The notes beneath the pieces were generated by a model. The model was given only the letters and a program-made list of their open reading frames with translations, did no database searches and had not been told where the DNA came from. The position numbers and the translations under genes are program-made. From contig NZ_NFIZ01000001.1 in assembly GCF_002159625.1 (NCBI RefSeq), positions 248,001-312,000 on the forward strand: DNA of 64,000 nt, read 5' to 3'. This DNA comes from Olsenella sp. An285. Its GTDB lineage: Bacteria > Actinomycetota > Coriobacteriia > Coriobacteriales > Atopobiaceae. Shown here in pieces: positions 1 to 64,000 of the stretch; positions within the stretch are counted from its first letter, which is position 1, and every line of letters begins with the position of its first letter.

Positions 1-1
1 C

Positions 2-1399
2 GAGGCCTATGACATGTACTACAACATGTTCTCCAACATGGAGGACGAGCTCTTCCGCGAGCGCGCCGCCGACGTCGCCGACGTCAAGACCGGCCTTCTC
101 GCCGACCTGCTGGGCAAGGAGGTCGTCGACCTCTCCACGCTGCCCGAGAATTCCATCGTGGTCGTCCACGAGCTCACGCCCTCGATGACGGCGGACATCG
201 ACAAGGACAACGTGGCTGGCATCGTCACCGAGACCGGCGGCCGCACGTCCCACTCCGCAATCATCGCCCGCGCGCTCGAGATTCCCGCCGTGCTCTCCGT
301 CGCGGACTGCACCAAGAACGTCAAGGGCGGCGACATGGTCATCGTTGACGGTTCCCGCGGCCGCGTCCTGGTGAACCCCAACGACAACGACCTCGCCCAC
401 TACCGTGCCAAGGCCAAGCAGTTCGCCGAGGAGAAGCAGGCGCTCGAGGCCTATCGCGGCAAGCCCACCGTCACCGGCGACGGCGACAAGGTCCTTCTCG
501 TCGCCAACATCGGCAACCCGGATGACGCCAACGTCGCGGCCGAGCACGACTGCGAGGGCGTCGGCCTCTTCCGCTCCGAGTTCCTCTTCATGGACGCCAA
601 GGAGCTCCCGAGCGAAGACGAGCAGTTCGCCGCGTACCAGAAGGTCGCGCTGCGCATGAAGAACCAGCCGGTCATCATCCGCACGCTCGACGTGGGCGGC
701 GACAAGGAGATCCCGTACATGAACCTCCAGAAGGAGGAGAACCCCTTCATGGGTTACCGTGCGGTCCGCTACTGCCTCAACAACCCCGAGCAGTACAAGG
801 TCCAGCTCACGGCCCTTCTTCGCGCCTCCGCTTTCGGCGACATCAAGATCATGGTGCCGCTGGTGACCAACATCGACGAGATTCGCCAGGTCAAGGCGCT
901 CGTCGAGGAGTGCAAGGCCGATCTTGACGCCCGCGGCGTGGCCTACAACAAGGACATCGAGGTCGGCACCATGATCGAGACGCCCGCCGCCTCCCTCATT
1001 GCCGACGACCTTGCCGCCGAGTGCGACTTCTTCTCCATCGGCACGAACGACCTCATCGGCTACACCATGTGCGCCGACCGCGGCAACGACAGGGTGGGCT
1101 ACCTCTACGAGGTCTACCAGCCCGCCGTCCTGCGCTCGCTCAAGCGCATCATCGAGGAGGGCAACAAGGCCGGCATCATGGTGGGCATGTGCGGCGAGGC
1201 GGCGGCCGACCCGCTGCTCATCCCCGTGCTCATCTCCTTCGGCCTGAGCGAGTACTCCGTCTCCGCCCCGTCCATCCTGCGCACCCGCCGCATCATCTCC
1301 GAGTGGACCAAGGCCGAGGCCGACGCCCTCACTGAGAAGGTCATGAAGCTCAAGACCGCCACCGAGGTCAAGGCCATGCTCCAGGCCGCCGCCCGCTAG
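2..1399 (+). CDS. ptsI: PTS phosphoenolpyruvate-protein phosphotransferase (enzyme I), 5' end outside the window
   Basis: Enzyme I is the cytoplasmic general enzyme of the PTS: it takes phosphate from PEP onto a histidine and passes it to HPr. The open frame runs from the window edge, so the start lies upstream; about 465 residues are visible against 560-575 for the family, so roughly the first 100 are missing. Visible are the phosphohistidine motif GGRTSHSAIIA in the swivelling domain, then the PEP-binding TIM barrel with GVGLFRSEFLF, TLDVGGDK, SIGTNDLIGYTMCADRGN and the C-terminal GMCGEAAADP around the catalytic cysteine. The last codon is followed at once by a REP palindrome and then a terminator, so this is the end of a transcription unit, probably ptsH-ptsI. 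Confidence 0.96.
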   Translation, partial: EAYDMYYNMFSNMEDELFRERAADVADVKTGLLADLLGKEVVDLSTLPENSIVVVHELTPSMTADIDKDNVAGIVTETGGRTSHSAIIARALEIPAVLSVADCTKNVKGGDMVIVDGSRGRVLVNPNDNDLAHYRAKAKQFAEEKQALEAYRGKPTVTGDGDKVLLVANIGNPDDANVAAEHDCEGVGLFRSEFLFMDAKELPSEDEQFAAYQKVALRMKNQPVIIRTLDVGGDKEIPYMNLQKEENPFMGYRAVRYCLNNPEQYKVQLTALLRASAFGDIKIMVPLVTNIDEIRQVKALVEECKADLDARGVAYNKDIEVGTMIETPAASLIADDLAAECDFFSIGTNDLIGYTMCADRGNDRVGYLYEVYQPAVLRSLKRIIEEGNKAGIMVGMCGEAAADPLLIPVLISFGLSEYSVSAPSILRTRRIISEWTKAEADALTEKVMKLKTATEVKAMLQAAAR

Positions 1400-1400
1400 T

Positions 1401-1431
1401 CTGTAAATTGGGGACAGTCCCCAATTAGCAC
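1401..1431. repeat. REP palindrome copy 1 (family 1)
   Basis: The core ATTGGGGACAGTCCCCAAT sits at 1407-1425 and is perfectly self-complementary around ACAGT. It begins 2 nt after the ptsI stop and lies before the ptsI terminator. It is the upstream member of the two copies flanking the RAYT gene. Confidence 0.9.
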
Positions 1432-1439
1432 AAAACTTT

Positions 1440-1477
1440 GATGCCGCTCGCCGAACCGTCGGCGGGCGGCATCTTTA
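1440..1477 (+). terminator. Rho-independent terminator of ptsI
   Basis: A GC-rich stem (1440-1454 with 1459-1473, loop ACCG) with few mismatches is followed by a short T-containing tail. Only the REP copy lies between it and the ptsI stop. Confidence 0.7.
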
Positions 1478-1528
1478 TGCTTTGTTACGCCGGGTATGTT
1501 TGCTCGCACGCCGTTGATGGGGGGAGAC

Positions 1529-2284
1529 ATGCCAAGAGGACCAAGGGAGCTGTCGGAGCAGGGATTCTATCACGTCATCATGAGGGGAGCGGGCAAGCAG
1601 GTCATCTTTGAGGACGAGGCTGATTACGAGGCGTTTCTTCGGGTGCTGCAGCGGGCGCTCGACAGGTTTTCGCTGAGTGTTCTCGCATGGTGCCTCATGA
1701 GCAATCATGTGCACCTGCTCGTTGACGACGCCAAGGGGGAGCTGAGCAAGTTCGCTCACCTGGTGTCGACTGCGTGCGCGCGTCATTTCAACGAGCGGTG
1801 GGGTCACGTTGGTCACGTGTTCGCTTCGCGCTTTACGAGCGTGGCCGTTCGTACCGACGAGCAGCTTCTCGCAACGATGAGGTACATCCACCTCAACCCA
1901 AGCAGGGCCGGGGTGTCGGAGCATCGAAACTACAGGTGGAGCAGCTACTCCGAGTATGCCGGCGTCCCCGGCCTCTGCGAGACGAGCGTGCTTCTGGACA
2001 TGCTCGGGGGAGTCTCCGGCTTCTGTGAGTTCGTCAGCGATCCAGAGGCGGCGCCCTATTATCCCAGGACCTCCTCGCGCATTCCCGACGAGGACGCGAT
2101 CGAGGCTGCCGCTGCCGCAATCTGGCCCATCTCTCTCGACAGCCTCAAGGCGATGCCTCCGGAGAGTCGTTCGAATCCGCTGCGGAGTCTCAGCGAGGCA
2201 GGTCTCTCAGTAAAGCAAATTGGAAGGCTGACGGGGCTCGGTCGCTACGCCATCGAGAAGGCCTTACATCAAAAATGTGTGTGA
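1529..2284 (+). CDS. REP-associated tyrosine transposase (RAYT, Y1/IS200-like fold)
   Basis: About 251 residues from the ATG at 1529, chosen because GGGGAG lies just upstream. The N-terminal half is the Y1_Tnp domain: YHVIMRG, then the metal-binding HxH as MSNHVHLLV, then YIHLNPSRAG near the catalytic tyrosine region and YRWSSYSEY. The C-terminal ~90 residues contain a short helical, HTH-like segment (SVKQIGRLTGLGRYAIEKAL). RAYTs are single-copy domesticated relatives of IS200/IS605 transposases that nick and move REP hairpins as single strands. Here REP copies lie at 1401-1431 and 2284-2304 on either side, and the downstream copy overlaps the TGA stop. GC content is visibly lower than in the neighbours, which fits acquisition. 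It is the only gene in the window able to explain the family-1 repeats. Confidence 0.9.
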   Translation: MPRGPRELSEQGFYHVIMRGAGKQVIFEDEADYEAFLRVLQRALDRFSLSVLAWCLMSNHVHLLVDDAKGELSKFAHLVSTACARHFNERWGHVGHVFASRFTSVAVRTDEQLLATMRYIHLNPSRAGVSEHRNYRWSSYSEYAGVPGLCETSVLLDMLGGVSGFCEFVSDPEAAPYYPRTSSRIPDEDAIEAAAAAIWPISLDSLKAMPPESRSNPLRSLSEAGLSVKQIGRLTGLGRYAIEKALHQKCV

Positions 2285-2304
2285 ATTGGGGACTGTCCCC
2301 AATT
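2284..2304. repeat. REP palindrome copy 2 (family 1)
   Basis: Core ATTGGGGACTGTCCCCAAT, i.e. the opposite orientation to copy 1. It overlaps the RAYT TGA stop on one side. On the other side its flank TTAACAGA supplies the TAA stop (2303-2305, minus strand) of the lipid kinase gene, so two convergent genes end in one element. Confidence 0.9.
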
Positions 2305-3226
2305 AACAGATGACGCGGAGGGCGCGGGGGATGACGTCGATCTTGAAGTGGGTGCCGGCAAGGCGCTCGCCGTCGACCTGGCAGGGCGGCTCCTCAGCAA
2401 AGTCGAGCTCGGCGTGGCGGATGCGGCGCAGGCGCACGACGCGCGACCTCGCGTGACGTCCGGAGCGCGCGAGCCCAAAGAGGGCCATCAGATGGGGGAG
2501 CGCCGGCTTCTTGACGTTGTAGCAGACATCGAGAAGACCGTCGCCGGGGTCGGCGTCCGGGCAGACCCTGAAGCCGCCGCCGTAGGTGGGCCCCACCTGC
2601 ACGGCAAAGATGAGCGTCCTGAGGTCGACGGGCCCCTCGTCGTCAAAGCGCGCCGTGCAGGGGAAGCCCTCCCTCGCGCGCGAGAGGATCTTGAGGCCGG
2701 AGGTGATAAAGAGCGCCTCGCCCTCCTGCGAGGTGTTGGCCGCGCGACGGTCGGTCGTGTCCAGCGCGATTGCCGCGTCCAGGCCAAACGAGAGCGTCTG
2801 CATGAAGTGGATCCCGTTGACGCGCCCGACCTCGAGCTCGCGCACCGTGCCACGAACGAGCTGGGCAAACGCTCTCTCGACGTCGTTCTTGACCATGCCG
2901 AGCGTACGCGCGTAGTCGTTGCCGGAGCCAAGGGGAATGATGCCGAGCTGCGGGCGCGCGGACTCCGGAAGTCGCATGAGACCGTTCACAACCTCGTGTA
3001 TGACCCCGTCGCCGCCGAGCGCGAGGACCGTGTCAAGGCCTACGGCGCCCGCGGCCATCCCCACGGCATCGCCGGGCCCTCCGGTGAGGCGGACCTCGTA
3101 CCCTCTTGTCGCGGTGGAATAGCTCCCCAGGAAGTGACGCGCGAAGTCCGCGCCCTCAGCGCCGCGGCCGCTGTGGGCGGCGGGGTTGGCTATGAGCAGT
3201 GTGCGACCGAGCGGGGAGTGGGCCAT
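2303..3226 (-). CDS. YegS/BmrU-type diacylglycerol (lipid) kinase family protein
   Basis: About 307 residues starting at ATG 3226, preceded by GAGAAGGA as ribosome binding site; the longer frame to 3277 lacks one. The protein opens with LLIANPAAHSGRG, the start of the DAGK catalytic domain. It continues with LALGGDGVIHEVVNGL, the GGDG nucleotide-binding loop, and LGIIPLGSGNDYARTLG. The C-terminal half has the family's beta sandwich with YGGGFRVCPDADPGDGLLDV. Members phosphorylate diacylglycerol or related lipids with ATP at the membrane; the actual substrate cannot be told from sequence. The last residues read VIC followed by a TAA that belongs to REP copy 2, so the C-terminus was fixed by the repeat. 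Confidence 0.88.
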   Translation of the reverse strand: MAHSPLGRTLLIANPAAHSGRGAEGADFARHFLGSYSTATRGYEVRLTGGPGDAVGMAAGAVGLDTVLALGGDGVIHEVVNGLMRLPESARPQLGIIPLGSGNDYARTLGMVKNDVERAFAQLVRGTVRELEVGRVNGIHFMQTLSFGLDAAIALDTTDRRAANTSQEGEALFITSGLKILSRAREGFPCTARFDDEGPVDLRTLIFAVQVGPTYGGGFRVCPDADPGDGLLDVCYNVKKPALPHLMALFGLARSGRHARSRVVRLRRIRHAELDFAEEPPCQVDGERLAGTHFKIDVIPRALRVIC

Positions 3227-3286
3227 ATGACGTCCTTCTCGAGGTTCTTCTCGTCCCGATTGTACGCCAGACGGCACGAGGATGGC

Positions 3287-3742
3287 CTATGCCCCAGCCC
3301 CGTCAACCGGGCCGAGATATACCTTTCCGTCCATCACGAGGAGCGGGTATGTGACGATGGGGACAAGAACGAGCCCCGCCGCAAAGCCCGGACCCGCCCC
3401 AAAGGCCCTCGCGAGCCGCTCGCTCACCACGAGCTGCGTCACGATCCAGAGTGCGAGGATGAGCGTCGCGACCCACTGCGTCTCGTAGTGGCGCCCGAGG
3501 CCGAGAAGGACGGAGATCAGAAACGCCGCGCTCGCCGTGGCGGCAACCGTGCTCAGCACGCGGCTACCGGAGGCCCCCTCGCTCACCTCCCAGGTCGAGA
3601 AGATCGGGACGATCGCGGCCCAACGCCGCCTGCCCATCTTTCCCAGCGCCGCCCACCTGCCGGCAACGGTGCCAAGCGAGAGGATGACCACCGCGGGAAA
3701 CCACAGCGTCAGCATGGAATTGGCGAGGAACAGATCGTCCAT
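3287..3742 (-). CDS. Small integral membrane protein, unknown function
   Basis: 151 residues with four predicted membrane segments, at about 8-28, 60-82, 88-108 and 115-136. The first is followed by a basic loop and RRWAAIVPIFSTWEV, an arrangement seen in small DUF5684-like proteins, although I would not assign that family firmly. It lies 60 nt upstream of the lipid kinase on the same strand and may be cotranscribed with it. The start ATG at 3742 has GGGAGG upstream on the minus strand. No catalytic residues are recognisable. Confidence 0.65.
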   Translation of the reverse strand: MDDLFLANSMLTLWFPAVVILSLGTVAGRWAALGKMGRRRWAAIVPIFSTWEVSEGASGSRVLSTVAATASAAFLISVLLGLGRHYETQWVATLILALWIVTQLVVSERLARAFGAGPGFAAGLVLVPIVTYPLLVMDGKVYLGPVDGAGA

Positions 3743-3848
3743 GACGGCCTCCCTTCTCCGGCTTGTTTACTCGCTACCCACGAACGAAGGGCTGTAACAA
3801 CCCGGCTGGGAGGACTCGGCGGACGCGCCCTGAAGCACGGCGAGCGAT

Positions 3849-3879
3849 ATGTAAATTGGGGACAGTCCCCAATTTACAG
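3849..3879. repeat. REP palindrome copy 3 (family 1)
   Basis: A near-perfect 29-nt palindrome (3850-3878) with core ATTGGGGACAGTCCCCAAT. It lies immediately upstream of the tRNA promoter, in the gap between the membrane protein and tRNA-Pro. Confidence 0.9.
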
Positions 3880-3880
3880 A

Positions 3881-3909
3881 TTGCCGGGCGGGGGATGCTC
3901 GCCTATACT
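3881..3909 (+). promoter_or_regulatory. Sigma-70 type promoter of the tRNA-Pro/tRNA-Gly operon
   Basis: -35 TTGCCG at 3881-3886 and -10 TATACT at 3904-3909 are separated by 17 nt. The predicted start falls about 7 nt before the tRNA-Pro 5' end. Confidence 0.75.
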
Positions 3910-3922
3910 TATCACTTGCGAC

Positions 3923-3999
3923 CGGGGCGTGGCGCAGCTTGGTAGCGCATCTGCTTTGGGAGCAGAGGGTCGCTGGTTCGAATCCAGTCGCCCCGACCA
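3923..3999 (+). tRNA. tRNA-Pro (anticodon TGG)
   Basis: 77 nt with a 7-bp acceptor stem CGGGGCG/CGCCCCG, discriminator A and encoded CCA. The anticodon stem TCTGC/GCAGA closes loop TTTGGGA, giving TGG at 3957-3959. The T-arm GGTTCGAATCC is canonical. Confidence 0.97.
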
Positions 4000-4004
4000 T
4001 GCAC

Positions 4005-4078
<74 letters not shown>

Positions 4079-4089
4079 GACTTTGATGA

Positions 4090-4115
4090 GCCCGGGCCAT
4101 GCGTCCGGGCTTTCT
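4090..4115 (+). terminator. Terminator of the tRNA operon
   Basis: Stem GCCCGG/CCGGGC (4090-4095 with 4105-4110) followed by TTTCTGTT. The T-rich tail runs directly into REP copy 4. Confidence 0.75.
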
Positions 4116-4145
4116 GTTAATTGGGGACTGTCCCCAATTAACAGA
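4113..4145. repeat. REP palindrome copy 4 (family 1)
   Basis: A 33-nt perfect palindrome, TCTGTTA on the left and TAACAGA on the right of the ATTGGGGACTGTCCCCAAT core. It lies between the tRNA terminator and the gdhA leader. Confidence 0.92.
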
Positions 4146-4298
4146 ACGTGGGCGTATGGATTGCGCCTGTGTTTCGTGTGTACGGCAGATTTCGCGCGAG
4201 GTTCGATGCCGTTACACTTCGTCCGCGATTGTTTTTCGAGGGGTTTTCCGCACGTATTCTCTCTTCCGGAACTTTCGTCGCGGCATTGCCGCCAGTGA

Positions 4299-5666
<1,368 letters not shown>

Positions 5667-5690
5667 TCGCCTGACCCGGCTCGAGGTGGG

Positions 5691-5757
5691 GGCGGCCCCG
5701 GACCTGCACGAGGAAGTGCGCTGCGCGGAACTTCCTCTTAGCAGGTCCGGGGCCGCC
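5691..5757. repeat. Long hairpin behind gdhA (family 4)
   Basis: 17-bp perfect arms (5691-5707 with 5741-5757) enclose a second 8-bp stem GAGGAAGT/ACTTCCTC. The apical loop GCGCTGCGCGGA resembles that of the valS hairpin at 58614-58687. There is no T tract, so a terminator role is uncertain. Confidence 0.8.
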
Positions 5758-5829
5758 TCTCGCATGTCGCTCCTTCCGCCGGGTGACGCGGGCGGGAGGC
5801 GCTGCCTCCGCGTTCTTCTCGCCGTGCGA

Positions 5830-5895
5830 TCACCATGTATTTCCGGACAGAATCGGCCGTTGTCGAAGCCTGTTTTGTCCGCAGAAACATGGTGA
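5830..5895. repeat. Family 2 palindromic element, copy 1
   Basis: Left arm TCACCATGT...TCCGGACAGAA pairs with right arm TTTTGTCCGCAGAAACATGGTGA. Its signature recurs at 27826-27895 and 30976-31051. A CGAGAAGRAC-type word lies close on each side (5812-5821 and 5913-5922). Together with the gdhA hairpin it fills the 293-bp gap before the TM1266 gene. Confidence 0.85.
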
Positions 5896-5959
5896 TTGAA
5901 GCGTGACGCTGCCGAGAAGAACTATGATGGGCGCACGGTCAACAGAGGAGGGGAGCGCC

Positions 5960-6253
5960 ATGTCAGCCACCACGCGCGTCGCCATCATGGGGATCATCAT
6001 CGAGGACCCGGAGTCCGTCGAGGCCCTGAACGAGCTTCTGCACGAGTACCGCGACCACATCTTCGGTCGCATGGGGGTGCCGTACCGCGAGCGCGGGGTG
6101 GGCGTGATCTCCGTCGCCCTGGACGCGCCGCAGGACGTCACGTCCGCCCTCGCCGGCAAGGTGGGGTCGCTCCCGGGCGTGAGCGTGAAGACGCTCTATT
6201 CCAACGTGGTCGCAGAGCAGGAAGTGGCAGGACAGGGCGGGTCGGATGCCTAG
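5960..6253 (+). CDS. TM1266-family iron-only hydrogenase system regulator
   Basis: 97 residues from ATG 5960, chosen for the GAGGGGAGCGCC binding site; the frame could start at 5903 but has no site there. The whole protein is one ACT-like ferredoxin fold: TTRVAIMGIIIEDPESVEALNELLHEY, then GVISVALDAPQDVTSALAGKVGSLPGVSVKTLYS, as in the NikR C-terminal domain but without a DNA-binding part. The family is defined by its position beside hydE/hydG. Here its stop overlaps the hydE start by 8 nt, so the two are translationally coupled. The ligand and the mechanism of control are not known to me. Confidence 0.87.
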   Translation: MSATTRVAIMGIIIEDPESVEALNELLHEYRDHIFGRMGVPYRERGVGVISVALDAPQDVTSALAGKVGSLPGVSVKTLYSNVVAEQEVAGQGGSDA

Positions 6254-7313
6254 CTGCGCCGCCGAGGAGCGCGGGCGCGAGCTCGTCGACCTTCTCGCCT
6301 GCGAGCACATGCTTCCCATCGAGAAGTACGAGGAGCTCGTCGCGTTCTTCTCGCCTTCTCTGGCATCCTATGCCGCCGAGCGCGCCCTCGCCGCCCGGCG
6401 AGAGATCTACGGGGACGACGTCTTCGTCCGCGGCCTCCTGGAGATAAGCAGCTACTGCAGAAACGACTGCCTCTACTGCGGCCTTCGCCGCTCCAACCGA
6501 ACGGCGGAGCGCTACCGGCTCTCCCCGGAGACCGTGCTCGCGTGCTGCAACGAGGGCTATGAGCTGGGCTTCAGGACCTTCGTGCTCCAGGGCGGGGAGG
6601 ACGGCGCGCTCACGGACGAGCTCATGTGCGGGCTCGTGCGCGCGATAAAGCTGGCACACCCGGACTGTGCGGTCACGCTCTCCCTGGGGGAGCGCAGCCA
6701 GGAGAGCTACCGGGCCCTCTTTGACGCGGGCGCGGACCGTTACCTGCTGCGGCACGAGACGGCTGACCCCGCGCACTACGCGAGCCTCCATCCGGCGGAG
6801 CTCACGCTGGAGCACCGCCTGGCCTGCCTGCGCGACCTCGCGGCCATAGGCTACCAGGTTGGCTGCGGCTTCATGGTGGGCTCGCCCGGGCAGACGCCTG
6901 CCACGCTCGCCGCCGACCTCAAGCTGGTGGAAGAGCTCCGCCCCGCCATGTGCGGCATCGGCCCCTTTGTCCCGCATCACGCCACCCCGCTCGCGCACGA
7001 GCCGGCGGGCTCGGCGGGGCTCACGTGCTACCTGCTCTCGCTCCTGCGGCTGATCGAGCCCGCGCTGCTGCTTCCGGCTACGACGGCGCTCGCCACGCTT
7101 GACGCGCGCGGTTGCGAGCGGGGCATGCTCGCCGGCGCCAACGTGGTCATGCCCAACCTCTCGCCGACGGACGCGCGCGAGAAGTACGAGCTGTACGATA
7201 ATAAGGCGTGCGCCGGCAGCGAGGCGGCAGAGGGGCTTGCCGAGCTGTCGCGGCGCATGGAGGAGATCGGCTGCCACGTGGTGGTCGACCGAGGCGACGC
7301 CAGGCGTCGCTGA
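6246..7313 (+). CDS. hydE: [FeFe]-hydrogenase H-cluster radical SAM maturase HydE
   Basis: 355 residues. The radical-SAM cluster motif CX3CX2C is CRNDCLYC at residues 71-78, inside a TIM barrel. YCGLRRSNR and the later VLQGGEDGALT and QVGCGFMVGSPGQTP are typical of HydE/BioB-like enzymes. HydE uses a [4Fe-4S] cluster and SAM to help build the di-iron subcluster of [FeFe]-hydrogenase. It follows the TM1266 gene with an 8-nt overlap and precedes hydG by 90 nt, so the three probably form one operon. Confidence 0.95.
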   Translation: MPSCAAEERGRELVDLLACEHMLPIEKYEELVAFFSPSLASYAAERALAARREIYGDDVFVRGLLEISSYCRNDCLYCGLRRSNRTAERYRLSPETVLACCNEGYELGFRTFVLQGGEDGALTDELMCGLVRAIKLAHPDCAVTLSLGERSQESYRALFDAGADRYLLRHETADPAHYASLHPAELTLEHRLACLRDLAAIGYQVGCGFMVGSPGQTPATLAADLKLVEELRPAMCGIGPFVPHHATPLAHEPAGSAGLTCYLLSLLRLIEPALLLPATTALATLDARGCERGMLAGANVVMPNLSPTDAREKYELYDNKACAGSEAAEGLAELSRRMEEIGCHVVVDRGDARRR

Positions 7314-7403
7314 CAGCCGAGTCCGGGCGTCACGCCGCGCCCGGCGCGCATCTGAGGGGGAAGGTCCGCACCCGCGAGCCTGACCGCGAAGGAGAGGAGA
7401 CAT

Positions 7404-8852
7404 ATGGCGAAGTACGACCCGAGGTCCCGCTATGCCGAGGACTTCATCAACGACGAGGAGATCCGCGAGACCCTCGACTATGCCGCCGCGCACGCGCACG
7501 ACGTCGCGCTCATCGAGAGCCTGCTCGAGAAGGCGAAGCCCGTCCGACGGGGCAACGGCTACCACTGTGCGGGCCTCACGCACCGCGAGGCGAGCGTGCT
7601 TTTGGCCTGCGACGTGCCCGAGCTCAACGAGAAGATCTTCGAGCTGGCGCGCCAGATCAAGCTCGCCTACTACGGCAACCGCATCGTGCTCTTTGCGCCG
7701 CTCTACCTCTCCAACTACTGCGTGAACGGCTGCACCTACTGCCCGTACCACGCCAAGAACAAGCACATCGCGCGCCGCAAGCTCACGCAGGACGAGGTGC
7801 GCCGCGAGGTAATCGCGCTGCAGGACATGGGGCACAAGCGCCTTGCCATCGAGGCGGGCGAGGACCCCAGGATGAACCCCATCGAGTACATCCTCGAGTG
7901 CATCGACACGATCTACTCCATCAAGCACAAAAACGGTGCCATCCGCCGCGTGAACGTCAACATCGCCGCGACCACGGTGGAGGAGTACCGCATGCTCAAG
8001 GATGCGGGAATAGGCACCTACATCCTCTTCCAGGAGACCTACGACAAGAAGAGCTACCTAGAGCTGCACCCCACCGGTCCCAAGCACGACTACGACTACC
8101 ACACGGAGGCCATGGACCGCGCCATGGACGGCGGCATCGACGACGTTGGCCTGGGCGTGCTCTTTGGTCTGGAGAAGTACCGCTACGAGTTCGCCGGCCT
8201 GCTTTGCCACGCCGAGCACCTCGAGGCCGTGCACGGCGTGGGGCCGCACACCATCTCCGTGCCGCGCCTCAAGAGGGCGGACGACATCGATCCGGACGAG
8301 TTCGACAACGGGATCGACGATGACACCTTTGCCAAGATCATCGCGTGCATCCGCGTGGCGGTGCCCTACACCGGCATGATCATCTCCACGCGCGAGAACG
8401 AGACCGTCCGCGGGCGTGCCCTCGAGCTGGGCATCTCGCAGATCTCCGGCGGCTCGCGCACGAGCGTGGGCGGCTACGACGAGGAGGAGCGCCCGCACGA
8501 CTCCGAGCAGTTCGACGTCTCCGACCAGCGCTCGCTCGACGAGGTGGTGCGCTGGCTCATGCAGCTCGACCACATCCCCTCGTTCTGCACCGCGTGCTAC
8601 CGCGAGGGTCGCACGGGGGACCGTTTCATGAGCCTCTGCAAGAGCGGGCAGATCCTCAACTGCTGCCATCCCAATGCCCTGATGACGCTCGCGGAGTACC
8701 TGGTGGACTACGCCTCGCCCGCCACGGCCGAGGTGGGCTGGCCGCTCATCGAGCGCGAGCTCGCGCGCATCCCCAACGAGCGCACGCGGGGCATCGCCAC
8801 CGAGCACGTGGCGGACATCCGCGGCTCCAACCGCCGCGACTTCCGCTTCTAG
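7404..8852 (+). CDS. hydG: [FeFe]-hydrogenase H-cluster radical SAM maturase HydG
   Basis: 482 residues, full length. The SAM-cluster motif is CVNGCTYC (Cys106, 110, 113). The C-terminal domain has CTACYREGRTGD and LNCCHPNAL, the ligands of the second, dangler-iron cluster characteristic of HydG. The enzyme cleaves tyrosine to make the CO and CN- ligands of the H-cluster. GGAGAGGAGA precedes ATG 7404. The stop TAG is followed within a few bases by a pair of REP palindromes that separate hydG from hydF. Confidence 0.96.
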   Translation: MAKYDPRSRYAEDFINDEEIRETLDYAAAHAHDVALIESLLEKAKPVRRGNGYHCAGLTHREASVLLACDVPELNEKIFELARQIKLAYYGNRIVLFAPLYLSNYCVNGCTYCPYHAKNKHIARRKLTQDEVRREVIALQDMGHKRLAIEAGEDPRMNPIEYILECIDTIYSIKHKNGAIRRVNVNIAATTVEEYRMLKDAGIGTYILFQETYDKKSYLELHPTGPKHDYDYHTEAMDRAMDGGIDDVGLGVLFGLEKYRYEFAGLLCHAEHLEAVHGVGPHTISVPRLKRADDIDPDEFDNGIDDDTFAKIIACIRVAVPYTGMIISTRENETVRGRALELGISQISGGSRTSVGGYDEEERPHDSEQFDVSDQRSLDEVVRWLMQLDHIPSFCTACYREGRTGDRFMSLCKSGQILNCCHPNALMTLAEYLVDYASPATAEVGWPLIERELARIPNERTRGIATEHVADIRGSNRRDFRF

Positions 8853-8858
8853 CCTGCA

Positions 8859-8938
8859 AGTTGGGGACAGTCCCCAATTTACACAAAGATTTGATATCAA
8901 AAGTATCTGCAAATTGGGGACTGTCCCCAACTTGCAGA
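8859..8938. repeat. REP palindromes copies 5 and 6 in inverted arrangement (family 1)
   Basis: Copy 5 (core 8859-8879) and copy 6 (8906-8938) are 26 nt apart. The left flank CTGCAAG of copy 5 is the reverse complement of the right flank CTTGCAG of copy 6, so they form a mirrored pair like the BIMEs of other bacteria. They fill the hydG-hydF gap. Confidence 0.9.
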
Positions 8939-8948
8939 CGGGGGAGAG

Positions 8949-10184
8949 ATGGGACTCAACGAGACGCCTTCGGGCGAGCGCGTGCACATAGGGTTCTTCG
9001 GGCTGAGAAACGCCGGCAAGTCGAGCGTGGTGAACGCCGTCACCGGGCAGGAGCTCGCGATCGTCTCCGACGTGCGGGGAACCACCACGGACCCGGTCAA
9101 GAGGGCCATGGAGCTCCTGCCCCTGGGTCCCGTGGTCATCGTGGACACGCCCGGCGTCGACGACGAGGGCGCGCTCGGGGAGGCGCGCGTGGCCAGGGCG
9201 CTGCGGGCTCTTTCGAGCTGCGACGTGGCCGTGCTGGTGGTGGACGGCGAGAGCGGCCTCTCCGAGAAGGACCGCGAGCTCCTCGCGGCATTCCGGGGAC
9301 GGCGGGTGCTGAGCGTGCTGGCCTGGAACAAGTGCGACCTGCCCGCGGCGCGCGACTCGCTCGCGGACCTGGGGCGGCGGGAGCCCGAGCTCGCTTCCTC
9401 GGCTGTTGCCGTGAGTGCCCTCACGGGCGAGGGGGTGCACGAGCTCAAGGAGCGCATCGCCGCCCTCGGCGCGCCGGGCGGTCGCGAGCGCCGCGTCGTG
9501 GCCGACCTCGTTGCGCCCGGAAGCGTCGTGGTGCTGGTATGCCCCATCGACGCCTCCGCTCCCAGGGGACGCCTCATCCTGCCGCAGCAGATGACCATTC
9601 GCGACCTCTTGGACGGGGGCTGCCTTCCCGTGGTCTGCCGCGAGACCGAGCTTCCTGCCGCGCTGGCGTCGCTCTCCGGGCCGCCCGCGCTCGTGGTGAC
9701 GGACTCGCAGGCCTTCGGCCAGGTGGCGCGCATCGTGCCCGAGAGCGTCCCGCTCACGTCCTTCTCGATCCTCATGCTGCGCTACAAGGCGGACCTCGTG
9801 GGGGCCGTGCGCGGCGCGGCGGCGCTCGACCGCCTGCGCGACGGCGACGCCGTGCTCATCAGCGAGGGCTGCGCGCACCACCGGCAGTGCGAGGACATCG
9901 GTACCGTCAAGATGCCCGCGTGGCTCGCTGCGCACACGGGCGCCTCGCTCGAGCTCTCCTTCACGAGCGGCGCGGACTTTCCCGAGGACCTCACGCGCTA
10001 CGCCGCCGTGGTCCACTGCGGCGGGTGCACCCTCAACGCGCGCGAGATGCGCTCGCGCCAGGACCGTGCCGCGCGACAGGGCGTCCCCATGACCAACTAC
10101 GGCGTGGCCATCGCGCACATGCACGGCATCCTGCGCCGCAGCCTCGCGCCCTTCCCGGAGGCGCTCGCCGCGCTGGGGGATTAG
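8949..10184 (+). CDS. hydF: [FeFe]-hydrogenase H-cluster maturation GTPase HydF
   Basis: 411 residues: GTPase domain, dimerisation domain and C-terminal cluster-binding domain. The P-loop is GLRNAGKSS at 18-26, switch/G2-G3 GTTTDPVKR and DTPGVDDEG, G4 NKCD. The iron-sulfur ligands of the C-terminal domain are visible as HHRQCEDIG near residue 309 and HCGGC near 356. HydF is the scaffold on which the di-iron subcluster is assembled before transfer to apo-HydA. GGGGGAGAG precedes the ATG. Despite the REP pair between them it follows hydG in the same direction and ends in a strong terminator. No hydA lies in the window. Confidence 0.95.
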   Translation: MGLNETPSGERVHIGFFGLRNAGKSSVVNAVTGQELAIVSDVRGTTTDPVKRAMELLPLGPVVIVDTPGVDDEGALGEARVARALRALSSCDVAVLVVDGESGLSEKDRELLAAFRGRRVLSVLAWNKCDLPAARDSLADLGRREPELASSAVAVSALTGEGVHELKERIAALGAPGGRERRVVADLVAPGSVVVLVCPIDASAPRGRLILPQQMTIRDLLDGGCLPVVCRETELPAALASLSGPPALVVTDSQAFGQVARIVPESVPLTSFSILMLRYKADLVGAVRGAAALDRLRDGDAVLISEGCAHHRQCEDIGTVKMPAWLAAHTGASLELSFTSGADFPEDLTRYAAVVHCGGCTLNAREMRSRQDRAARQGVPMTNYGVAIAHMHGILRRSLAPFPEALAALGD

Positions 10185-10197
10185 GGCTCCCGTGGGG

Positions 10198-10241
10198 CGG
10201 GCGCGGGACGAGGTTCTTCTTGCCCTGCGCCCGAGTTTTTT
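10198..10241 (+). terminator. Rho-independent terminator of hydF
   Basis: GC-rich arms CGGGCGCGGG (10198-10207) and CCCTGCGCCCG (10223-10233) are followed by AGTTTTTT. It begins 14 nt after the hydF stop. Confidence 0.85.
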
Positions 10242-10293
10242 GCGAAGTCGTTGCGCCGCCACACAAGCAACGCTCGACCTGCTATGCTCGTAG

Positions 10294-10392
10294 ACGACCT
10301 TTAAGACGGTACGAGAGACCGAAAAGGCGTCCACAACATACTTGTCGCAGCCTTAATTCGGAGTCCTCGCTCGCGGGTGCTCCGTTTTTTGT
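10294..10392 (+). promoter_or_regulatory. PyrR-type attenuator leader upstream of carAB
   Basis: A bulged stem-loop at 10294-10331 (GACG/CGTC, CCTTT/AAAGG, CGGT/ACCG) carries the loop ACGAGAG. This resembles the PyrR-binding loop of pyrimidine leaders. It is followed by a terminator hairpin at 10359-10386 (CGGAG/CTCCG with inner pairs) and TTTTTT. A likely -10, TATGCT at 10283-10288, lies just upstream. By analogy, UMP-bound PyrR would favour termination. pyrR itself is not in the window. Confidence 0.65.
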
Positions 10393-10442
10393 AGCCGGCG
10401 ACTTGCCTGATGAGGGCGCCCGGAAGAAAGGGCGGTGTTGCT

Positions 10443-11711
10443 GTGAACCTACTGGTGGACAACGGCAGGCATCCGAGGGCGCTCCTCGCGCTCGAGAACG
10501 GGATGCACTTCTTCGGGCGCTCTGCCGGCGCCGAGGGCGAGACCTTTGGCGAGATAGTCTTCAACACCTCGATGGTGGGGTATCAGGAGATCGTGAGCGA
10601 CCCGTCCTACGCGGGCCAGATCGTCACGCTCACGTACCCGCAGATCGGCAACTACGGCATCAACGAGAAGGACATGCAGGGAGACCCGCTCCACCTTGCC
10701 GGCCTCGTGGTGCACGACATGTGCTACACCCCCAGCAACTGGCAGAGCGTCGAGACCTTCCCGAACTTCCTCGCGCAGAACGGCGTCGTTGCGATCGAGG
10801 ACGTGGACACGCGAGCCCTGACGCTCGCCATCCGCGAGGGCGGCGCCATGAGGGCGGCCATCTCCACCACGGACCTCGACCCCGAGAGCCTCGTCGCCCG
10901 CGTGAAGGCGTCGCCGGCCATCGCCGAGCACAACTACGTCGCGGACGTCTCCACGCGCGAGTCCTACACGGTGCCCGGCCAGGACGCCGACGGCCAGCCG
11001 CGCCTGCGCGTCGCGGCCTACGACTGCGGCGAGAAGAAGGGCATCGCCAAGCGACTCTCCGCCGCCGGCTGCGAGGTCACCGTGGTGCCGTGGGACACCC
11101 CGGCCGATAAGGTCCTCGAGATGAGCCCCGACGGCGTGTTCTTCTCCAACGGCCCCGGCGACCCGGTCTCCGTCCCGCCCGTGGTCGACGCCGTCCGCGC
11201 GTGCCTGGGCAAGCTCCCCGTCTTTGGCATCTGCCTCGGCAACCAGGTCATCTCCATGGCGGCCGGCGCGCAGATCGAGAAGCTCCCGTACGGCCACCAC
11301 GGCGGCAACGAGCCCGTGATGAACCTCCTCACCGGCAAGGTGGAGATCACCGCCCAGAACCACAACTACGGCCCGGTCTTCTCCAGCTTCGGCCCGCTGG
11401 TGCCCGAGCTCTCCGACGGCGTGAGCGAGCACCCCGCGGACGAGGACCTGCGCTTCTGGTCCCGCCGCCACGTGGCGCCCGTCGTCCAGACCAAGGAGTA
11501 CGGCCGCGTGCGCCTCACGCACGTCAACCTCAACGACGGCACGCCCGAGGGCATCCAGTTCCTGGACATCCCGGCGTTTTCCATGCAGTACCACCCCGAG
11601 GCCAAGCCCGGCCCCAACGACTCCACGTACGCCTTCTCGGCGTTTGCCAAGCTCATGCGCGGCGAGGAGGACTATCTCGCCATCGACGTCCGCGAGGGGA
11701 GGCGCTTCTAG
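10443..11711 (+). CDS. carA: Carbamoyl-phosphate synthase small subunit (glutamine amidotransferase)
   Basis: About 422 residues from GTG 10443, which has AGAAAGGGCGG in front; an ATG at 10410 is in frame but has no binding site. The N-terminal domain begins ALLALENGMHFFGRSAG. The C-terminal class-I amidotransferase domain has FFSNGPGDP, the nucleophile in GICLGNQ near residue 264, and the catalytic His/Glu in QYHPEAKPGP. The enzyme hydrolyses glutamine and feeds ammonia to CarB for carbamoyl phosphate, used in pyrimidine and arginine synthesis. It lies directly behind the PyrR-like attenuator and its TAG abuts the carB ATG. Confidence 0.96.
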   Translation: MNLLVDNGRHPRALLALENGMHFFGRSAGAEGETFGEIVFNTSMVGYQEIVSDPSYAGQIVTLTYPQIGNYGINEKDMQGDPLHLAGLVVHDMCYTPSNWQSVETFPNFLAQNGVVAIEDVDTRALTLAIREGGAMRAAISTTDLDPESLVARVKASPAIAEHNYVADVSTRESYTVPGQDADGQPRLRVAAYDCGEKKGIAKRLSAAGCEVTVVPWDTPADKVLEMSPDGVFFSNGPGDPVSVPPVVDAVRACLGKLPVFGICLGNQVISMAAGAQIEKLPYGHHGGNEPVMNLLTGKVEITAQNHNYGPVFSSFGPLVPELSDGVSEHPADEDLRFWSRRHVAPVVQTKEYGRVRLTHVNLNDGTPEGIQFLDIPAFSMQYHPEAKPGPNDSTYAFSAFAKLMRGEEDYLAIDVREGRRF

Positions 11712-14925
<3,214 letters not shown>

Positions 14926-14930
<5 letters not shown>

Positions 14931-14955
14931 ATTGGGGACAGTCCCCAATTAACAC
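14926..14955. repeat. REP palindrome copy 7 (family 1), supplies the carB stop
   Basis: Core ATTGGGGACAGTCCCCAAT at 14931-14949. The left flank CTGTAA contains the carB stop codon and the right flank is TTAACACA. Confidence 0.92.
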
Positions 14956-14972
14956 ACACCTTTGATGTGACG

Positions 14973-15001
14973 GGCCGTCGGGTTTTCCCGGCGGCCTTTC
15001 T
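14973..15001 (+). terminator. Terminator of carAB
   Basis: Arms GGCCGTCGGG (14973-14982) and CCCGGCGGCC (14987-14996) followed by TTTCT. The order stop, REP, CTTTGATG, terminator is the same as behind ptsI. Confidence 0.78.
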
Positions 15002-15050
15002 GCTGGGCTGATTCAGCCTTCCTTACGGGGCGCTGATTCACGAGGGGTAG

Positions 15051-15141
15051 AATTAGTTCACATTGGAAAGCTGAAAAGTGCGTCTTTGCCAAGGAAGCCC
15101 CAGCTGGCCCAGTTCTTTCAGATATCCAATGTGAACTAATT
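15051..15141. repeat. Long-loop palindrome with 17-bp perfect arms
   Basis: AATTAGTTCACATTGGA (15051-15067) pairs perfectly with 15125-15141 around a 57-nt loop that has a smaller CTGAAA/TTTCAG stem. The arms are AT-richer than the surroundings and match no other element here. It occupies most of the carB-PHP gap and ends 34 nt before the next start. Confidence 0.85.
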
Positions 15142-15175
15142 TCTCGGCATGGGGTAGTAGGACGGGGAGGCAGCC

Positions 15176-16018
15176 ATGGTAGAACCACTCGCACCAGGCT
15201 CCATTGTTGACACGCACACGCATACGCGATTCTCGGACGGAGTCGGGACGTTCGAGGAGAACGCCCGCGCCGCCGTGGCGGCGGGCTGCTCCGTGCTGGT
15301 CTCGACCGACCACCTCACGCTGCCGTCGGAGATGGACCCTGCGGGAGATGTGCAGGTCATTGAATCTGAGCTCGTCGCCCATCGCACCGCGTGGGAGGCC
15401 GCGCGCACCGCGCATCCAGAGCTCGAGATGATCTACGGCTTCGAGTGCGACTGGTACCCCGGGTGCGAGGAGAACGTCCGTCGCTGGAGCGATGGCGCCC
15501 AGGTGCTCCTGGGCAGCGTGCACTGGCTGGGCGAGAAGGACGATGGCGCGTGGATCGACGATGCGTCCGATATGACCATCTGGCGAGAGCTGGGTCCTGA
15601 CGAGGTGTGGCGCCGCTACGTCGATGCTTGGTGCCGCGCCTGCGAGAGCCCACTGCCCTTTGGGACCATGGCGCATCCGGACCTCCCGGAGCGCATGCGC
15701 AACGAGGGCTTTGCCGCCACGATCGACCTCGCGCCGCTCTGGGACGAGATGGTCGCCTGCGCGCGCGACACCGGTCGACGCGTGGAGCTCTCCACGGCGG
15801 GCTGGCGCAAGGGGGTTGGGGACTACTATCCCGCGCGCGGACTGCTCGACCGCTTCTGTCGCGCCGGCGTGCCCATCACCGTGGGCTCGGACGCGCACGT
15901 TCCCGCCGACCTGTGCGACGGAATCCGCGAGGCCTACGCTCATGCCTGGGACGCTGGCTACCGCGCGATCGAGGTCCCTCGCGCAGACGGCTCCTGGGAG
16001 TCAATGCCGCTACAGTAG
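15176..16018 (+). CDS. PHP-domain phosphatase, histidinol-phosphatase (HisJ/HisK) like
   Basis: 280 residues forming one PHP domain. The first metal motif is DTHTHTRFSDG at 12-22, then STDHLTL, then YGFECDW. LGSVHWLG, MAHPDLP and the late GSDAHVP complete the metal-binding set of the family. It resembles monofunctional histidinol-phosphate phosphatases, which catalyse the penultimate step of histidine synthesis. No other his gene is near, so a different phosphorylated substrate is possible. ATG 15176 has GGGGAGGC upstream. It converges on the next gene with a 27-nt gap. Confidence 0.78.
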   Translation: MVEPLAPGSIVDTHTHTRFSDGVGTFEENARAAVAAGCSVLVSTDHLTLPSEMDPAGDVQVIESELVAHRTAWEAARTAHPELEMIYGFECDWYPGCEENVRRWSDGAQVLLGSVHWLGEKDDGAWIDDASDMTIWRELGPDEVWRRYVDAWCRACESPLPFGTMAHPDLPERMRNEGFAATIDLAPLWDEMVACARDTGRRVELSTAGWRKGVGDYYPARGLLDRFCRAGVPITVGSDAHVPADLCDGIREAYAHAWDAGYRAIEVPRADGSWESMPLQ

Positions 16019-16045
16019 CGTCTCGAGCGCAGGGGGGCGCTGGAA

Positions 16046-17032
16046 CTAATCCGCGAAGACGGGGTTGGACCAGGCGGTGCGGCCGCGCTCGTCCGTGCAC
16101 TCGAGACGCACGTAGGTCTCGTGCCCGGCGAGCGGGAACTCGGCGTGCGTGAGCGGGTCGCCCTCGGGCGCTATGACGGTGGTCCCGGCGTTGACCGGTC
16201 CTCCGGCGATGAGGCTGACGCGCTCGCAGGGGGTGCAGTCCACCCAGACGCGGCCGTCGCGCACGCCCCAGCCGATGATGTCGGGGCCGGAGCTCGAGTA
16301 GAAGGTCCCCGCCAGGAGCGACCTCACCAGGGCGTCTCTTGTGAGGGCCGGCGCGCTCACGACGACCCACCCGCCAAAGGAGTCGTCGAAGATCCCCTCG
16401 TTGTGGTTGTCGTCCGAGGCAAAGCCCCAGACGCGCCGACCGCGGCGCAGCATGAGGTCCCAGTAGGTGGTGTCGTACCCCGTGCCCGACTCGTTGACGG
16501 TGTCGTAGTTGAAGATCTCGAGCGCGAAGTACCCCTCGGCGCCGCAGAACTCGTCGGGCTCCACGCGGCTCCAGATGGGGTGGTTGTAGGTCACGACGCA
16601 GCCACGCTCCGCAAGCTCGCTGGCGAGCTGCGCTGCGACCGCCTCTCCGTCCCAAGAGCCGTGAAAGCGCAGGGGCTCCAGCCGCTCCATGTGCGAGAAG
16701 CGCTCGCGCGCGGAAGCGACCATCTCGCTCGTCCCAAGAATGCCGTGCATGTGGTGGCACTTGAGGCGCAGCGTCTCCGCCTCGTCCGCGTAGAGGTAGG
16801 CGGATGCCTCAAGCCCAGGGAGAATCACGAATCCCTCGTCGTCGAACTGGCCCGAGAGGTCCGTGTAGAGGTCGTGCTCCGAGAGGCAGAGGAAGTCGTA
16901 GCCGCGCGCCCGGAAGGCGGCGACGGACTCTGCCGGGGTGAGGTGCCCGTCGGAGTTGGTGGTGTGGCTGTGGAGGTTCCCCTTGTAGCGGGGAAGGTCC
17001 TCGGAAAGGCACGTCTGGTCGTGGAAGGGCAT
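16046..17032 (-). CDS. PHP-domain (CehA/McbA-like) metallohydrolase of the ABC operon
   Basis: 328 residues from ATG 17032, chosen for CGGAGGCG just upstream; the frame extends further but without a start signal. The N-terminal PHP domain shows KGNLHSHTTNSDG, LSEHDLY and later VTYNHPIWS and WGFASDDNHN, the metal ligands. The last ~100 residues form a beta-rich domain. CehA/McbA-type PHP proteins are metal-dependent esterases or phosphoesterases. It is the last gene of an operon for a solute-binding protein, two permeases and an ATPase, so it probably hydrolyses the imported compound. A hairpin between it and the ATPase may reduce its expression. It lacks a signal peptide and should act in the cytoplasm. 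Confidence 0.8.
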   Translation of the reverse strand: MPFHDQTCLSEDLPRYKGNLHSHTTNSDGHLTPAESVAAFRARGYDFLCLSEHDLYTDLSGQFDDEGFVILPGLEASAYLYADEAETLRLKCHHMHGILGTSEMVASARERFSHMERLEPLRFHGSWDGEAVAAQLASELAERGCVVTYNHPIWSRVEPDEFCGAEGYFALEIFNYDTVNESGTGYDTTYWDLMLRRGRRVWGFASDDNHNEGIFDDSFGGWVVVSAPALTRDALVRSLLAGTFYSSSGPDIIGWGVRDGRVWVDCTPCERVSLIAGGPVNAGTTVIAPEGDPLTHAEFPLAGHETYVRLECTDERGRTAWSNPVFAD

Positions 17033-17051
17033 GTCGCCTCCGTTCGTACGT

Positions 17052-17084
17052 GCCCGGCCCGTGCGGGGAGGGCACGGGCCGGGC
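17052..17084 (-). terminator. Strong intercistronic hairpin between ATPase and PHP genes
   Basis: Perfect 13-bp arms (17052-17064 with 17072-17084) and a 7-nt loop, without a long T tract. It probably attenuates transcription or protects the upstream mRNA end. Confidence 0.6.
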
Positions 17085-17114
17085 GAGGAAGGAAGGGCTC
17101 GAGGCACCGCCGTC

Positions 17115-18161
17115 CTAGGCGGCGGTTCGGGCGCTTGCTGCGTTGACCGGGATGACGAGGCAGTCGCGCTCTGGGAGGGAGAGGTAGACCTTGTTCCCGC
17201 GGTCAAACATGTGGAAGCTGCGGAAGAGAACGTCAACGAAGACGGTGGTCCCGCCCTCGAGCCTCACGGTGTAGCGCAGGACGTTGCCGCGCGGGGTGGA
17301 GTCCACCACGGTGCCGTCGACGAGGTGCGCGTCCTTCTCGTCCGGCCTCTCGCGGCTGATGCCGATGGTCTCCGGCCTGATGGCAATCACGTTGCCCTGT
17401 GGCACCGGAACGCCCGTGAGCGCGGTGAAGTCGCTCGCGGAGAGCTGGTTGTAGCTTCCGATGAAGCTCGCGGCGAACTCGGACACGGGGCTGGTGTAGA
17501 CCTCGACGGGGCTGCCGGCCTGCTCGATGCGGCCGGAGTGGAAGAGCTGGATGACGTCGGACATGACCATGGCCTCGTCCTGGTCGTGCGTGACGAAGAT
17601 CGTGGTGAGACCGAGCTCCTGGTGAATCTCGCGGATGCGGGACTGGAGCGCCTTGCGGAGCTTGGCGTCGATGGCCGAGAGCGGCTCGTCGAGGAGCAGG
17701 ACCGCCGGCTCGGTCACGATGGAGCGGGCGAGCGCGGCGCGCTGCTGCTGGCCGCCGGAGAGGCTCGACGGGTAGGCCTTCTCCTTTCCGGAGAGCTCGA
17801 CCATCGCGATGGCCTCGGCGACCTTCCGCTCGATCGTGGCCGGGTCGACCTTCTTCATCTTGAGGCCAAACGCGACGTTCTGCTCGACCGTCATGTTGGG
17901 GAAGAGGCTGTACTGCTGGAAGACCATGCCGATGTTGCGCTTGCTGGCGGGCACGTTGGTGACGTCGCGCCCGTCGAGGACGATCTGGCCCTCGGTGACG
18001 GTCTCGAGTCCGGAGAGGCAGCGCAGCAGCGTGGACTTGCCGCAGCCGGAGGGTCCGAGCAGTGTCACGAGGTCGCCCTGCTGGATGCCAAAGCTGATGT
18101 GGTCGAGGACGGTGTTGTCGCCAAAGCGCTTGACGACGTCCCTGAACTCAATGTAGGCCAT
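17115..18161 (-). CDS. ABC transporter ATP-binding protein, PotA/polyamine-phosphonate type
   Basis: 348 residues: nucleotide-binding domain with Walker A GPSGCGKST, Q-loop FQQYSLFPNMTV, signature LSGGQQQR, Walker B LLLDEPLSAID and the H-loop TIFVTHDQDEA. A C-terminal TOBE domain follows (VIAIRPETIGIS onward). This is the MalK/PotA/FbpC architecture. It couples ATP hydrolysis to import through the two permeases encoded just upstream. It lies 12 nt after the second permease gene. The TOBE domain may respond to substrate or regulatory signals, but the substrate cannot be read from it. Confidence 0.92.
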   Translation of the reverse strand: MAYIEFRDVVKRFGDNTVLDHISFGIQQGDLVTLLGPSGCGKSTLLRCLSGLETVTEGQIVLDGRDVTNVPASKRNIGMVFQQYSLFPNMTVEQNVAFGLKMKKVDPATIERKVAEAIAMVELSGKEKAYPSSLSGGQQQRAALARSIVTEPAVLLLDEPLSAIDAKLRKALQSRIREIHQELGLTTIFVTHDQDEAMVMSDVIQLFHSGRIEQAGSPVEVYTSPVSEFAASFIGSYNQLSASDFTALTGVPVPQGNVIAIRPETIGISRERPDEKDAHLVDGTVVDSTPRGNVLRYTVRLEGGTTVFVDVLFRSFHMFDRGNKVYLSLPERDCLVIPVNAASARTAA

Positions 18162-18173
18162 CTGGCTGACTCC

Positions 18174-18998
18174 TTACTTGTTCTGAGAGGTGTGCTGGAG
18201 CTTGAGGACGAGCGCGGTCACCGCCGCCACCACGAGGAAGATGACGACCACGATGGCGCTGGAGAGGCCGCTGGAGCGGGCCATGTTGGCCTGGAGGAAC
18301 ACCTGGATGTTCTGGTAGTTGGTGCCTGCGATGTTGTTGGCGAGAACGAAGTCGCCAAAGACGATGCTCTCTGCCAGGAGGCTCGAGACCAGGATGCCCG
18401 ACACGATGTTGGGAAGGACCACCTGCACGTAGGCGCGGAAGCGGCCGCAGCCGAGCATCTCTGCCGCCTGGATGAGCATGTTCGCGTCGATGGCGTTGAG
18501 AGCGTTGCGGATGCCCTGGTAGATGTAGGGCAGCACGAGGATGGTGTAGGCGCCAAAGAGCATGAACATGCGGTTGGAGAGAATCGTCCCGGTTCCGGTG
18601 TAGAGCGAGATGATGCCGATGGAGAGGATGACGCCCTGGAGCGCGTAGGGAATCATGCAGACGAACTGCATGAAGCGACCCAGCCTGCGGTTCACGGCCA
18701 CGACGACGTACATGGCCAGAAGGAGAAGAACGATGGTGATGGCCACGCTCACCAGGCACAGGACGAGCGTGCGGCCGATGGAGAACCAGAACGTCGAGTT
18801 GGTGAAGAGCTCCGCGTAGTTGCGCAGCGTGAAGCCCGAGGGAAGGACGTCGGTCCACTCGACGAAGAGCGAGTACACGAGCGTGGTGAGAAACGGAACC
18901 AGCAGGTACAGGGCGACGACGCCCAGGAAGATCTTTGCGGCGAGCGGGGTCTTCTTGTCGGGGGCGGATGCCCCGACGGCCTTTGTCTTCAGACTCAT
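18174..18998 (-). CDS. ABC transporter permease (PotC-like)
   Basis: 274 residues with about six membrane segments and the binding-protein-dependent permease motif, here EMLGCGRFRAYVQVVLPNIVSGI near 195-217, which contacts the ATPase. The start overlaps the end of the upstream permease gene by 4 nt (ATGA), showing translational coupling. With its partner it forms the membrane channel for the substrate delivered by the lipoprotein at 20109-21257. PotC, PhnV and FbpB permeases are close relatives, so polyamine, phosphonate or phospho-compound transport all remain possible. Confidence 0.9.
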   Translation of the reverse strand: MSLKTKAVGASAPDKKTPLAAKIFLGVVALYLLVPFLTTLVYSLFVEWTDVLPSGFTLRNYAELFTNSTFWFSIGRTLVLCLVSVAITIVLLLLAMYVVVAVNRRLGRFMQFVCMIPYALQGVILSIGIISLYTGTGTILSNRMFMLFGAYTILVLPYIYQGIRNALNAIDANMLIQAAEMLGCGRFRAYVQVVLPNIVSGILVSSLLAESIVFGDFVLANNIAGTNYQNIQVFLQANMARSSGLSSAIVVVIFLVVAAVTALVLKLQHTSQNK

Positions 18999-19948
18999 AT
19001 GATCTCACGCCCCTTGGATGCGCGCTTGGTGAAGTAGTTGTTGATGAGCGTGCAGATGACCATCAGGATGATGAGCACCACGGCCAGCGCCCCGCCCGTC
19101 GCGGCGTCGATCTGCACGTCGCCCTTGAACTTGGACGTGATCTGCAGGGGGAGCAGCGCGTAGTTGTTCATGACGACGGCAAAGGCGGTGGCGTACGCGG
19201 CCAGCGCGTTGGAGAAGAGCACGGAGAGGGTGCCCAGGATGGACGGCATGAGGTTGGGGATCACGATTCTGAACCAGTAGTCCAGCGGGGAGGCCTGCAG
19301 GATGATCGCAGCCTCGCGCCACGACTTCTTGATGCCGCTGAAGGCGGGCAGGAGCAGCAGCGTCGCCAGCGGGATCTGGAAGTAGATGTAGAGCACGAGC
19401 AGGCCCTCGCCGGTGTAGAGGTCAAAGTCAGCGAGGAAGGGGATTCCCCACTGCTCGCCCAGGATGGTGAGGACGCCGGAGTTGCCCATGAGGATCATGA
19501 AGGCAAACGCCAGGGGCACGCCGGAGAAGTTGGACATCATGTTGAGGACCATCGTGAAGGCGTTGCGCACGCGCTCGCTCGACTCGTAGGCAAAGCGCGC
19601 CGCAAGGAACGACACGACGATGCCCACAACGGCCGAGACCAGGCTGATCCACACGCTGTTGATAATGGACTGCTGGTAGAGCGGGGTGGTGAAGACCTTG
19701 ACGAAGTTCTCGAGGCCAAAGGTGCCGGACTCCTTGCCAATAAGGCTGTCCAGGACGAGCTGTGCGAGCGGAAGCAGCTCGTATCCCACGATCACGAGCA
19801 GGAAGGGGAGAAAGGCGATGTAGCCGACCCACTTGCGACCCCTCGGCGGCCTGGCCTTCTCGGCCGAGGCGTGGGCGGCGGCACGTCCTGCACCTGACGC
19901 GGGGGCGTCTGCGGCGAGGGTGGCGCCCGCCTGAGAGATGTCTGCCAC
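18995..19948 (-). CDS. ABC transporter permease (PotB-like)
   Basis: 317 residues. A basic, alanine-rich N-terminal tail of about 45 residues precedes six membrane segments; the coupling loop EAAIILQASPLDYWFRIVIPNLMPSIL lies in the C-terminal third. It is the first permease of the operon, separated from the solute-binding protein gene by a 160-nt gap with two hairpins. The usual purpose of such an arrangement is to make much more binding protein than membrane protein. It forms a heterodimer with the following permease. Confidence 0.9.
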   Translation of the reverse strand: MADISQAGATLAADAPASGAGRAAAHASAEKARPPRGRKWVGYIAFLPFLLVIVGYELLPLAQLVLDSLIGKESGTFGLENFVKVFTTPLYQQSIINSVWISLVSAVVGIVVSFLAARFAYESSERVRNAFTMVLNMMSNFSGVPLAFAFMILMGNSGVLTILGEQWGIPFLADFDLYTGEGLLVLYIYFQIPLATLLLLPAFSGIKKSWREAAIILQASPLDYWFRIVIPNLMPSILGTLSVLFSNALAAYATAFAVVMNNYALLPLQITSKFKGDVQIDAATGGALAVVLIILMVICTLINNYFTKRASKGREII

Positions 19949-19992
19949 GGTACCTCCTTACAAGCTATCTGTTCTGGTCACTGATGGGTACC

Positions 19993-20034
19993 GCGTCCTT
20001 CTCGCCCCGCAGGGCGTGCTGGCGAGAAGGACGC
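19993..20034. repeat. Perfect hairpin built from an inverted pair of the CGAGAAGGAC word
   Basis: 14-bp perfect arms GCGTCCTTCTCGCC (19993-20006) and its complement (20021-20034) with a 14-nt loop. Each arm is one copy of the dispersed word, as uptake sequences in other bacteria form hairpins in gene gaps. Confidence 0.85.
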
Positions 20035-20050
20035 TGGGCCCCAAGAAGAA

Positions 20051-20070
20051 GGGCGGCCCTGAGGCCGCCC
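20051..20070 (-). terminator. Intercistronic attenuator behind the solute-binding protein gene
   Basis: GGGCGGCC (20051-20058) and GGCCGCCC (20063-20070) close a 4-nt loop. On the minus strand TTCTTCTTG follows. It lies 38 nt after the solute-binding protein stop. Confidence 0.68.
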
Positions 20071-20108
20071 GGGTGCGCCGATGACGGCGGCGGGTGATCG
20101 TCGTGCCG

Positions 20109-21257
20109 TTAGCCCAGGATGGGGATGATGTTCTCCTGGTACCAGGTCACGAGCTCGTTGGTGACGTCAGTCCACTTGTCGTAGTCGATGGACTGGACCT
20201 GGTCGCCGTACTGCTCCTCGGGGAGGCGCAGCGCCTTGACGTCCTCGGGAAGCTCCACGGAGCTGCGGATGGGCGTGGCGAAGCCGCGGGCGAGGTTGAT
20301 CTGGCCATCGTCGGACAGGATGTACTCGCGGGCGAGGCAGGCAGCGGCGGGATGCGGCGCGTTGACGTTGATGATGGTGGCGTAGCCGGACTGCACGGAG
20401 CCGTCCGTGGGGATGCTCACCGTGAACTTGGCGTCAGGGTTGTTCTCGACGATCTGGGCGCGGTAGTTAAGGGAGTTGTAGTCCCAGTTGAGGCCCACGG
20501 CGACCTCCCCGGACTCCAGGCGGGCGACGGAGACGTCGGAGACGTCAAGGCGGCCGGCCTCGGCGATCTTGGTGATGAAGTCGTAGGCGGGCTGCATGTC
20601 GTCGAGACCGCCGCCCAGGGCGACGGCGATGGCGAGCACCGCGTGCTGCGCGGCCGCGGCGGCCGTGATGTCGCCGATGGAGACCTTGTAGTCGCCGTCG
20701 GCGAGCTCGGCGAGCGTCGTGGGCGGGTTGGGGACCTGGTCGTCGTTGGAGATGATTGACATCGTGCCGTAGTAGCCCACGACCCAGTCGCCGTCGTCGT
20801 CCTTGGCCCAGTCGGGGATCTCGTCCCAGTAGCTGGTCTTGTACTTGAGGGTCACGCCCTCGGCCTCGGCCGTGGGGCCCCACTGCTGGCCCACGTCGCC
20901 GATGTCCTTGGTGCCGTCGGTGCCCTCCTGCTTGAACATGGCGATCTCCTCGGCGGAGGACATGTCCTGGTCGGCCTGCGTGATGCCGTACTTCTCCTCG
21001 ATGTCATCCCAGGTGCCGACCCAGTTGGCCCAGGTGTCCGGCATGCCCACGGAGTTGATCTGGCCCTCCTCCTTGGCCTGGGCGATGATGTCGTCCAGCG
21101 ACATGGAGTTGTAGTCCACGGCCTCCGTCGCGGGGGCGGCGCTGTCCTCGCAGCCGGTGAGGCCGAGGCCCGCCGCGCAGGCAAAGCCCGCCATGCCGAG
21201 CATGCCGAGGAATGAGCGGCGAGAGATGCCGCCGGTGGCGGTGACGCTGTTCTTCAC
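20109..21257 (-). CDS. ABC transporter substrate-binding lipoprotein (PotD/family 1-like)
   Basis: 382 residues. The N-terminus has a twin-arginine pattern SRRSFLGMLG followed by a hydrophobic stretch and the lipobox LTGC, so the protein is probably exported folded and lipid-anchored outside the membrane. The mature part is a two-lobed periplasmic-binding fold with DDIIAQAKEEGQINSVGMPDTWANW, typical of the iron/polyamine/phosphonate binding family. It delivers substrate to the two permeases encoded downstream. It is the first gene of the five-gene leftward operon, and two hairpins behind it can raise its expression over the rest. The ligand is unknown; the operon's own PHP hydrolase suggests a phosphorylated or ester compound. 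Confidence 0.92.
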   Translation of the reverse strand: MKNSVTATGGISRRSFLGMLGMAGFACAAGLGLTGCEDSAAPATEAVDYNSMSLDDIIAQAKEEGQINSVGMPDTWANWVGTWDDIEEKYGITQADQDMSSAEEIAMFKQEGTDGTKDIGDVGQQWGPTAEAEGVTLKYKTSYWDEIPDWAKDDDGDWVVGYYGTMSIISNDDQVPNPPTTLAELADGDYKVSIGDITAAAAAQHAVLAIAVALGGGLDDMQPAYDFITKIAEAGRLDVSDVSVARLESGEVAVGLNWDYNSLNYRAQIVENNPDAKFTVSIPTDGSVQSGYATIINVNAPHPAAACLAREYILSDDGQINLARGFATPIRSSVELPEDVKALRLPEEQYGDQVQSIDYDKWTDVTNELVTWYQENIIPILG

Positions 21258-21420
21258 GAGAGCTCCCTTCGATGCCCTGTTCGTTGACCGGTAGCTTTGT
21301 CTGCCGGCTTCGTCCGGGGTTCACCATATGGCGCGTCTCGGGCAGCAGGGGGCGGCGCGGGCGAGCCCTTGCGCAGCGCTGACGGTCATTTACGGGTGGC
21401 TGATGCTGACGGGGGATTTC

Positions 21421-21449
21421 TTACGCGAGCCCGGTGGCACCCTTACAAT
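21421..21449 (+). promoter_or_regulatory. Promoter of the response regulator operon
   Basis: TTACGC (21421-21426) and TACAAT (21444-21449) are 17 nt apart. The start falls 40-45 nt before the ATG at 21495. Confidence 0.6.
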
Positions 21450-21454
21450 ATGAT

Positions 21455-21481
21455 GTGCGGGAGGGACAGGCACTTTTGCAC
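21455..21481. repeat. Degenerate REP-like palindrome (GGGACAGGCAC variant)
   Basis: GTGC on the left and GCAC on the right enclose GGGACAGGCAC, the core also found at 23220-23246. It lies in the untranslated leader of the response regulator, 14 nt before its start. Confidence 0.5.
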
Positions 21482-21494
21482 GCAGAGGAGAGAC

Positions 21495-22205
21495 ATGGCG
21501 CGGGTGCTGGTGATAGAGGACGACGCGGCGATCAACGACGTGGTGACGACGCGGCTCACGCGCGACGGTCACGCAGTGACGCAGGCGTTCTCGGGCTCCG
21601 AGGCGCGCCTGCTGCTGGGCGGCGCGGGCGAGAAGGGCGTAGCCTTCGACGTCGTCATCTGCGACCTCATGCTTCCGGGCGCAACGGGGGAGGAGCTCGT
21701 TGGGCTCATCCGCGGGCGCGACGAGGCGACTCCCGTGATCGTGATCTCCGCGCGCACAACCGCCGCGGACAAGATCGACCTGCTGCACCTAGGCGCCGAC
21801 GACTACCTCACCAAGCCCTTCGACCTCGACGAGCTGGCCGCGCGCGTGGAGGTGCAGCTGCGGCACCGCGGGTCGACGGGCCCGTTGGGAGGAGTCCTGA
21901 CCTGGCGGCGCTGGGAGCTTGACCCCGAGGCCCGCACGCTTGCGGTGGCTCCCGGCGAGGCCGGCGAGAGGGGCGGCGCGGTCTCACTCACCAAGATCGA
22001 GTTCAACATCCTCGAGGCGCTCGTCCGTCGTCCCAACCGCGTGTTCTCAAAGTCGGAGCTCTTCGAGCTGGCATGGGGCGAGCCCTTCGCCGGCGACGAC
22101 TCCACCGTTGCGGTGCACGTCTCCAACATCCGCGCCAAGCTCCGTGAGACCGGCACGGACGACTACGTGCAGACCGTCTGGGGCATGGGCTTCAAGCTCG
22201 CATGA
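21495..22205 (+). CDS. OmpR/PhoB-family two-component response regulator
   Basis: 236 residues. Receiver domain 1-120 with acidic pocket EDD at 8-10, phospho-acceptor Asp57 in ICDLMLPG and conserved lysine in LTKPFD. The C-terminal winged-helix DNA-binding domain shows LTKIEFNILEALVRRPNRVFSKSELFELAWG and VAVHVSNIRAKL. ATG 21495 has CAGAGGAGAG in front. It opens a group with an ABC transporter, two permeases and a histidine kinase, the classic layout of an antimicrobial-peptide or lantibiotic sensing and detoxification module. It is probably phosphorylated by the kinase at 24885-25931. Confidence 0.94.
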   Translation: MARVLVIEDDAAINDVVTTRLTRDGHAVTQAFSGSEARLLLGGAGEKGVAFDVVICDLMLPGATGEELVGLIRGRDEATPVIVISARTTAADKIDLLHLGADDYLTKPFDLDELAARVEVQLRHRGSTGPLGGVLTWRRWELDPEARTLAVAPGEAGERGGAVSLTKIEFNILEALVRRPNRVFSKSELFELAWGEPFAGDDSTVAVHVSNIRAKLRETGTDDYVQTVWGMGFKLA

Positions 22206-22211
22206 TCAAAG

Positions 22212-22230
22212 AGGGGTCTATCCCCAATTG
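22212..22230. repeat. Degenerate REP remnant
   Basis: GGGGTCTATCCCCAATT keeps one half of the family-1 core in the 114-bp gap between response regulator and ABC ATPase. Confidence 0.45.
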
Positions 22231-22319
22231 GATTATCCTCAAGCATTCTTTAGATTTGGCTCACGGTTTCTAAAGGTCTGCCTGCCAGACTGGGAGGCAG
22301 CCTCTAGAAAGGAGCTCGC

Positions 22320-23273
22320 GTGAACGTCATCGAGACGCACGGCCTCACCAAGCGCTACCGTCGCAAGCTGGCCGTGGACAATCTGGACATGACCGTCGCC
22401 GCCGGCGACATCTACGGCTTCGTGGGCAAGAACGGGTCGGGTAAGTCCACCACCATGAAGATGATTTGTGGCCTGGCGCGCCCCACGGCGGGCGAGGTCG
22501 TCCTCTTTGGTGATCCGGAGCACGGCGGCGCCACGCCGCAGGGCTTCTCGCGCATCGGCGCCCTCATCGAGAGCCCGGGCGTGCTGCAGAGCCTCACGGC
22601 GCGCGACAACCTCGTTGCCAAGGCGCTCGCGCTCGGCATGACGCACGCGGGCGACGTTGCGGACGACCTGCTCGGCCTCGTGGGACTTGACCCGGCGGAC
22701 CACCGCCGCGTGAAGGCGTACTCGCTCGGCATGAAGCAGCGCCTGGGTCTGGCGCTCGCGCTCGTGGGCGGCCCCGACCTGCTGCTTCTTGACGAGCCCT
22801 TCAACGGCCTCGACCCCGAGGCCACGCGCGCCATGCGCCTCGCGCTCGTGCGGCTCAACCACGAGCACGGCGTCACGATCATGATCTCCAGTCACGTGCT
22901 CGACCAGCTCGACCGCGTGGCCACGCGCTTCGGCGTCATCGCGGAGGGACGCCTCACGGCAGAGTTCACCGACGAGGAGCTCCACGAGCGCTGCGGCAGC
23001 TCGGTGCGCGTGCGCTTGGCTGTGCCGGAGCGCGGCCTCGCCCTGCTCGAGCAGACGCTGCCCCAGGCGACCTTCCGCGCAGATCCCGACGGCGCGCTCG
23101 TGATCACGGGCGCCACGCTCGACGAGGTCAGCGCCGCGTGCTTCTCTGCCGGCATCGAGGTCCGCGAGCTCACCCAGCAGGAGCGCGACATCGAGGAGTA
23201 CTTCGTCGAGCTCATGGGCGTGCAAAGGGGACAGGCACCTTTGCACGGCGAGAAGGACGGTGGCGTCCGATGA
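22320..23273 (+). CDS. ABC transporter ATP-binding protein (bacitracin/lantibiotic export type)
   Basis: 317 residues from GTG 22320 with AAAGGAGCTC upstream. Nucleotide-binding domain with Walker A GKNGSGKST, signature YSLGMKQR, Walker B LLLLDEPFNGLD and the H-loop MISSHVLDQLDR. The C-terminal ~90 residues are the variable domain of BcrA/LanF-like ATPases. It pairs with the two ABC-2 permeases that follow; its stop overlaps the first permease start (ATGA). The last codons run through a GTGCAAAGG/CCTTTGCAC palindrome at 23220-23246 and then a CGAGAAGGAC word, so the tail GVQRGQAPLHGEKDGGVR appears to be repeat-derived. Confidence 0.92.
   Translation: MNVIETHGLTKRYRRKLAVDNLDMTVAAGDIYGFVGKNGSGKSTTMKMICGLARPTAGEVVLFGDPEHGGATPQGFSRIGALIESPGVLQSLTARDNLVAKALALGMTHAGDVADDLLGLVGLDPADHRRVKAYSLGMKQRLGLALALVGGPDLLLLDEPFNGLDPEATRAMRLALVRLNHEHGVTIMISSHVLDQLDRVATRFGVIAEGRLTAEFTDEELHERCGSSVRVRLAVPERGLALLEQTLPQATFRADPDGALVITGATLDEVSAACFSAGIEVRELTQQERDIEEYFVELMGVQRGQAPLHGEKDGGVR
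23220..23246. repeat. REP-like palindrome inside a coding 3' end (GGACAGGCA core)
   Basis: GTGCAAAGG and CCTTTGCAC form 9-bp arms around GGACAGGCA. It is read in frame as part of the ATPase C-terminus, 24 nt before the permease start. Confidence 0.75.
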
Positions 23274-24070
23274 TCGCCCTGCTTCGCTCGGACGCCTATC
23301 GCGTCCTGCATTCCCGCTGGATCTGGCTCGTGGCCGCCATCGTGGCGTTTCTCCTGCTCGCGCCTGCCCTCATGATGCGCTGGACCAGCATGGGGCCCGT
23401 CTGCTACGACGACCTCACCGGCTCGGCGCTCCCCATGACGGGCGTCCAGATCCTCGCCGCGGCCATGGCGGCCATCGTGTGCTGCGACCGAACCGACATC
23501 GGGTTTGCCCGCTCGATCCTCTCGTCCCTCGGCGAGCGCGCCCGTATGGTCTGGTTTGCCGAGAAGTGCGTCTTCTCGCTGGTTCTTGACGCCGTTCTTA
23601 TCGTTTTCACGTTTGTGGTGGGGCTTCTCGGCCTGCTGGCCTCCGGGGTTCCGGTGACGAACCCTGAGCCTGCGTGGCAGGTGGCGGCATGGCTCGGCTT
23701 CACGTGGCTCTGCAGCGCCCCCTACGTGGTGCTCACGGTGCTCGTGGCGCACCTCACGCGCAGCGAGGGTGTGACCACGGTCTTCGCGGTGCTCGGTGCC
23801 GGAGGGCTCCTCGAGGGCGGCCTGCTCATCGGAATCGACTTCCTGTACGCGCTTCTCGGCGGCGAGTTTCTCACGGTGACGGCCGCCGTGGGCCCGTGGC
23901 TGCCCGCTGAGATCGCCTCTGCGGTGGGCGATGGCGCACGAACGATGCTCTCCGCGGAGAACGCCGTCCAGCTTGCGCCCGCCGTCCGCGCGCTCATCGT
24001 CTGCCTGCCGCTCACCGTGGCTACCGTCGCCGTTGACGCGCTGCTCGTCTCGAGGAGGGATGCCGCATGA
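23270..24070 (+). CDS. ABC-2 type permease of the peptide-resistance transporter
   Basis: 266 residues from ATG 23270, which overlaps the ATPase stop by 4 nt. Six membrane segments can be seen, starting at SRWIWLVAAIVAFLLLAPALMM (about 13-34). The segment GFARSILSSLGERARMVWFAEK is typical of the cytoplasmic loop of BcrB/LanE-type permeases. With the following paralogue it forms the membrane part of an exporter driven by the ATPase at 22320. The pair is more similar to each other than to the rest of the window, which suggests an old tandem duplication. Confidence 0.82.
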   Translation: MIALLRSDAYRVLHSRWIWLVAAIVAFLLLAPALMMRWTSMGPVCYDDLTGSALPMTGVQILAAAMAAIVCCDRTDIGFARSILSSLGERARMVWFAEKCVFSLVLDAVLIVFTFVVGLLGLLASGVPVTNPEPAWQVAAWLGFTWLCSAPYVVLTVLVAHLTRSEGVTTVFAVLGAGGLLEGGLLIGIDFLYALLGGEFLTVTAAVGPWLPAEIASAVGDGARTMLSAENAVQLAPAVRALIVCLPLTVATVAVDALLVSRRDAA

Positions 24071-24888
24071 TGGCGCTGCTCAGGTCGGACCTCTACCGCG
24101 CCATGCGTGCCCGCTGGCCATGGGTCATAATCGCCCTTGTCGCGCTTGCCACCCTGGGCAGCGCTGTCTTCACCGTCTGGTGGCCGCTCGAGCCCGACGT
24201 CGTCTATAACGGCCTGACCGGGCGCGACGGGGCGCTGCGCCTCGCCGGGCGCGGCGCGAGCATCACGCTCGTCCAGATGGTCGCCGTGTTCGTGGCGGCG
24301 CACCTCTCCTGCGCGGACTCCGAAGCAGGCTTTGACCGCACCCTCCTCTCGTCTCTGCGCGGGCGCGTCGCCTGCTTCGCCGAAAAGTACCTGCTCGTGG
24401 TCATCGTCACGGCGGCCATCCTGCTTGCCTACCTCGCGTTCAGCGGCATCGGCGTCTTCGTGACCATGCGCCCGGTGGAAAACGTCGAGCCGCTCTGGCA
24501 GGTCGTTGCCTGGGCGGGGGAGGGCTGGCTTGTGGCGTGCGCCTATGCGCTCGTCGTGCTTTTGGCAGGACAGCTCACGCGCGTCAAGGCTATTGCCGTG
24601 ATAGTCTCGTTCCTGCTGCTCTCGGGTGCCGTGGAACAGGGGTTCTTTAGCTTCCTCCTGCTTGTGAGCGACGCGTTCGGCCTAGGGTGGGGCCCTGCGC
24701 TCGAGGCCGCCATCGCCTGGATGCCCTACGTCACCACGGCTGCAGTCGGCAACGGCGCCGCGGACATGCTCGCCGTCGACGTCACGGGGTTCGCGCCCGC
24801 CGTCCGTGCGCTCATCGTCTGCGCGCCTCTCTGCGCGGCGTGCGGCGCGCTCGGAACCCTCGTGGGCTCGAGGCGCGACGTCGCATGA
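24067..24888 (+). CDS. ABC-2 type permease, paralogue of the preceding gene
   Basis: 273 residues starting at ATG 24067 (ATGA overlap). The order of membrane segments matches the previous gene, and so do MALLRSDLYRAMRARWPW and GFDRTLLSSLRGRVACFAEKYLL. These correspond to IALLRSDAYRVLHSRWIW and GFARSILSSLGERARMVWFAEK in that gene. Two unequal permeases per ATPase are usual in LanFEG/BcrAB-like immunity transporters. Its stop overlaps the start of the kinase gene, so the four genes are probably one coupled unit. Confidence 0.82.
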   Translation: MMALLRSDLYRAMRARWPWVIIALVALATLGSAVFTVWWPLEPDVVYNGLTGRDGALRLAGRGASITLVQMVAVFVAAHLSCADSEAGFDRTLLSSLRGRVACFAEKYLLVVIVTAAILLAYLAFSGIGVFVTMRPVENVEPLWQVVAWAGEGWLVACAYALVVLLAGQLTRVKAIAVIVSFLLLSGAVEQGFFSFLLLVSDAFGLGWGPALEAAIAWMPYVTTAAVGNGAADMLAVDVTGFAPAVRALIVCAPLCAACGALGTLVGSRRDVA

Positions 24889-25931
24889 TGTCCAGCGCGT
24901 TCCTCGAGCCGCTCTACCGCTGGCTTCGGTCGGTCGCGGAGTGGTTGCTCGCAAGCTCTACCATGGGGTCGTGGGTCGGTGTCGTCGAGAGGTTTCGGAT
25001 GGTCGAGGGAATCGTGGTCGCCGCGCTGCTGCTCGTGGGCCTGGGACTCGGGGCGTTCTTCGTCTGTGTGTGCTATGCGACCGAGCTCGGGCGCCATGCT
25101 CGCTTTCTCGCGCGCCGCGAGCGCCTGAGCAACGCGCGGCTCACCTGCGGCAGCCGCCTGCCGGGGATGGTCGGCATGGTCGACGCCGTGAACGCCGAGA
25201 TCGACGCCGCCGACGCCGAGCGCGTGGAGGCCCTGCGTGCCGCAGACGAGTTCTCGCGCGGACTCTCCGCGCTCTCCCACGACGTGCGGACCCCGCTCAC
25301 CGGGGCGCGGGGCTACCTGCAGCTGGCTCGTGAGGAGTCGGACTCGGCGCGCAAGGACGAGCAGCTCGCCGCCGCCGACGCGCGCCTGGCCGCGATGTCG
25401 GGCCTTCTGGACGAGCTCTTCTCCTACGCCCGCGCCGCCGACCCCGATAGCCCACTTGAGCTGGGGCCGGTTGCGTTGAGACCCGTGCTGGAGCAGGTCC
25501 TTCTCGGCCATTACCCGGAGTTCGAGGCGCGCGGCTGGGAGCCGGAGCTTACCTGCAGGGACGTCGTCGTGACGGCCAACCGAGAGGCGCTTTCGCGCAT
25601 CGTGGAGAACCTCGTGGTGAACGCGCTGCGGCACGGCTCGGGCCCGCTTGCGGTGCACGTGCATCCCGCGGGCGAGAGGGACGGCGAGAAGAACGGCGTG
25701 GCCGTTGAGTTCTCCAACCCCGTGGCCGACCCCTCCGCCATCGACGTTGACCGCCTCTTCGAGCGCTTCTACCAGGCCGACGCCTCGCGCTCGACGGCGG
25801 GCTCGGGCCTCGGCCTCTCCGTCGCCGCCAAGCTCGCCGAGGCCCAGGGCATGACCCTCACGGCCCATCTCTCCGGCTCCACCCTCGTCTGTGAATTGGG
25901 GACAGTCCCCAATTCACAGATGGGCGGCTGA
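24885..25931 (+). CDS. Sensor histidine kinase with a repeat-derived C-terminal tail
   Basis: 348 residues from ATG 24885, overlapping the upstream stop by 4 nt. One clear membrane segment at about 42-65, no large extracellular domain, then a HisKA domain with His132 in LSHDVRTPLTGARGY. An HATPase domain follows with N-box IVENLVVNALRHGSG and G-box GSGLGLSVAAKLAEAQG. Such short intramembrane-sensing kinases usually sense cell-envelope stress or get information from a neighbouring ABC transporter. Partner: the response regulator at 21495. The last ~12 residues (CELGTVPNSQMGG) are translated from REP copy 8, so the original stop was lost or displaced by repeat insertion. Confidence 0.92.
   Translation: MMSSAFLEPLYRWLRSVAEWLLASSTMGSWVGVVERFRMVEGIVVAALLLVGLGLGAFFVCVCYATELGRHARFLARRERLSNARLTCGSRLPGMVGMVDAVNAEIDAADAERVEALRAADEFSRGLSALSHDVRTPLTGARGYLQLAREESDSARKDEQLAAADARLAAMSGLLDELFSYARAADPDSPLELGPVALRPVLEQVLLGHYPEFEARGWEPELTCRDVVVTANREALSRIVENLVVNALRHGSGPLAVHVHPAGERDGEKNGVAVEFSNPVADPSAIDVDRLFERFYQADASRSTAGSGLGLSVAAKLAEAQGMTLTAHLSGSTLVCELGTVPNSQMGG
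25888..25920. repeat. REP palindrome copy 8 (family 1), inside the kinase 3' end
   Basis: A 33-nt perfect palindrome with flanks TCTGTGA/TCACAGA. It is read in frame as the kinase tail; the TGA in its left flank is out of frame here. Confidence 0.92.
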
Positions 25932-25945
25932 CCTGACGCCCTCTC

Positions 25946-26086
25946 GAGGGTATGTACACCCAGCCCTTAGGGTATGCACACTTCCTCGAGCGCGCGTTCT
26001 TCTCGGCAACTCTTTGACCTGCAGGTTTGCTGCCCGCACTCGATGGCGGGGTGTACATACCCTCAAAGGCCGGTGTACATACCCTC
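25946..26086. repeat. Family 3 element, copy 1 (GGTATGTACA ends, TGACCTGC core)
   Basis: Two decamer-type half-sites at the left end (25949-25958 and around 25970-25980) face two at the right end (around 26051-26062 and 26072-26083). The core TTTGACCTGCAGGTTTGC is at 26013-26030 and a GTTCTTCTCG word at 25996-26005. It fills the 180-bp gap behind the histidine kinase. Confidence 0.85.
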
Positions 26087-26110
26087 GGACGGCAACGGCG
26101 AAGATGGTGG

Positions 26111-26668
26111 CTAGCGAACGAGCTCGTCGAGGCGGGGCGTAAGATGGGGCTCGATCTCCTTGGGCGTCTCGCCGAGAAGGACGAGCGGCTCGAGCAGCTC
26201 AGCGCCGGTCAGGGCCGCGCGCAGGTCGGCGAGAAGCGCGTCACCGACCTCGCCCGTGCTGTCGGCAAGCGTGACGACCGGCATCACCGTGATGCCGGCG
26301 AGGTCGTACGGGCCAAACTTCGTGAGCGCCTCGGTGACGATGTCCGGCAGGCGGCCGTCCGCCATCGGCGTGATGAGCACGACGGACTCGTGGTGCGCGA
26401 CGACGCCCTTCATGTCGGGCCCGGCGACGAGGCCGTGCCTGAGCGACTGGATCTCGTTTATCTGGAGTCGGCTCCTGCCGCCGCGCCGCTCGGGCGGGAA
26501 GAGTCGGGTGCTGAGGTGCTTCTCGGCAACCTGCGCGGCAGCGGAGGCGGGGGAGGGCTCGGCCTCGACGGGCTGCCCGTCCGCCCCAATCACAAGGCCC
26601 GCGCGCGAGAGCCAGATGACGCAGACGTGCCGGTCGTCCGGCGTGGGCTTAGAGTCAATGGAGTACAT
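26111..26668 (-). CDS. Protein of unknown function
   Basis: 185 residues from ATG 26668. No signal peptide or membrane segment. The first ~30 residues (DRHVCVIWLSRAGLVIGADGQPVEAE) look like a beta strand followed by a short acidic loop. The C-terminal ~100 residues, with SVVLITPMADGRLPDIVTEALTKFGPYDLAGITVMPVVTLAD, are alpha/beta with well-formed hydrophobic strands, so the frame is credible. I do not recognise the family. It lies downstream of an XRE regulator on the same strand, 51 nt away, and could be cotranscribed. The end comes 24 bp after the family 3 element. Confidence 0.6.
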   Translation of the reverse strand: MYSIDSKPTPDDRHVCVIWLSRAGLVIGADGQPVEAEPSPASAAAQVAEKHLSTRLFPPERRGGRSRLQINEIQSLRHGLVAGPDMKGVVAHHESVVLITPMADGRLPDIVTEALTKFGPYDLAGITVMPVVTLADSTGEVGDALLADLRAALTGAELLEPLVLLGETPKEIEPHLTPRLDELVR

Positions 26669-26719
26669 GGCGACCTCCCGTCTGCACGGCAGTGGCGTTT
26701 CTTGAATTCTACATCGCCC

Positions 26720-27382
26720 CTAGGGGAGCTCGCCTACATAGAGTGCTGCGGCAACCAGCGCAACGGCCACGATCGCGACCAGCCAGACATTCCAGTGGGG
26801 GATGAACCAGCGAAACAGGAAGTCGCGCGGGACCTCCTCCGTCGGGTCGCGTCCCTCGAGAAACGCCGTCGCGGCGACGGCGCCCGCGAGGTCGTGCTCT
26901 CGCATGAACGCGCGCAGGCGGGGGACTGCGCGGAGTGCGAGGATGGCCTCACAGACGACCATGACCAGCAACATGATACCGCGCAGGGGCTCGACTGCTG
27001 GACTCGCGTGTCGCAGCGGCGAGAGCAGGTAGCGCACGAAGACGAGGGCGATGCAGACGACGAGCAGCGTGGCGCAGAGCGCGAGCAGCTGCAGGAGCTC
27101 GTGGCGCTCGTTGGCGGTCGACCGCACGGCTTGCGCGCCCCTCTCGCCGATGAGCGCGTCGACCGTCGTTCCAAAGACCTGGCCGAGAAGGACGAGGCTC
27201 TGCACGTCCGCCAGCGTGCGCCCCGCCTCCCAGTTTTCGACCGTCTGCCGAGAGACGTGGACGCGCCGGGCGAGCTCGGCCTGGGAGAGCCCCGCAGCCT
27301 CGCGGAACTCGCGGATGCGCGCGCCGATGATCCGCTGCGCGGTCGCTTGGTCGTTGGTCCTCTCGGTGGTCTTTTCGTCCAT
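26720..27382 (-). CDS. XRE-family transcriptional regulator with membrane segments
   Basis: 220 residues from ATG 27382, which has AAGGGAGGC upstream. The Cro/CI helix-turn-helix occupies about 18-78 (IREFREAAGLSQAELARRVHVSRQTVENWEAG). It is followed by hydrophobic segments at about 95-118, 134-150 and 199-217, so the DNA-binding domain is probably tethered to the membrane. Such HTH plus membrane proteins are common in Firmicutes and Coriobacteriia and often regulate adjacent exporters; the target is unknown here. It is divergent from the small membrane protein at 27563. Confidence 0.83.
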   Translation of the reverse strand: MDEKTTERTNDQATAQRIIGARIREFREAAGLSQAELARRVHVSRQTVENWEAGRTLADVQSLVLLGQVFGTTVDALIGERGAQAVRSTANERHELLQLLALCATLLVVCIALVFVRYLLSPLRHASPAVEPLRGIMLLVMVVCEAILALRAVPRLRAFMREHDLAGAVAATAFLEGRDPTEEVPRDFLFRWFIPHWNVWLVAIVAVALVAAALYVGELP

Positions 27383-27562
27383 GGCGCCTCCCTTGAGGCA
27401 AGTGTACCCACCCGTCCGCCCAGGGGCGCCCGCGTGGCGGCGAGAGGTATGGCAAAGGGTTTTGCTATGGCTGTGAGCTGGGACGATGCTCTTCTCAACC
27501 ATTCTTTTGCGTGGATTGTCCACAGCTCGGGATATAGTGGTCGCAGACCGAAAGGAGTGCCC

Positions 27563-27859
27563 ATGCTTCCCCTTGCTCTCGGCGTTCCCGTGCTCTTGCT
27601 GCCCGTGGTTGCCGCGACCGTCCAGCCTAGTGCCCGCACGCTGGGCCTCGTTGCGGTGAGCTATTTCTTCCTGGCACTATGTCTCACATCAGTGCTGTGG
27701 TGTAACGTGGTTGCCGACGATTCGACGCTTTTGGACACAGTCAATGGCTGGTTCTTTGGAGCGGCCTTCCTCATGGTCTGGGCGACGCTCTTCTCCGGCG
27801 TCGCCGTTGTACGTTGCGTCCGTCATTCATCATGTTTTTCCGGACAGAATCGGGGCTGA
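27563..27859 (+). CDS. Small membrane protein whose C-terminus is encoded by a family 2 element
   Basis: 98 residues from ATG 27563 with GAAAGGAG in front and a TATAGT-type -10 at 27533-27538. Three hydrophobic segments at about 4-22, 28-49 and 62-84 make up most of the protein; no family is recognised. From HSSCFSGQNRG onward it is translated from the left arm of a family 2 palindrome, and the TGA stop lies in the palindrome's loop. The native protein therefore probably ended near residue 86 and has been extended by the repeat. Confidence 0.65.
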   Translation: MLPLALGVPVLLLPVVAATVQPSARTLGLVAVSYFFLALCLTSVLWCNVVADDSTLLDTVNGWFFGAAFLMVWATLFSGVAVVRCVRHSSCFSGQNRG

Positions 27860-27895
27860 ATAGGGTCGTTTTTGTCCGCAGAAACATGGTGAACG
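27826..27895. repeat. Family 2 palindromic element, copy 2
   Basis: ATCATGTTTTTCCGGACAGAA on the left pairs with TTTTTGTCCGCAGAAACATG on the right. The outer ends TTCA/TGAAC also pair. It joins the 98-residue gene to the leader of the acetyltransferase. Confidence 0.85.
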
Positions 27896-27913
27896 CACGT
27901 AAGGAGGGACACG

Positions 27914-28360
27914 GTGGAGAAGGACGTCGTTGAGGTTCGGGAGCTCACTGCGGACGTGAGTCTGACCCGGTTCAACGAGATTCTCGCCCTATACGGGGCG
28001 GTCGGCTGGACAAACTACATCGCTCGCCCCGATACGCTGCGCGCGGGGTACGAAGGCTCCCTCGCCGCCTGGGGCGCATTTGCGGGCGATAAGCTCGTTG
28101 GGGTCGTGCGCGTCGTGGGTGACGGGGTGACGATCGTCTTCGTGCAGGACCTGATCGTCGCGCCGTCGCATCAGCGCAGAGGCATTGGGGCCCAGCTCAT
28201 GCAGGCCGTCATGAACCGTTTCTCGGACGTCTACCAAATGGAGCTCCTCACGGACGACGGGTCGGGTGCCTGCGCGCTCTATGAGAGGCTCGGCTTTGTT
28301 CGCAGCGACGCGATGGGATGCGTCAGCTATGTCAGGGTTGCAGTAGGGTCAGGTGCGTGA
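27914..28360 (+). CDS. GNAT-family N-acetyltransferase
   Basis: 148 residues from GTG 27914 with AAGGAGGGAC upstream. The acetyl-CoA-binding signature is FVQDLIVAPSHQRRGIGAQLMQAVMNRF (about 75-102), with the Q-R-R-G-I-G loop typical of motif A. It is followed by LYERLGFVRSD, the usual motif B end. The substrate of this small cytoplasmic enzyme cannot be told. The second to fourth codons are a GAGAAGGAC word. The gene stands alone between a family 2 element and a stretch with a promoter-like sequence. Confidence 0.85.
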   Translation: MEKDVVEVRELTADVSLTRFNEILALYGAVGWTNYIARPDTLRAGYEGSLAAWGAFAGDKLVGVVRVVGDGVTIVFVQDLIVAPSHQRRGIGAQLMQAVMNRFSDVYQMELLTDDGSGACALYERLGFVRSDAMGCVSYVRVAVGSGA

Positions 28361-28376
28361 AGGATCCGTTCTCTGA

Positions 28377-28490
28377 TTGAGGCACGTTGCGGCAGGGTAC
28401 AATGAGCTCGACGGCGGCCTACGCGTGGAGGCCTAGGCAGCGTCGTCTTTGGGTTCGTGGCCGCCAGCGCAAGCGCTTGCGGCCCCTCGC
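28377..28490 (+). promoter_or_regulatory. Promoter-like site followed by folded non-coding sequence
   Basis: TTGAGG (28377) and TACAAT (28398-28403) are 15 nt apart. Downstream lie GGCCT/AGGCC and a GGCCGC...GCGGCC stem over GCGCAAGCGC. There is no open frame with a binding site, and the convergent gene ends at 28508. It could be a short RNA or simply the shared terminator region of two convergent genes. Confidence 0.3.
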
Positions 28491-28507
28491 CGTCTTACGT
28501 TGTTGAC

Positions 28508-28990
28508 TTACAGCCTCCGGCGCCAGCGCGCACCGCTCTCGGTGCGCTCGTAGGGCTCAAAGCCGGCGGCCGAGAAGCATCGCTGGGACGCGACGTTCCA
28601 GTCGTAGATCTCGCCAACGAGGACCTCGCGCCAGCCGAGGCTGCGCGCACGCTCGCAGAGCGCCTCGATCACGCGCCGCCCGGCGTGGCGCGACCGCAGG
28701 TCCTTCTCGCCGATGACGATGGGGAGGTCGCCCGGGCAGAGCGTGACGTCGCCGACCGCGCGCCAGCCGGAGTCCGCGCCTTCGTCGCGCACCTCGATGA
28801 ACCAGAGCTCGCCGCGCTCCGAGAGCCAGTCGTACATCCGCGCGAGTCGCTCCGGCGTGTAGGGCTCGCGCTTCCCGTCGACCATCCAGAGCGTCTCGGG
28901 GTCTTGGTACCACGAGAGCGCCTCGGCGGGCGGCGCGTGCAGTCGAACGAGCCGCAGGTCGGTGGCTATATCAAGAATGCTTGGCGACAT
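28508..28990 (-). CDS. GNAT-family N-acetyltransferase
   Basis: 160 residues from ATG 28990, with GGAGAGGACC upstream. The acetyltransferase fold shows RLVRLHAPPAEALSWYQDPETLWMVDG at the N-terminus, WFIEVRDEG, then the CoA-loop region DLRSRHAGRRVIEALCERARSLGW. It ends in IYDWNVASQRCFSAAGFEPY. This is closest to RimJ/RimL-like enzymes, which acetylate protein N-termini or small amines, but the substrate is open. Its start overlaps the preceding 62-residue gene by 20 nt, so the two are coupled. It converges on the acetyltransferase at 27914. Confidence 0.84.
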   Translation of the reverse strand: MSPSILDIATDLRLVRLHAPPAEALSWYQDPETLWMVDGKREPYTPERLARMYDWLSERGELWFIEVRDEGADSGWRAVGDVTLCPGDLPIVIGEKDLRSRHAGRRVIEALCERARSLGWREVLVGEIYDWNVASQRCFSAAGFEPYERTESGARWRRRL

Positions 28991-29159
28991 CGGTCCTCTC
29001 CTGCATCCGCCTCTCAAGCCGTCGAATCTCCTCGGTTGCCTCCTCGACCTTTTCCTCGATGTCCGGGACGTCGCAGGGAGGGTCGGGGACTCCCGTGAAC
29101 CAGAGCGACGTCCCGCCGAACTCGTTGAACCTGAGGTATGGCCTGCGCGGGATGTCCAT
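28971..29159 (-). CDS. Small protein with C-terminal coiled coil, unknown function
   Basis: 62 residues from ATG 29159, with the strong site CGAAGGAGGGG. The N-terminal half is MDIPRRPYLRFNEFGGTSLWF; from PDIEEKVEEATEEIRRLERRMQERTDV onward it is a charged amphipathic helix likely to form a coiled coil. It overlaps the following acetyltransferase start by 20 nt on the same strand. The codon usage, binding site and coupling make it a real gene; I know no family for it. Confidence 0.68.
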   Translation of the reverse strand: MDIPRRPYLRFNEFGGTSLWFTGVPDPPCDVPDIEEKVEEATEEIRRLERRMQERTDVAKHS

Positions 29160-29235
29160 GACGCCCCTCCTTCGTAGCCCCTGCCGTAGCGCATGCCCCC
29201 CGCGTTGGGGTGAACGCTTTCGATAATGGTCTCTC

Positions 29236-29327
29236 GTTGCTACATGAAATACCATGTAGCAACTGCGGTCAAACGACCAAAAGGCCCCTCGAGGAGTCGG
29301 TTGCTACATGATTTTGAATGTAGCAAC
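29236..29327. repeat. Double hairpin with identical GTTGCTACAT stems
   Basis: GTTGCTACAT/ATGTAGCAAC occurs twice (29236-29263 and 29300-29327), each closing an 8-nt loop. A small GGTC/GACC stem lies between them. The outer arms can also pair with each other, giving an alternative long hairpin. It fills much of the roughly 330-bp gap before the truncated permease. Confidence 0.82.
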
Positions 29328-29357
29328 GGCAGCGCGGACGAGAAGGACGTGCCGCCG

Positions 29358-29492
29358 TTACCCGAGCGTGTTCGCGATGATGTTGGCGGCGCCCTCGAGG
29401 TAGGCGTCGCGCGCCGCCTCGTCGTAGCAGAGGCGGTCGTAGCACTGTGCCTCGCCGAAGGTCATCTCGTCGTCGCTCTCCTCCCAGCTGCA
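29358..29492 (-). pseudogene. Minus-strand gene fragment ending at a recombination junction
   Basis: The minus-strand frame ends with CSWEESDDEMTFGEAQCYDR and then LCYDEAARDAYLEGAANIIANTLG before a TAA/TAG-type stop at 29358. The composition is that of a real acidic, cysteine-containing protein, and it stops being protein-like at about 29492. There the opposite strand becomes FtsX-like. A 35-residue product from ATG 29465 with GGAGGAG upstream is possible, but a 3' gene remnant is more likely. Family not recognised. Confidence 0.4.
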
Positions 29493-29495
29493 GGC

Positions 29496-30938
29496 GTGTC
29501 CGTGGCAGCGGTGTTTGTCGGCGCGCTTGCACCCGCGCTCCGTGCAAGCCGCCTGCCCGCCGTCGAGGCCATGCGCGGGGTAGAAGCCAGCCTGGGCTCG
29601 TCGGTGGGGAGAGGGTCCGGCGCTCGGACAGCTTCGGCGCACAGAGCGCGCCTGCAGAACTCGCGGCGGACCCTCTCCCCACCGACGAGCCGCGAGGTTC
29701 CCGTCCTTCTCGCCCGGCGCTTCCGTCGTTCGGGCAGGTCGCGCGGAAGGGCGACGGTGGCTGCGCTCGCGCTTTCCGTGGCGCTTCTGGTGGGCGGCGG
29801 CGTCATGGCGACCTATCAGGGAGAGACCATTTTCGCGGGGACGCCTGCGGACGTGAGCGTGAAGGTGAGTCGCGAGGGAGCTGCGGCTGCGCTGGGTGCC
29901 AAGAGCGAGCTTGCCTATCTGCCTGCGCTGCTTGAGCGGCTGCGGGCTCAGGACGGCATCGACGAGGCGGGCTTCGTGTCCAAGACGCAGGTCTCTCTGG
30001 ATCTGGACGACAATGCCGTTGCAGAGTGGGCCGACGGGGAGATCTGGCGTCCTGACGGCAACGTCTTTGGCACGGTCCTCTACGTCGACGACGCCACATG
30101 GGCGCGTCTTTGCGAGGAGGTGGGCGCCGCGGCGAATCCGGGAGGTTGCATCGTCGTGAACGAGGTGACCGACGCGGACCGCGCGGGGGAGCGGCCGTTT
30201 TCCGAGGCGCTTCTCGGCACGGGGCTCTCCGTCGTCGGGGCGGGCGTGTCGTGGGAGGTCGTGGGGCTTCTCGACGGTGTGCCGGGGTGGTTCTGGCTCA
30301 CGCGCGGCGAGCTTGAGAGCGTTCTTCCCACGGTGCTCGCATCGGCGTCCACCGTCGCGAACGTTGACCGGGATCTCGTTGGGTACGGCCTCGTCACGCT
30401 CTACGCCACGGCGGAGGACTCGGTGCGCGCCGCTGAGGACGTCGAGCGTCTGCTCGAGGAGGATCCCGCGCTCGCCGCCTTGGACGGGGCCGTGGACGAG
30501 CGGGCCGAGACGCATCGGGCTCAGGTGTTCTATACGGCGCTGGAGGTTCTGCTCTCGGGAGTCGGCATCGTCGCCGCCGCGGTCGGCCTGGCGAGCGTCT
30601 TCAACGCCTCGGCCGCGAGCGTGCTGCTGCGCGGGCATGACTTTGCCGTGCTGCGCTCCGTGGGGATGGGGGAGCGGGCGCTGCGGCGGATGCTCGCGTA
30701 CGAGCGCGTGCGGACGGCGGCATGGGGCCTTGCGCTCGGTCTTGCCGTGGCGCTCGCGTTTGACGTCTGGCTCTACGTGCGGGGTGGCATTAGCGTGCGA
30801 AGCCTGGGTCTCGTCGTTCCCTGGGCGCACGTGGCGGGGGCGGTGGTGCTGGTTGCGCTCGTCCTTCTCGCCAGCTGCGCGTACGCGATGCACCGGCTGC
30901 GGGACGTTCCGCTGCTCGACGCGCTCCGCGCTGACTGA
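29496..30938 (+). pseudogene. 5'-truncated FtsX-type ABC transporter permease with an inserted hairpin
   Basis: The visible part begins in the second-to-last segment of the first half (VSVAAVFVGALAPALRASRLPAVEAMRG), so the first FtsX unit with its membrane segments is missing. The second half is intact: membrane segment AALALSVALLVGGGV, a large outer domain, then three C-terminal segments with VLRSVGMGERALRRMLAYER and VPLLDALRAD. Between MRGVEAS and the second half, where relatives have a short linker, the frame crosses a 95-nt perfect hairpin (29596-29690), which adds about 30 odd residues. Full-length MacB/FtsX-like duplicated permeases are about 650-850 residues. No ATPase partner is adjacent. 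Most likely a decaying remnant, though a GTG at 29496 keeps it open. Confidence 0.75.
29596..29690. repeat. Family 4 hairpin inside the FtsX pseudogene
   Basis: 24-bp perfect arms (29596-29619 with 29667-29690) and a 47-nt loop. The loop shares ACAGCTTCG, GCGCGC and TGCAGAACT in the same order with the loop of the hairpin at 54843-54962, while the arms are unrelated. The frame stays open through it. Confidence 0.88.
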
Positions 30939-30975
30939 TTTCCGTCACGAGCCTCTTGCCAACTTTGCGGCACCG

Positions 30976-31051
30976 TTCAATCGCCATGTTTCTCCGGACA
31001 AAATCGCCTCCTCAGACGACCAGTTTTGTCCGCAGAAACATGGCGATTGAA
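30976..31051. repeat. Family 2 palindromic element, copy 3
   Basis: The longest copy: TTCAATCGCCATGTTTCT and CCGGACAAAA pair with TTTTGTCCG and CAGAAACATGGCGATTGAA, with a single bulge. The outer bases differ from copies 1 and 2 but remain complementary. It lies between the ends of two convergent genes. Confidence 0.9.
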
Positions 31052-31069
31052 TTACTGCCCGAACTGAGG

Positions 31070-32272
31070 TCAGCGATTGCGTTGGTCCGTCGCCGCAGGG
31101 TCCGTATATGCCAGTAGCCGCTCTAAAGTTGCGACGATCTCGCGGTAGCGCGGGTCATCGCTCGCGAGCTCGCGCCACTCGGGGGACGTGACCTCCTCGA
31201 CGAGTGCTCGGCGCATGAGCTCGGCTACCTCGTCCACCTGATGGGCCTTGTGCTCGGCCCAGGCCTCGCCGGCGCGGGAGGGGTCGAGGCGGTCGGCCAT
31301 GCGGTCCCAGAGCGGGGAGCTGGACGGATCCGGATTCGCCGGGGTCGCCGCCAGGGCTTCGACCGCATGCGCAAGCGCCTCGAGCGCCGCGTCCTTCTCG
31401 CCCGCGCGACGCAGGGTCTCGGCGACCTCGAGGGACATCGTTGCCGAGAAGAACGGGTTCACCGCGCCCATGTCGAGCGCCTCGAAGACCGCCTCGGCGG
31501 CGCCACCTGCCGCGAGTGCGAACGTGGCGTCGTCACGCATGCCCATCTCCTGCATGAGCGACGAGAGCACGAAGCTCGCCGCGCGCAGTCGCTCCGCCTG
31601 CAGGAGCTCGAGGGCCTCGTCGTCGCGGCCGAGCTTGCGGTAGGTCGAGGCCAAAAGCATCGTAGGAGCGCTCGCGTCCTGTCGGCGCACGAGCGGCTCC
31701 AGCAGCGCCGCGGCCTCCTCTAGGCGTCCTGCCTGGAAGAGTGTCGTTGCCTTCTGCTGCTGCGCGAGGTAGAGGGTCGACGGGTCCGTCGCCACCTCGA
31801 GCACGCGGCCGAGAAGGGCGAGTGCGTCGTCGACAAGCGCGTCGGCATCGGGCGCGCAGCCCCTCTCGCCCGCCGGCGCGAACGGCGTTGCCATGCCGCC
31901 CGCCCACGCCGTGAGGAGCGACGCCAGCATGAGCAGCAGGTTCGCGTCCGAGTAGTGCTCCGCGGCAAGTGCGCGCAGCGTCTCGTGCGCCTTGGCGAGG
32001 TCCTTCTCGCCCAGAGCGTAGACCTCGGCGTAGAGCGCGGCGGACTCCTCCTGGGTGAGCTCGTCGCGCCAGTCGAAGAGCTCGTCCAGGGAGAGCGAGA
32101 AGAACGCGGCGATGCGCGGCAGCAGGCTCACGTCCGGGAGGCTCTGCCCGAGCTCCCACTTGCTCACGGCGGCTTTCGATACGCCCAGGTGGGCGGCGAA
32201 GGTCTCCTGCGTGACGCCAGCACGACGCCGTTCTCGCGCGATCGTGCGGCCGATGTTGATGGATGCGTCCAT
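31070..32272 (-). CDS. XRE-family regulator with a TPR-like C-terminal domain
   Basis: 400 residues from ATG 32272 with GAGGGGGC upstream. The N-terminal helix-turn-helix (about 5-60, IARERRRAGVTQETFAAHLGVSKAAVSKWELGQ) is followed by repeated helix pairs such as LAKAHETLRALAAEHYSDANLLLMLASLL and TLFQAGRLEEAAALLEPLV. They look like tetratricopeptide repeats. This architecture occurs in peptide-responsive RRNPP regulators and in metabolic XRE regulators; no peptide gene is visible next to it. It faces the ECF sigma operon divergently across a 355-bp gap. Confidence 0.84.
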   Translation of the reverse strand: MDASINIGRTIARERRRAGVTQETFAAHLGVSKAAVSKWELGQSLPDVSLLPRIAAFFSLSLDELFDWRDELTQEESAALYAEVYALGEKDLAKAHETLRALAAEHYSDANLLLMLASLLTAWAGGMATPFAPAGERGCAPDADALVDDALALLGRVLEVATDPSTLYLAQQQKATTLFQAGRLEEAAALLEPLVRRQDASAPTMLLASTYRKLGRDDEALELLQAERLRAASFVLSSLMQEMGMRDDATFALAAGGAAEAVFEALDMGAVNPFFSATMSLEVAETLRRAGEKDAALEALAHAVEALAATPANPDPSSSPLWDRMADRLDPSRAGEAWAEHKAHQVDEVAELMRRALVEEVTSPEWRELASDDPRYREIVATLERLLAYTDPAATDQRNR

Positions 32273-32345
32273 GATGCCCCCTCGACGTGAGACCATCTAT
32301 CGACTCAAGAATACGGTCGAGCAAGAGTGGAATCAAAGGAGCGCT

Positions 32346-32373
32346 GGTTGACATCTCGCGCCAAATGTCAACC
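32346..32373. repeat. Small inverted repeat in the gap between XRE-TPR and sigma genes
   Basis: GGTTGACAT (32346-32354) and ATGTCAACC (32365-32373) with a 10-nt spacer. It could be an operator in this 355-bp divergent region. The rest of the gap holds a GCCTGTCCCTC word (REP-like core, 32395-32405) and no convincing open frame. Confidence 0.5.
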
Positions 32374-32627
32374 TGGGCGCTACCACATCAAGATGCCTGT
32401 CCCTCTATGCGGAGGTGCCCGAGCTGCTACCGTCCGTTGACGGCGAGGTTACCGAGAGACACATACACTTCTTAGGCCAATGGTTTGCCGATAACTGAGG
32501 TGGAGCCGAAAGGCTCATCTCTGAGCCAATTCAGGCTGTCACGTTTTGTGCGCGGACGTGTGTAGTAGGTGACGGGATGGCGGCCGCATCCCAGAGACGA
32601 GAGACGGACCTGAGAGAAGGCTGGCCG

Positions 32628-33152
32628 ATGCAGATCCCCCGCAATGCACCCGACCGCGACCCCGAGCGGCTCGTGCGCGCCTATGCCGACCTCGTCCTGC
32701 GCGTGTGCTACACCTACCTGCGCTCGACGTCCGACGCCGAGGACGTCTGCCAGGACACGCTCGTGAAGCTCATCTGCCGCGACGAGCCGTTCCGCGACCC
32801 CGGCCACGAGCGCGCCTGGGTCATACGCGTGGCGGCGAACGCCTGCAGGAACCTGCTGCGCGACCGCGGCGCGCACCCGGCAGTGGGGCTCGACGACGTG
32901 CCGGAGCCGGCGGCGCAGGCGCCCGGCGAGGACGCGCTCCGGAGGCGCGACGACCGCGTGCTCGGCGCCGTGATGGCGCTCCCGCTGCCGCAGCGCGAGG
33001 CGGTCTACCTGCACTACTACGAGGGCTACCCCACGCGCGAGGTCGCTCGGATCGTCGGCGCCACCGACGACGCCGTGCGCCAGCGCCTGAGCCGCGCCCG
33101 CGCGAGCCTCAGAGACCACCTGAAGGGAGACTACGATGACTTCCCCGCTTGA
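32628..33152 (+). CDS. ECF-type RNA polymerase sigma factor
   Basis: 174 residues from ATG 32628 (GAGAGAAGG upstream; the longer frame from 32577 is less likely). Region 2 spans about 14-80: LVRAYADLVLRVCYTYLRSTSDAEDVCQDTLVKL and HERAWVIRVAANACRNLLRD. Region 4 spans about 115-165: LPLPQREAVYLHYYEGYPTREVARIVGATDDAVRQRLSRARASL. It would redirect RNA polymerase to a small stress or envelope regulon. The next gene overlaps it by 17 nt and encodes a membrane-anchored DUF4179-type protein, so the two are a sigma/anti-sigma pair. Confidence 0.92.
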   Translation: MQIPRNAPDRDPERLVRAYADLVLRVCYTYLRSTSDAEDVCQDTLVKLICRDEPFRDPGHERAWVIRVAANACRNLLRDRGAHPAVGLDDVPEPAAQAPGEDALRRRDDRVLGAVMALPLPQREAVYLHYYEGYPTREVARIVGATDDAVRQRLSRARASLRDHLKGDYDDFPA

Positions 33153-34260
33153 TTCCTACACCGTCTCGATGGATGGCCTGCACTTCTCCGACGAGGCCAA
33201 GGCCCGCATGGCTGCGCGTCTGCAGGAGGTTGCCACCGCAAGAGACGCCGAGAAGAACGCGCAGCCTGCGGCCCCTGCCGAGGTCCTGACCACGCCCGCG
33301 CGCCGCCCGCGCCGCTGGGCGCGTGTCGCCGCCGGGCTTGTCCTGGCGCTCACGCTGGGCGGGGGCGGCACCGTCGCCGTGGCGGCGGGCGTGCTTCCCA
33401 ACCCGGCCGACGTGCTCTTCGACGTCTTCGGCGGCGCGCCGGCCCAGACCGAGCTCCTGAACGAGGTGGGCCGGCCGATCGGCGCGAGCGCGACCTCGAA
33501 CGGCGTCACCGTGACGGCCGAGGCCGTGGTGGGCGACCGGTCGAACTTCACCGTCGTGTACGACGTCGAGTTCGGCGACCCCTCCGCGCTCGAGGGGATC
33601 GAGCCCGGCGAGGACGGCACGCTGCCGCTCGTGGCCGAGGCCACCCGCTACGTCGACGGCGTCAACGGCGGGGGCGGAGGGTCCTGGTTCTTCGACGCCG
33701 ACCCGGGCGACGGAACCATCCAGTACGCCGAGACCATGGGCTTCACCACCTGGAACGGCGCCGGCATCATCGGGCGCACCATGCGCTTCTGGATGAGCGA
33801 AATCAGGGCCTACGATGCCGAGGGTGGGTACACGACCCTGGTGACCGGCAACTGGAGCCTCAAGTTCGAGATGAACTACGTCGACACGACCGTCGACCTC
33901 CCTGCCGGCCAGGAGACGACGTGGCAGGGCGCGGACGTCACGGTCGACGCCGTGGCGGTGTCCTCCGTCGGCGTCACGGTCGACTACACGATCGACCGGC
34001 AGATCGGCGACCTCGGCTCCTCGGGCAAAATGAGCGACGAGGCCAAGGCGAAGACGGAAGCGGTCACCGGCCTGCCCGTCACCGTGACCTTCGCGGACGG
34101 CACCACGTTCGACGCCACCAACGCCAACACGCACGCGGAGGAGCAGGACGACGGCACGAGCGCCGCCACCAAGACGGTGACCTACGACCGCATCGTGGCC
34201 GCGGGCGACATCGTGAGCGTGACGGTCGGCGACGTGGAGATTCCCGTGAGCGCCGCGTAG
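33136..34260 (+). CDS. DUF4179-type membrane anti-sigma factor
   Basis: 374 residues. The N-terminal ~60 residues are cytoplasmic and include FSDEAKARMAARLQEVA, the probable sigma-binding helix. One membrane segment follows at about 62-83. An extracytoplasmic beta-rich domain then carries TSNGVTVTAEAVVGDRSNFTVVYDVEF, characteristic of DUF4179 sensors. Such proteins hold the cognate ECF sigma inactive at the membrane until a signal arrives. It overlaps the sigma gene by 17 nt and ends at a strong terminator, so the two genes form a closed operon. Confidence 0.85.
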   Translation: MTSPLDSYTVSMDGLHFSDEAKARMAARLQEVATARDAEKNAQPAAPAEVLTTPARRPRRWARVAAGLVLALTLGGGGTVAVAAGVLPNPADVLFDVFGGAPAQTELLNEVGRPIGASATSNGVTVTAEAVVGDRSNFTVVYDVEFGDPSALEGIEPGEDGTLPLVAEATRYVDGVNGGGGGSWFFDADPGDGTIQYAETMGFTTWNGAGIIGRTMRFWMSEIRAYDAEGGYTTLVTGNWSLKFEMNYVDTTVDLPAGQETTWQGADVTVDAVAVSSVGVTVDYTIDRQIGDLGSSGKMSDEAKAKTEAVTGLPVTVTFADGTTFDATNANTHAEEQDDGTSAATKTVTYDRIVAAGDIVSVTVGDVEIPVSAA

Positions 34261-34280
34261 GGCTGACGCAACTATTGACG

Positions 34281-34322
34281 AGAGGGGCGAGCCGCCATCC
34301 GGGAGGCTCGCCCCTCTTGTTT
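34281..34322 (+). terminator. Terminator of the sigma/anti-sigma operon
   Basis: 13-bp perfect arms AGAGGGGCGAGCC (34281-34293) and its complement (34305-34317), followed by TGTTTC. Confidence 0.85.
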
Positions 34323-34403
34323 CAGCGGTGCCTTTCCGCTCGAAGTAACACAACTGCGCAGGTGGCCCCTTTTGTGCCGTGAGGGCATGATGTCCCGGGC
34401 TAG

Positions 34404-34637
34404 CGTTGTTCGAGGAGGTGCCATGGGCACAGCAGGAGCGACCCGCACCGCCCGTGCCTGCGGGAGCACTCGTACGGGGGCTCCGAGGTGTGGTTCACGA
34501 ACTACCCGGAGAGCGAGGGTGGCTTCGACACGCTCGACGAGGACGTCGGCAGGGCCGTGGCCGACCTGAGGAGGCTCGCGGGCGAGGCTTCGCGTGGGGC
34601 GGGCGACGCGGGCGACGAGAGGGGTGTGCAGAGGTGA
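34404..34637 (+). pseudogene. Frame-disrupted small gene coupled to the next gene
   Basis: The frame ending at TGA 34635-34637 reads REHSYGGSEVWFTNYPESEG and then GFDTLDEDVGRAVADLRRLAGEA, clearly protein-like. It has no ATG or GTG near its beginning. The only good start, ATG 34423 with GAGGAGGTG upstream, is in the +1 frame and gives an arginine/threonine-rich nonsense peptide. A one-base shift near 34430-34457 would join them. The TGA overlaps the GTG of the next gene (GTGA), a coupling that supports a genuine gene. Family not recognised. Confidence 0.5.
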
Positions 34638-35125
34638 TCTCCGCCGTCGTGCTCGCGCTGGCGAGCGTCATGTCCCTCCTCGCGGGGGCCAAGATGATCG
34701 TGAGGAGGACCTGCTCCCCGCTCAAGGCCGTCCACCGGCGCAACCTCACGCCGGAGGGGGAGCGGAGGCTCTCCCTCGTGTGCGGGCCGGCGCTCCTGGT
34801 GGTCGGCGCCTCGTTCGCAGCCTCGGCCTGCCTCGCGGCCTTCGCGGGCGACGCGGCCGGCGGTGCCCAGGCGATCATAGGCGTCGCGGGCATAGCGCTC
34901 CCGGCGCTGGCCATCCTCCTCGCCATCAGGCGCTGCAACGGGTCGGTCGCCTTTGACGATGCGGGCCACGGCACGTCATTCATCGCGCTTGAACGACCAC
35001 TTTTGCGCCGTCGAGCCCCGGGATTTGTCCGTTTGGGCGCGATGAATGACGGGCCGAGCGTGCGCCGTCGTCCGCCTGCTACCATGGGCTCGTACTGCAC
35101 CCGGCGAGAGGTCGACATGCTCTAG
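34634..35125 (+). CDS. Small membrane protein, 3' end replaced by a palindrome
   Basis: About 163 residues from GTG 34634, overlapping the upstream stop. Membrane segments at about 3-18 (SAVVLALASVMSLLAG), 50-75 and 80-97. The sequence makes sense to about residue 113 (GTSFIALERP); beyond that it is translated from the palindrome at 34974-35051 and reads RRRAPGFVRLGAMNDG with no structure. The native stop has probably been lost. Function unknown. Confidence 0.5.
   Translation: MISAVVLALASVMSLLAGAKMIVRRTCSPLKAVHRRNLTPEGERRLSLVCGPALLVVGASFAASACLAAFAGDAAGGAQAIIGVAGIALPALAILLAIRRCNGSVAFDDAGHGTSFIALERPLLRRRAPGFVRLGAMNDGPSVRRRPPATMGSYCTRREVDML
34974..35051. repeat. Palindrome with 15-bp perfect arms in a coding 3' end
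   Basis: CGTCATTCATCGCGC (34974-34988) pairs with 35037-35051 across a 48-nt loop. The loop contains CGACCACTTTTG and TTTGTCCG, reminiscent of the family 2 right arm (CGACCAGTTTTGTCCG). Confidence 0.85.
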
Positions 35126-35166
35126 GTCCTTCTCGACATATCAGTTACACCTGATGGGAGAAGACC

Positions 35167-36885
35167 ATGAAGTCGACCATGTCCGCCGCCGCGCGCGACT
35201 ACGTCCGCGCGTTCTATCGTGACAACCGTCTCAACCTTGCTGTTGCCCTCGCGCTTACGGTGCTCGACGTGCCCGCCGCGCTTATTGGGTCGTGGCTGCT
35301 CGGCCGCATCATCGACGTCATCGGCACCGGTGACGTCTCCGAGCTCGCTCGCCTGGCCGCGCTCTGCGCCGCGTTCCTCGTCGCGTCGCTCGCCGTGAGC
35401 CTGGGGATGTACCGCGCCAAGTGCGCCTTCATCTACCGTGCGCTCGCGCAGTACAAGTCGCTCGCGTTCGAGCGCCTCTCCGAGAAGGGCGTGCGCGCCT
35501 TTGCCCGCGAGAACACGGGAAGCTACCTCTCGCTGCTCACCAACGACGTGGCCTCCATCGAGGAAGGCTACCTCAAGCGCGGCTTCCTCATCGTCTACCA
35601 CGCGCTTTTGCTCGCGGGGTCGCTCGCGATGATGCTCGCGCTCTCGGTGCCGCTTACGGTGGTGGCCGTGGCGCTCAGCGCGGCGCCGCTCGCGGTGTCC
35701 GTGGCCATGGGGCGCGAGATGGGGGAGCGCGAGCAGGAGGTCTCGGCCGGCAACGAGCGCTTCGTCTCCCGCCTGCGCGACCTGCTCGCGGGCTTCTCCG
35801 TGGTCAAGGCGTTCCGCGCGGAGGCGGAGGCACGCCGGCTCTTCGACGCGGCCAACGCCGAGGTGGAGGGCCTCAAGCGCCGCCGGTACTGGTGGGAGTG
35901 CCTGATCGGCGCGGTGAGCGAGAACCTCTGCGGGTCGCTCCTGCAGTTCGGCGTCTTCCTCGCGGGAGCGTGGCTCGCCATCGCGGGTGAGGTCACGGCC
36001 GGCACGGTGCTCGTCTTCGTGAACCTGTGCAACTACCTCGTCATGCCCATCAACGTGCTGCCGCAGTTCCTGGCGAGCCGCCGTGCCGCCGCGGGCCTCA
36101 TCGAGAAGCTCGCGGAGGCGGCCGAGAGGAACGAGGCACGGCGGGGCGATAAGGTCGGGCGCGACCTTTCGGGCGGCGTCGTGCTGGACCATGTAGGGTT
36201 CGCCTACGGCGGCGGGGAGCCCGTGCTCTCCGACGTGAGCCTGGAGCTCGCCCCGGGCGGGCGCTACGCGCTCGTGGGCGCCTCCGGCAGCGGCAAGTCC
36301 ACGCTGCTGAACCTCCTCATGGGCGGTGAGGACGGCTATATGGGCAGCATCCGCGTGGGCGGCCACGAGCTGCGGTGCATTGACGCTGGGAGCCTCTGCG
36401 ACCTCATGGGCCTCATCGATCAGCAGGTCTTCCTCTTCGACGACACGCTGCGAAACAATGTGACGATGTTCCGCGACTTCCCCGAGGAGGCCGTTCTGGG
36501 CGCGTGCCGCCGCGCCGGCCTGGGAGAGCTCGTCGCCGAGAAGGGCCTGGGGTACGAATGCGGCGAGGGCGGCGCCCACCTCTCGGGCGGGGAGCGGCAG
36601 CGCGTCTCCATCGCGCGGGCGCTGCTGCGAAAGACGCCGGTTCTTCTCGTCGACGAGGCGACGTCCGCGCTGGATGCGAGGACGGCCTCCGAGGTGGCGG
36701 GCGCGATCCTGGACCTCGAGGGGCCCACGCGCCTGGTGGTGACGCACCGGCTGGAGCCGGCGCTGCTCGAGCGCTACGACGAGATCTTCGTCCTGCGCGA
36801 GGGCCGCGTGGTCGAGCGGGGCACCTACGACGAGCTTGTGGCTGCGGGCGGCTACTTCGCCGGCCTCTGCTCCGTTGCCGGGTGA
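35167..36885 (+). CDS. ABC transporter, fused permease and ATPase
   Basis: 572 residues. The N-terminal half is a six-segment exporter domain beginning NLAVALALTVLDVPAALIGSWLLG. The C-terminal ATPase has Walker A GASGSGKST, Q-loop LIDQQVFLFDDT, signature LSGGERQR, Walker B VLLVDEATSALD and H-loop VVTHRLE. GGGAGAAG precedes ATG 35167. Half-size exporters of this class work as dimers and move lipids, peptides or drugs; without a partner gene beside it this one is presumably a homodimer. It stands alone, converging on the lipoprotein gene at 36889 with a 3-nt gap. Confidence 0.93.
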   Translation: MKSTMSAAARDYVRAFYRDNRLNLAVALALTVLDVPAALIGSWLLGRIIDVIGTGDVSELARLAALCAAFLVASLAVSLGMYRAKCAFIYRALAQYKSLAFERLSEKGVRAFARENTGSYLSLLTNDVASIEEGYLKRGFLIVYHALLLAGSLAMMLALSVPLTVVAVALSAAPLAVSVAMGREMGEREQEVSAGNERFVSRLRDLLAGFSVVKAFRAEAEARRLFDAANAEVEGLKRRRYWWECLIGAVSENLCGSLLQFGVFLAGAWLAIAGEVTAGTVLVFVNLCNYLVMPINVLPQFLASRRAAAGLIEKLAEAAERNEARRGDKVGRDLSGGVVLDHVGFAYGGGEPVLSDVSLELAPGGRYALVGASGSGKSTLLNLLMGGEDGYMGSIRVGGHELRCIDAGSLCDLMGLIDQQVFLFDDTLRNNVTMFRDFPEEAVLGACRRAGLGELVAEKGLGYECGEGGAHLSGGERQRVSIARALLRKTPVLLVDEATSALDARTASEVAGAILDLEGPTRLVVTHRLEPALLERYDEIFVLREGRVVERGTYDELVAAGGYFAGLCSVAG

Positions 36886-36888
36886 GGA

Positions 36889-37767
36889 CTAGCCAACTGC
36901 TTCGGCCCAGCTCTCGGCTGTGATGGTCACGGACTCGTCGGGCAGCGCGACGCGCGCGACCTTCACGTTCTTCTCGGCGTCGATGACCACGATTTCGACG
37001 TGCCAGTCCTCGGTTCCGTCGAGCGCCTGCAGGGTGGCGCACACCCCGGGGACGGCCATGAACGCCTGGCCCACGAGCAGCGGCTTGTCGAGAAGCGCGG
37101 GCGAGGCGGTAATGGTGACGGACGCGTGGTCATCCGTGACCTCCACCGCGCTCACGTCCTCTGCGTCCTGCAGCGAGGAGACGTAGTCAGCGAGGCTCTG
37201 CTCGACGTCCGTGCGGTAGTCCGCGAGCTGCTTGCCTGTGAACGTGAGCACCAGGTCCTCGTCGTCTGCGCGCGCCGCGAGCGCGAGCTCCGGCTCCTCC
37301 GCATAATCCGCGACCAGCTCCTCGGACGTCTGCGAGAAGAACCTCAGCATGGAGGCGGGGAGGCGCACCTCGCGCGCGTCGTCGAGCGACTCGTAGAAGC
37401 CGACGGTGGGCTCCCAACTGTTGACCAGGATGGGGAAGGAGCTCTTCTCGGCCGGAGTCCCAATCCATTTGAGGATCAAGTCGTCGCCGACCTCGGGGAG
37501 GCAGGACGAACCCCACTCGGAGAAGTCCGCCGTGCCCTCCGCGCCCGCCGGGTGCGTGCCCCACGTGAGCGTGAGGTCGTCCGGACGCTCGAGGATGCGC
37601 ACCTCGGCGGTCTGGCTCTCCTCGTCCACCGAGAGGACGAGCGCGCGCTCGTTGTGACTGACGGGGCCGTTCTCCCCGCCGACCGTACGTGCATCGTCCG
37701 AGCATCCGGGCAGTGCGGCCAGGCAGACCGCGCACAGCAGGGCGATAAGGGCTTCGCGTCGCGTCAT
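36889..37767 (-). CDS. Lipoprotein of unknown function
   Basis: 292 residues from ATG 37767, chosen for GAGGGAGGCG upstream. A signal peptide with lipobox LPGC (Cys22) precedes an acidic mature protein of about 270 residues. The middle contains SSFPILVNSWEPTVGFYESLDDAREVRLP; the C-terminal half alternates strands and helices with DVSAVEVTDDHASVTITAS. No family recognised; the predicted place is the outer face of the membrane. It is divergent from the MFS leader region and ends 3 nt from the ABC exporter gene. Confidence 0.75.
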   Translation of the reverse strand: MTRREALIALLCAVCLAALPGCSDDARTVGGENGPVSHNERALVLSVDEESQTAEVRILERPDDLTLTWGTHPAGAEGTADFSEWGSSCLPEVGDDLILKWIGTPAEKSSFPILVNSWEPTVGFYESLDDAREVRLPASMLRFFSQTSEELVADYAEEPELALAARADDEDLVLTFTGKQLADYRTDVEQSLADYVSSLQDAEDVSAVEVTDDHASVTITASPALLDKPLLVGQAFMAVPGVCATLQALDGTEDWHVEIVVIDAEKNVKVARVALPDESVTITAESWAEAVG

Positions 37768-37881
37768 AACGCCTCCCTCAAACGGGTTACTCCACTTTAC
37801 CAAAGTGCGGCTGCGCCACTTGCCATGTCTGGGGCGTGCTATCCTAGCCGTGGCCTTTCCGTCGATCAGAAGGGGGCAGCG

Positions 37882-37914
37882 ATGAGGCAGACGAACGAGG
37901 AGACCCTCCGCTAG
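37882..37914 (+). CDS. Possible 10-residue leader peptide of the MFS gene
   Basis: MRQTNEETLR followed by TAG, with the strong site AGAAGGGGGCAGCG in front and a TATCCT-type -10 about 40 nt upstream. It ends 29 nt before a GC-rich hairpin and well before the transporter. Short leader peptides with hairpins control antibiotic-resistance pumps by ribosome stalling, which is the likely role if this is real. Confidence 0.4.
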   Translation: MRQTNEETLR

Positions 37915-37943
37915 GGAGGCCCGTTCCCGGCGTGACCCGGTGA

Positions 37944-37961
37944 CGCCCGCGCAGGCGGGCG
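37944..37961 (+). promoter_or_regulatory. Hairpin between leader peptide and MFS gene
   Basis: CGCCCGC (37944-37950) and GCGGGCG (37955-37961) followed by GGCCTTGG. It could act as attenuator in the 295-bp leader, which also holds a REP variant. Confidence 0.4.
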
Positions 37962-38005
37962 GGCCTTGGCGTGCCGACAGCCTCCCCGAGGGATCCGACC
38001 GCAGG

Positions 38006-38034
38006 CTTGACAAAGGGACTGTCCCCTTGTCAAG
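38006..38034. repeat. REP variant with different arms (family 1)
   Basis: CTTGACAAAGGGACTGTCCC and CTTGTCAAG: the GGGACTGTCCC centre is kept, the outer AATT is replaced by CTTGACAA/TTGTCAAG and pairing is preserved except at one position. It lies 28 nt before the MFS start. Confidence 0.85.
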
Positions 38035-38062
38035 GTCGACCCTTCGTGAAAGGCTTCCCAAC

Positions 38063-39241
38063 TTGATACCGCTCTACTACGCCTACGTGGCGTTCTCGAA
38101 CCTGTCCATGGTCTCCACGGTCATGGGCCTCTACCTCGAGCACGTCGGGTTCTCGCTCGCGGGCGTCGGCGTGCTGTTCGGCGCGCTGCAGCTGGGCAAG
38201 ACCCTGCTCGAGGTGCCCACGGGCTTCGTCGCGGACCGCTTCGGCAGCCGGGCGAGCCTCGCCGCCGCCGTGGCGCTCGAGATGGCGGGCTACGCCCTCA
38301 TGCTCGTCGCGCGCGGGCTCCCGGCGATGCTCTGCGTGATGCTCGTCCTCGCGGCGGCCTACACGCTCACCACGGGCTGCGCGACGGCCCTCGTGGCCGA
38401 CCACCTCATCGCGCGCGGCCGCGAGGGCGAGCTCACGCGCGTGAGCGCCGTCTCGCGCATCGTCTTCTACTGCTGCTACGGGGCCTCGGCGCTCGCGGCG
38501 GGCCTGCTCGCGGAGGTGGGCTACGGGCTCGTCTTCGCGCTCTCCCTCGCGGCGCTCGCCGGGGCGCTCGTCTGCGTGCTCCTCATGCGCGACGACCGGG
38601 CGGGCGAGAGGGGCGGCGCGCCCGCGGTCCCGGTCCGCGCGCTCGAGGCTGCGCGCTACGTGGCGGGGTGCCGCCCCGTGCTCTACTACGTGCTGGTGGA
38701 GGGCGCTGTCGCGTGGTCGATGGTGCCCGTGGACGACTTCTACAACAACTACCTCAACGGCTACTTTGGGGTCCCGCTGCCGGCGGTGGGCGCGGTCGTG
38801 GCGGCGCAGTTCGCGGTCACGAGCCTTGCGGGCCTTGGCAGCGCCCGCCTCGCGCGGCGCCTGGGGGACGACCGCGTGGCGCGGCTGGGGCCGCTCGCCG
38901 TGGTCGCGCTCTTCCTGGCGTTCTCGCTCTGCGAGGACCCGCGGGCTGCCGTTGCGCTCTACATGGCCGGACTCGCGACGTTCTGTCTCGTGAACCCGGT
39001 GCGCACGAAGGTCCTCAACGTCGCGCTGGACCCGCGCTACCGCGTGACGTCGCTCTCGTTCGCCTCGATTGCGGTGTCGCTGCTTTCCGCCGTCTCGCAG
39101 CCGCTCTTCGGCTGGCTCTCGGGCCTTCTGGACATGCGGCTCGCGATGGTGGCACTGCTCGCGACGTCGATGGCCCTCCTCGGCGCGATTAACCTGGTGT
39201 TCTCCCGGATCGACCTGCTTCAGAAGGAGGCACATTCATGA
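38063..39241 (+). CDS. MFS transporter (multidrug efflux type)
   Basis: About 392 residues from TTG 38063, chosen because GAAAGG lies 9 nt upstream and the first membrane segment starts right after (IPLYYAYVAF). The frame is open back to 37940, but that extension runs through the REP variant. Twelve membrane segments are countable, with the motif-A-like loop VPTGFVADRFGSRASL after segment 2. This fits drug or metabolite proton antiporters of the major facilitator superfamily. The last codons overlap the next acetyltransferase by 4 nt, a pairing often seen in resistance genes. A short leader peptide and hairpin upstream suggest inducible control. Confidence 0.82.
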   Translation: MIPLYYAYVAFSNLSMVSTVMGLYLEHVGFSLAGVGVLFGALQLGKTLLEVPTGFVADRFGSRASLAAAVALEMAGYALMLVARGLPAMLCVMLVLAAAYTLTTGCATALVADHLIARGREGELTRVSAVSRIVFYCCYGASALAAGLLAEVGYGLVFALSLAALAGALVCVLLMRDDRAGERGGAPAVPVRALEAARYVAGCRPVLYYVLVEGAVAWSMVPVDDFYNNYLNGYFGVPLPAVGAVVAAQFAVTSLAGLGSARLARRLGDDRVARLGPLAVVALFLAFSLCEDPRAAVALYMAGLATFCLVNPVRTKVLNVALDPRYRVTSLSFASIAVSLLSAVSQPLFGWLSGLLDMRLAMVALLATSMALLGAINLVFSRIDLLQKEAHS

Positions 39242-39711
39242 CCATCGAGCTCTATCGCCCCGCCGAGCGCGACCTCTGGTTTAGGCGCGACCTCCTGGCC
39301 GACGAGGCCACCGTGTCCTACAACCGCGCCTGGGGAGGAACCGTCGACTTCCCGGAGGACCTCTGGGGGCGCTGGCACGACGCCTGGGCCGCGCGCGAGG
39401 GCGAGGGGCGGCGCTACTACCGCTACCTGCGCGACCCTGGCACCGGCGAGTTCGTGGGCGAGGTCGCCTATCGCTGGGACCCGGGCTACGGCAGCTTCAT
39501 CACGGACGTGCTCCTGCACGCGCGCCTCCGCGGGCGCGGGTACGGCGCCGCCGGCCTCGAGCTCCTCTGCGACGCGGCCCGTGGGCGCGGCGTCGCGACC
39601 TTGCGCGACAACGTCGCCCTGGACAACCACGCCATAGGCCTCTTCCTGCGGCACGGCTTCGTCGAGGAGTGGCGAAGCGACGAGTTCGTCATGCTGAGAC
39701 GCGACCTGTAG
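39238..39711 (+). CDS. GNAT-family N-acetyltransferase, coupled to the MFS gene
   Basis: 157 residues, ATG overlapping the MFS stop (ATGA). The N-terminal strand IELYRPAERDLWFRRDLLAD is followed by a tryptophan-rich segment. The CoA-binding motif is FITDVLLHARLRGRGYGAAGLELLCDAA (about 81-108), with RGRGYG as pyrophosphate loop, then AIGLFLRHGF. Together with an efflux pump it could modify and remove the same toxic amine, but this is inference. Its last 9 codons and the following bases are duplicated about 113 bp downstream. Confidence 0.86.
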   Translation: MTIELYRPAERDLWFRRDLLADEATVSYNRAWGGTVDFPEDLWGRWHDAWAAREGEGRRYYRYLRDPGTGEFVGEVAYRWDPGYGSFITDVLLHARLRGRGYGAAGLELLCDAARGRGVATLRDNVALDNHAIGLFLRHGFVEEWRSDEFVMLRRDL

Positions 39712-39718
39712 ATTGCGC

Positions 39719-39780
39719 GACCATACAACACCCGTGCCAGGGGTGCAATTTCGTCCGGGAAAGGCGGGTGTTGTATGGTC
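39719..39780. repeat. Palindrome with 16-bp perfect arms behind the acetyltransferase
   Basis: GACCATACAACACCCG (39719-39734) pairs with 39765-39780; the loop is 30 nt and contains TTCGTCCGGG. It begins 7 nt after the stop codon. Confidence 0.88.
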
Positions 39781-39794
39781 GGTCCGCTTGCAAT

Positions 39795-39892
39795 GAGTTC
39801 GTCATGCGGAGGCGCGACCTGTAGAGCGGGCGACCATGCGCGCCCGTCATTTCGAGGCCCACGTGTGGGTCGGAATTGACGGGTACGTATGG
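39795..39892. repeat. Duplicated acetyltransferase tail followed by a second, imperfect hairpin
   Basis: 39795-39837 repeats 39682-39724 (gene end plus the first bases of the hairpin) with about 5 differences in 43. It encodes a ghost of EFVMLRRDL and a stop. An imperfect hairpin, 39833-39892, starts with the same GACCAT. The rest of the 328-bp gap to 40040 holds only a GCCTGTCCCTCC REP-like word near 39961. Confidence 0.8.
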
Positions 39893-40039
39893 TTGGCCTT
39901 GATGACGGGGGGCTTACAACCCTCCCACGGACTCAGATAGACCGTCCGCCGTGTCGGGGCGCCTGTCCCTCCGCTTGGGTACCATGTGTCAAAGGTCGGG
40001 CGACGTGCTCGGCCTGGCTCTGGAAAAGGGAGGCGCGTC

Positions 40040-40378
40040 GTGGAGTACGTCTGGATGTGGGGCGTCATCGCCGGTGCCCTCGCGGTCATCTCTGCCGTGC
40101 TGCTCAGCGGACGCGGAGCAGGCCTCCTCGCCGGCTACAGCACGGCATTGCTCGCGGAGCGAGCCCACGTCAACGCGCCGAAGCTCGCGCGCATCATGGG
40201 AGGGGCGGTTCTCGCGTGCGCAATCTACGCCGCTGCTGTTGCGCTTCTCGTCTACGCGCACATTCAAGGCGCCGTAGACAGAACGACGCTTTTCCTCGTT
40301 GCCGGCATCGGCGCGATCGCACCCGTAGCCGCGCTCTGCGTAGCGGGCTATCGCGCGAACATGGGCACGTATTCCTAG
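40040..40378 (+). CDS. DUF3784 family small membrane protein
   Basis: 112 residues from GTG 40040, with AAGGGAGG 7 nt upstream. Three membrane segments at about 8-24, 52-72 and 84-102. The segment LLSGRGAGLLAGYSTALLAE matches the hallmark of DUF3784 (small residue-rich 'GxGxxLLAGYNT'). It is followed by KLARIMGGAVLACAI. These proteins are widespread in Firmicutes and Coriobacteriia; their function is unknown. It lies 115 nt upstream of the ABC exporter pair on the same strand. Confidence 0.78.
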   Translation: MEYVWMWGVIAGALAVISAVLLSGRGAGLLAGYSTALLAERAHVNAPKLARIMGGAVLACAIYAAAVALLVYAHIQGAVDRTTLFLVAGIGAIAPVAALCVAGYRANMGTYS

Positions 40379-40451
40379 CATTATCTCTTCCCCAACATCT
40401 CGCGCGGAAAACCGCGCAACTCGTGCGGAATCTCGTCGCATCTGACGCGCG

Positions 40452-40493
40452 CGTCGTATCACATACTGGGATCTGAAGGGATGTGATACGACG
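40452..40493 (+). promoter_or_regulatory. Hairpin covering the start of the ABC exporter gene
   Basis: CGTCGTATCACAT (40452-40464) pairs perfectly with 40481-40493. The probable ribosome binding site GAAGGG (40475-40480) is in the loop and the first base of the GTG start is the last paired base. The structure could gate translation. Confidence 0.6.
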
Positions 40494-42343
40494 TGCAAGA
40501 GACGAAAGCGGCCCTGGGGGCCCAGCGTCGTTACGGCTTTTGGGGTAATGTCGGGCAGCTATTCCGCTGGCTGGTTCGTATCAGCGGGCCTCGTGCGCTC
40601 GCCGTGTGCGCGCTGGATATGGCCGCAGGCGTGACGCAGCCCTTCCTTGCGGCGGCCCTTCCCAGCGTCGTGGTTGCTGCGCTTACGTCCGGGGCGGAGC
40701 CATTTGTTGCGCTCGCGCTCGTGGCGGGCGCGGCCGCCCTGCTCCAGGCGCTCGTGGTGCTCAAGGCCTGGACGCAGGCTAAGTCCAACTGGTATTACAC
40801 GTGCACCCGCGTCTGGGGCGGGCTCGACCTCTGCCGGGACGCCCTCGCCGCGGACTACCGCTACATAGAGAGCGACGAGGCGCATAAGAAGCTCGACCTC
40901 GCTACCCGCGCGTTCTTCAACGACAGCTCCATGGGCGTCGAGGAAGCGCTGCGGCGGTTCTTTGCCGCATTGGGAGGCGCGCTCGGCATGGTGGCGTACG
41001 CGGCAGTTATCGGCGCGTTTGTCCCGTGGCTGCTCGTGCCGCTCGTGTTGCTCACCATTGTCTCCATCGCGGCGAACCTCTGGGCAAACGAGAAGAGCTA
41101 TGCCGTCATGGACGACGAGTTCGCTGCAAGCGAGGCCTTTGAGTACCTCAGGCGCCAGGCGCTCGATCCCGCAAACGGGAAGGACATCCGCCTCTACCGC
41201 ATGTCCGCGTGGTTCAAGCTCGCCTTCGCTCAGGTGCTCGACCGCAACGTGGAGCTCAGGGACATCGAGTACGGGGCCTTCGAGCGGGCGGGGTACGTGG
41301 CTGCCGCCTGCGCCCTTTTCCGTGACGGTGCCTCCTATGCCACGCTCATCTGGCTTCTCTTTGCGGGTTCGATTGACCTTCCGGCGTTTCTGCTGCTTGC
41401 GGGTATGGTCTCCGGATTTGGAACGTGGATGCAGACCGCCTTTGACAGCCTCTCCGAGCTCACGGTCCAGCTGCGCCACGTGAGTGCCTATCGGGAGGTT
41501 CACGATGGCTGCGCGCCTGCCGCTCACGGCACAAATGCCGCCCCCAACCCTGGCCGCGCTCACGAGATTCGTCTCGACCACGTGTCCTTCTCGTATGACG
41601 GCAGCAAGGACGCGGTGCACGACCTCACCCTCACCATACACCCTGGCGAGAAGATCGCCCTCGTAGGCGTCAACGGCGCGGGCAAGACCACGCTCGTGAA
41701 GCTCCTCTGCGGGCTCTACCGCCCCACGTCCGGCAGCATCTACCTTGACGGCGTTGACGTTGCGTCCATCGATCCCCGGAGCCTGTGGCGTGAGTTCTCG
41801 GTGGTCTTCCAGGACTGCTTTCCTTTCTCGTTCACCGTTGCGGACAACGTGAGCTGCTCGGGGGGCGAGAAGGACGTGGATCCCGTGCGTCTGGATGCCT
41901 GCCTTGCCCAGGCGGATCTTGCCGAGAAGGTCGCGGGGCTGCCGCACGGTTCAGCGACTTACCTTGGGCAGGATGTGGACCCCGAGGGCGCCTCGCTCTC
42001 TGGTGGCGAGACCCAGCGGCTCATGCTCGCCCGCGCGCTCTACAAGGGCGCGCCGGTGGTCCTTCTCGACGAGCCGACCGCGGCGCTCGACCCGCTGGCC
42101 GAGCGCCAGATGTACGAGCGTTACGACGAGCTTACGGCGGGCAAGACGAGCGTTTTCATCTCTCACCGGCTCTCGTCCACGCGTTTTTGCGAGCGGATTC
42201 TCTACATGGAGGGCGGGCGCGTGGTCGAGCAGGGCACGCACGACGAGCTCATGGCCGTGGGCGGCAGCTACGCCCGCATGTTCGAGACCCAGGCCCGCTA
42301 CTACGAGGATGATTCAATTGGGGGCGATGAGGATGCTGAGTAG
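40493..42343 (+). CDS. ABC exporter subunit 1 (fused permease-ATPase)
   Basis: 616 residues from GTG 40493. The N-terminal exporter domain shows six hydrophobic segments. The ATPase has Walker A GVNGAGKTT, Q-loop FQDCFPFSFTVADN, signature LSGGETQR, Walker B VVLLDEPTAALD and H-loop FISHRLSS. The next gene encodes a second, different half-transporter and overlaps by 17 nt, so the two probably form a heterodimeric exporter. No peptidase C39 domain is present. Expression may depend on the hairpin over its start. Downstream lies an AgrA/AgrC-like pair, which makes a peptide or antimicrobial substrate plausible but unproven. Confidence 0.93.
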   Translation: MQETKAALGAQRRYGFWGNVGQLFRWLVRISGPRALAVCALDMAAGVTQPFLAAALPSVVVAALTSGAEPFVALALVAGAAALLQALVVLKAWTQAKSNWYYTCTRVWGGLDLCRDALAADYRYIESDEAHKKLDLATRAFFNDSSMGVEEALRRFFAALGGALGMVAYAAVIGAFVPWLLVPLVLLTIVSIAANLWANEKSYAVMDDEFAASEAFEYLRRQALDPANGKDIRLYRMSAWFKLAFAQVLDRNVELRDIEYGAFERAGYVAAACALFRDGASYATLIWLLFAGSIDLPAFLLLAGMVSGFGTWMQTAFDSLSELTVQLRHVSAYREVHDGCAPAAHGTNAAPNPGRAHEIRLDHVSFSYDGSKDAVHDLTLTIHPGEKIALVGVNGAGKTTLVKLLCGLYRPTSGSIYLDGVDVASIDPRSLWREFSVVFQDCFPFSFTVADNVSCSGGEKDVDPVRLDACLAQADLAEKVAGLPHGSATYLGQDVDPEGASLSGGETQRLMLARALYKGAPVVLLDEPTAALDPLAERQMYERYDELTAGKTSVFISHRLSSTRFCERILYMEGGRVVEQGTHDELMAVGGSYARMFETQARYYEDDSIGGDEDAE

Positions 42344-44171
42344 CCTGGCGTTTCACAGGACGGGGCTTCGCCTGCTCTCCCTCGTGCGCAAGATCGATCC
42401 GGCGCTGTTGCCGGTGAGCCTCATCTACGCGCTCACTCAGGTGGCGGGCATCTACGTGGGCCTCGCGCTCACGGCGGGGCTCGTTGACGCGCTCGTGGCG
42501 CTCGAGCTTCGCGGGGCGGTGGTCTATGCGACGGCGCTCGTGCTGACGTCCTTTGTGGTCTCCTGCGTCTGCGCGCACTGCAAGCGACGTGCGACGGTCG
42601 GCGGCATGCGGTGCGCCTGGCGCTTCAGCCTCATGCTGCGCGAGAAGGCCCTCTCGCTCTCCTACGAGACCGCCGAGGACCCAAAGCTCGCCGAGCGCAT
42701 CGCCTACATCGAGCGGACCGCCCAGATGCACGGCGGCATTGGCACGCTTCCGCGCTTCTATCGTGACCTCATTGGGGCTGCCGTCAACATGCTCACCTGT
42801 GTTTCTCTCGTGGTGGCGCTCGCGTTTGCGCAGCCTGCGTCGAAGGGCACACTCGGCGTCGCCGCCTCGCCTGCGGTCTCGTTGGCGCTGCTGACACTCG
42901 TTCTTCTCGTTGCTCTTGGTGGAAATACGTTGGTAGGTCGATTTCGTGCGCGCCTCTTGGACTGGGTAACGAGCACGCACTCATCCGTCGAGAACCGCAT
43001 CATGTACCTGCTCAACCTCGTGCTCTTTGACCGGCGCGTCCCCAAGGTGGCCCGCATCTATGACATGGGTGACATGCTCATGCGCAATCTCGAGAAGAAC
43101 CATGGTGCTTCGATGGAGTACTTCGATCGCTGGATTTCGGGCGAGCGGTGCATTGACGTGGGGACGAGCGCTGTCAACGCTGTTTTCACAGTGGCCTCCT
43201 ATGCGCTCGTGGCGGTGAAGGTCCTTGCGGGAGCTATCACTGTGGGCGCGTTCACGCAGTACGCTGGCGCGCTTGCGCAGTTTGGCGCAGCCTATACGGC
43301 GCTCGTGTCCAACAACGGAGACCTGCGCCAGTGCTGCGGTTACCTGCAGGAGTTTCTCGACTTCACGGATATGGAGGACCCGCGTCCCGCGGGCTCCATC
43401 CCGGTAGAGAAGCGCGATGACGGGCAATTTGAGCTCGCCTTTGAGCACGTGAGCTTCCGCTATCCCGGGACGGCCGCCTGGGTACTGCGTGACATCAACC
43501 TCAAGATCGACACGCTCGGAAAGCTCGCCGTGGTGGGCCCCAACGGCGCGGGCAAGACGACGTTCATCAAGCTGCTCTGCCGGCTCTACGACCCCACGGA
43601 GGGGCGCATCACGCTGAACGGCGTGGACATCCGCAAGTACGACGAGGAGGAGTATCGCGACCTCTTTGGGGTGGTCTTCCAGGACTTCAGGCTCTTCGCC
43701 TTCCCGGTGTGGGAGAACCTCGCCGCCGGCTACCCGCGCGACGACCGCCGGCTCTGGAAGTCGCTCGCGCAGGCCGGGGCGGACGGCCTCGTGCGCACGT
43801 GGCCGGAGGGTCTGGAGACGCGGCTTTACAAGGACCTCGGCGACGGCGTGATGGTGTCCGGCGGCGAGGCCCAGAAGCTCGCGCTGGCCCGCGCGCTCTA
43901 CAAGGACGCGCCGGTGGTGATTCTGGACGAGCCCACGGCCGCGCTCGACCCCATCTCGGAGGCCGAGGTCTACGCGGGGTTTGATCGCATGGTGGAGGGT
44001 CGCACGGCAATTTACATCTCGCACCGCATGAGCAGCTGCCGGTTCTGCGACGACATCATCGTCTTTGACGGCGGGCGCGTCGTGGAGCGTGGCTCGCACG
44101 ACGACCTGCTTGCGGCGGGCGGGCTCTACGCCGAGCTCTGGGACGCGCAGGCCAGCTACTACGTAGGTTGA
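42327..44171 (+). CDS. ABC exporter subunit 2 (fused permease-ATPase)
   Basis: 614 residues from ATG 42327, inside the end of subunit 1 and preceded by GGGGGCG. Exporter domain with segments beginning DPALLPVSLIYALTQVAGIYVGLAL. The ATPase has Walker A GPNGAGKTT, FQDFRLFAFPVWEN, the slightly unusual signature VSGGEAQK, Walker B VVILDEPTAALD and H-loop YISHRMSS. The difference between the two signatures (LSGGETQR and VSGGEAQK) suits a heterodimer with one stronger ATP site. It ends 17 nt before a family 3 element. Confidence 0.93.
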   Translation: MRMLSSLAFHRTGLRLLSLVRKIDPALLPVSLIYALTQVAGIYVGLALTAGLVDALVALELRGAVVYATALVLTSFVVSCVCAHCKRRATVGGMRCAWRFSLMLREKALSLSYETAEDPKLAERIAYIERTAQMHGGIGTLPRFYRDLIGAAVNMLTCVSLVVALAFAQPASKGTLGVAASPAVSLALLTLVLLVALGGNTLVGRFRARLLDWVTSTHSSVENRIMYLLNLVLFDRRVPKVARIYDMGDMLMRNLEKNHGASMEYFDRWISGERCIDVGTSAVNAVFTVASYALVAVKVLAGAITVGAFTQYAGALAQFGAAYTALVSNNGDLRQCCGYLQEFLDFTDMEDPRPAGSIPVEKRDDGQFELAFEHVSFRYPGTAAWVLRDINLKIDTLGKLAVVGPNGAGKTTFIKLLCRLYDPTEGRITLNGVDIRKYDEEEYRDLFGVVFQDFRLFAFPVWENLAAGYPRDDRRLWKSLAQAGADGLVRTWPEGLETRLYKDLGDGVMVSGGEAQKLALARALYKDAPVVILDEPTAALDPISEAEVYAGFDRMVEGRTAIYISHRMSSCRFCDDIIVFDGGRVVERGSHDDLLAAGGLYAELWDAQASYYVG

Positions 44172-44188
44172 CACAGCGCAGCACCTTT

Positions 44189-44329
44189 AGGGTATGTACA
44201 GTGCGCATACCCGGTATGTACACCCGGCCACAAGGCTCGTCTCGCAAAGTTGCAGGTCAGAGCTTTGGGCGAGAACGGAGGTCGGGTCGGAGGGTGCGCA
44301 TACCCTCAGGGCGCGGTGTACATACCCTG
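44189..44329. repeat. Family 3 element, copy 2 (inverted)
   Basis: Left end with three decamers (GGTATGTACA 44191-44200, GCGCATACC, GGTATGTACA), right end with two. The core, on the minus strand, is CTGACCTGCAACTTTGC (44244-44260). It occupies nearly all of the 212-bp gap before the LytTR regulator. Confidence 0.85.
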
Positions 44330-44383
44330 CGAGCGCTATCATGATACGCATTGCAAATCCAGGAGAGGACAGGGGAGAAGGAC

Positions 44384-45106
44384 GTGCTGCGCGTTGCTGT
44401 CGTCGATGACGAGGAAGCGGCCCGGGAGCTCTACGGCTCGCTCGCGCGCGACTGGGCGCGAAGACGTAACGTCGAGGCCGAGGTCGTGACCTTTGCGTCC
44501 GCCGAGCAGCTGCTCTTCTCGCTGGACGATGCGTCATACGACGTCGTCCTCCTCGACATCGAGATGCCCGGTATCGACGGCATGGCCCTGGCGCGCGACC
44601 TGCGCTCCCGCGGCGAGCGCACGCAGATCGTGTTCGTGACCGGCATCATCGACCACGCGCTCGACGGTTACGACGTGGACGCCGTCTCCTACCTCCTCAA
44701 GCCCGTACGCGCCGAGAAGCTCGAAGCCGCGCTTGACCGGGCGCGCGAGCGCGTGGGGCGAGAAGAGCCCGTGCTCATCGTGGACTCGGCGGGCGAGACG
44801 AGCCGCGTACCCCTCACGCGCGTCTGCTTCCTCGAGGCTCGCGGCCACGACACACTGGTCACGCTTGTGGACGGCACGCGCCTTGTCTCGACGCGTGGGA
44901 TTGCGCAGATGGAGGCAGGGCTTTCCAAGACCTCCGGCCTCTTTCTCAAGACGCATCGCTCCTATCTCGTGAATCTCCCGCACGTGCGGCGTATCACGCG
45001 GCGTGACGTGGAGATGGACACGGGCGACGTGCTTCCCGTCGCGCGCGGTCGCTGGGAGGAGCTCAACCGCGCGTGGCTCGCTTGGTGCCGGGGGACGCTC
45101 GCATGA
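44384..45106 (+). CDS. LytTR-family response regulator (AgrA-like)
   Basis: 240 residues from GTG 44384; GGGGAGAAGGAC directly in front is both a good binding site and a copy of the dispersed word. Receiver domain with DDEE at 8-11, phospho-acceptor Asp58 in LLDIEMPG and lysine in LLKPVR. The C-terminal LytTR DNA-binding domain (about 135-238) has CFLEARGHDTLVTLVDG and FLKTHRSYLVNLPHVRRI. These regulators bind spaced direct repeats and control virulence factors, bacteriocins or extracellular peptides. The kinase gene follows with a 4-nt overlap. Confidence 0.93.
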   Translation: MLRVAVVDDEEAARELYGSLARDWARRRNVEAEVVTFASAEQLLFSLDDASYDVVLLDIEMPGIDGMALARDLRSRGERTQIVFVTGIIDHALDGYDVDAVSYLLKPVRAEKLEAALDRARERVGREEPVLIVDSAGETSRVPLTRVCFLEARGHDTLVTLVDGTRLVSTRGIAQMEAGLSKTSGLFLKTHRSYLVNLPHVRRITRRDVEMDTGDVLPVARGRWEELNRAWLAWCRGTLA

Positions 45107-46344
45107 TTGCACTTGCGGCACAGGCGGTACTGCTCGCTGTGTACGCGGCGTATGTGCGTCGGCTCGGGCGCCTGCGTGCGTCCCGCACCGCATGGGTGGT
45201 CGCGCTTGCCATCTGCGTGAGCGCGCTTGCCTGCGGTTGGTTCGGCGGCACGCTCTGGTCCTGGGCGCTCACGGCCACGGCCACGGATCCGCTTGTCGCC
45301 GGCGTGCCCTGGGGCGTTTCCGTGTCGTGGGCCGCGGCGACGCTTACCCTAACGCTGTTTGATGCCTTCTTCGACGAGGAGCCCGTCTCGCTCATGTGGG
45401 CGCCCGTCGCGGCTCCGGGCCTGCTGACCTGCGTTCTTCTCGCTTGCACCGTTGGCCTGGGTGGCGGCGTCGCACCAACCGCCGTTGCCGCTTCGATCGT
45501 CGGAGCCCCGCTCTGGCTGATGTTCGTGCTCTCCATGCGCCGGCGGGGGAACGCGAGCCTCCATGAGACGGTCCTTCTCGCCTGCGTGCTCGCGCTCTGC
45601 TCGGCTGCGGTCGGCCTGGCTGAGCCCATGGTCGCGGCGGGCGCACTTGTGGTCGAGCTCCTTGTCTACCTGCTGCTCACGGGCGGCTTCGAGCGCCTCC
45701 GGCGTGGCTTCGAGAGCTCGACGGAGCGCTTCCAGCAGGAGGTCCTCTCACGCCAGTACGATGAGATCCGTGGCATCTACCTGGACATGCGCGGATGGCG
45801 TCACGACTACCACAACCACCTGCAGGTCATGAAGGCAGATCTTGCGGCAGGGCACCTCGAGGAGCTCTGGGCCTACCTTGACGAGCTCGAGCGCGACCTC
45901 GATCGCGTGGACACCTACGTCAAGTCCGGCAACCTCATGGTGGACGCCATCTTCAACTCAAAGCTCAGCCTCGCCGAGAAGGACGGCGTGACCGTGACCT
46001 GCAAGGCCGTGGTGCCGGAGTTGCTGACGGTGGACGACGTAGACCTCTGCGTGATCTTGGGCAATCTCCTGGACAACGCGCTCGAGTCCTGCGAGAAGCT
46101 GCCTGCTGCCGAGCGTTGGCTGCGCGTGTACCTGGCCGCGCGCGGCTCGCAGCTCTACGTGAGCATCCAGAACTCCGCCGTAGAGGACCCGGGCTTCAAC
46201 GCGCGCAACTACATCACCGAGAAGCGCGGCAACCACGGCCTGGGCATGAAGCGCGTGGCGGCGGTGGTCGACAAGTACGAGGGGTTTCTTAACCTCGCCA
46301 ACGAGCCCGGCATCTTTGCCGCCGAGGTCAGCCTCCCGCTGTGA
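45103..46344 (+). CDS. AgrC/GHKL-type sensor histidine kinase
   Basis: 413 residues from ATG 45103 (ATGA overlap with the regulator). The first ~200 residues contain six or seven membrane segments and form the sensor. The dimerisation helix contains the phospho-acceptor motif RHDYHNHLQ (His near 233). The GHKL ATPase domain carries LCVILGNLLDNALESCEK and RGNHGLGMKRV. This arrangement is that of AgrC/ComD-type quorum or peptide sensors. No AgrD-like precursor or AgrB is recognisable nearby. The stop TGA sits in the left flank of a REP variant. Confidence 0.92.
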   Translation: MIALAAQAVLLAVYAAYVRRLGRLRASRTAWVVALAICVSALACGWFGGTLWSWALTATATDPLVAGVPWGVSVSWAAATLTLTLFDAFFDEEPVSLMWAPVAAPGLLTCVLLACTVGLGGGVAPTAVAASIVGAPLWLMFVLSMRRRGNASLHETVLLACVLALCSAAVGLAEPMVAAGALVVELLVYLLLTGGFERLRRGFESSTERFQQEVLSRQYDEIRGIYLDMRGWRHDYHNHLQVMKADLAAGHLEELWAYLDELERDLDRVDTYVKSGNLMVDAIFNSKLSLAEKDGVTVTCKAVVPELLTVDDVDLCVILGNLLDNALESCEKLPAAERWLRVYLAARGSQLYVSIQNSAVEDPGFNARNYITEKRGNHGLGMKRVAAVVDKYEGFLNLANEPGIFAAEVSLPL

Positions 46345-46377
46345 CGTTACGATGGGACAGTCCCTTCGTAACATTCA
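46341..46377. repeat. REP variant with GTTACGA arms holding the stops of two convergent genes
   Basis: GTTACGATGGGACAGTCCC (46346-46364) and TTCGTAAC form the palindrome with one mismatch. Outer TGTGA and TTCACA contain the TGA of the kinase (46342-46344) and the TGA of the minus-strand gene (46375-46377). Confidence 0.85.
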
Positions 46378-47112
46378 CACGACCGCGTCGAACGCGTTCA
46401 GGAGGTCCCTCTCGAGCGACCGCTCGTCGACGGCGAACCCGTCTTCGGAGCGTGTGAGGGCGATGTCGAGCAGGCGCTCCTCGACAGGGGCCGAATCCGT
46501 CGCGGTTTCAAAGGTACGGAGGACGTCCTCCTGCAGATCCTCCGGGAGCGGCTCCCCGTCGCGCACCCCCTGGTTGTAGAAGTAGGTGCTCATGCCCTTG
46601 CTGGCCTCTGACACGGTCTCGTCGGCCTGGAGCGCCCAGACGCGCACGCTGACGGTCGCCACGTCGCCGGATAGCTCGACGCTCTCGATGGAGTACGTGA
46701 GACGGGAGACCATCTGCCCCGCCCACGCCTCGGCGTCGATCCCCAGGTCCTCGGGCGTGTGGCGAAGGCCCTGCCTGAGCCTGCCTTCGAGCCAGCCCGC
46801 AAGCTCGGCGGTCAGGTCGCTGGAGCTCGGCTCCTCTTTCAGGGCGGAGAGATACTCGCCCGTCGCGTCCACGGCAGCCTGCTCATCAGCGGTGAGCTCG
46901 TAATAGGGGAGCGCGATGCTGTCCTCTGTCGGAGCGTCCATCTGCTCCGACACGCTGCTCCCAAACCGCACCGCAAACTGCACGATGCTGACCACAAGAA
47001 ACGCAAAGATGAGCATCGCAAGCACCGCTGCCGTCCGCCTGCTAAAGCCGCGTGCCCGCAGATTCTCGCGCAGCTTGGGCGAGTTCATCGTGACCGGAGG
47101 CTTCTCGTACAT
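46375..47112 (-). CDS. Single-pass membrane protein of unknown function
   Basis: 245 residues from ATG 47112, preceded by GAAAGGGGCG. One membrane segment at about 28-50 (AAVLAMLIFAFLVVSIVQFAV) anchors an acidic, mainly helical outer domain of about 190 residues containing YYELTADEQAAVDATGEYLSALKEE and YSIESVELSGDVATVSVRVWALQ. The latter has the look of an NTF2/DUF-like strand pair. Family not recognised. It converges on the AgrC-like kinase and is divergent from the DUF2975 gene across a palindromic operator. Confidence 0.68.
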   Translation of the reverse strand: MYEKPPVTMNSPKLRENLRARGFSRRTAAVLAMLIFAFLVVSIVQFAVRFGSSVSEQMDAPTEDSIALPYYELTADEQAAVDATGEYLSALKEEPSSSDLTAELAGWLEGRLRQGLRHTPEDLGIDAEAWAGQMVSRLTYSIESVELSGDVATVSVRVWALQADETVSEASKGMSTYFYNQGVRDGEPLPEDLQEDVLRTFETATDSAPVEERLLDIALTRSEDGFAVDERSLERDLLNAFDAVV

Positions 47113-47235
47113 GGTCGCCCCTTTCGTAAGGGCTGACAGCCGAATCGCTGCCGTTGCCAAGCTTGTACCCAGCGTGGGGGGCTAGGCGCGCGCCCGCCGA
47201 GCGGATGGTGCCGTCTGCCGGACTCCCTTCTCACC

Positions 47236-47254
47236 ATTATCGATAGTCGATAAT
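47236..47254. promoter_or_regulatory. Palindromic operator between divergent genes
   Basis: ATTATCGA, TAG, TCGATAAT: a perfect 8-bp inverted repeat with a 3-nt centre, AT-rich in a GC-rich gap. It is a likely binding site for the Cro/CI regulator encoded at 48026-48235. Confidence 0.65.
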
Positions 47255-47307
47255 TAGTGGTACAAGAACGATAAGAGCGGACGGACGAGAAGAACGGAGG
47301 GGTCACG

Positions 47308-48015
47308 ATGAAACACGAGATGCTAATAAGGGCACAGGCGGACGGGCGCATCCGCGGCGCCGCGCGCGTGGCGACGTGCTTCTGCTGGGTAGCCGCCCTG
47401 GTGGCCCTGCTCCTGGCCCTGTTGAACGCGTGGTCGACGGTCTTCCTCACGACCGCCTCGATGCGGGAGTCCGGCCGTGACGTCCTGACCGCCCTCTTTA
47501 CCGCGAGCGAGGCGAGCGGCATTTTCCTCGTGAGCGAGACGGGCGAGCAGCCGCCGGAGATTCGCTACGACGAGGACGGCAACGAGGTCGGTCGCTCGCA
47601 GGTCATGGGTGGCAAGGTCTCCTATTCCGGCAGCCCAATCTCGACCCTCGCCAACGGCGTCGTCTTTGGCGGCCTGGCGTGCGCGGCGTTTGCCCTCGCG
47701 GCGCTCATGTGCTCCAAGATCCAGAGGACCGGCGTGCCGTTTGCGCCCGAGCGCGCGCGTGAGCTGGGGCGCGTGGGATGGCTGGTCCTTCTTGCCGGGT
47801 GCGCGCCCACGCTGCTCCACATGATTCTGGAGGCCATTGCGGCCGCGATCGTTCATGCCCTGGTGGAGTCCGGGGAGATGCTGAGCTGCGCGCTCACGGC
47901 GAACTTCGAGCCCCAGGACCTCATGCTCGTCTCCCTGGGAATCCTGCTGGTATTGGTGGGCCGCGTCTTCGAGTACGGCTGCATCCTGCAGAAGCAGGAC
48001 GACGAGACGCTGTGA
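47308..48015 (+). CDS. DUF2975 family membrane protein
   Basis: 235 residues from ATG 47308, with GAACGGAGGGG upstream. Four membrane segments at about 22-45, 110-130, 150-172 and 200-222. DUF2975 proteins are almost always encoded beside a short Cro/CI-type regulator, as here, where the next gene begins 10 nt after the stop. Their role is unknown; the pairing suggests a membrane protein that influences or is controlled by the regulator. The palindromic operator lies 54 nt upstream. Confidence 0.82.
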   Translation: MKHEMLIRAQADGRIRGAARVATCFCWVAALVALLLALLNAWSTVFLTTASMRESGRDVLTALFTASEASGIFLVSETGEQPPEIRYDEDGNEVGRSQVMGGKVSYSGSPISTLANGVVFGGLACAAFALAALMCSKIQRTGVPFAPERARELGRVGWLVLLAGCAPTLLHMILEAIAAAIVHALVESGEMLSCALTANFEPQDLMLVSLGILLVLVGRVFEYGCILQKQDDETL

Positions 48016-48025
48016 GGGCCGAGCG

Positions 48026-48235
48026 ATGATCGTCCTGCGCCTCGACCGCGTGCTGGCGGATCGCAAGATGCGCTCGAAGGAGCTCGCCGAGCGGGTGGGC
48101 ATCTCAGAGGTCAACCTCTCCCGTATCAAGACCGGGCGCATCTCTGCGGTGCGCTTCTCCACGCTCGACGCGATCTGCCGCGTGCTGGACTGCCAGCCCG
48201 GCGACATCCTGGAGTACGTCCCGGGCGAGGAGTGA
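48026..48235 (+). CDS. Cro/CI-type helix-turn-helix regulator, partner of DUF2975
   Basis: 69 residues, essentially only the DNA-binding domain: IVLRLDRVLADRKMRSKELAERVGISEVNLSRIKTGRISAVRFST and LDAICRVLDCQPGDILEYV. This is the YozG/HTH_26 type always found with DUF2975 genes. The AT-rich palindrome at 47236-47254 is a likely target, giving autoregulation of the two-gene operon. ATG 48026 is preceded by GAGGGCCGAGCG. Confidence 0.88.
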   Translation: MIVLRLDRVLADRKMRSKELAERVGISEVNLSRIKTGRISAVRFSTLDAICRVLDCQPGDILEYVPGEE

Positions 48236-48264
48236 GCCCATCAGAGGGATTTTGGGCCATTGGA

Positions 48265-48412
48265 GGGGAATCTCCATTTGTAGGGTATTTCCAGCGGACA
48301 AGTTGAGATACACCGAAAATGAAAACCGGGAAAACCCCAGCTACAGGCGTTGACTCGTTTCTAGTGTATTCTCGATTGCCCTCTCAAAACACCCTACAAA
48401 TGGGGCCGCCCC
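48265..48412. repeat. Long nested palindrome, possibly a structured RNA
   Basis: Outer arms of about 26 nt share a perfect 13-bp part CCATTTGTAGGGT (48274-48286 with 48391-48403). Inner arms GAGATACAC (48305-48313) and GTGTATTCTC (48364-48373) pair with one bulge. The middle is distinctly AT-rich (GAAAATGAAAACC). It fills most of the 287-bp gap between the regulator and the serpin gene; the rest shows nothing I can name. Confidence 0.7.
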
Positions 48413-48522
48413 TTCCTGACGTGACCCTCGCCCGCCCATCTTTCGCTCAGGAACAAGTTACGTGGTGACAATAGCCCAGATGACGTCCTCGAGCGCTGCT
48501 GATTGACCGTCCGAGCGCGCGC

Positions 48523-49806
48523 CTACTCCGTGCCCATGTACGTGCCGAGAAGGACGGGCGTCCCGGTGCGGTCGTCCACGATGAGATAGACGAACGGGCG
48601 GTCGAGCCTGACCTCCCTGACCTCGGGCTCGTCCGTCGGGGCGGCGCCCCCGTCTGCCGGCGCCACCGCCGTGGCCGCGGCGGCGCGCGTACCCTCCTCG
48701 TTGACGTCGATGTAGGTCCGGTGCAGCACCTGGCTCACGTAGAGCGGGCACGTGGGGCCGGTTCCCATGGGGGTGAGGTCGGCGCGGGAGGCGTCGAAGG
48801 CGTCCTCGACGCCCAGTGCGCGCAGCTCGTCCTTGAGCTCGTTGTCGTAGGTGGTGGCGAACTTGGGAAGATACGCGTCGACCACGGTGTTTGCCACCGG
48901 CGTGAGCAGCTCGTCCAGCGTCTCCCCGTCAAGGGTTGCCACGAGCTCCGCCGCCGTGACGCCCTCGCTCGGCAGAAGCGCCACGAACGAGTATCCGCCC
49001 TCGTACGGGCGAGAGAACCCGGTTGCGAGGTCGCTCTCGTAGTAGGCGTCCTCGCTGGAGAGCATCATCTGGACGTCCTTCTCCGTGCCGTCCTCGCAGG
49101 TGAAGGTGTCGCCCTGCACGAAGGCGTCCTCGTAGGGCTCCTCCCACGTGCCCTCGAACGCGAGCGCGTTGACCAGGTAGAGCATGGCGCCCTCGGAAAC
49201 GTGGTCCACGATCGAGGGAATCATGCCGCGGGTCTCCTCGCTCACCCACGAGTTGATGGCCTCGGCCGTGGTGTCGTCGAAGGGCTCGAGGAAGGCCTGG
49301 GCGCCGAGCTCCTGCTCGCAGACCTCGAGAAAGTCGTCGCTCACCTTAAGCCCGTCGTCATCACGCAGCCAGACGGAGTTCGCGAGATCGAGCGGGCCCT
49401 CCGCCGCCAGCACCACGTACGCGGAGAGGTACGAGGTGAGCTCCTCGCACGTGATCCCGGTGGCCTCCTCGAGCTGAGCCAGGGTCTCGCCCGCGGCACC
49501 GTTCTCGAGCAGCGCGAGCGCGTAGAGCGTGGAGAGCGGGGACACGAGCGTGCTCCGCTCCGGGTCCTCGTCCACGCACCGGGAGAGGAGCCTCGCGGCA
49601 AAGTCGCGCATGGCGGCGGAGCTGTCCACGTCCGCGCTCAGCTCCTCGAGGGCGGCCTGCTCCTCGGCGCTGGTCTCGTGCGCCGGGGCGTCTGCCGCGG
49701 GCGCGGTGCAGCCCGCCAGCGCGGCGGCGAGGCAGAGGCCGAGAAGGACGGCCGACCTCGGTGCGGTCTTGGGGGCGAGCTTACGGGTTGCCTTGGGGCG
49801 CGTCAT
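48523..49806 (-). CDS. Serpin-family protease inhibitor, lipoprotein
   Basis: 427 residues. Signal peptide with lipobox LAGC (Cys33), so the inhibitor is displayed on the outer surface. The serpin fold is clear: STLVSPLSTLYALALLENGAAGET, LANSVWLRD, LYLVNALAFEGTWEEPY, YDNELKDELRALGVEDAF and the C-terminal DRPFVYLIVDDRTGTPVLLGTYMG. The hinge of the reactive-centre loop is NEEGTRAAAATAVAP, rich in small residues as required for inhibitory serpins. Such inhibitors form suicide complexes with serine proteases, here perhaps host elastase-like enzymes or those of competitors. It stands alone, and divergent from tRNA-Leu. Confidence 0.93.
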   Translation of the reverse strand: MTRPKATRKLAPKTAPRSAVLLGLCLAAALAGCTAPAADAPAHETSAEEQAALEELSADVDSSAAMRDFAARLLSRCVDEDPERSTLVSPLSTLYALALLENGAAGETLAQLEEATGITCEELTSYLSAYVVLAAEGPLDLANSVWLRDDDGLKVSDDFLEVCEQELGAQAFLEPFDDTTAEAINSWVSEETRGMIPSIVDHVSEGAMLYLVNALAFEGTWEEPYEDAFVQGDTFTCEDGTEKDVQMMLSSEDAYYESDLATGFSRPYEGGYSFVALLPSEGVTAAELVATLDGETLDELLTPVANTVVDAYLPKFATTYDNELKDELRALGVEDAFDASRADLTPMGTGPTCPLYVSQVLHRTYIDVNEEGTRAAAATAVAPADGGAAPTDEPEVREVRLDRPFVYLIVDDRTGTPVLLGTYMGTE

Positions 49807-49992
49807 GGGACACCTCCCGTCAGCGGGCTTTCAGTCATCGTACCCACGGATGGGCGGCGGCAACGCTTGGGCGAGCGGCCGCGCGAGCGGGAGGGGCGCA
49901 AGGCGGAGCCGGCGGCCGCCCGAACCGTGAATAATCTGCCGAGAAGCGGTCTTCCTGTAGAAGTTTGGTACACTAGCAAGGCTGTGAAAACC

Positions 49993-50079
49993 GCGGGCGT
50001 GGTGGAACTGGTAGACACGCTGGATTTAGGTTCCAGTGGGGGAGACCCCGTGAAGGTTCGAGTCCTTTCGCCCGCACCA
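49993..50079 (+). tRNA. tRNA-Leu (anticodon TAG)
   Basis: 87 nt class II tRNA with acceptor stem GCGGGCG/CGCCCGC, discriminator A and encoded CCA. The anticodon stem CTGGA/TCCAG closes loop TTTAGGT, giving TAG at 50027-50029. The long variable arm is TGGGGGAGACCCCGTGA-like. A -10 box TACACT lies at 49969-49974. It is probably cotranscribed into tig, 53 nt downstream. Confidence 0.97.
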
Positions 50080-50132
50080 CGCAAGGAAACATGGCGGGGC
50101 TGGCCCGCCAGGCACGAGACACTGGAGGAACG

Positions 50133-51482
50133 TTGAAGATCACCGTCACCGCTGAGAAGCCCGTCGACGAGAAGATGGCCGCCAAGGTCACCGTCCCGGC
50201 CGCAGACGTCGACGCTGCCATCAAGAAGACCTACAAGGACATCGCCAAGAAGTACAACTTCCAGGGCTTCCGCCGCGGCCACGCGCCCCGTCCGGTGATC
50301 GACGGCATCATCGGCCGCCAGGCCGTGCTCGCCCAGGCCACCAATGACCTGCTCAACGCCCTCGAGCCCATGATGCTCGAGGAGCTCGACGTCACCCCCG
50401 TGGGCCGCGTGAGCTTTGGTCCCGAGGGCGCCGACCCCGAGCTCGCCGCCGAGCACGCCGACTACGTCGTGGACGCCACCATCGGCGTTCGCCCCTCTGC
50501 CGAGCTCACCTCCTATGACGCCCCCGAGATCAACCTCCCGCCCGAGGAGGCCACCGAGGCCGAGATCAACTGGCAGATCAACCAGCTCCTCAGCTACCAG
50601 GTGACCTACGAGGACGTCGAGGAGGACCGCGCCGCCGAGCCCGGCGACGTCGTCTCCGTTGACATCGAGAACGTCGACGGCGCCGGTCACCTCGCCGGCA
50701 AGAACCGTCTGCTCGCCCTCGACGGCCAGCAGGTTCCCGAGCAGCTCCAGGAGGGCATCGTCGGGATGAAGAAGGGCGAGGAGAAGGCCATCGAGTGGAC
50801 CCACACCCACGTCCACGAGGGCGAGGAGCACTCCCACACCTTCTCCGTCAAGGTCACCCTCAACGCCATCAAGAAGGCCGTCACCCCCGAGCTCGACGAC
50901 GAGGTGGCCAAGAAGTACGGCTACGACACCGTCGACGCCTTCAAGGACGCCGTGAAGGAGGAGATCGAGGGCGACAAGAAGACCACGATCCCCAACCTCA
51001 AGGAGGATCGCGTCGTCGAGGCCGTGGGCAAGCTGCTCGACCTCGAGGCCGTGCCCGAGGCCTACCAGAACGAGATCTTCAACGAGCTCGCCCAGGAGTT
51101 CCTCGGCCAGCTCCAGCGCCAGAACGTCTCCCTCGACATGTTCCTGCGCGCCCGCGGCATCAAGTCCGACGACTTCATCGCCGACCTGCGCGTCCAGGCC
51201 GAGGAGCGCGCGCGTCAGTCCCTCGCCCTCGACGCCGTTGCCGCCAAGCTCGGCCTCGAGGCCACCGAGGACGACGTCCGCGAGGAGTTCGAGAAGGCTG
51301 GCGTCGAGGACGTCGACGCCTCCTACAAGGAGTGGAAGGACGAGGGCCGTCTGCCCGCCATCCGCGACTCCATCCGCCGCACCAAGGCCCTCGACTGGCT
51401 CGTCGAGAACTGCAAGGTGAACATCGTCGACGAGGTCGCCGAGCGTGCCGCCGCGGCCGAGAAGAACGAGGACGCCGAGTAG
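50133..51482 (+). CDS. tig: Trigger factor (ribosome-associated chaperone)
   Basis: 449 residues from TTG 50133, chosen for GGAGGAACG directly upstream and because the family begins at this point ([10 protein letters not shown]...). The longer frame starts inside the tRNA-linked spacer. The ribosome-binding domain has the signature [12 protein letters not shown] at about 43-54. A PPIase FKBP-like domain follows with [11 protein letters not shown] and [21 protein letters not shown], and then the helical C-terminal arms. It folds nascent chains at the ribosome exit tunnel. The order tig-clpP-clpX is conserved in many bacteria; a hairpin separates it from clpP. Confidence 0.95.
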
Positions 51483-51506
51483 CTTCTGCGCTTACGTCAC
51501 CTGTGC

Positions 51507-51541
51507 GCCCCGGGCGAGCCCACCCTCGTCCGGGGCTTTCT
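51507..51541 (+). terminator. Intercistronic terminator between tig and clpP
   Basis: GCCCCGG (51507-51513) pairs with CCGGGGC (51530-51536), followed by TTTCT. clpP therefore may have its own promoter or depend on read-through. Confidence 0.7.
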
Positions 51542-51583
51542 ACAAAAAAGCCGTTCCAGAACGTCAAACGAAACGGAGCATGC

Positions 51584-52201
51584 ATGCACCAGCCCACCAA
51601 CATCCCGCTCATCCCGTACGTCGTTGAGCAGACGCCGCGCGGCGAGCGCAGCTACGACATCTACTCGCGCCTGCTCAACGACCGCATCGTGTTTCTCGGC
51701 GAGGAGGTCACGCGCGACTCCGCCAATCTCGTGATCGCCCAGCTCCTCCACCTGGAGAGCCAGGACCCCGACAAGGACATCGCGCTCTACATCGACTCCC
51801 CGGGCGGCGACGTCTACGCCGGTCTGGGCATCATCGACACGATGAACTTCATCAAGCCCGACGTCTCCACCATCTGCGTGGGCATGGCGGCCTCCATGGG
51901 CGCGGCCATCCTCGCCTGCGGCGCCAAGGGCAAGCGCCTCGCGCTTCCCAACTCGATGGTCCTCATCCACCAGCCGAGCTCCGGCGTCTCCGGCCAGCAG
52001 ACGGACATCCAGATCGTCGCGGACGAGACCCGCTGGATCCGCCAGCGCCTCAACGAGATCCTCTCCGAGGCCACCGGCCAGCCCATCGAGAAGATCAACG
52101 CGGACACCGAGCGCGACAACTACATGCGCGCCGCGGAGGCCTGCGCCTACGGCCTCGTGGACAAGGTCATCACCTCCCGCACCGAGCAGACCCAGGAGTA
52201 G
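51584..52201 (+). CDS. clpP: ATP-dependent Clp protease proteolytic subunit
   Basis: 205 residues. Catalytic triad Ser104 in GMAASMGA, His129 in VLIHQPSSG and Asp178 in [11 protein letters not shown]. The N-terminus [22 protein letters not shown] is the axial-loop region typical of ClpP. Fourteen subunits form the degradation chamber fed by ClpX or other unfoldases. ATG 51584 follows AACGGAGCATGC; an overlapping ATG at 51580 is out of frame. The gene is 4 nt upstream of clpX, so both are one transcript. Confidence 0.97.
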
Positions 52202-52205
52202 CCAG

Positions 52206-53522
52206 ATGCCCAACTTCGACCAGCCCGGCCCGGGCTTCTCGCCCAACGAGGTGCACTGCTCGTTCTGCGGCAAGAGCCGCAGCCAGGTGAGCAAGCTCAT
52301 CGCCGGCCCCAGCGGCGTCTTCATCTGCGACGAGTGCGTGCACGCGTGCTCCGACATGATCGACGAGGCGGAGTTCGACGCCGCGGCGGACGTGACGGAG
52401 GCCCCCGGCGGCGACCTGCCCATCAAGGACCTTCCCACCCCGCACGAGATCTACGACGAGCTCTCGCAGTACGTTATGGGCCAGGAGCAGGCCAAGCGCG
52501 CAATGAGCGTGGCCGTCTACAACCACTACCGCCGCATCCTCTCCGGCAACGACGAGGTGGAGGAGGGCGCCGAGGAGGTGGAGATCGCCAAGAGCAACAT
52601 CTTGCTGCTTGGCCCCACCGGTACCGGCAAGACGCTGCTCGCGCAGACGCTCGCCCGCTTCCTCGAGGTGCCGTTTGCCATCGCCGACGCCACCACCTTG
52701 ACCGAGGCCGGCTACGTGGGCGAGGACGTGGAGAACATCCTGCTCAAGCTCATCACCGCCGCCGACGGCGACGTCGAGCGCGCGCAGGTGGGCATCGTCT
52801 ACGTGGACGAGATCGACAAGATCGCCCGCAAGGCGGAGAACCTCTCCATCACGCGCGACGTCTCCGGCGAGGGCGTGCAGCAGGCGCTTCTCAAGATTCT
52901 CGAGGGCACCGAGGCCAGCGTCCCGCCCCAGGGCGGCCGCAAGCACCCCCAGCAGGAGCTCATTCGCATCGACACCACCAACATCCTCTTCATCTGCGGC
53001 GGCGCCTTCGTCGGCCTGGACAAGATCGTGGCCGACCGCATCGGCAAGAAGGGCATCGGCTTTGCCGCCGAGGTTGGCCGCAACGCCGAGAAGGACGAGG
53101 ACTACCTCATGGAGCAGGTCATGCCGCAGGACCTGCACAAGTTTGGCATGATTCCCGAGTTCCTCGGCCGCATCCCCGTGATCACCGCCACGCGCGAGCT
53201 CACCGAGGACGACCTCGTGAGCATCCTCACGCAGCCCAGGAACGCCCTCGTGAAGCAGTACCGCCGTATGTTCGAGCTCGAGGGCGTGGAGCTGGAGTTC
53301 GAGGACGACGCGCTCGTGGAGATCGCCAAGCAGGCCATCTCGCGCGGCACCGGCGCCCGCGGCCTGCGCGCCATCTGCGAGGCCACGCTCCAGGACACGA
53401 TGTTCGACCTGCCGAGCAACCTCGACATCACCAAGGTAGTCGTGACGGCGGAGAGCGTCGGCGGCGGAACGAGCCCCCGTCTTGTCACCAAGGCCCACGG
53501 CAAGCATCGCCTGGCGGTCTAG
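52206..53522 (+). CDS. clpX: ATP-dependent Clp protease ATP-binding subunit ClpX
   Basis: 438 residues. Zinc-binding domain with CSFC (18-21) and CDEC (41-44). AAA+ domain with Walker A GPTGTGKT near 137, Walker [10 protein letters not shown], the ClpP-contacting loop region and sensor [13 protein letters not shown]-terminal small domain with [18 protein letters not shown]. ClpX recognises tagged or specific proteins, unfolds them and passes them to ClpP. It starts 4 nt after the clpP stop and ends at a terminator followed by REP copy 9. Confidence 0.98.
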
Positions 53523-53542
53523 GGCTCACCTCGACCGACTTC

Positions 53543-53574
53543 GGGGCGTCGCCTCCATAGGCGGCGCCCCTTTT
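53543..53574 (+). terminator. Terminator of clpPX
   Basis: GGGGCGTCGCC and GGCGGCGCCCC (one mismatch) close loop TCCATA, followed by TTTT. It begins about 20 nt after the clpX stop. Confidence 0.82.
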
Positions 53575-53606
53575 CTGCAAATTGGGGACAGTCCCCAATT
53601 TGCAGA
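53574..53606. repeat. REP palindrome copy 9 (family 1)
   Basis: A 33-nt perfect palindrome with TCTGCAA/TTGCAGA flanks, directly behind the clpX terminator and 38 nt before the end of the convergent glycosyltransferase gene. Confidence 0.92.
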
Positions 53607-53644
53607 AAACATTTATGTGAGTTGAGGGCTGTGCCAGAGGCACG

Positions 53645-54769
53645 CTACAGGTTGGCGCCGCCGAGGCCCATGTAGGTCTTGATGACGGCCTTCCTGCGCA
53701 GGGTACCGGCGGGGCAGATGGCGTCGAAGGCGGGCATGATGCCCTTGTAGAGCGCCATCACCTGCACACGCTTGGCGAGCCCCTTCACCGAGGCGCGCGA
53801 CTCCTCCAGCTGGCCGCGAATCTCGTCCAGGTAGGGCGAGCGCATGGCGTAGTGCCAGAAGAGCTCCGCGCGGTCCGCGTCCGGGTAGAGCCAGGGACGG
53901 TTGTCCGGGCCCGCAAAGTGGATGACCGCGGGGTCCGCCGCCGCCTCCTCGTACTCGGCGCGCACGTCGGCCGGGGCGTTTGCGATGATGTGGGTGCGGC
54001 GCAGGTGCTGCCAGTCCATGAGGTAGTTCCAGCGCATGTGAACGCGAACGTAGTCGCCGTTCACGACCTTGTTGAGAACGTCCTGGTCCAGCCAGCGCCA
54101 CATGCGCTCGGTGGAGAGGGCGAGAAACTCCTCGGGCGTGACGGTTCTTCTCAGCTCTGCGAGGTTCATGAGCAGGACGCCAGCCTGAAAGTAGTCGTGC
54201 GGGTCGTCCATGCCGAGTTCGTCCTTGAGGTACGGTCCCACTGTGGCATCGTATCCGTCTATCTGCCCGATGGTGTCCGCGTCCCTCGTGGCGGCGAGCT
54301 TGTAGCCCGTCACGTCAACGTCGAAGAGCTCGGCCACGTCGTCGTCAACGATGAGATCGGAGTCGAGATAGATGGCCTTGTCGACGTTGGGGAGCAGCTG
54401 CGGCGCGAGCAGGCGGAAGTAGGTCTCCGGACGAAAGTGCCCGTGGTGGGGGAGCTCGATGTCGCCGAGCGCGGCATCCACGTCAAGGAAGCCGATTCCC
54501 ACGTGCGGGGAGGTGACCTGCCTCGTGAGCGTGATCATGCTCGTGGGAGAGATGTTGCGCGTGAGGACCACGATGTCGTAGCGCCGGCTGGGGCTCGCGT
54601 TGTCGATGATCGACTGCACCGCAACGGAGAGGTACGGGACGAAGTTCTCGCTGCAGGCAAACACGATGACGACATCGTCGAGCGGGAGGTCGAGGTCGCC
54701 CGACGTCGACGCGAGCATCGTGGAGGTGACCTTGTTCCTGGCGCGTGTAGTCTTGCGAAGCGGCTTCAT
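53645..54769 (-). CDS. Glycosyltransferase family 8 protein
   Basis: 374 residues. The GT-A fold begins DDVVIVFACSENFVPYLSVAVQSIID. The metal-binding DxD is YLDSDLIV (Asp136, Asp138), followed by the substrate region DYFQAGVLLMNLAEL and the C-terminal VIHFAGPDNRPW with the second metal histidine. These are hallmarks of GT8 (galactosyl- or glucosyltransferases acting on lipopolysaccharide cores, glycans or adhesins). There is no membrane segment. The gene is alone, so a role in cell-surface polysaccharide or glycoprotein synthesis is inference. Confidence 0.93.
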   Translation of the reverse strand: MKPLRKTTRARNKVTSTMLASTSGDLDLPLDDVVIVFACSENFVPYLSVAVQSIIDNASPSRRYDIVVLTRNISPTSMITLTRQVTSPHVGIGFLDVDAALGDIELPHHGHFRPETYFRLLAPQLLPNVDKAIYLDSDLIVDDDVAELFDVDVTGYKLAATRDADTIGQIDGYDATVGPYLKDELGMDDPHDYFQAGVLLMNLAELRRTVTPEEFLALSTERMWRWLDQDVLNKVVNGDYVRVHMRWNYLMDWQHLRRTHIIANAPADVRAEYEEAAADPAVIHFAGPDNRPWLYPDADRAELFWHYAMRSPYLDEIRGQLEESRASVKGLAKRVQVMALYKGIMPAFDAICPAGTLRRKAVIKTYMGLGGANL

Positions 54770-54842
54770 GGGACCTCTGTTCGTGCGCTCTCATGACCCG
54801 TCAACTCTACCATTGACGGCGCGGGCGCTCAAATGGTTGGAA

Positions 54843-54962
54843 GGCCCTTTCCTTTCCCGTCGGCGGCGCACACCCCCGTGCTCAAACAGCTTCGCCGCGC
54901 TTGGCGCGCGGCTGCAGAACTGCGCGCGGCGATGTGCGCCGCCGACGGGAAAGGAAAGGGCC
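54843..54962. repeat. Family 4 hairpin with 29-bp perfect arms
   Basis: 54843-54871 pairs perfectly with 54934-54962; the 62-nt loop contains a second GCCGCGC/GCGCGCGGC stem. The loop is related to that at 29620-29666, the arms are not. It begins 74 nt upstream of the GT8 start and ends 2 nt from the TatD stop codon. Confidence 0.92.
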
Positions 54963-54964
54963 GG

Positions 54965-55732
54965 TCAGCCCAGGAGCTCCGCCGCGTTGGCGGCAATCTC
55001 AAGGCGCACGGCTTCGGCTGGGGTGTTGCGGGCTGCGGCGATTCCTTCGATGGCGCGGGTGAGGGAGTCGAGGATGTCGTCGGCGGTGGCGGGGGAGCGC
55101 TCGCCCTTGGGGAGGTCGGTCTCCGTGAGAAGGCGCTCGACCGGAAGGATGCGAGCGTACTCGCGGCCGCGGCGCGTCTGGAGGGAGCGCTCTCCGAGCG
55201 AGAAGCGGCAGCCCAGGTGCACCGCTCGCCAGAGCTCCTCGGAGCTGCCGGAGAACCAGTGGAGCACGCATCGGCAGCTCGTCGCGGCGCCCGTGCGCTC
55301 GAGGACGTCGAGCACGTTATTCGCGCTGCGGACGGCATGAATCGAGAGGACCTTGGGCGCGGTGGGATCGCTCGTCTGTGCGCACGCGGCGCAAATTTTC
55401 ACGAGGGCGGCGAGCTGAGCGTCCCATGTCGCCTCGTGACGCGGAGAGGCATCGAGGCCGATTTCCCCCACGAATCGCACGTTAGGGAGCAGCTCGCAAA
55501 GGGCGTCCGCGTCCTCGGGGCTCCGGACCCACCAGGGGTGGAGGCCTGCCGCAGGCATCACGTTGCTCTGAGCGGCAGAGTTCCGGCACACGCCCGGGTA
55601 CTCTTCGGGAGTCACCGTGACGGCGAGCATGCCGAGCCCGCGCTTGGCGGCATCGCGAGCAACCGCGGCCGCGTTCGCGAACCATCCCAGATGAACGTGT
55701 GCGTCGAAGTACTCGATGTCTGCTGTGCCCAT
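54965..55732 (-). CDS. TatD-family metal-dependent hydrolase
   Basis: 255 residues from ATG 55732, with GAGGGGGGCGCC upstream and a TATACT box (minus strand, 55751-55756) near. The metal site begins with FDAHVHLG (9-16), then AAGLHPWW, VGEIGLD, LSIHAVRS, LHWFSGS and LTETDLP, the full set of TatD ligands. TatD proteins are Mg-dependent 3'-5' DNases/RNases or general phosphoesterases in the cytoplasm. It is shorter in the middle than canonical TatD, and divergent from valS. The family 4 hairpin begins right after the stop. Confidence 0.86.
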   Translation of the reverse strand: MGTADIEYFDAHVHLGWFANAAAVARDAAKRGLGMLAVTVTPEEYPGVCRNSAAQSNVMPAAGLHPWWVRSPEDADALCELLPNVRFVGEIGLDASPRHEATWDAQLAALVKICAACAQTSDPTAPKVLSIHAVRSANNVLDVLERTGAATSCRCVLHWFSGSSEELWRAVHLGCRFSLGERSLQTRRGREYARILPVERLLTETDLPKGERSPATADDILDSLTRAIEGIAAARNTPAEAVRLEIAANAAELLG

Positions 55733-55909
55733 GGCGCCCCCCCTCAGTTGAGTATATCTTCCCCTTGCGTGCAGGGTTTCGCCCTCCGTACATCGCACGA
55801 GGGGCCAAACTGTGCAGCGCCTGCGCCGGCCAGCGCTCCCGCGGAGGCGGCACCTCTCGCGTGCTATCCTGTTGAGCTGATATGAACGCGCACCACGAGA
55901 GGACAGACC

Positions 55910-58597
<2,688 letters not shown>

Positions 58598-58613
58598 GTC
58601 ATCCTGCGCCGGG

Positions 58614-58687
58614 GCGACCCCTGGTTCTTCTCCCCAGCTCACTGCGCTGCGCGCAGAAGTCGCTGGGCGAGAAGAACCAGGGGTCGC
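58614..58687. repeat. Family 4 hairpin behind valS, arms containing the dispersed word
   Basis: 19-bp perfect arms (58614-58632 with 58669-58687) extended by CCCAGC/GCTGGG. The arms contain GTTCTTCTC and GAGAAGAAC. The loop TCACTGCGCTGCGCGCAGAAGT resembles that of the gdhA hairpin. It begins 16 nt after the valS stop. Confidence 0.9.
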
Positions 58688-58770
58688 CGCATCTCTGCCC
58701 TCGCTCAGACTATTAGGTGGGGCATGGCGCCCTGGCGTACTTTGACCTTCCCGCCCTGCCCTGCCCTTTG

Positions 58771-58911
58771 CGGGTATGTACAGTGCGCATACCGGGTATG
58801 TGCACTTCTCGACTCGTCCGTTTTTCTCGCCCGTGCCTTTGACCTGCGGGTTTGCGAGAAGGACCTCGGGACTGACTGTACATACCAGGTATGCGCACTG
58901 TACATACCCTC
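58771..58911. repeat. Family 3 element, copy 3 (most complete)
   Basis: Three decamers at each end, alternately oriented: GGTATGTACA, GCGCATACC, GGTATGTGCA on the left; TGTACATACC, GGTATGCGCA, TGTACATACC on the right. The core TTTGACCTGCGGGTTTGC (58838-58855) runs into a CGAGAAGGAC word. Together with the valS hairpin it accounts for most of the 428-bp gap between valS and the next gene. Confidence 0.88.
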
Positions 58912-59025
58912 ACGGCGGGGACGGGGGCGGGGACGCAGGGTCGAGGGGCTCCGTTTGGCGGGTTGGTGGCTTGACGCCGGACGGCGGGGGAGTATCATCT
59001 CCGCATCCTATGAGAGGGGGCTCGC

Positions 59026-59673
59026 GTGGCAGACGCGGTGCTCGAGGTGCGGGACCTCTGCTTTGGGTACGGTGACGTGCCGGTGTGGGAGGACGTGTCA
59101 TTCTCGCTGGCGGCGGGGCAGGTGGCGTTTCTGACCGGTCCCAACGGCGCGGGCAAGTCCACGCTCTTCCGCTGCCTTGCGGGCTGGCTGGAGCCGGACG
59201 CGGGGGAGATTCTGGTGACCGGCGAGCCCTTCACGGGGCGCACGCGCCTGGTACCCGGGACGCTCTCCTTCGTGCCGGACGTCCCCGCCTTCTACGACGA
59301 CCTCACCGCCGCGGAGCACCTGGAGCTCGTGCTCGCGGCCAACCGCGCCGAGGACGCCCGGCCGCGCGCCGATCGCCTGCTCGAGTGCTTTGGGCTTGCC
59401 GGTCAGGAGCGCCTGCCGCCCTCGGCATACTCCCGCGGCATGCGCGAGAAGCTTGCCCTCGTGCTCGCCCTCACGCTGCGACCGCGCGTGCTGCTGCTCG
59501 ACGAGCCGCACGGCCCGCTCGACCGCGAGGCCTCGCTCACGCTCTCCCAGGAGCTCGCCGCCGCGGCGCACATGGGCACGGCGGTGCTCCTGAGCTGCCA
59601 TCACGACGTTCCGGGAATCGAGCCCGACGTCTCGTTCGCGCTGCGTGACGGCGCCCTCGCGAGGGAGTCCTGA
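59026..59673 (+). CDS. ABC transporter ATP-binding protein
   Basis: 215 residues from GTG 59026 with GAGAGGGGGC upstream. Walker A GPNGAGKST, Q-loop region FVPDVPAFYDDL, signature-like AYSRGMREKL (S-R-G instead of S-G-G), Walker B VLLLDEPHGPLD and the H-loop LLSCHHDV. It is a single-domain ATPase of the BcrA/CcmA type. The membrane partner must be the 500-residue protein encoded 1 nt downstream. The substrate is unknown. Confidence 0.9.
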   Translation: MADAVLEVRDLCFGYGDVPVWEDVSFSLAAGQVAFLTGPNGAGKSTLFRCLAGWLEPDAGEILVTGEPFTGRTRLVPGTLSFVPDVPAFYDDLTAAEHLELVLAANRAEDARPRADRLLECFGLAGQERLPPSAYSRGMREKLALVLALTLRPRVLLLDEPHGPLDREASLTLSQELAAAAHMGTAVLLSCHHDVPGIEPDVSFALRDGALARES

Positions 59674-59674
59674 G

Positions 59675-61177
59675 GTGGGCGGCGGGGCACGCGGCGCTGG
59701 CCTGCGTACGCTCGTCCGCCTGGAGCGGCGCCACGTGCGCGCGAACGCCCGCTTCCTGCTCTTTGCCGCCGGGACGGACATAGACGAGGAGCGGGACTTC
59801 CTCGACCGAGCCTACCAGCTCTACCTGCTAATCTTCATGGTGATTTCACTCGCGCTCTCGTTTGCGCAGGTTCTTGACCTGGCGGGGCAGCTGCGCGAAG
59901 GCCTGGGGGTCACGGTCTCCGCGCGGCTTGCGCACCTCTTGCTCGTCCTTGCGCCGACGGCGGGTCTCGTGGCGTGGGGCGTCTCCGACCTGCGCGAGAC
60001 CCCGCTGCGCCTGACCGCTCCCGACATCACCTGGCTCGCGCGCGTCGTGCGTCCCGAGGAGCTCTTCGTCGTGCGGCTCCTGCGCGACCTGCCGGTCATC
60101 GCGCTGGCCTCCGCGCTCGGTGGGGCCCTGCTCGGTGAGATTGCCTCCGACCACCTGGGTCTCTGGGCCGCCGCGTGCGCCGCCCTCATGCTGACCGCGC
60201 GGCTCTTTGCGCTCGACACCGCGCTGTCCCGCTCGGTCGCCGGGCCGCGCCGCCGCCGCGCGGCCACCGTCGTGGCTTACGTGATCGTGGCGGCCTCGGG
60301 TCTGGCGCTCCTGCTCGCAGCCGCGCCGCTCGCCGCGCTGCTGCCCCGGGCACTGTCCCTCGGCGCCTATTCCGTGGTCGTCGTCCTTCTCGCCGACCTG
60401 CTGCTTCTGGGTACGGCCGGCAACAAGTCCTGCTACGCGGACATGGCCTTCGTCATCGATGACAACGAGCTCTACGCCGCCCGCAGCTCGCTGCGCTTTC
60501 TCGCGCTCGTGGACGCCGGCGCCTACAAGGAGGCCTGCCGCCGTCGCCGCGCGCGCAGGAACCGTCGGGCGAGAAGAACCTGGCGCTTCCGGCCCGGGCG
60601 CCTGGCGCCCGTCTCCCACGCGCTCGCGTCGCTCGCGCGGCGCCCCTCGGCGCTCCTGGGGCTGCTCTCGGTGGGCGGTCTCCTGGTGCCCATGGGTGCG
60701 CTCGTCATGACGCTGCGACCCGGCGTGGGCGTGACGCTCTGCTGGCTCGTCTGCGCGTGCCTCTCCCTGCGCGAGCCGCTCGAGCTCGGGCACGTCTTCC
60801 GGGAGGACTGTCGCAACCGCCTCGTGCGCTCCCTGCTGCCGTTCGGCCTCCTTGAGCTGCTGGTGCTCGACGTGCTGCCCGCGCTCGCGGTTACGCTCGT
60901 GGCGAGCGGGGTGGTCGGCGGGTTCGCGGCGGCAGCGGTGGGGGCTGACCCGGCGCCCGTGGTCCTTCTTTGCTGCGCGCTCGACGTCCTTCTCGCCCTG
61001 TCGTGTGGGCTTGACGACCCCGCGGCACCTGTGCGGCTGGGATCCGTGCTGCTGACAGGCTTCTCGTTTGGTACCGTGGCGCTTGTTGCGGTGGGGCTCG
61101 CGTCGCTTCTGGGTTCGGCTTTCGCGCTTGCGTGCGCCGTGCTGCTCGTGGTCCTTCTCGCCCGCGCGCTGCGGTAG
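59675..61177 (+). CDS. Large membrane protein, probable permease partner of the ABC ATPase
   Basis: 500 residues from GTG 59675, 1 nt after the ATPase stop (GAGGGAGTCC upstream). About ten to twelve membrane segments in two groups, separated by a cytoplasmic, very basic stretch near 285-310 (RRRRARRNRRARRTWRFRPGR). The N-terminal part contains RANARFLLFAAGTDIDEERDFLDRAY. I do not recognise the family, but the coupling to an ATPase and the ABC-2-like segments make an exporter permease likely. Leucine/valine repeats of VLLA are three times written GTCCTTCTCGCC, i.e. with the dispersed word. Confidence 0.72.
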   Translation: MGGGARGAGLRTLVRLERRHVRANARFLLFAAGTDIDEERDFLDRAYQLYLLIFMVISLALSFAQVLDLAGQLREGLGVTVSARLAHLLLVLAPTAGLVAWGVSDLRETPLRLTAPDITWLARVVRPEELFVVRLLRDLPVIALASALGGALLGEIASDHLGLWAAACAALMLTARLFALDTALSRSVAGPRRRRAATVVAYVIVAASGLALLLAAAPLAALLPRALSLGAYSVVVVLLADLLLLGTAGNKSCYADMAFVIDDNELYAARSSLRFLALVDAGAYKEACRRRRARRNRRARRTWRFRPGRLAPVSHALASLARRPSALLGLLSVGGLLVPMGALVMTLRPGVGVTLCWLVCACLSLREPLELGHVFREDCRNRLVRSLLPFGLLELLVLDVLPALAVTLVASGVVGGFAAAAVGADPAPVVLLCCALDVLLALSCGLDDPAAPVRLGSVLLTGFSFGTVALVAVGLASLLGSAFALACAVLLVVLLARALR

Positions 61178-61199
61178 TCCTCCGCGCTGCTCTCCCCAA

Positions 61200-62720
61200 A
61201 TGCCCTACAGGGCTGATGGCGTGGAACGGGGGGGGGGTGTCTCTATGGTTTTGTCAATCCCTCGAGGAGATTTCGGCATGCCGCGGCGCGCCCGGCGGGC
61301 GGGCGCTTTTCCAGGTGGTCCTGAGGGGTCCTAGGCCGCCCGGTAGGGGACCCGGTCGCGCATGATGGCGTAGATCACCTTCAGGCGCTTGCGGGCGACC
61401 GCCTTGAGCGCCTTGTTGTGCCGCATGCCGCGCCCCCGGCACTCCTCGTAGTACCTGCCGAACTCGTTCTTCGTCCCGATGGGGGAGCTGCACGAGAATA
61501 TCAGCAGGTTCTTGAGGGGCTTGCTCCCGCCCCGCTTCGGCTTCGTCGACCTGGCGCTCGTGCCCGACTGGCTGTCGGCGGGCGCGATGCCGCAGTAGCT
61601 GGCGAGCTCGTCGTGGCTCCGGAACATCGTCACGTCGACCGAGGTCACGAGCGCCGCGGCGGTCCTGGGGCCGATGCCGGGCACCGTGAGCAGGGCCTCG
61701 TAGGTCGCGTCGCCCTCGAGCAGCTCCCCGATGGCCGCGTCGAGGGCGGAGACCTCGGCGTCGCGGGCGAGGACCCGCCCCGCGAGCATGGAGGCGAGCG
61801 CCCCCTCGGCGCGGACCTCCGGGCGCGACGCCGCGGAGGCGGAGGGCGCCTCCCAGAGCGCGTCCTCCCTGCCGCCGCGCGCGCCGGCGAGCTCGCGGTA
61901 GCGCTCCACGCCCGCCGCCGCGCAGCCGTGGGCCGACCCGAGGGCGGCAAGCGCCTCGAGCTGCCAGCGCCTGGACGGGTCGAGCGCCGCCTCGAGGGCG
62001 GGGTCGGCCTCGAGGAGCACGGCCCGGAGCCGGTTGAGCGACTCGGTGCGCCCCTTCACGCAGAACGCGCGCTGGGACGAGAGCATCCTGAGCGACGCGC
62101 GCCTCTCGTCCTCCTCGGGGGCCTCGCGCAGCGTCCAGGGCATCCCGAGCGCCGTCCGCGCGATCACCTCCGCGTCCAGCTCGTCGGTCTTGCCCGTCGC
62201 CGGGAACATCTCGCGGGCCCGCTTCTCCGCCTTCCCGGGCAGGCAGGCGACGCGCATCCCCGCGCCGCGCGCCCTGGAGAGCACGAGCGCGCCGATGTTG
62301 CGCCGCTGGTCCACGACGACGAGGGCGCCGGCGCCCGCCTCGGCGAGCACGCGGTCGATCGCCGCGGGCCGGTTGTCGACTCGCTCGCTGAGGGCGGCCT
62401 CGCCGCCGGCGCCGACGCCGAAGGCCCGGTGGAACGACTTGCCGACGTCGAAGCCGACCACGGCGGTGGGCTTCTTCACGCGCCTTCCCATGGCGTATCC
62501 TCCAATCAGGTCGGCCGGCCCGACTCCGCCGCGGGGTCGACAGCCACATTACCCGGCCGTGGCGCCGCGCGCCCGGCACTTCTCTATCAGTCGTCTCCCG
62601 CGGCTCCTCCGCCCCGGTGGCAGCACCCCCCGGACCCTCGCGGGGCAGGGAAAAGGGCCATCCGGGGCGGCAGGCCGGCGGCCCCGAGGGGCCCGGCACC
62701 ATGGTATTTCCCAGATTGGG
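61200..62720. mobile_element. IS110-family insertion sequence, ends not resolved
   Basis: The transposase gene at 61331-62491 with its non-coding flanks. IS110 elements have no terminal inverted repeats in general, so borders are estimated: the left part contains a G-run (61229-61237) and a GC hairpin. On the right, the long 5' region to about 62700 would hold the bridge-RNA-type non-coding segment typical of the family. Codon usage of the transposase (AGG/CTC rich, very GC) differs slightly from the neighbours. Confidence 0.7.
61331..62491 (-). CDS. IS110-family transposase (DEDD type)
   Basis: 386 residues, full length for the family. N-terminal DEDD/RuvC-like domain with VVGFDVGKSFH (Asp15), VVVDQRRNIGALV and the TGKTDELDAEVIA acidic cluster. 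The C-terminal Transposase_20 domain has LLTVPGIGPRTAAALV and YCGIAPADSQSGTS with the catalytic serine region, then RHNKALKAVARKRLKVIYAIMRD. IS110 transposases act as RNA-guided recombinases using a bridge RNA encoded in the non-coding end. The frame is intact, so the element may be active. Confidence 0.95.
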   Translation of the reverse strand: MGRRVKKPTAVVGFDVGKSFHRAFGVGAGGEAALSERVDNRPAAIDRVLAEAGAGALVVVDQRRNIGALVLSRARGAGMRVACLPGKAEKRAREMFPATGKTDELDAEVIARTALGMPWTLREAPEEDERRASLRMLSSQRAFCVKGRTESLNRLRAVLLEADPALEAALDPSRRWQLEALAALGSAHGCAAAGVERYRELAGARGGREDALWEAPSASAASRPEVRAEGALASMLAGRVLARDAEVSALDAAIGELLEGDATYEALLTVPGIGPRTAAALVTSVDVTMFRSHDELASYCGIAPADSQSGTSARSTKPKRGGSKPLKNLLIFSCSSPIGTKNEFGRYYEECRGRGMRHNKALKAVARKRLKVIYAIMRDRVPYRAA

Positions 62721-62724
62721 AAAT

Positions 62725-62753
62725 GAAAAAAAGAGCCGCCCTCGGGACGGCTC
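62725..62753 (-). terminator. Leftward terminator upstream of the unknown helical protein
   Basis: GAGCCG...CGGCTC stem (62733-62753) with a run of eight T on the minus strand. Beside it is the small palindrome ATTTCCCA/TGGGAAAT (62706-62724). The only leftward gene upstream of it is the GH1 gene beyond 63450. Confidence 0.65.
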
Positions 62754-62761
62754 AAACTGTA

Positions 62762-63376
62762 ATGGGCATCATGGATATGAAGACGATCGGCATGATCAGT
62801 CTCATCGTGTCCGGCGCGGCGCTCATCTTCGTCGAGGTGAAGAAGCGCACGACGTTCGCCCGCCTGGAGCATAACCTGGGCGAGCGGGATTTCGATGCGT
62901 GCTTGGCGCTGCTCGACCAGCCAATCACGAAGGCCCTGTACTCGGAGTACAACCGCCTGTACATGAGCCTTAACGCGTACCTCGCGCTCGGCGACAACGA
63001 GAATTCCACCCGCGTGATCGAGCGGATGCTGCCCCTGCGCATGAACAAGAAGCAGGAGCTCGCCCTCGCGATCCGCGCGTTCAGCTTCTATGTCGAGGTG
63101 GAGGACAAGAAGGCGGCCCACGACATGCTCAAGCGCATAGAGGTGAGCGGCTCGGAGGCCCTGGCCAAGGGCAGTCGCGAGACGTACGACATTTTCCTGT
63201 GCGGGTCTTCGGCATGCGTGGATGAGATGGAGGGCGCTTTGAAGGGCGCCCGGCAGGCCGAGGAGCTCCGCCTGTGCCAGTTGCTGGCGATCCAGTGCGA
63301 GAACCGTGAGGACGAGGTGCGAGCCAAGGAGCACCAGGCCCGCGCGGAGAAAGTGCTCGAGGACGCCCTCAAGTAG
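62762..63376 (+). CDS. Membrane-anchored helical protein of unknown function
   Basis: 204 residues from ATG 62762; ATG 62771 and 62777 are also possible, none with a clear binding site. One membrane segment at about 8-26 (IGMISLIVSGAALIFVEV). It is followed by helix pairs such as FARLEHNLGERDFDACLALLDQPI and LYMSLNAYLALGDNENSTRVIERML, which look like degenerate TPR repeats. The family is unknown to me. The start lies next to the IS110 insertion, which may have changed its promoter. It ends at a strong bidirectional terminator. Confidence 0.68.
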   Translation: MGIMDMKTIGMISLIVSGAALIFVEVKKRTTFARLEHNLGERDFDACLALLDQPITKALYSEYNRLYMSLNAYLALGDNENSTRVIERMLPLRMNKKQELALAIRAFSFYVEVEDKKAAHDMLKRIEVSGSEALAKGSRETYDIFLCGSSACVDEMEGALKGARQAEELRLCQLLAIQCENREDEVRAKEHQARAEKVLEDALK

Positions 63377-63413
63377 GGCTTCTCGCGCTTGATACCGCTG
63401 ATTCCAACGGCGT

Positions 63414-63451
63414 GCGCCGCCGAGAGGGTGATTCTCGGCGGCGCGTTTTTT
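63414..63451. terminator. Bidirectional terminator between convergent genes
   Basis: GCGCCGCCGAG (63414-63424) pairs with CTCGGCGGCGC (63434-63444), followed by GTTTTTTA. The T run overlaps the stop codon of the convergent GH1 gene. Confidence 0.88.
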
Positions 63452-64000
63452 ATGCCAGTCGTCCCGTCTGGGCTATGCGCTTGAACCAGTAGGCGCTCGC
63501 CTTCGGCGTGCGCTTCTGCGTCTCGAAGTCGACGTAGAAGAACCCGTAGCGCTTGTTGTAGCCGTTGGTCCAGGAGAACTGGTCTTGCAGGCTCCACATG
63601 AAGTAACCGGTGACGTTCACGCCGCATTCAACGGCCTTGAGGATCCAGCGCAGGTGGTCCTCGACATAGGAGATGCGCTCGGAGTCATCGACCGCGCCGT
63701 CCACGAGCTCGTCCTTGCGCCCCATGCCGTTCTCGGTGACGAGGAGTTCCTTGTAGTTGGGGTAGCGCAGGGAGATGTCCATCATGAGGTCGAAGAGCCC
63801 CTTGGGGTAGATGATCCAGTCCCAATCCGTGGTGGGGATGCCGGGGCGCAGCGCGCGCTCGCCCACGCCGGCAACGCGCCAGCGGCCGGTGCCCTTGTCA
63901 CCCGTGCCGTTGTGATGCAAGTCGTTTTCGCCGTCATAGGCCTTGAGGAAGCGGCTCTGGTAGTAGTTGATGCCCATGCAGTCGTTGAGCTGGGCGGCGC
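63450..64000 (-). CDS. Glycoside hydrolase family 1 (6-phospho-beta-glucosidase type), 5' part outside the window
   Basis: The last ~183 residues, open to the window edge; full-length enzymes have 450-490. The catalytic nucleophile is in LLVTENGMGRKDE, preceded by the loop DWDWIIYPKGLFDLMMDISLRYPN. The C-terminal VTGYFMWSLQDQFSWTNGYNKRYGFFYVDFETQKRTPKASAYWFKRI is typical of GH1, where the loop lysine/tyrosine (NGYNKRYG) indicates 6-phospho-glycosides. Such enzymes split beta-glucosides imported by the PTS, in keeping with ptsI at the other end of the window. The stop is embedded in the terminator. Confidence 0.93.
   Translation of the reverse strand, partial: AAQLNDCMGINYYQSRFLKAYDGENDLHHNGTGDKGTGRWRVAGVGERALRPGIPTTDWDWIIYPKGLFDLMMDISLRYPNYKELLVTENGMGRKDELVDGAVDDSERISYVEDHLRWILKAVECGVNVTGYFMWSLQDQFSWTNGYNKRYGFFYVDFETQKRTPKASAYWFKRIAQTGRLA

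Follow-up and report, generated by a model that had tools for sequence, protein, structure and literature searches.

Dispersed intergenic elements with phased iteron arms around a conserved core in one genus of the Atopobiaceae

REP and REPIN sequences consist of units in inverted pairs, the RIP elements of enterobacteria are built from regularly spaced, alternating units bound by host proteins, and Correia elements measure about 100-150 bp. In lambda-type attP sites, arm sites of about 10 bp flank a core under bending and phase constraints, and the end-binding sites of Tn7 and Mu lie about 22 bp apart. REP/REPIN are described as small, mainly intergenic, often downstream of genes and mobilised in trans (PMC3733652). 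The descriptions of BIMEs and of the Correia repeat enclosed elements of Neisseria present the former as regularly spaced units of alternating orientation to which host proteins bind (PMC2817692) and the latter as dispersed inverted repeats with a conserved core (PMC2649163).

The element described here is present in three copies in the window, that is, the whole 64,000-nucleotide stretch of the genome of Olsenella sp. An285 that was analysed. Its features are as follows, with > and < giving the orientation of a decamer.

58773..58908, plus strand: element copy 3 (arm, core, inverted arm), flanked by the genes for ValRS and an ABC ATPase
58773..58804, plus strand: left arm of copy 3, with iterons at 58773 (>) and 58795 (>) and an opposed middle decamer at 58784 (<)
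58805..58876, plus strand: 72-bp core of copy 3, with TTTTTCTCG at 58821-58829, TTTGACCTGCGGGTTTGC at 58838-58855 and CGAGAAGG at 58855-58862
58877..58908, minus strand: right arm of copy 3, with iterons at 58877 (<) and 58899 (<) and a middle decamer at 58888 (>)
25949..26083, plus strand: element copy 1, with iterons at 25949 and 25971 (>) and at 26052 and 26074 (<), core motif at 26013-26030
44191..44326, core on the minus strand: element copy 2, with iterons at 44191 (>), 44202 (<), 44213 (>), 44295 (<) and 44317 (<)

That these copies share one plan, as a preliminary description of the sequence had held, proved to be real, and they are members of a dispersed family whose elements measure about 136 bp. 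GGTATGTACA has 25 matches in the window when up to 2 mismatches are allowed, compared to 10.2 on average and 19 at most in 100 shuffles; TTTGACCTGCNGGTTTGC occurs exactly in copies 1 and 3 and with 3 mismatches in copy 2 (3 matches versus 0.08 expected), and the mean column identity of the three aligned copies is 78%. The same description had assigned three alternating decamers to each end, which is true of copy 3, with its six, but not of copy 1 (two per arm) or copy 2 (three plus two). Not every copy has the middle alternating decamer: in many, the 12 bases between two iterons form a CC-CCCCTTGAG-like sequence instead. It had also placed the core between TTCTCG and CGAGAA words; the core is kept (with 3 mismatches in copy 2), but the right-hand CGAGAA is absent from copy 1. 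Copy 1 occupies a convergent gap, where the called genes end at 25931 (plus) and 26111 (minus), and copy 2, with its core motif at 44244-44261, lies between genes for an ABC transporter and a LytTR response regulator. When the window was searched with the Rfam covariance models, only three tRNAs exceeded the gathering score, and no family matched the element.

In general, the element comprises two inverted arms of 10-bp iterons around a conserved core, TTCTTCTCG-n-ACCTGC, and its ends show a C-rich consensus followed by (T/G)GAG/GGTATGTACA. The distance from iteron to iteron is 21 or 22 bp in 279 of 290 cases and 31-32 bp in 6; in species with GGTTATGCGCA iterons, it is 19 bp. In a count that accepted any gap of 40-140 bp, the arms of 120 elements are separated by 79-83 bp in 97, by 91-93 bp in 22 and by 113 bp in 1. 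Most neighbouring iterons are thus set two helical turns from each other, the core is asymmetric and keeps its distance from one arm, and the position of the other arm shifts by steps of roughly one turn. Counted in the orientation of the core, TTCTTCTCG usually begins 16 or 17 bases past the left inner iteron, ACCTGC lies at a near-constant 36 or 37 bases past it, and the right inner iteron follows ACCTGC mostly at 29 bases (82 type) or 39 bases (92 type). Of 30 loci of 11 other species, counted from ACCTGC, 18 have the end of the left iteron at -37 or -38 and 17 have TTCTTCTCG at -19 to -21; the right iterons start at +26 (5 loci) or at +45 or +46 (12 loci). The remainder are decayed or were misplaced by the motif finder, and +45 may mark a second iteron in species with 19-bp spacing.

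The arms carry from 1 to 8 iterons. The layout is 2+2 in 115 of 151 elements, 1+2 in 17, 2+3 in 10, 2+4 in 4, 3+3 in 3, and 2+8 and 1+3 in one each, such that 36 elements depart from 2+2 and 33 have unequal arms. Unequal numbers of iterons on one face of the helix point more to protein arrays than to a hairpin. One single element of strain An794 (L045/L366, G029:C4) has arms of eight and two iterons. Two near-identical sequences, L061 and L092, differ by one extra 21-bp iteron, which suggests that arms lengthen or shorten by whole units.

This anatomy can be set against the described systems. Similarly to REP/REPIN, the element is small, intergenic and located near gene ends; unlike them, it lacks a GTAG or CGTC tag in its end consensus and has arms with variable numbers of iterons, fixed helical spacing and a conserved core, and none of the stretches around RAYT genes that were read bears its repeats. 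It differs from BIMEs and RIP elements in that its units are 10-bp iterons, phased by the helical turn, that enclose about 34 bp of conserved core. With the Correia elements it shares the arrangement of inverted repeats on either side of a core that is conserved, whereas the sequence is another one, the arms consist of iterons, no end promoters are evident and no target duplication was seen. As in attP, sites of about 10 bp lie on either side of a core; however, there are many copies per genome, the boundaries are at the arms and not at the core, and integrases with a SAM-like domain are patchy in the genus (Phage_int_SAM_3 in 14 of 31 genomes, 12 of them above the cut-off). The inverted iteron arms are comparable to the terminal inverted repeats of MITEs, but a clear target-site duplication is missing. 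By these features, the element does not qualify as a RAYT-REP system or as a duplication-making MITE.

The family is not confined to the window, as both pattern and profile searches found copies elsewhere in the genome and across the genus. A pattern for the ends (up to 2 mismatches) has 32 matches in the 2.41-Mb window genome and 0 for the reversed control; over 60 genomes, it matches 13 of the 31 that belong to the genus and none of the remaining 29, and a whole-element pattern matches 14 of the 31. Some species seemed to lack the element because their iterons differ, and profile searches recover it: a profile built from 43 copies matched all 31 genomes of the genus (E up to 0.01), as did a broad profile from 33 sequences (the genus being Thermophilibacter and relatives, Atopobiaceae). 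Outside the genus, the broad profile gave a single weak match (E 4.2e-6) in 1 of 109 genomes representing 34 other genera of the family. One profile model, R2, includes one sequence, L033, in the wrong orientation. In the broad-profile survey, 21 candidates were scored per genome, with 2 matches each listed in G008 and G023. The copy numbers are rough: among the matches listed for the 43-copy profile, there are at least 22 places in the window genome (G000) and at least 42 in G016. The named carriers among the matches listed are Thermophilibacter species, 'Olsenella' strains such as An293, An290 and An794, and uncultured Atopobiaceae. Contig L092 (CASFIQ010000093.1) bears the label uncultured Collinsella, but its identity to Thermophilibacter provencensis DNA exceeds 99% at the element and its flanks; it is probably mis-binned and was hence set aside. 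Viral contigs contained no match to the GGTAYG whole-element pattern, the only one applied to them, and plasmids and phages held nothing matching copy 3. Searches of the literature by decamer or keyword found no account of the family, and the decamer-containing papers, among the matches listed, are unrelated.

The iterons take forms that differ from species to species (GGTATGTACA as opposed to GGTACGTACA), and several genomes have some iteron bases fixed. All 79 iterons of G000 have T at base 5 and all 73 iterons of An794 (G029) have C there, in a decamer scan that permitted both, although the pattern that fetched the G000 loci favoured T. At one intergenic site, the iterons are of the GGTATG form in G000, G015 and G016 and of the GGTACG form in G029 and G021. 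The gap type also follows the species: of the nine species counted, six have only the 82 type and three only the 92 type. Furthermore, in 30 weaker profile matches from 11 genomes, the arms consist of (GA)GGTTATGCGCA, GGGTACGTACA, GGGTATGTGCA, GGTTATGTACA and kin, and the core is usually unchanged. Thus, the iterons changed jointly over many copies in several lineages. Uniformity over whole genomes is weakened, however, by the mixed iterons at the loci read in G014, G020, G001 and G003 and by the presence of both gap types in G002 (one element of each); in G000 too, base 7 is T at a frequency of only 0.73. An 8-kb stretch of strain An290 (G002; L136) contains three elements, or decamer pairs that resemble them, of both gap types, and the genome is otherwise poor in the GGTATGTACA form.

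Comparison of orthologous sites revealed presence, absence and exchange. At the valS-ABC site of copy 3, the element is present in G000 and G009, and the site is about 230 bp shorter in G017, G022 and G002; G013 has a version with one iteron per arm, and G006, G016, G008 and G015 have other palindromic repeats. Copy 1 is common to six species (also G015, G006, G018, G009 and, minus the first iteron, G016) and copy 2 to two, with an orthologue in G016; at the copy 2 site, other palindromes are found in G030, G012, G011 and G022, and elsewhere the gene order differs. More element-free orthologous sites were found in G004 and G009. At some orthologous sites, the core is that of another subfamily while the arms and flanks persist. 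Three copies in G029 are 94% alike within flanks that are 60-67% alike, and a pair in G006 is 96% alike within flanks of 75% and 58%, flank similarity being stated without a computed chance baseline (other listed pairs range from 0.53 to 0.83). In the G029 trio, similarity ends at, or a few bases from, the outer iterons. One of these copies (L033) occupies an old shared site; gene conversion may therefore contribute and could stand in for transposition. Because species at about 90% identity have many sites in common, movement must be slow; no movement of a copy was observed in the genomes compared, and dispersal is seen through its traces only.

Several further repeats were encountered at these sites. 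Directly behind valS, at 58607-58690 of the window, lies a long hairpin, GGCGACCCCTGGTTCTTCTCCCCAGC...GCTGGGCGAGAAGAACCAGGGGTCGCC, which is kept at the compared orthologous sites with, by eye, matching changes on both sides; it has many dispersed relatives in the genus (query positions 612-689), and one of its halves resembles the element core. At the place of copy 3, G016 (L204) and G006 (L201, cut by the contig end) have another inverted repeat, CCTGGTGCCTGATTTCCG..ATATGCGTG, each side of which consists of two units; it may represent a second family built on this design. Within flanks that are 95-97% identical, G016 has an element (L113, 6334-6468) where G018 (L138) has a short palindrome with GCGCACCGTTTGC ends.

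The strongest rival that remains to a dispersing element is a fixed, selected, non-mobile site of chromosome organisation, bound by a nucleoid-associated protein, gyrase or an SMC-like factor whose specificity changes; we regard it as unlikely, yet as the most serious of the alternatives. Occurrence in all genomes of the genus, the rigid geometry and the recurrence of certain neighbour genes at element sites of up to 7 species would all be expected of such a site. So would the low divergence of the iterons, which differ between orthologues at 88 of 2000 positions compared to 692 of 4000 in the 40-bp flanks (56 pairs, 50 with the same core), although this contrast is biased because copies were detected through their iterons. 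The empty orthologous sites, the similar copies within dissimilar flanks and the two listed matches each in G008 and G023 argue against a fixed site. The first two of these observations, together with multi-copy spread and avoidance of genes, support the proposal that the sequence is a small non-autonomous dispersed element, but the target-site duplications, autonomous version and RAYT-linked arrays that would complete it were all not found in the elements and stretches read (see below).

The placement of the elements bears on two further explanations. With gene calls from a codon model retrained on GC3-rich ORFs with GC1>GC2, no midpoint of the 151 elements falls within a called gene, at a coding fraction of 0.82. 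Among the 137 classifiable elements (14 at locus edges were dropped), tandem gaps hold 74, convergent gaps 45 and divergent gaps 18, whereas the loci offer 115 gaps of each of the latter two kinds, or 70 convergent and 95 divergent ones of at least 150 bp. The convergent excess is significant for all gaps (P 9e-4), for gaps of at least 150 bp (P 4.6e-6) and by base pairs (P 3.8e-7), these P values treating orthologous copies as independent, which they are not. Typical sampled distances from the element edge are about 45 bp to a stop codon and about 117 bp to a start codon. The 45 loci that come mostly from other species include 25 tandem, 13 convergent and 6 divergent cases and one at an edge. 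For the 74 tandem elements, there is no clear tie between the direction of the core and that of the genes (34 same, 23 opposite, 17 unclear). Promoter-side placement, with some copies in genes, had been indicated by a poorly trained codon model, several of whose called genes have no Pfam match, and was reversed after retraining.

The bias to gene ends and convergent gaps would suit an element that acts in RNA, as a long transcript hairpin, a terminator or a protector of mRNA 3' ends, and six copies indeed fold singly with z-scores of -4.3 to -9.9. However, the consensus over 43 copies pairs the iterons only, with a covariation term of -0.49 kcal/mol, the departures from 2+2 and the unequal arms are ill suited to a hairpin, and the consensus outside the arms has no T-tract; an RNA-level function thus appears improbable. 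In a complementarity test, the spacer part gave z of -3.7 for the 82 type and 0.1 for the 92 type; outside the spacer, this test is confounded by shuffled partners present in both orientations.

Even less probable is a cooperative operator array for a putative transcription regulator. The preliminary description had offered a binding array as its alternative, and the anatomy, with phased sites of a cooperative type, fits one; a regulator of the adjoining promoters does not fit. Before gene starts, -10-like hexamers are found 10-19 bp outside the outer iteron in 12 cases, compared to 0-5 in other bins to 200 bp, a count made with the poorer gene calls. By the better gene calls, in contrast, divergent gaps have fewer of the elements and gene ends more, and there is neither promoter-side location nor a coherent set of targets: flanking genes are unrelated, as judged by Pfam for the window neighbours and by eye for further loci, and 257 flanking proteins (first, poorer gene calls) fall into 186 clusters. 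Promoter or operator DNA of the adjoining genes, accordingly, does not account for the copies.

The search for a mobiliser was directed at the element ends and at candidate genes. In 1372 tests over 150 elements, with words of 3-9 bases and each of the two offsets ranging from 0 to 13, no target-site duplication stands out: the best z is 4.5 (identity 0.34, compared to 0.30 when shuffled) and the lowest -4.9. No autonomous version, and no transposase gene with the same ends, was present among seven apparent orphan ends fetched from G009 and G006, all of which are whole elements with one decayed arm (six by the detector, L359 by eye). Mu-transpos_C has no match in the 31 genomes, but its control was silent too. 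Y1_Tnp genes are found in 28 of the 31, and in 70 stretches around such genes, which include some genes twice and only part of all Y1_Tnp genes, there are isolated decamers but no iteron array. RAYT as the mobiliser is not supported, since other repeats lie at the RAYT genes read and the three genomes with no Y1_Tnp match, G019, G026 and G005, have at least 6, 10 and 17 element profile matches, respectively. The window itself contains a Y1 (RAYT) transposase gene at 1496-2284 and, around 25890, many GGGGACAGTCCCC REP-like palindromes, whose words are its commonest intergenic 9-mers. The searches made yielded no candidate for a DNA-binding protein of the element.

A classical MITE with terminal inverted repeats, moved by a DDE transposase, would explain the dispersed copies and the inverted ends with iterons about 22 bp apart, as in Tn7 and Mu, but is largely refuted by the want of a clear target-site duplication; a weak terminal TG/CA (T at 0.45 at position -4), an interior of constrained length and the failure to find a transposase, among the orphan ends or by Mu-transpos_C with its silent control, make it very improbable. 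At two orthologous sites, the core is inverted against conserved flanks, and the inverted core of L154 is closest to its orthologues L121 (0.90), L160 (0.89) and L018 (0.86), followed by L115 (0.85). An inversion switch that flips the core is nevertheless scarcely credible, given that a working switch would show random orientation and only 8 of 114 comparison rows are clearly inverted, all from these two sites.

Taken together, these results are best explained, in our view and with modest confidence, by an element of the REP/REPIN/MITE kind that is small, dispersed and non-autonomous, serves as a platform for protein docking and is restricted, as far as searched, to one genus of the Atopobiaceae. 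Under this model, a DNA-binding protein encoded in trans would bind the iterons along a single helical face and fold the element, core included, into one complex. The same protein or a partner might copy or mobilise the element without making a target-site duplication. Recombination between copies could swap or invert cores and, along with co-evolution with the protein, would keep the iterons of a genome alike.

More speculatively, the element may represent a new class of chromosomal mobile elements, in which an attP-like or transpososome-like platform, with iteron arms, an asymmetric core and a geometry fixed by helical turns, occurs solely as dispersed units that measure about 110-150 bp and are copied in trans by a putative genus-specific recombinase whose specificity changed several times, with each change passing through most copies of a genome; we hold this extended proposal only tentatively and consider it doubtful. 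To our knowledge, no family unites a REP-like intergenic life, protein arrays quantised by the helical turn and iteron types that vary from species to species. The 31 genomes with their differing iterons amount to a natural experiment in which a DNA-binding protein and its dispersed sites would have changed specificity together, and the bait sequences known for several species offer a route to what may be a new recombinase or nucleoid protein.
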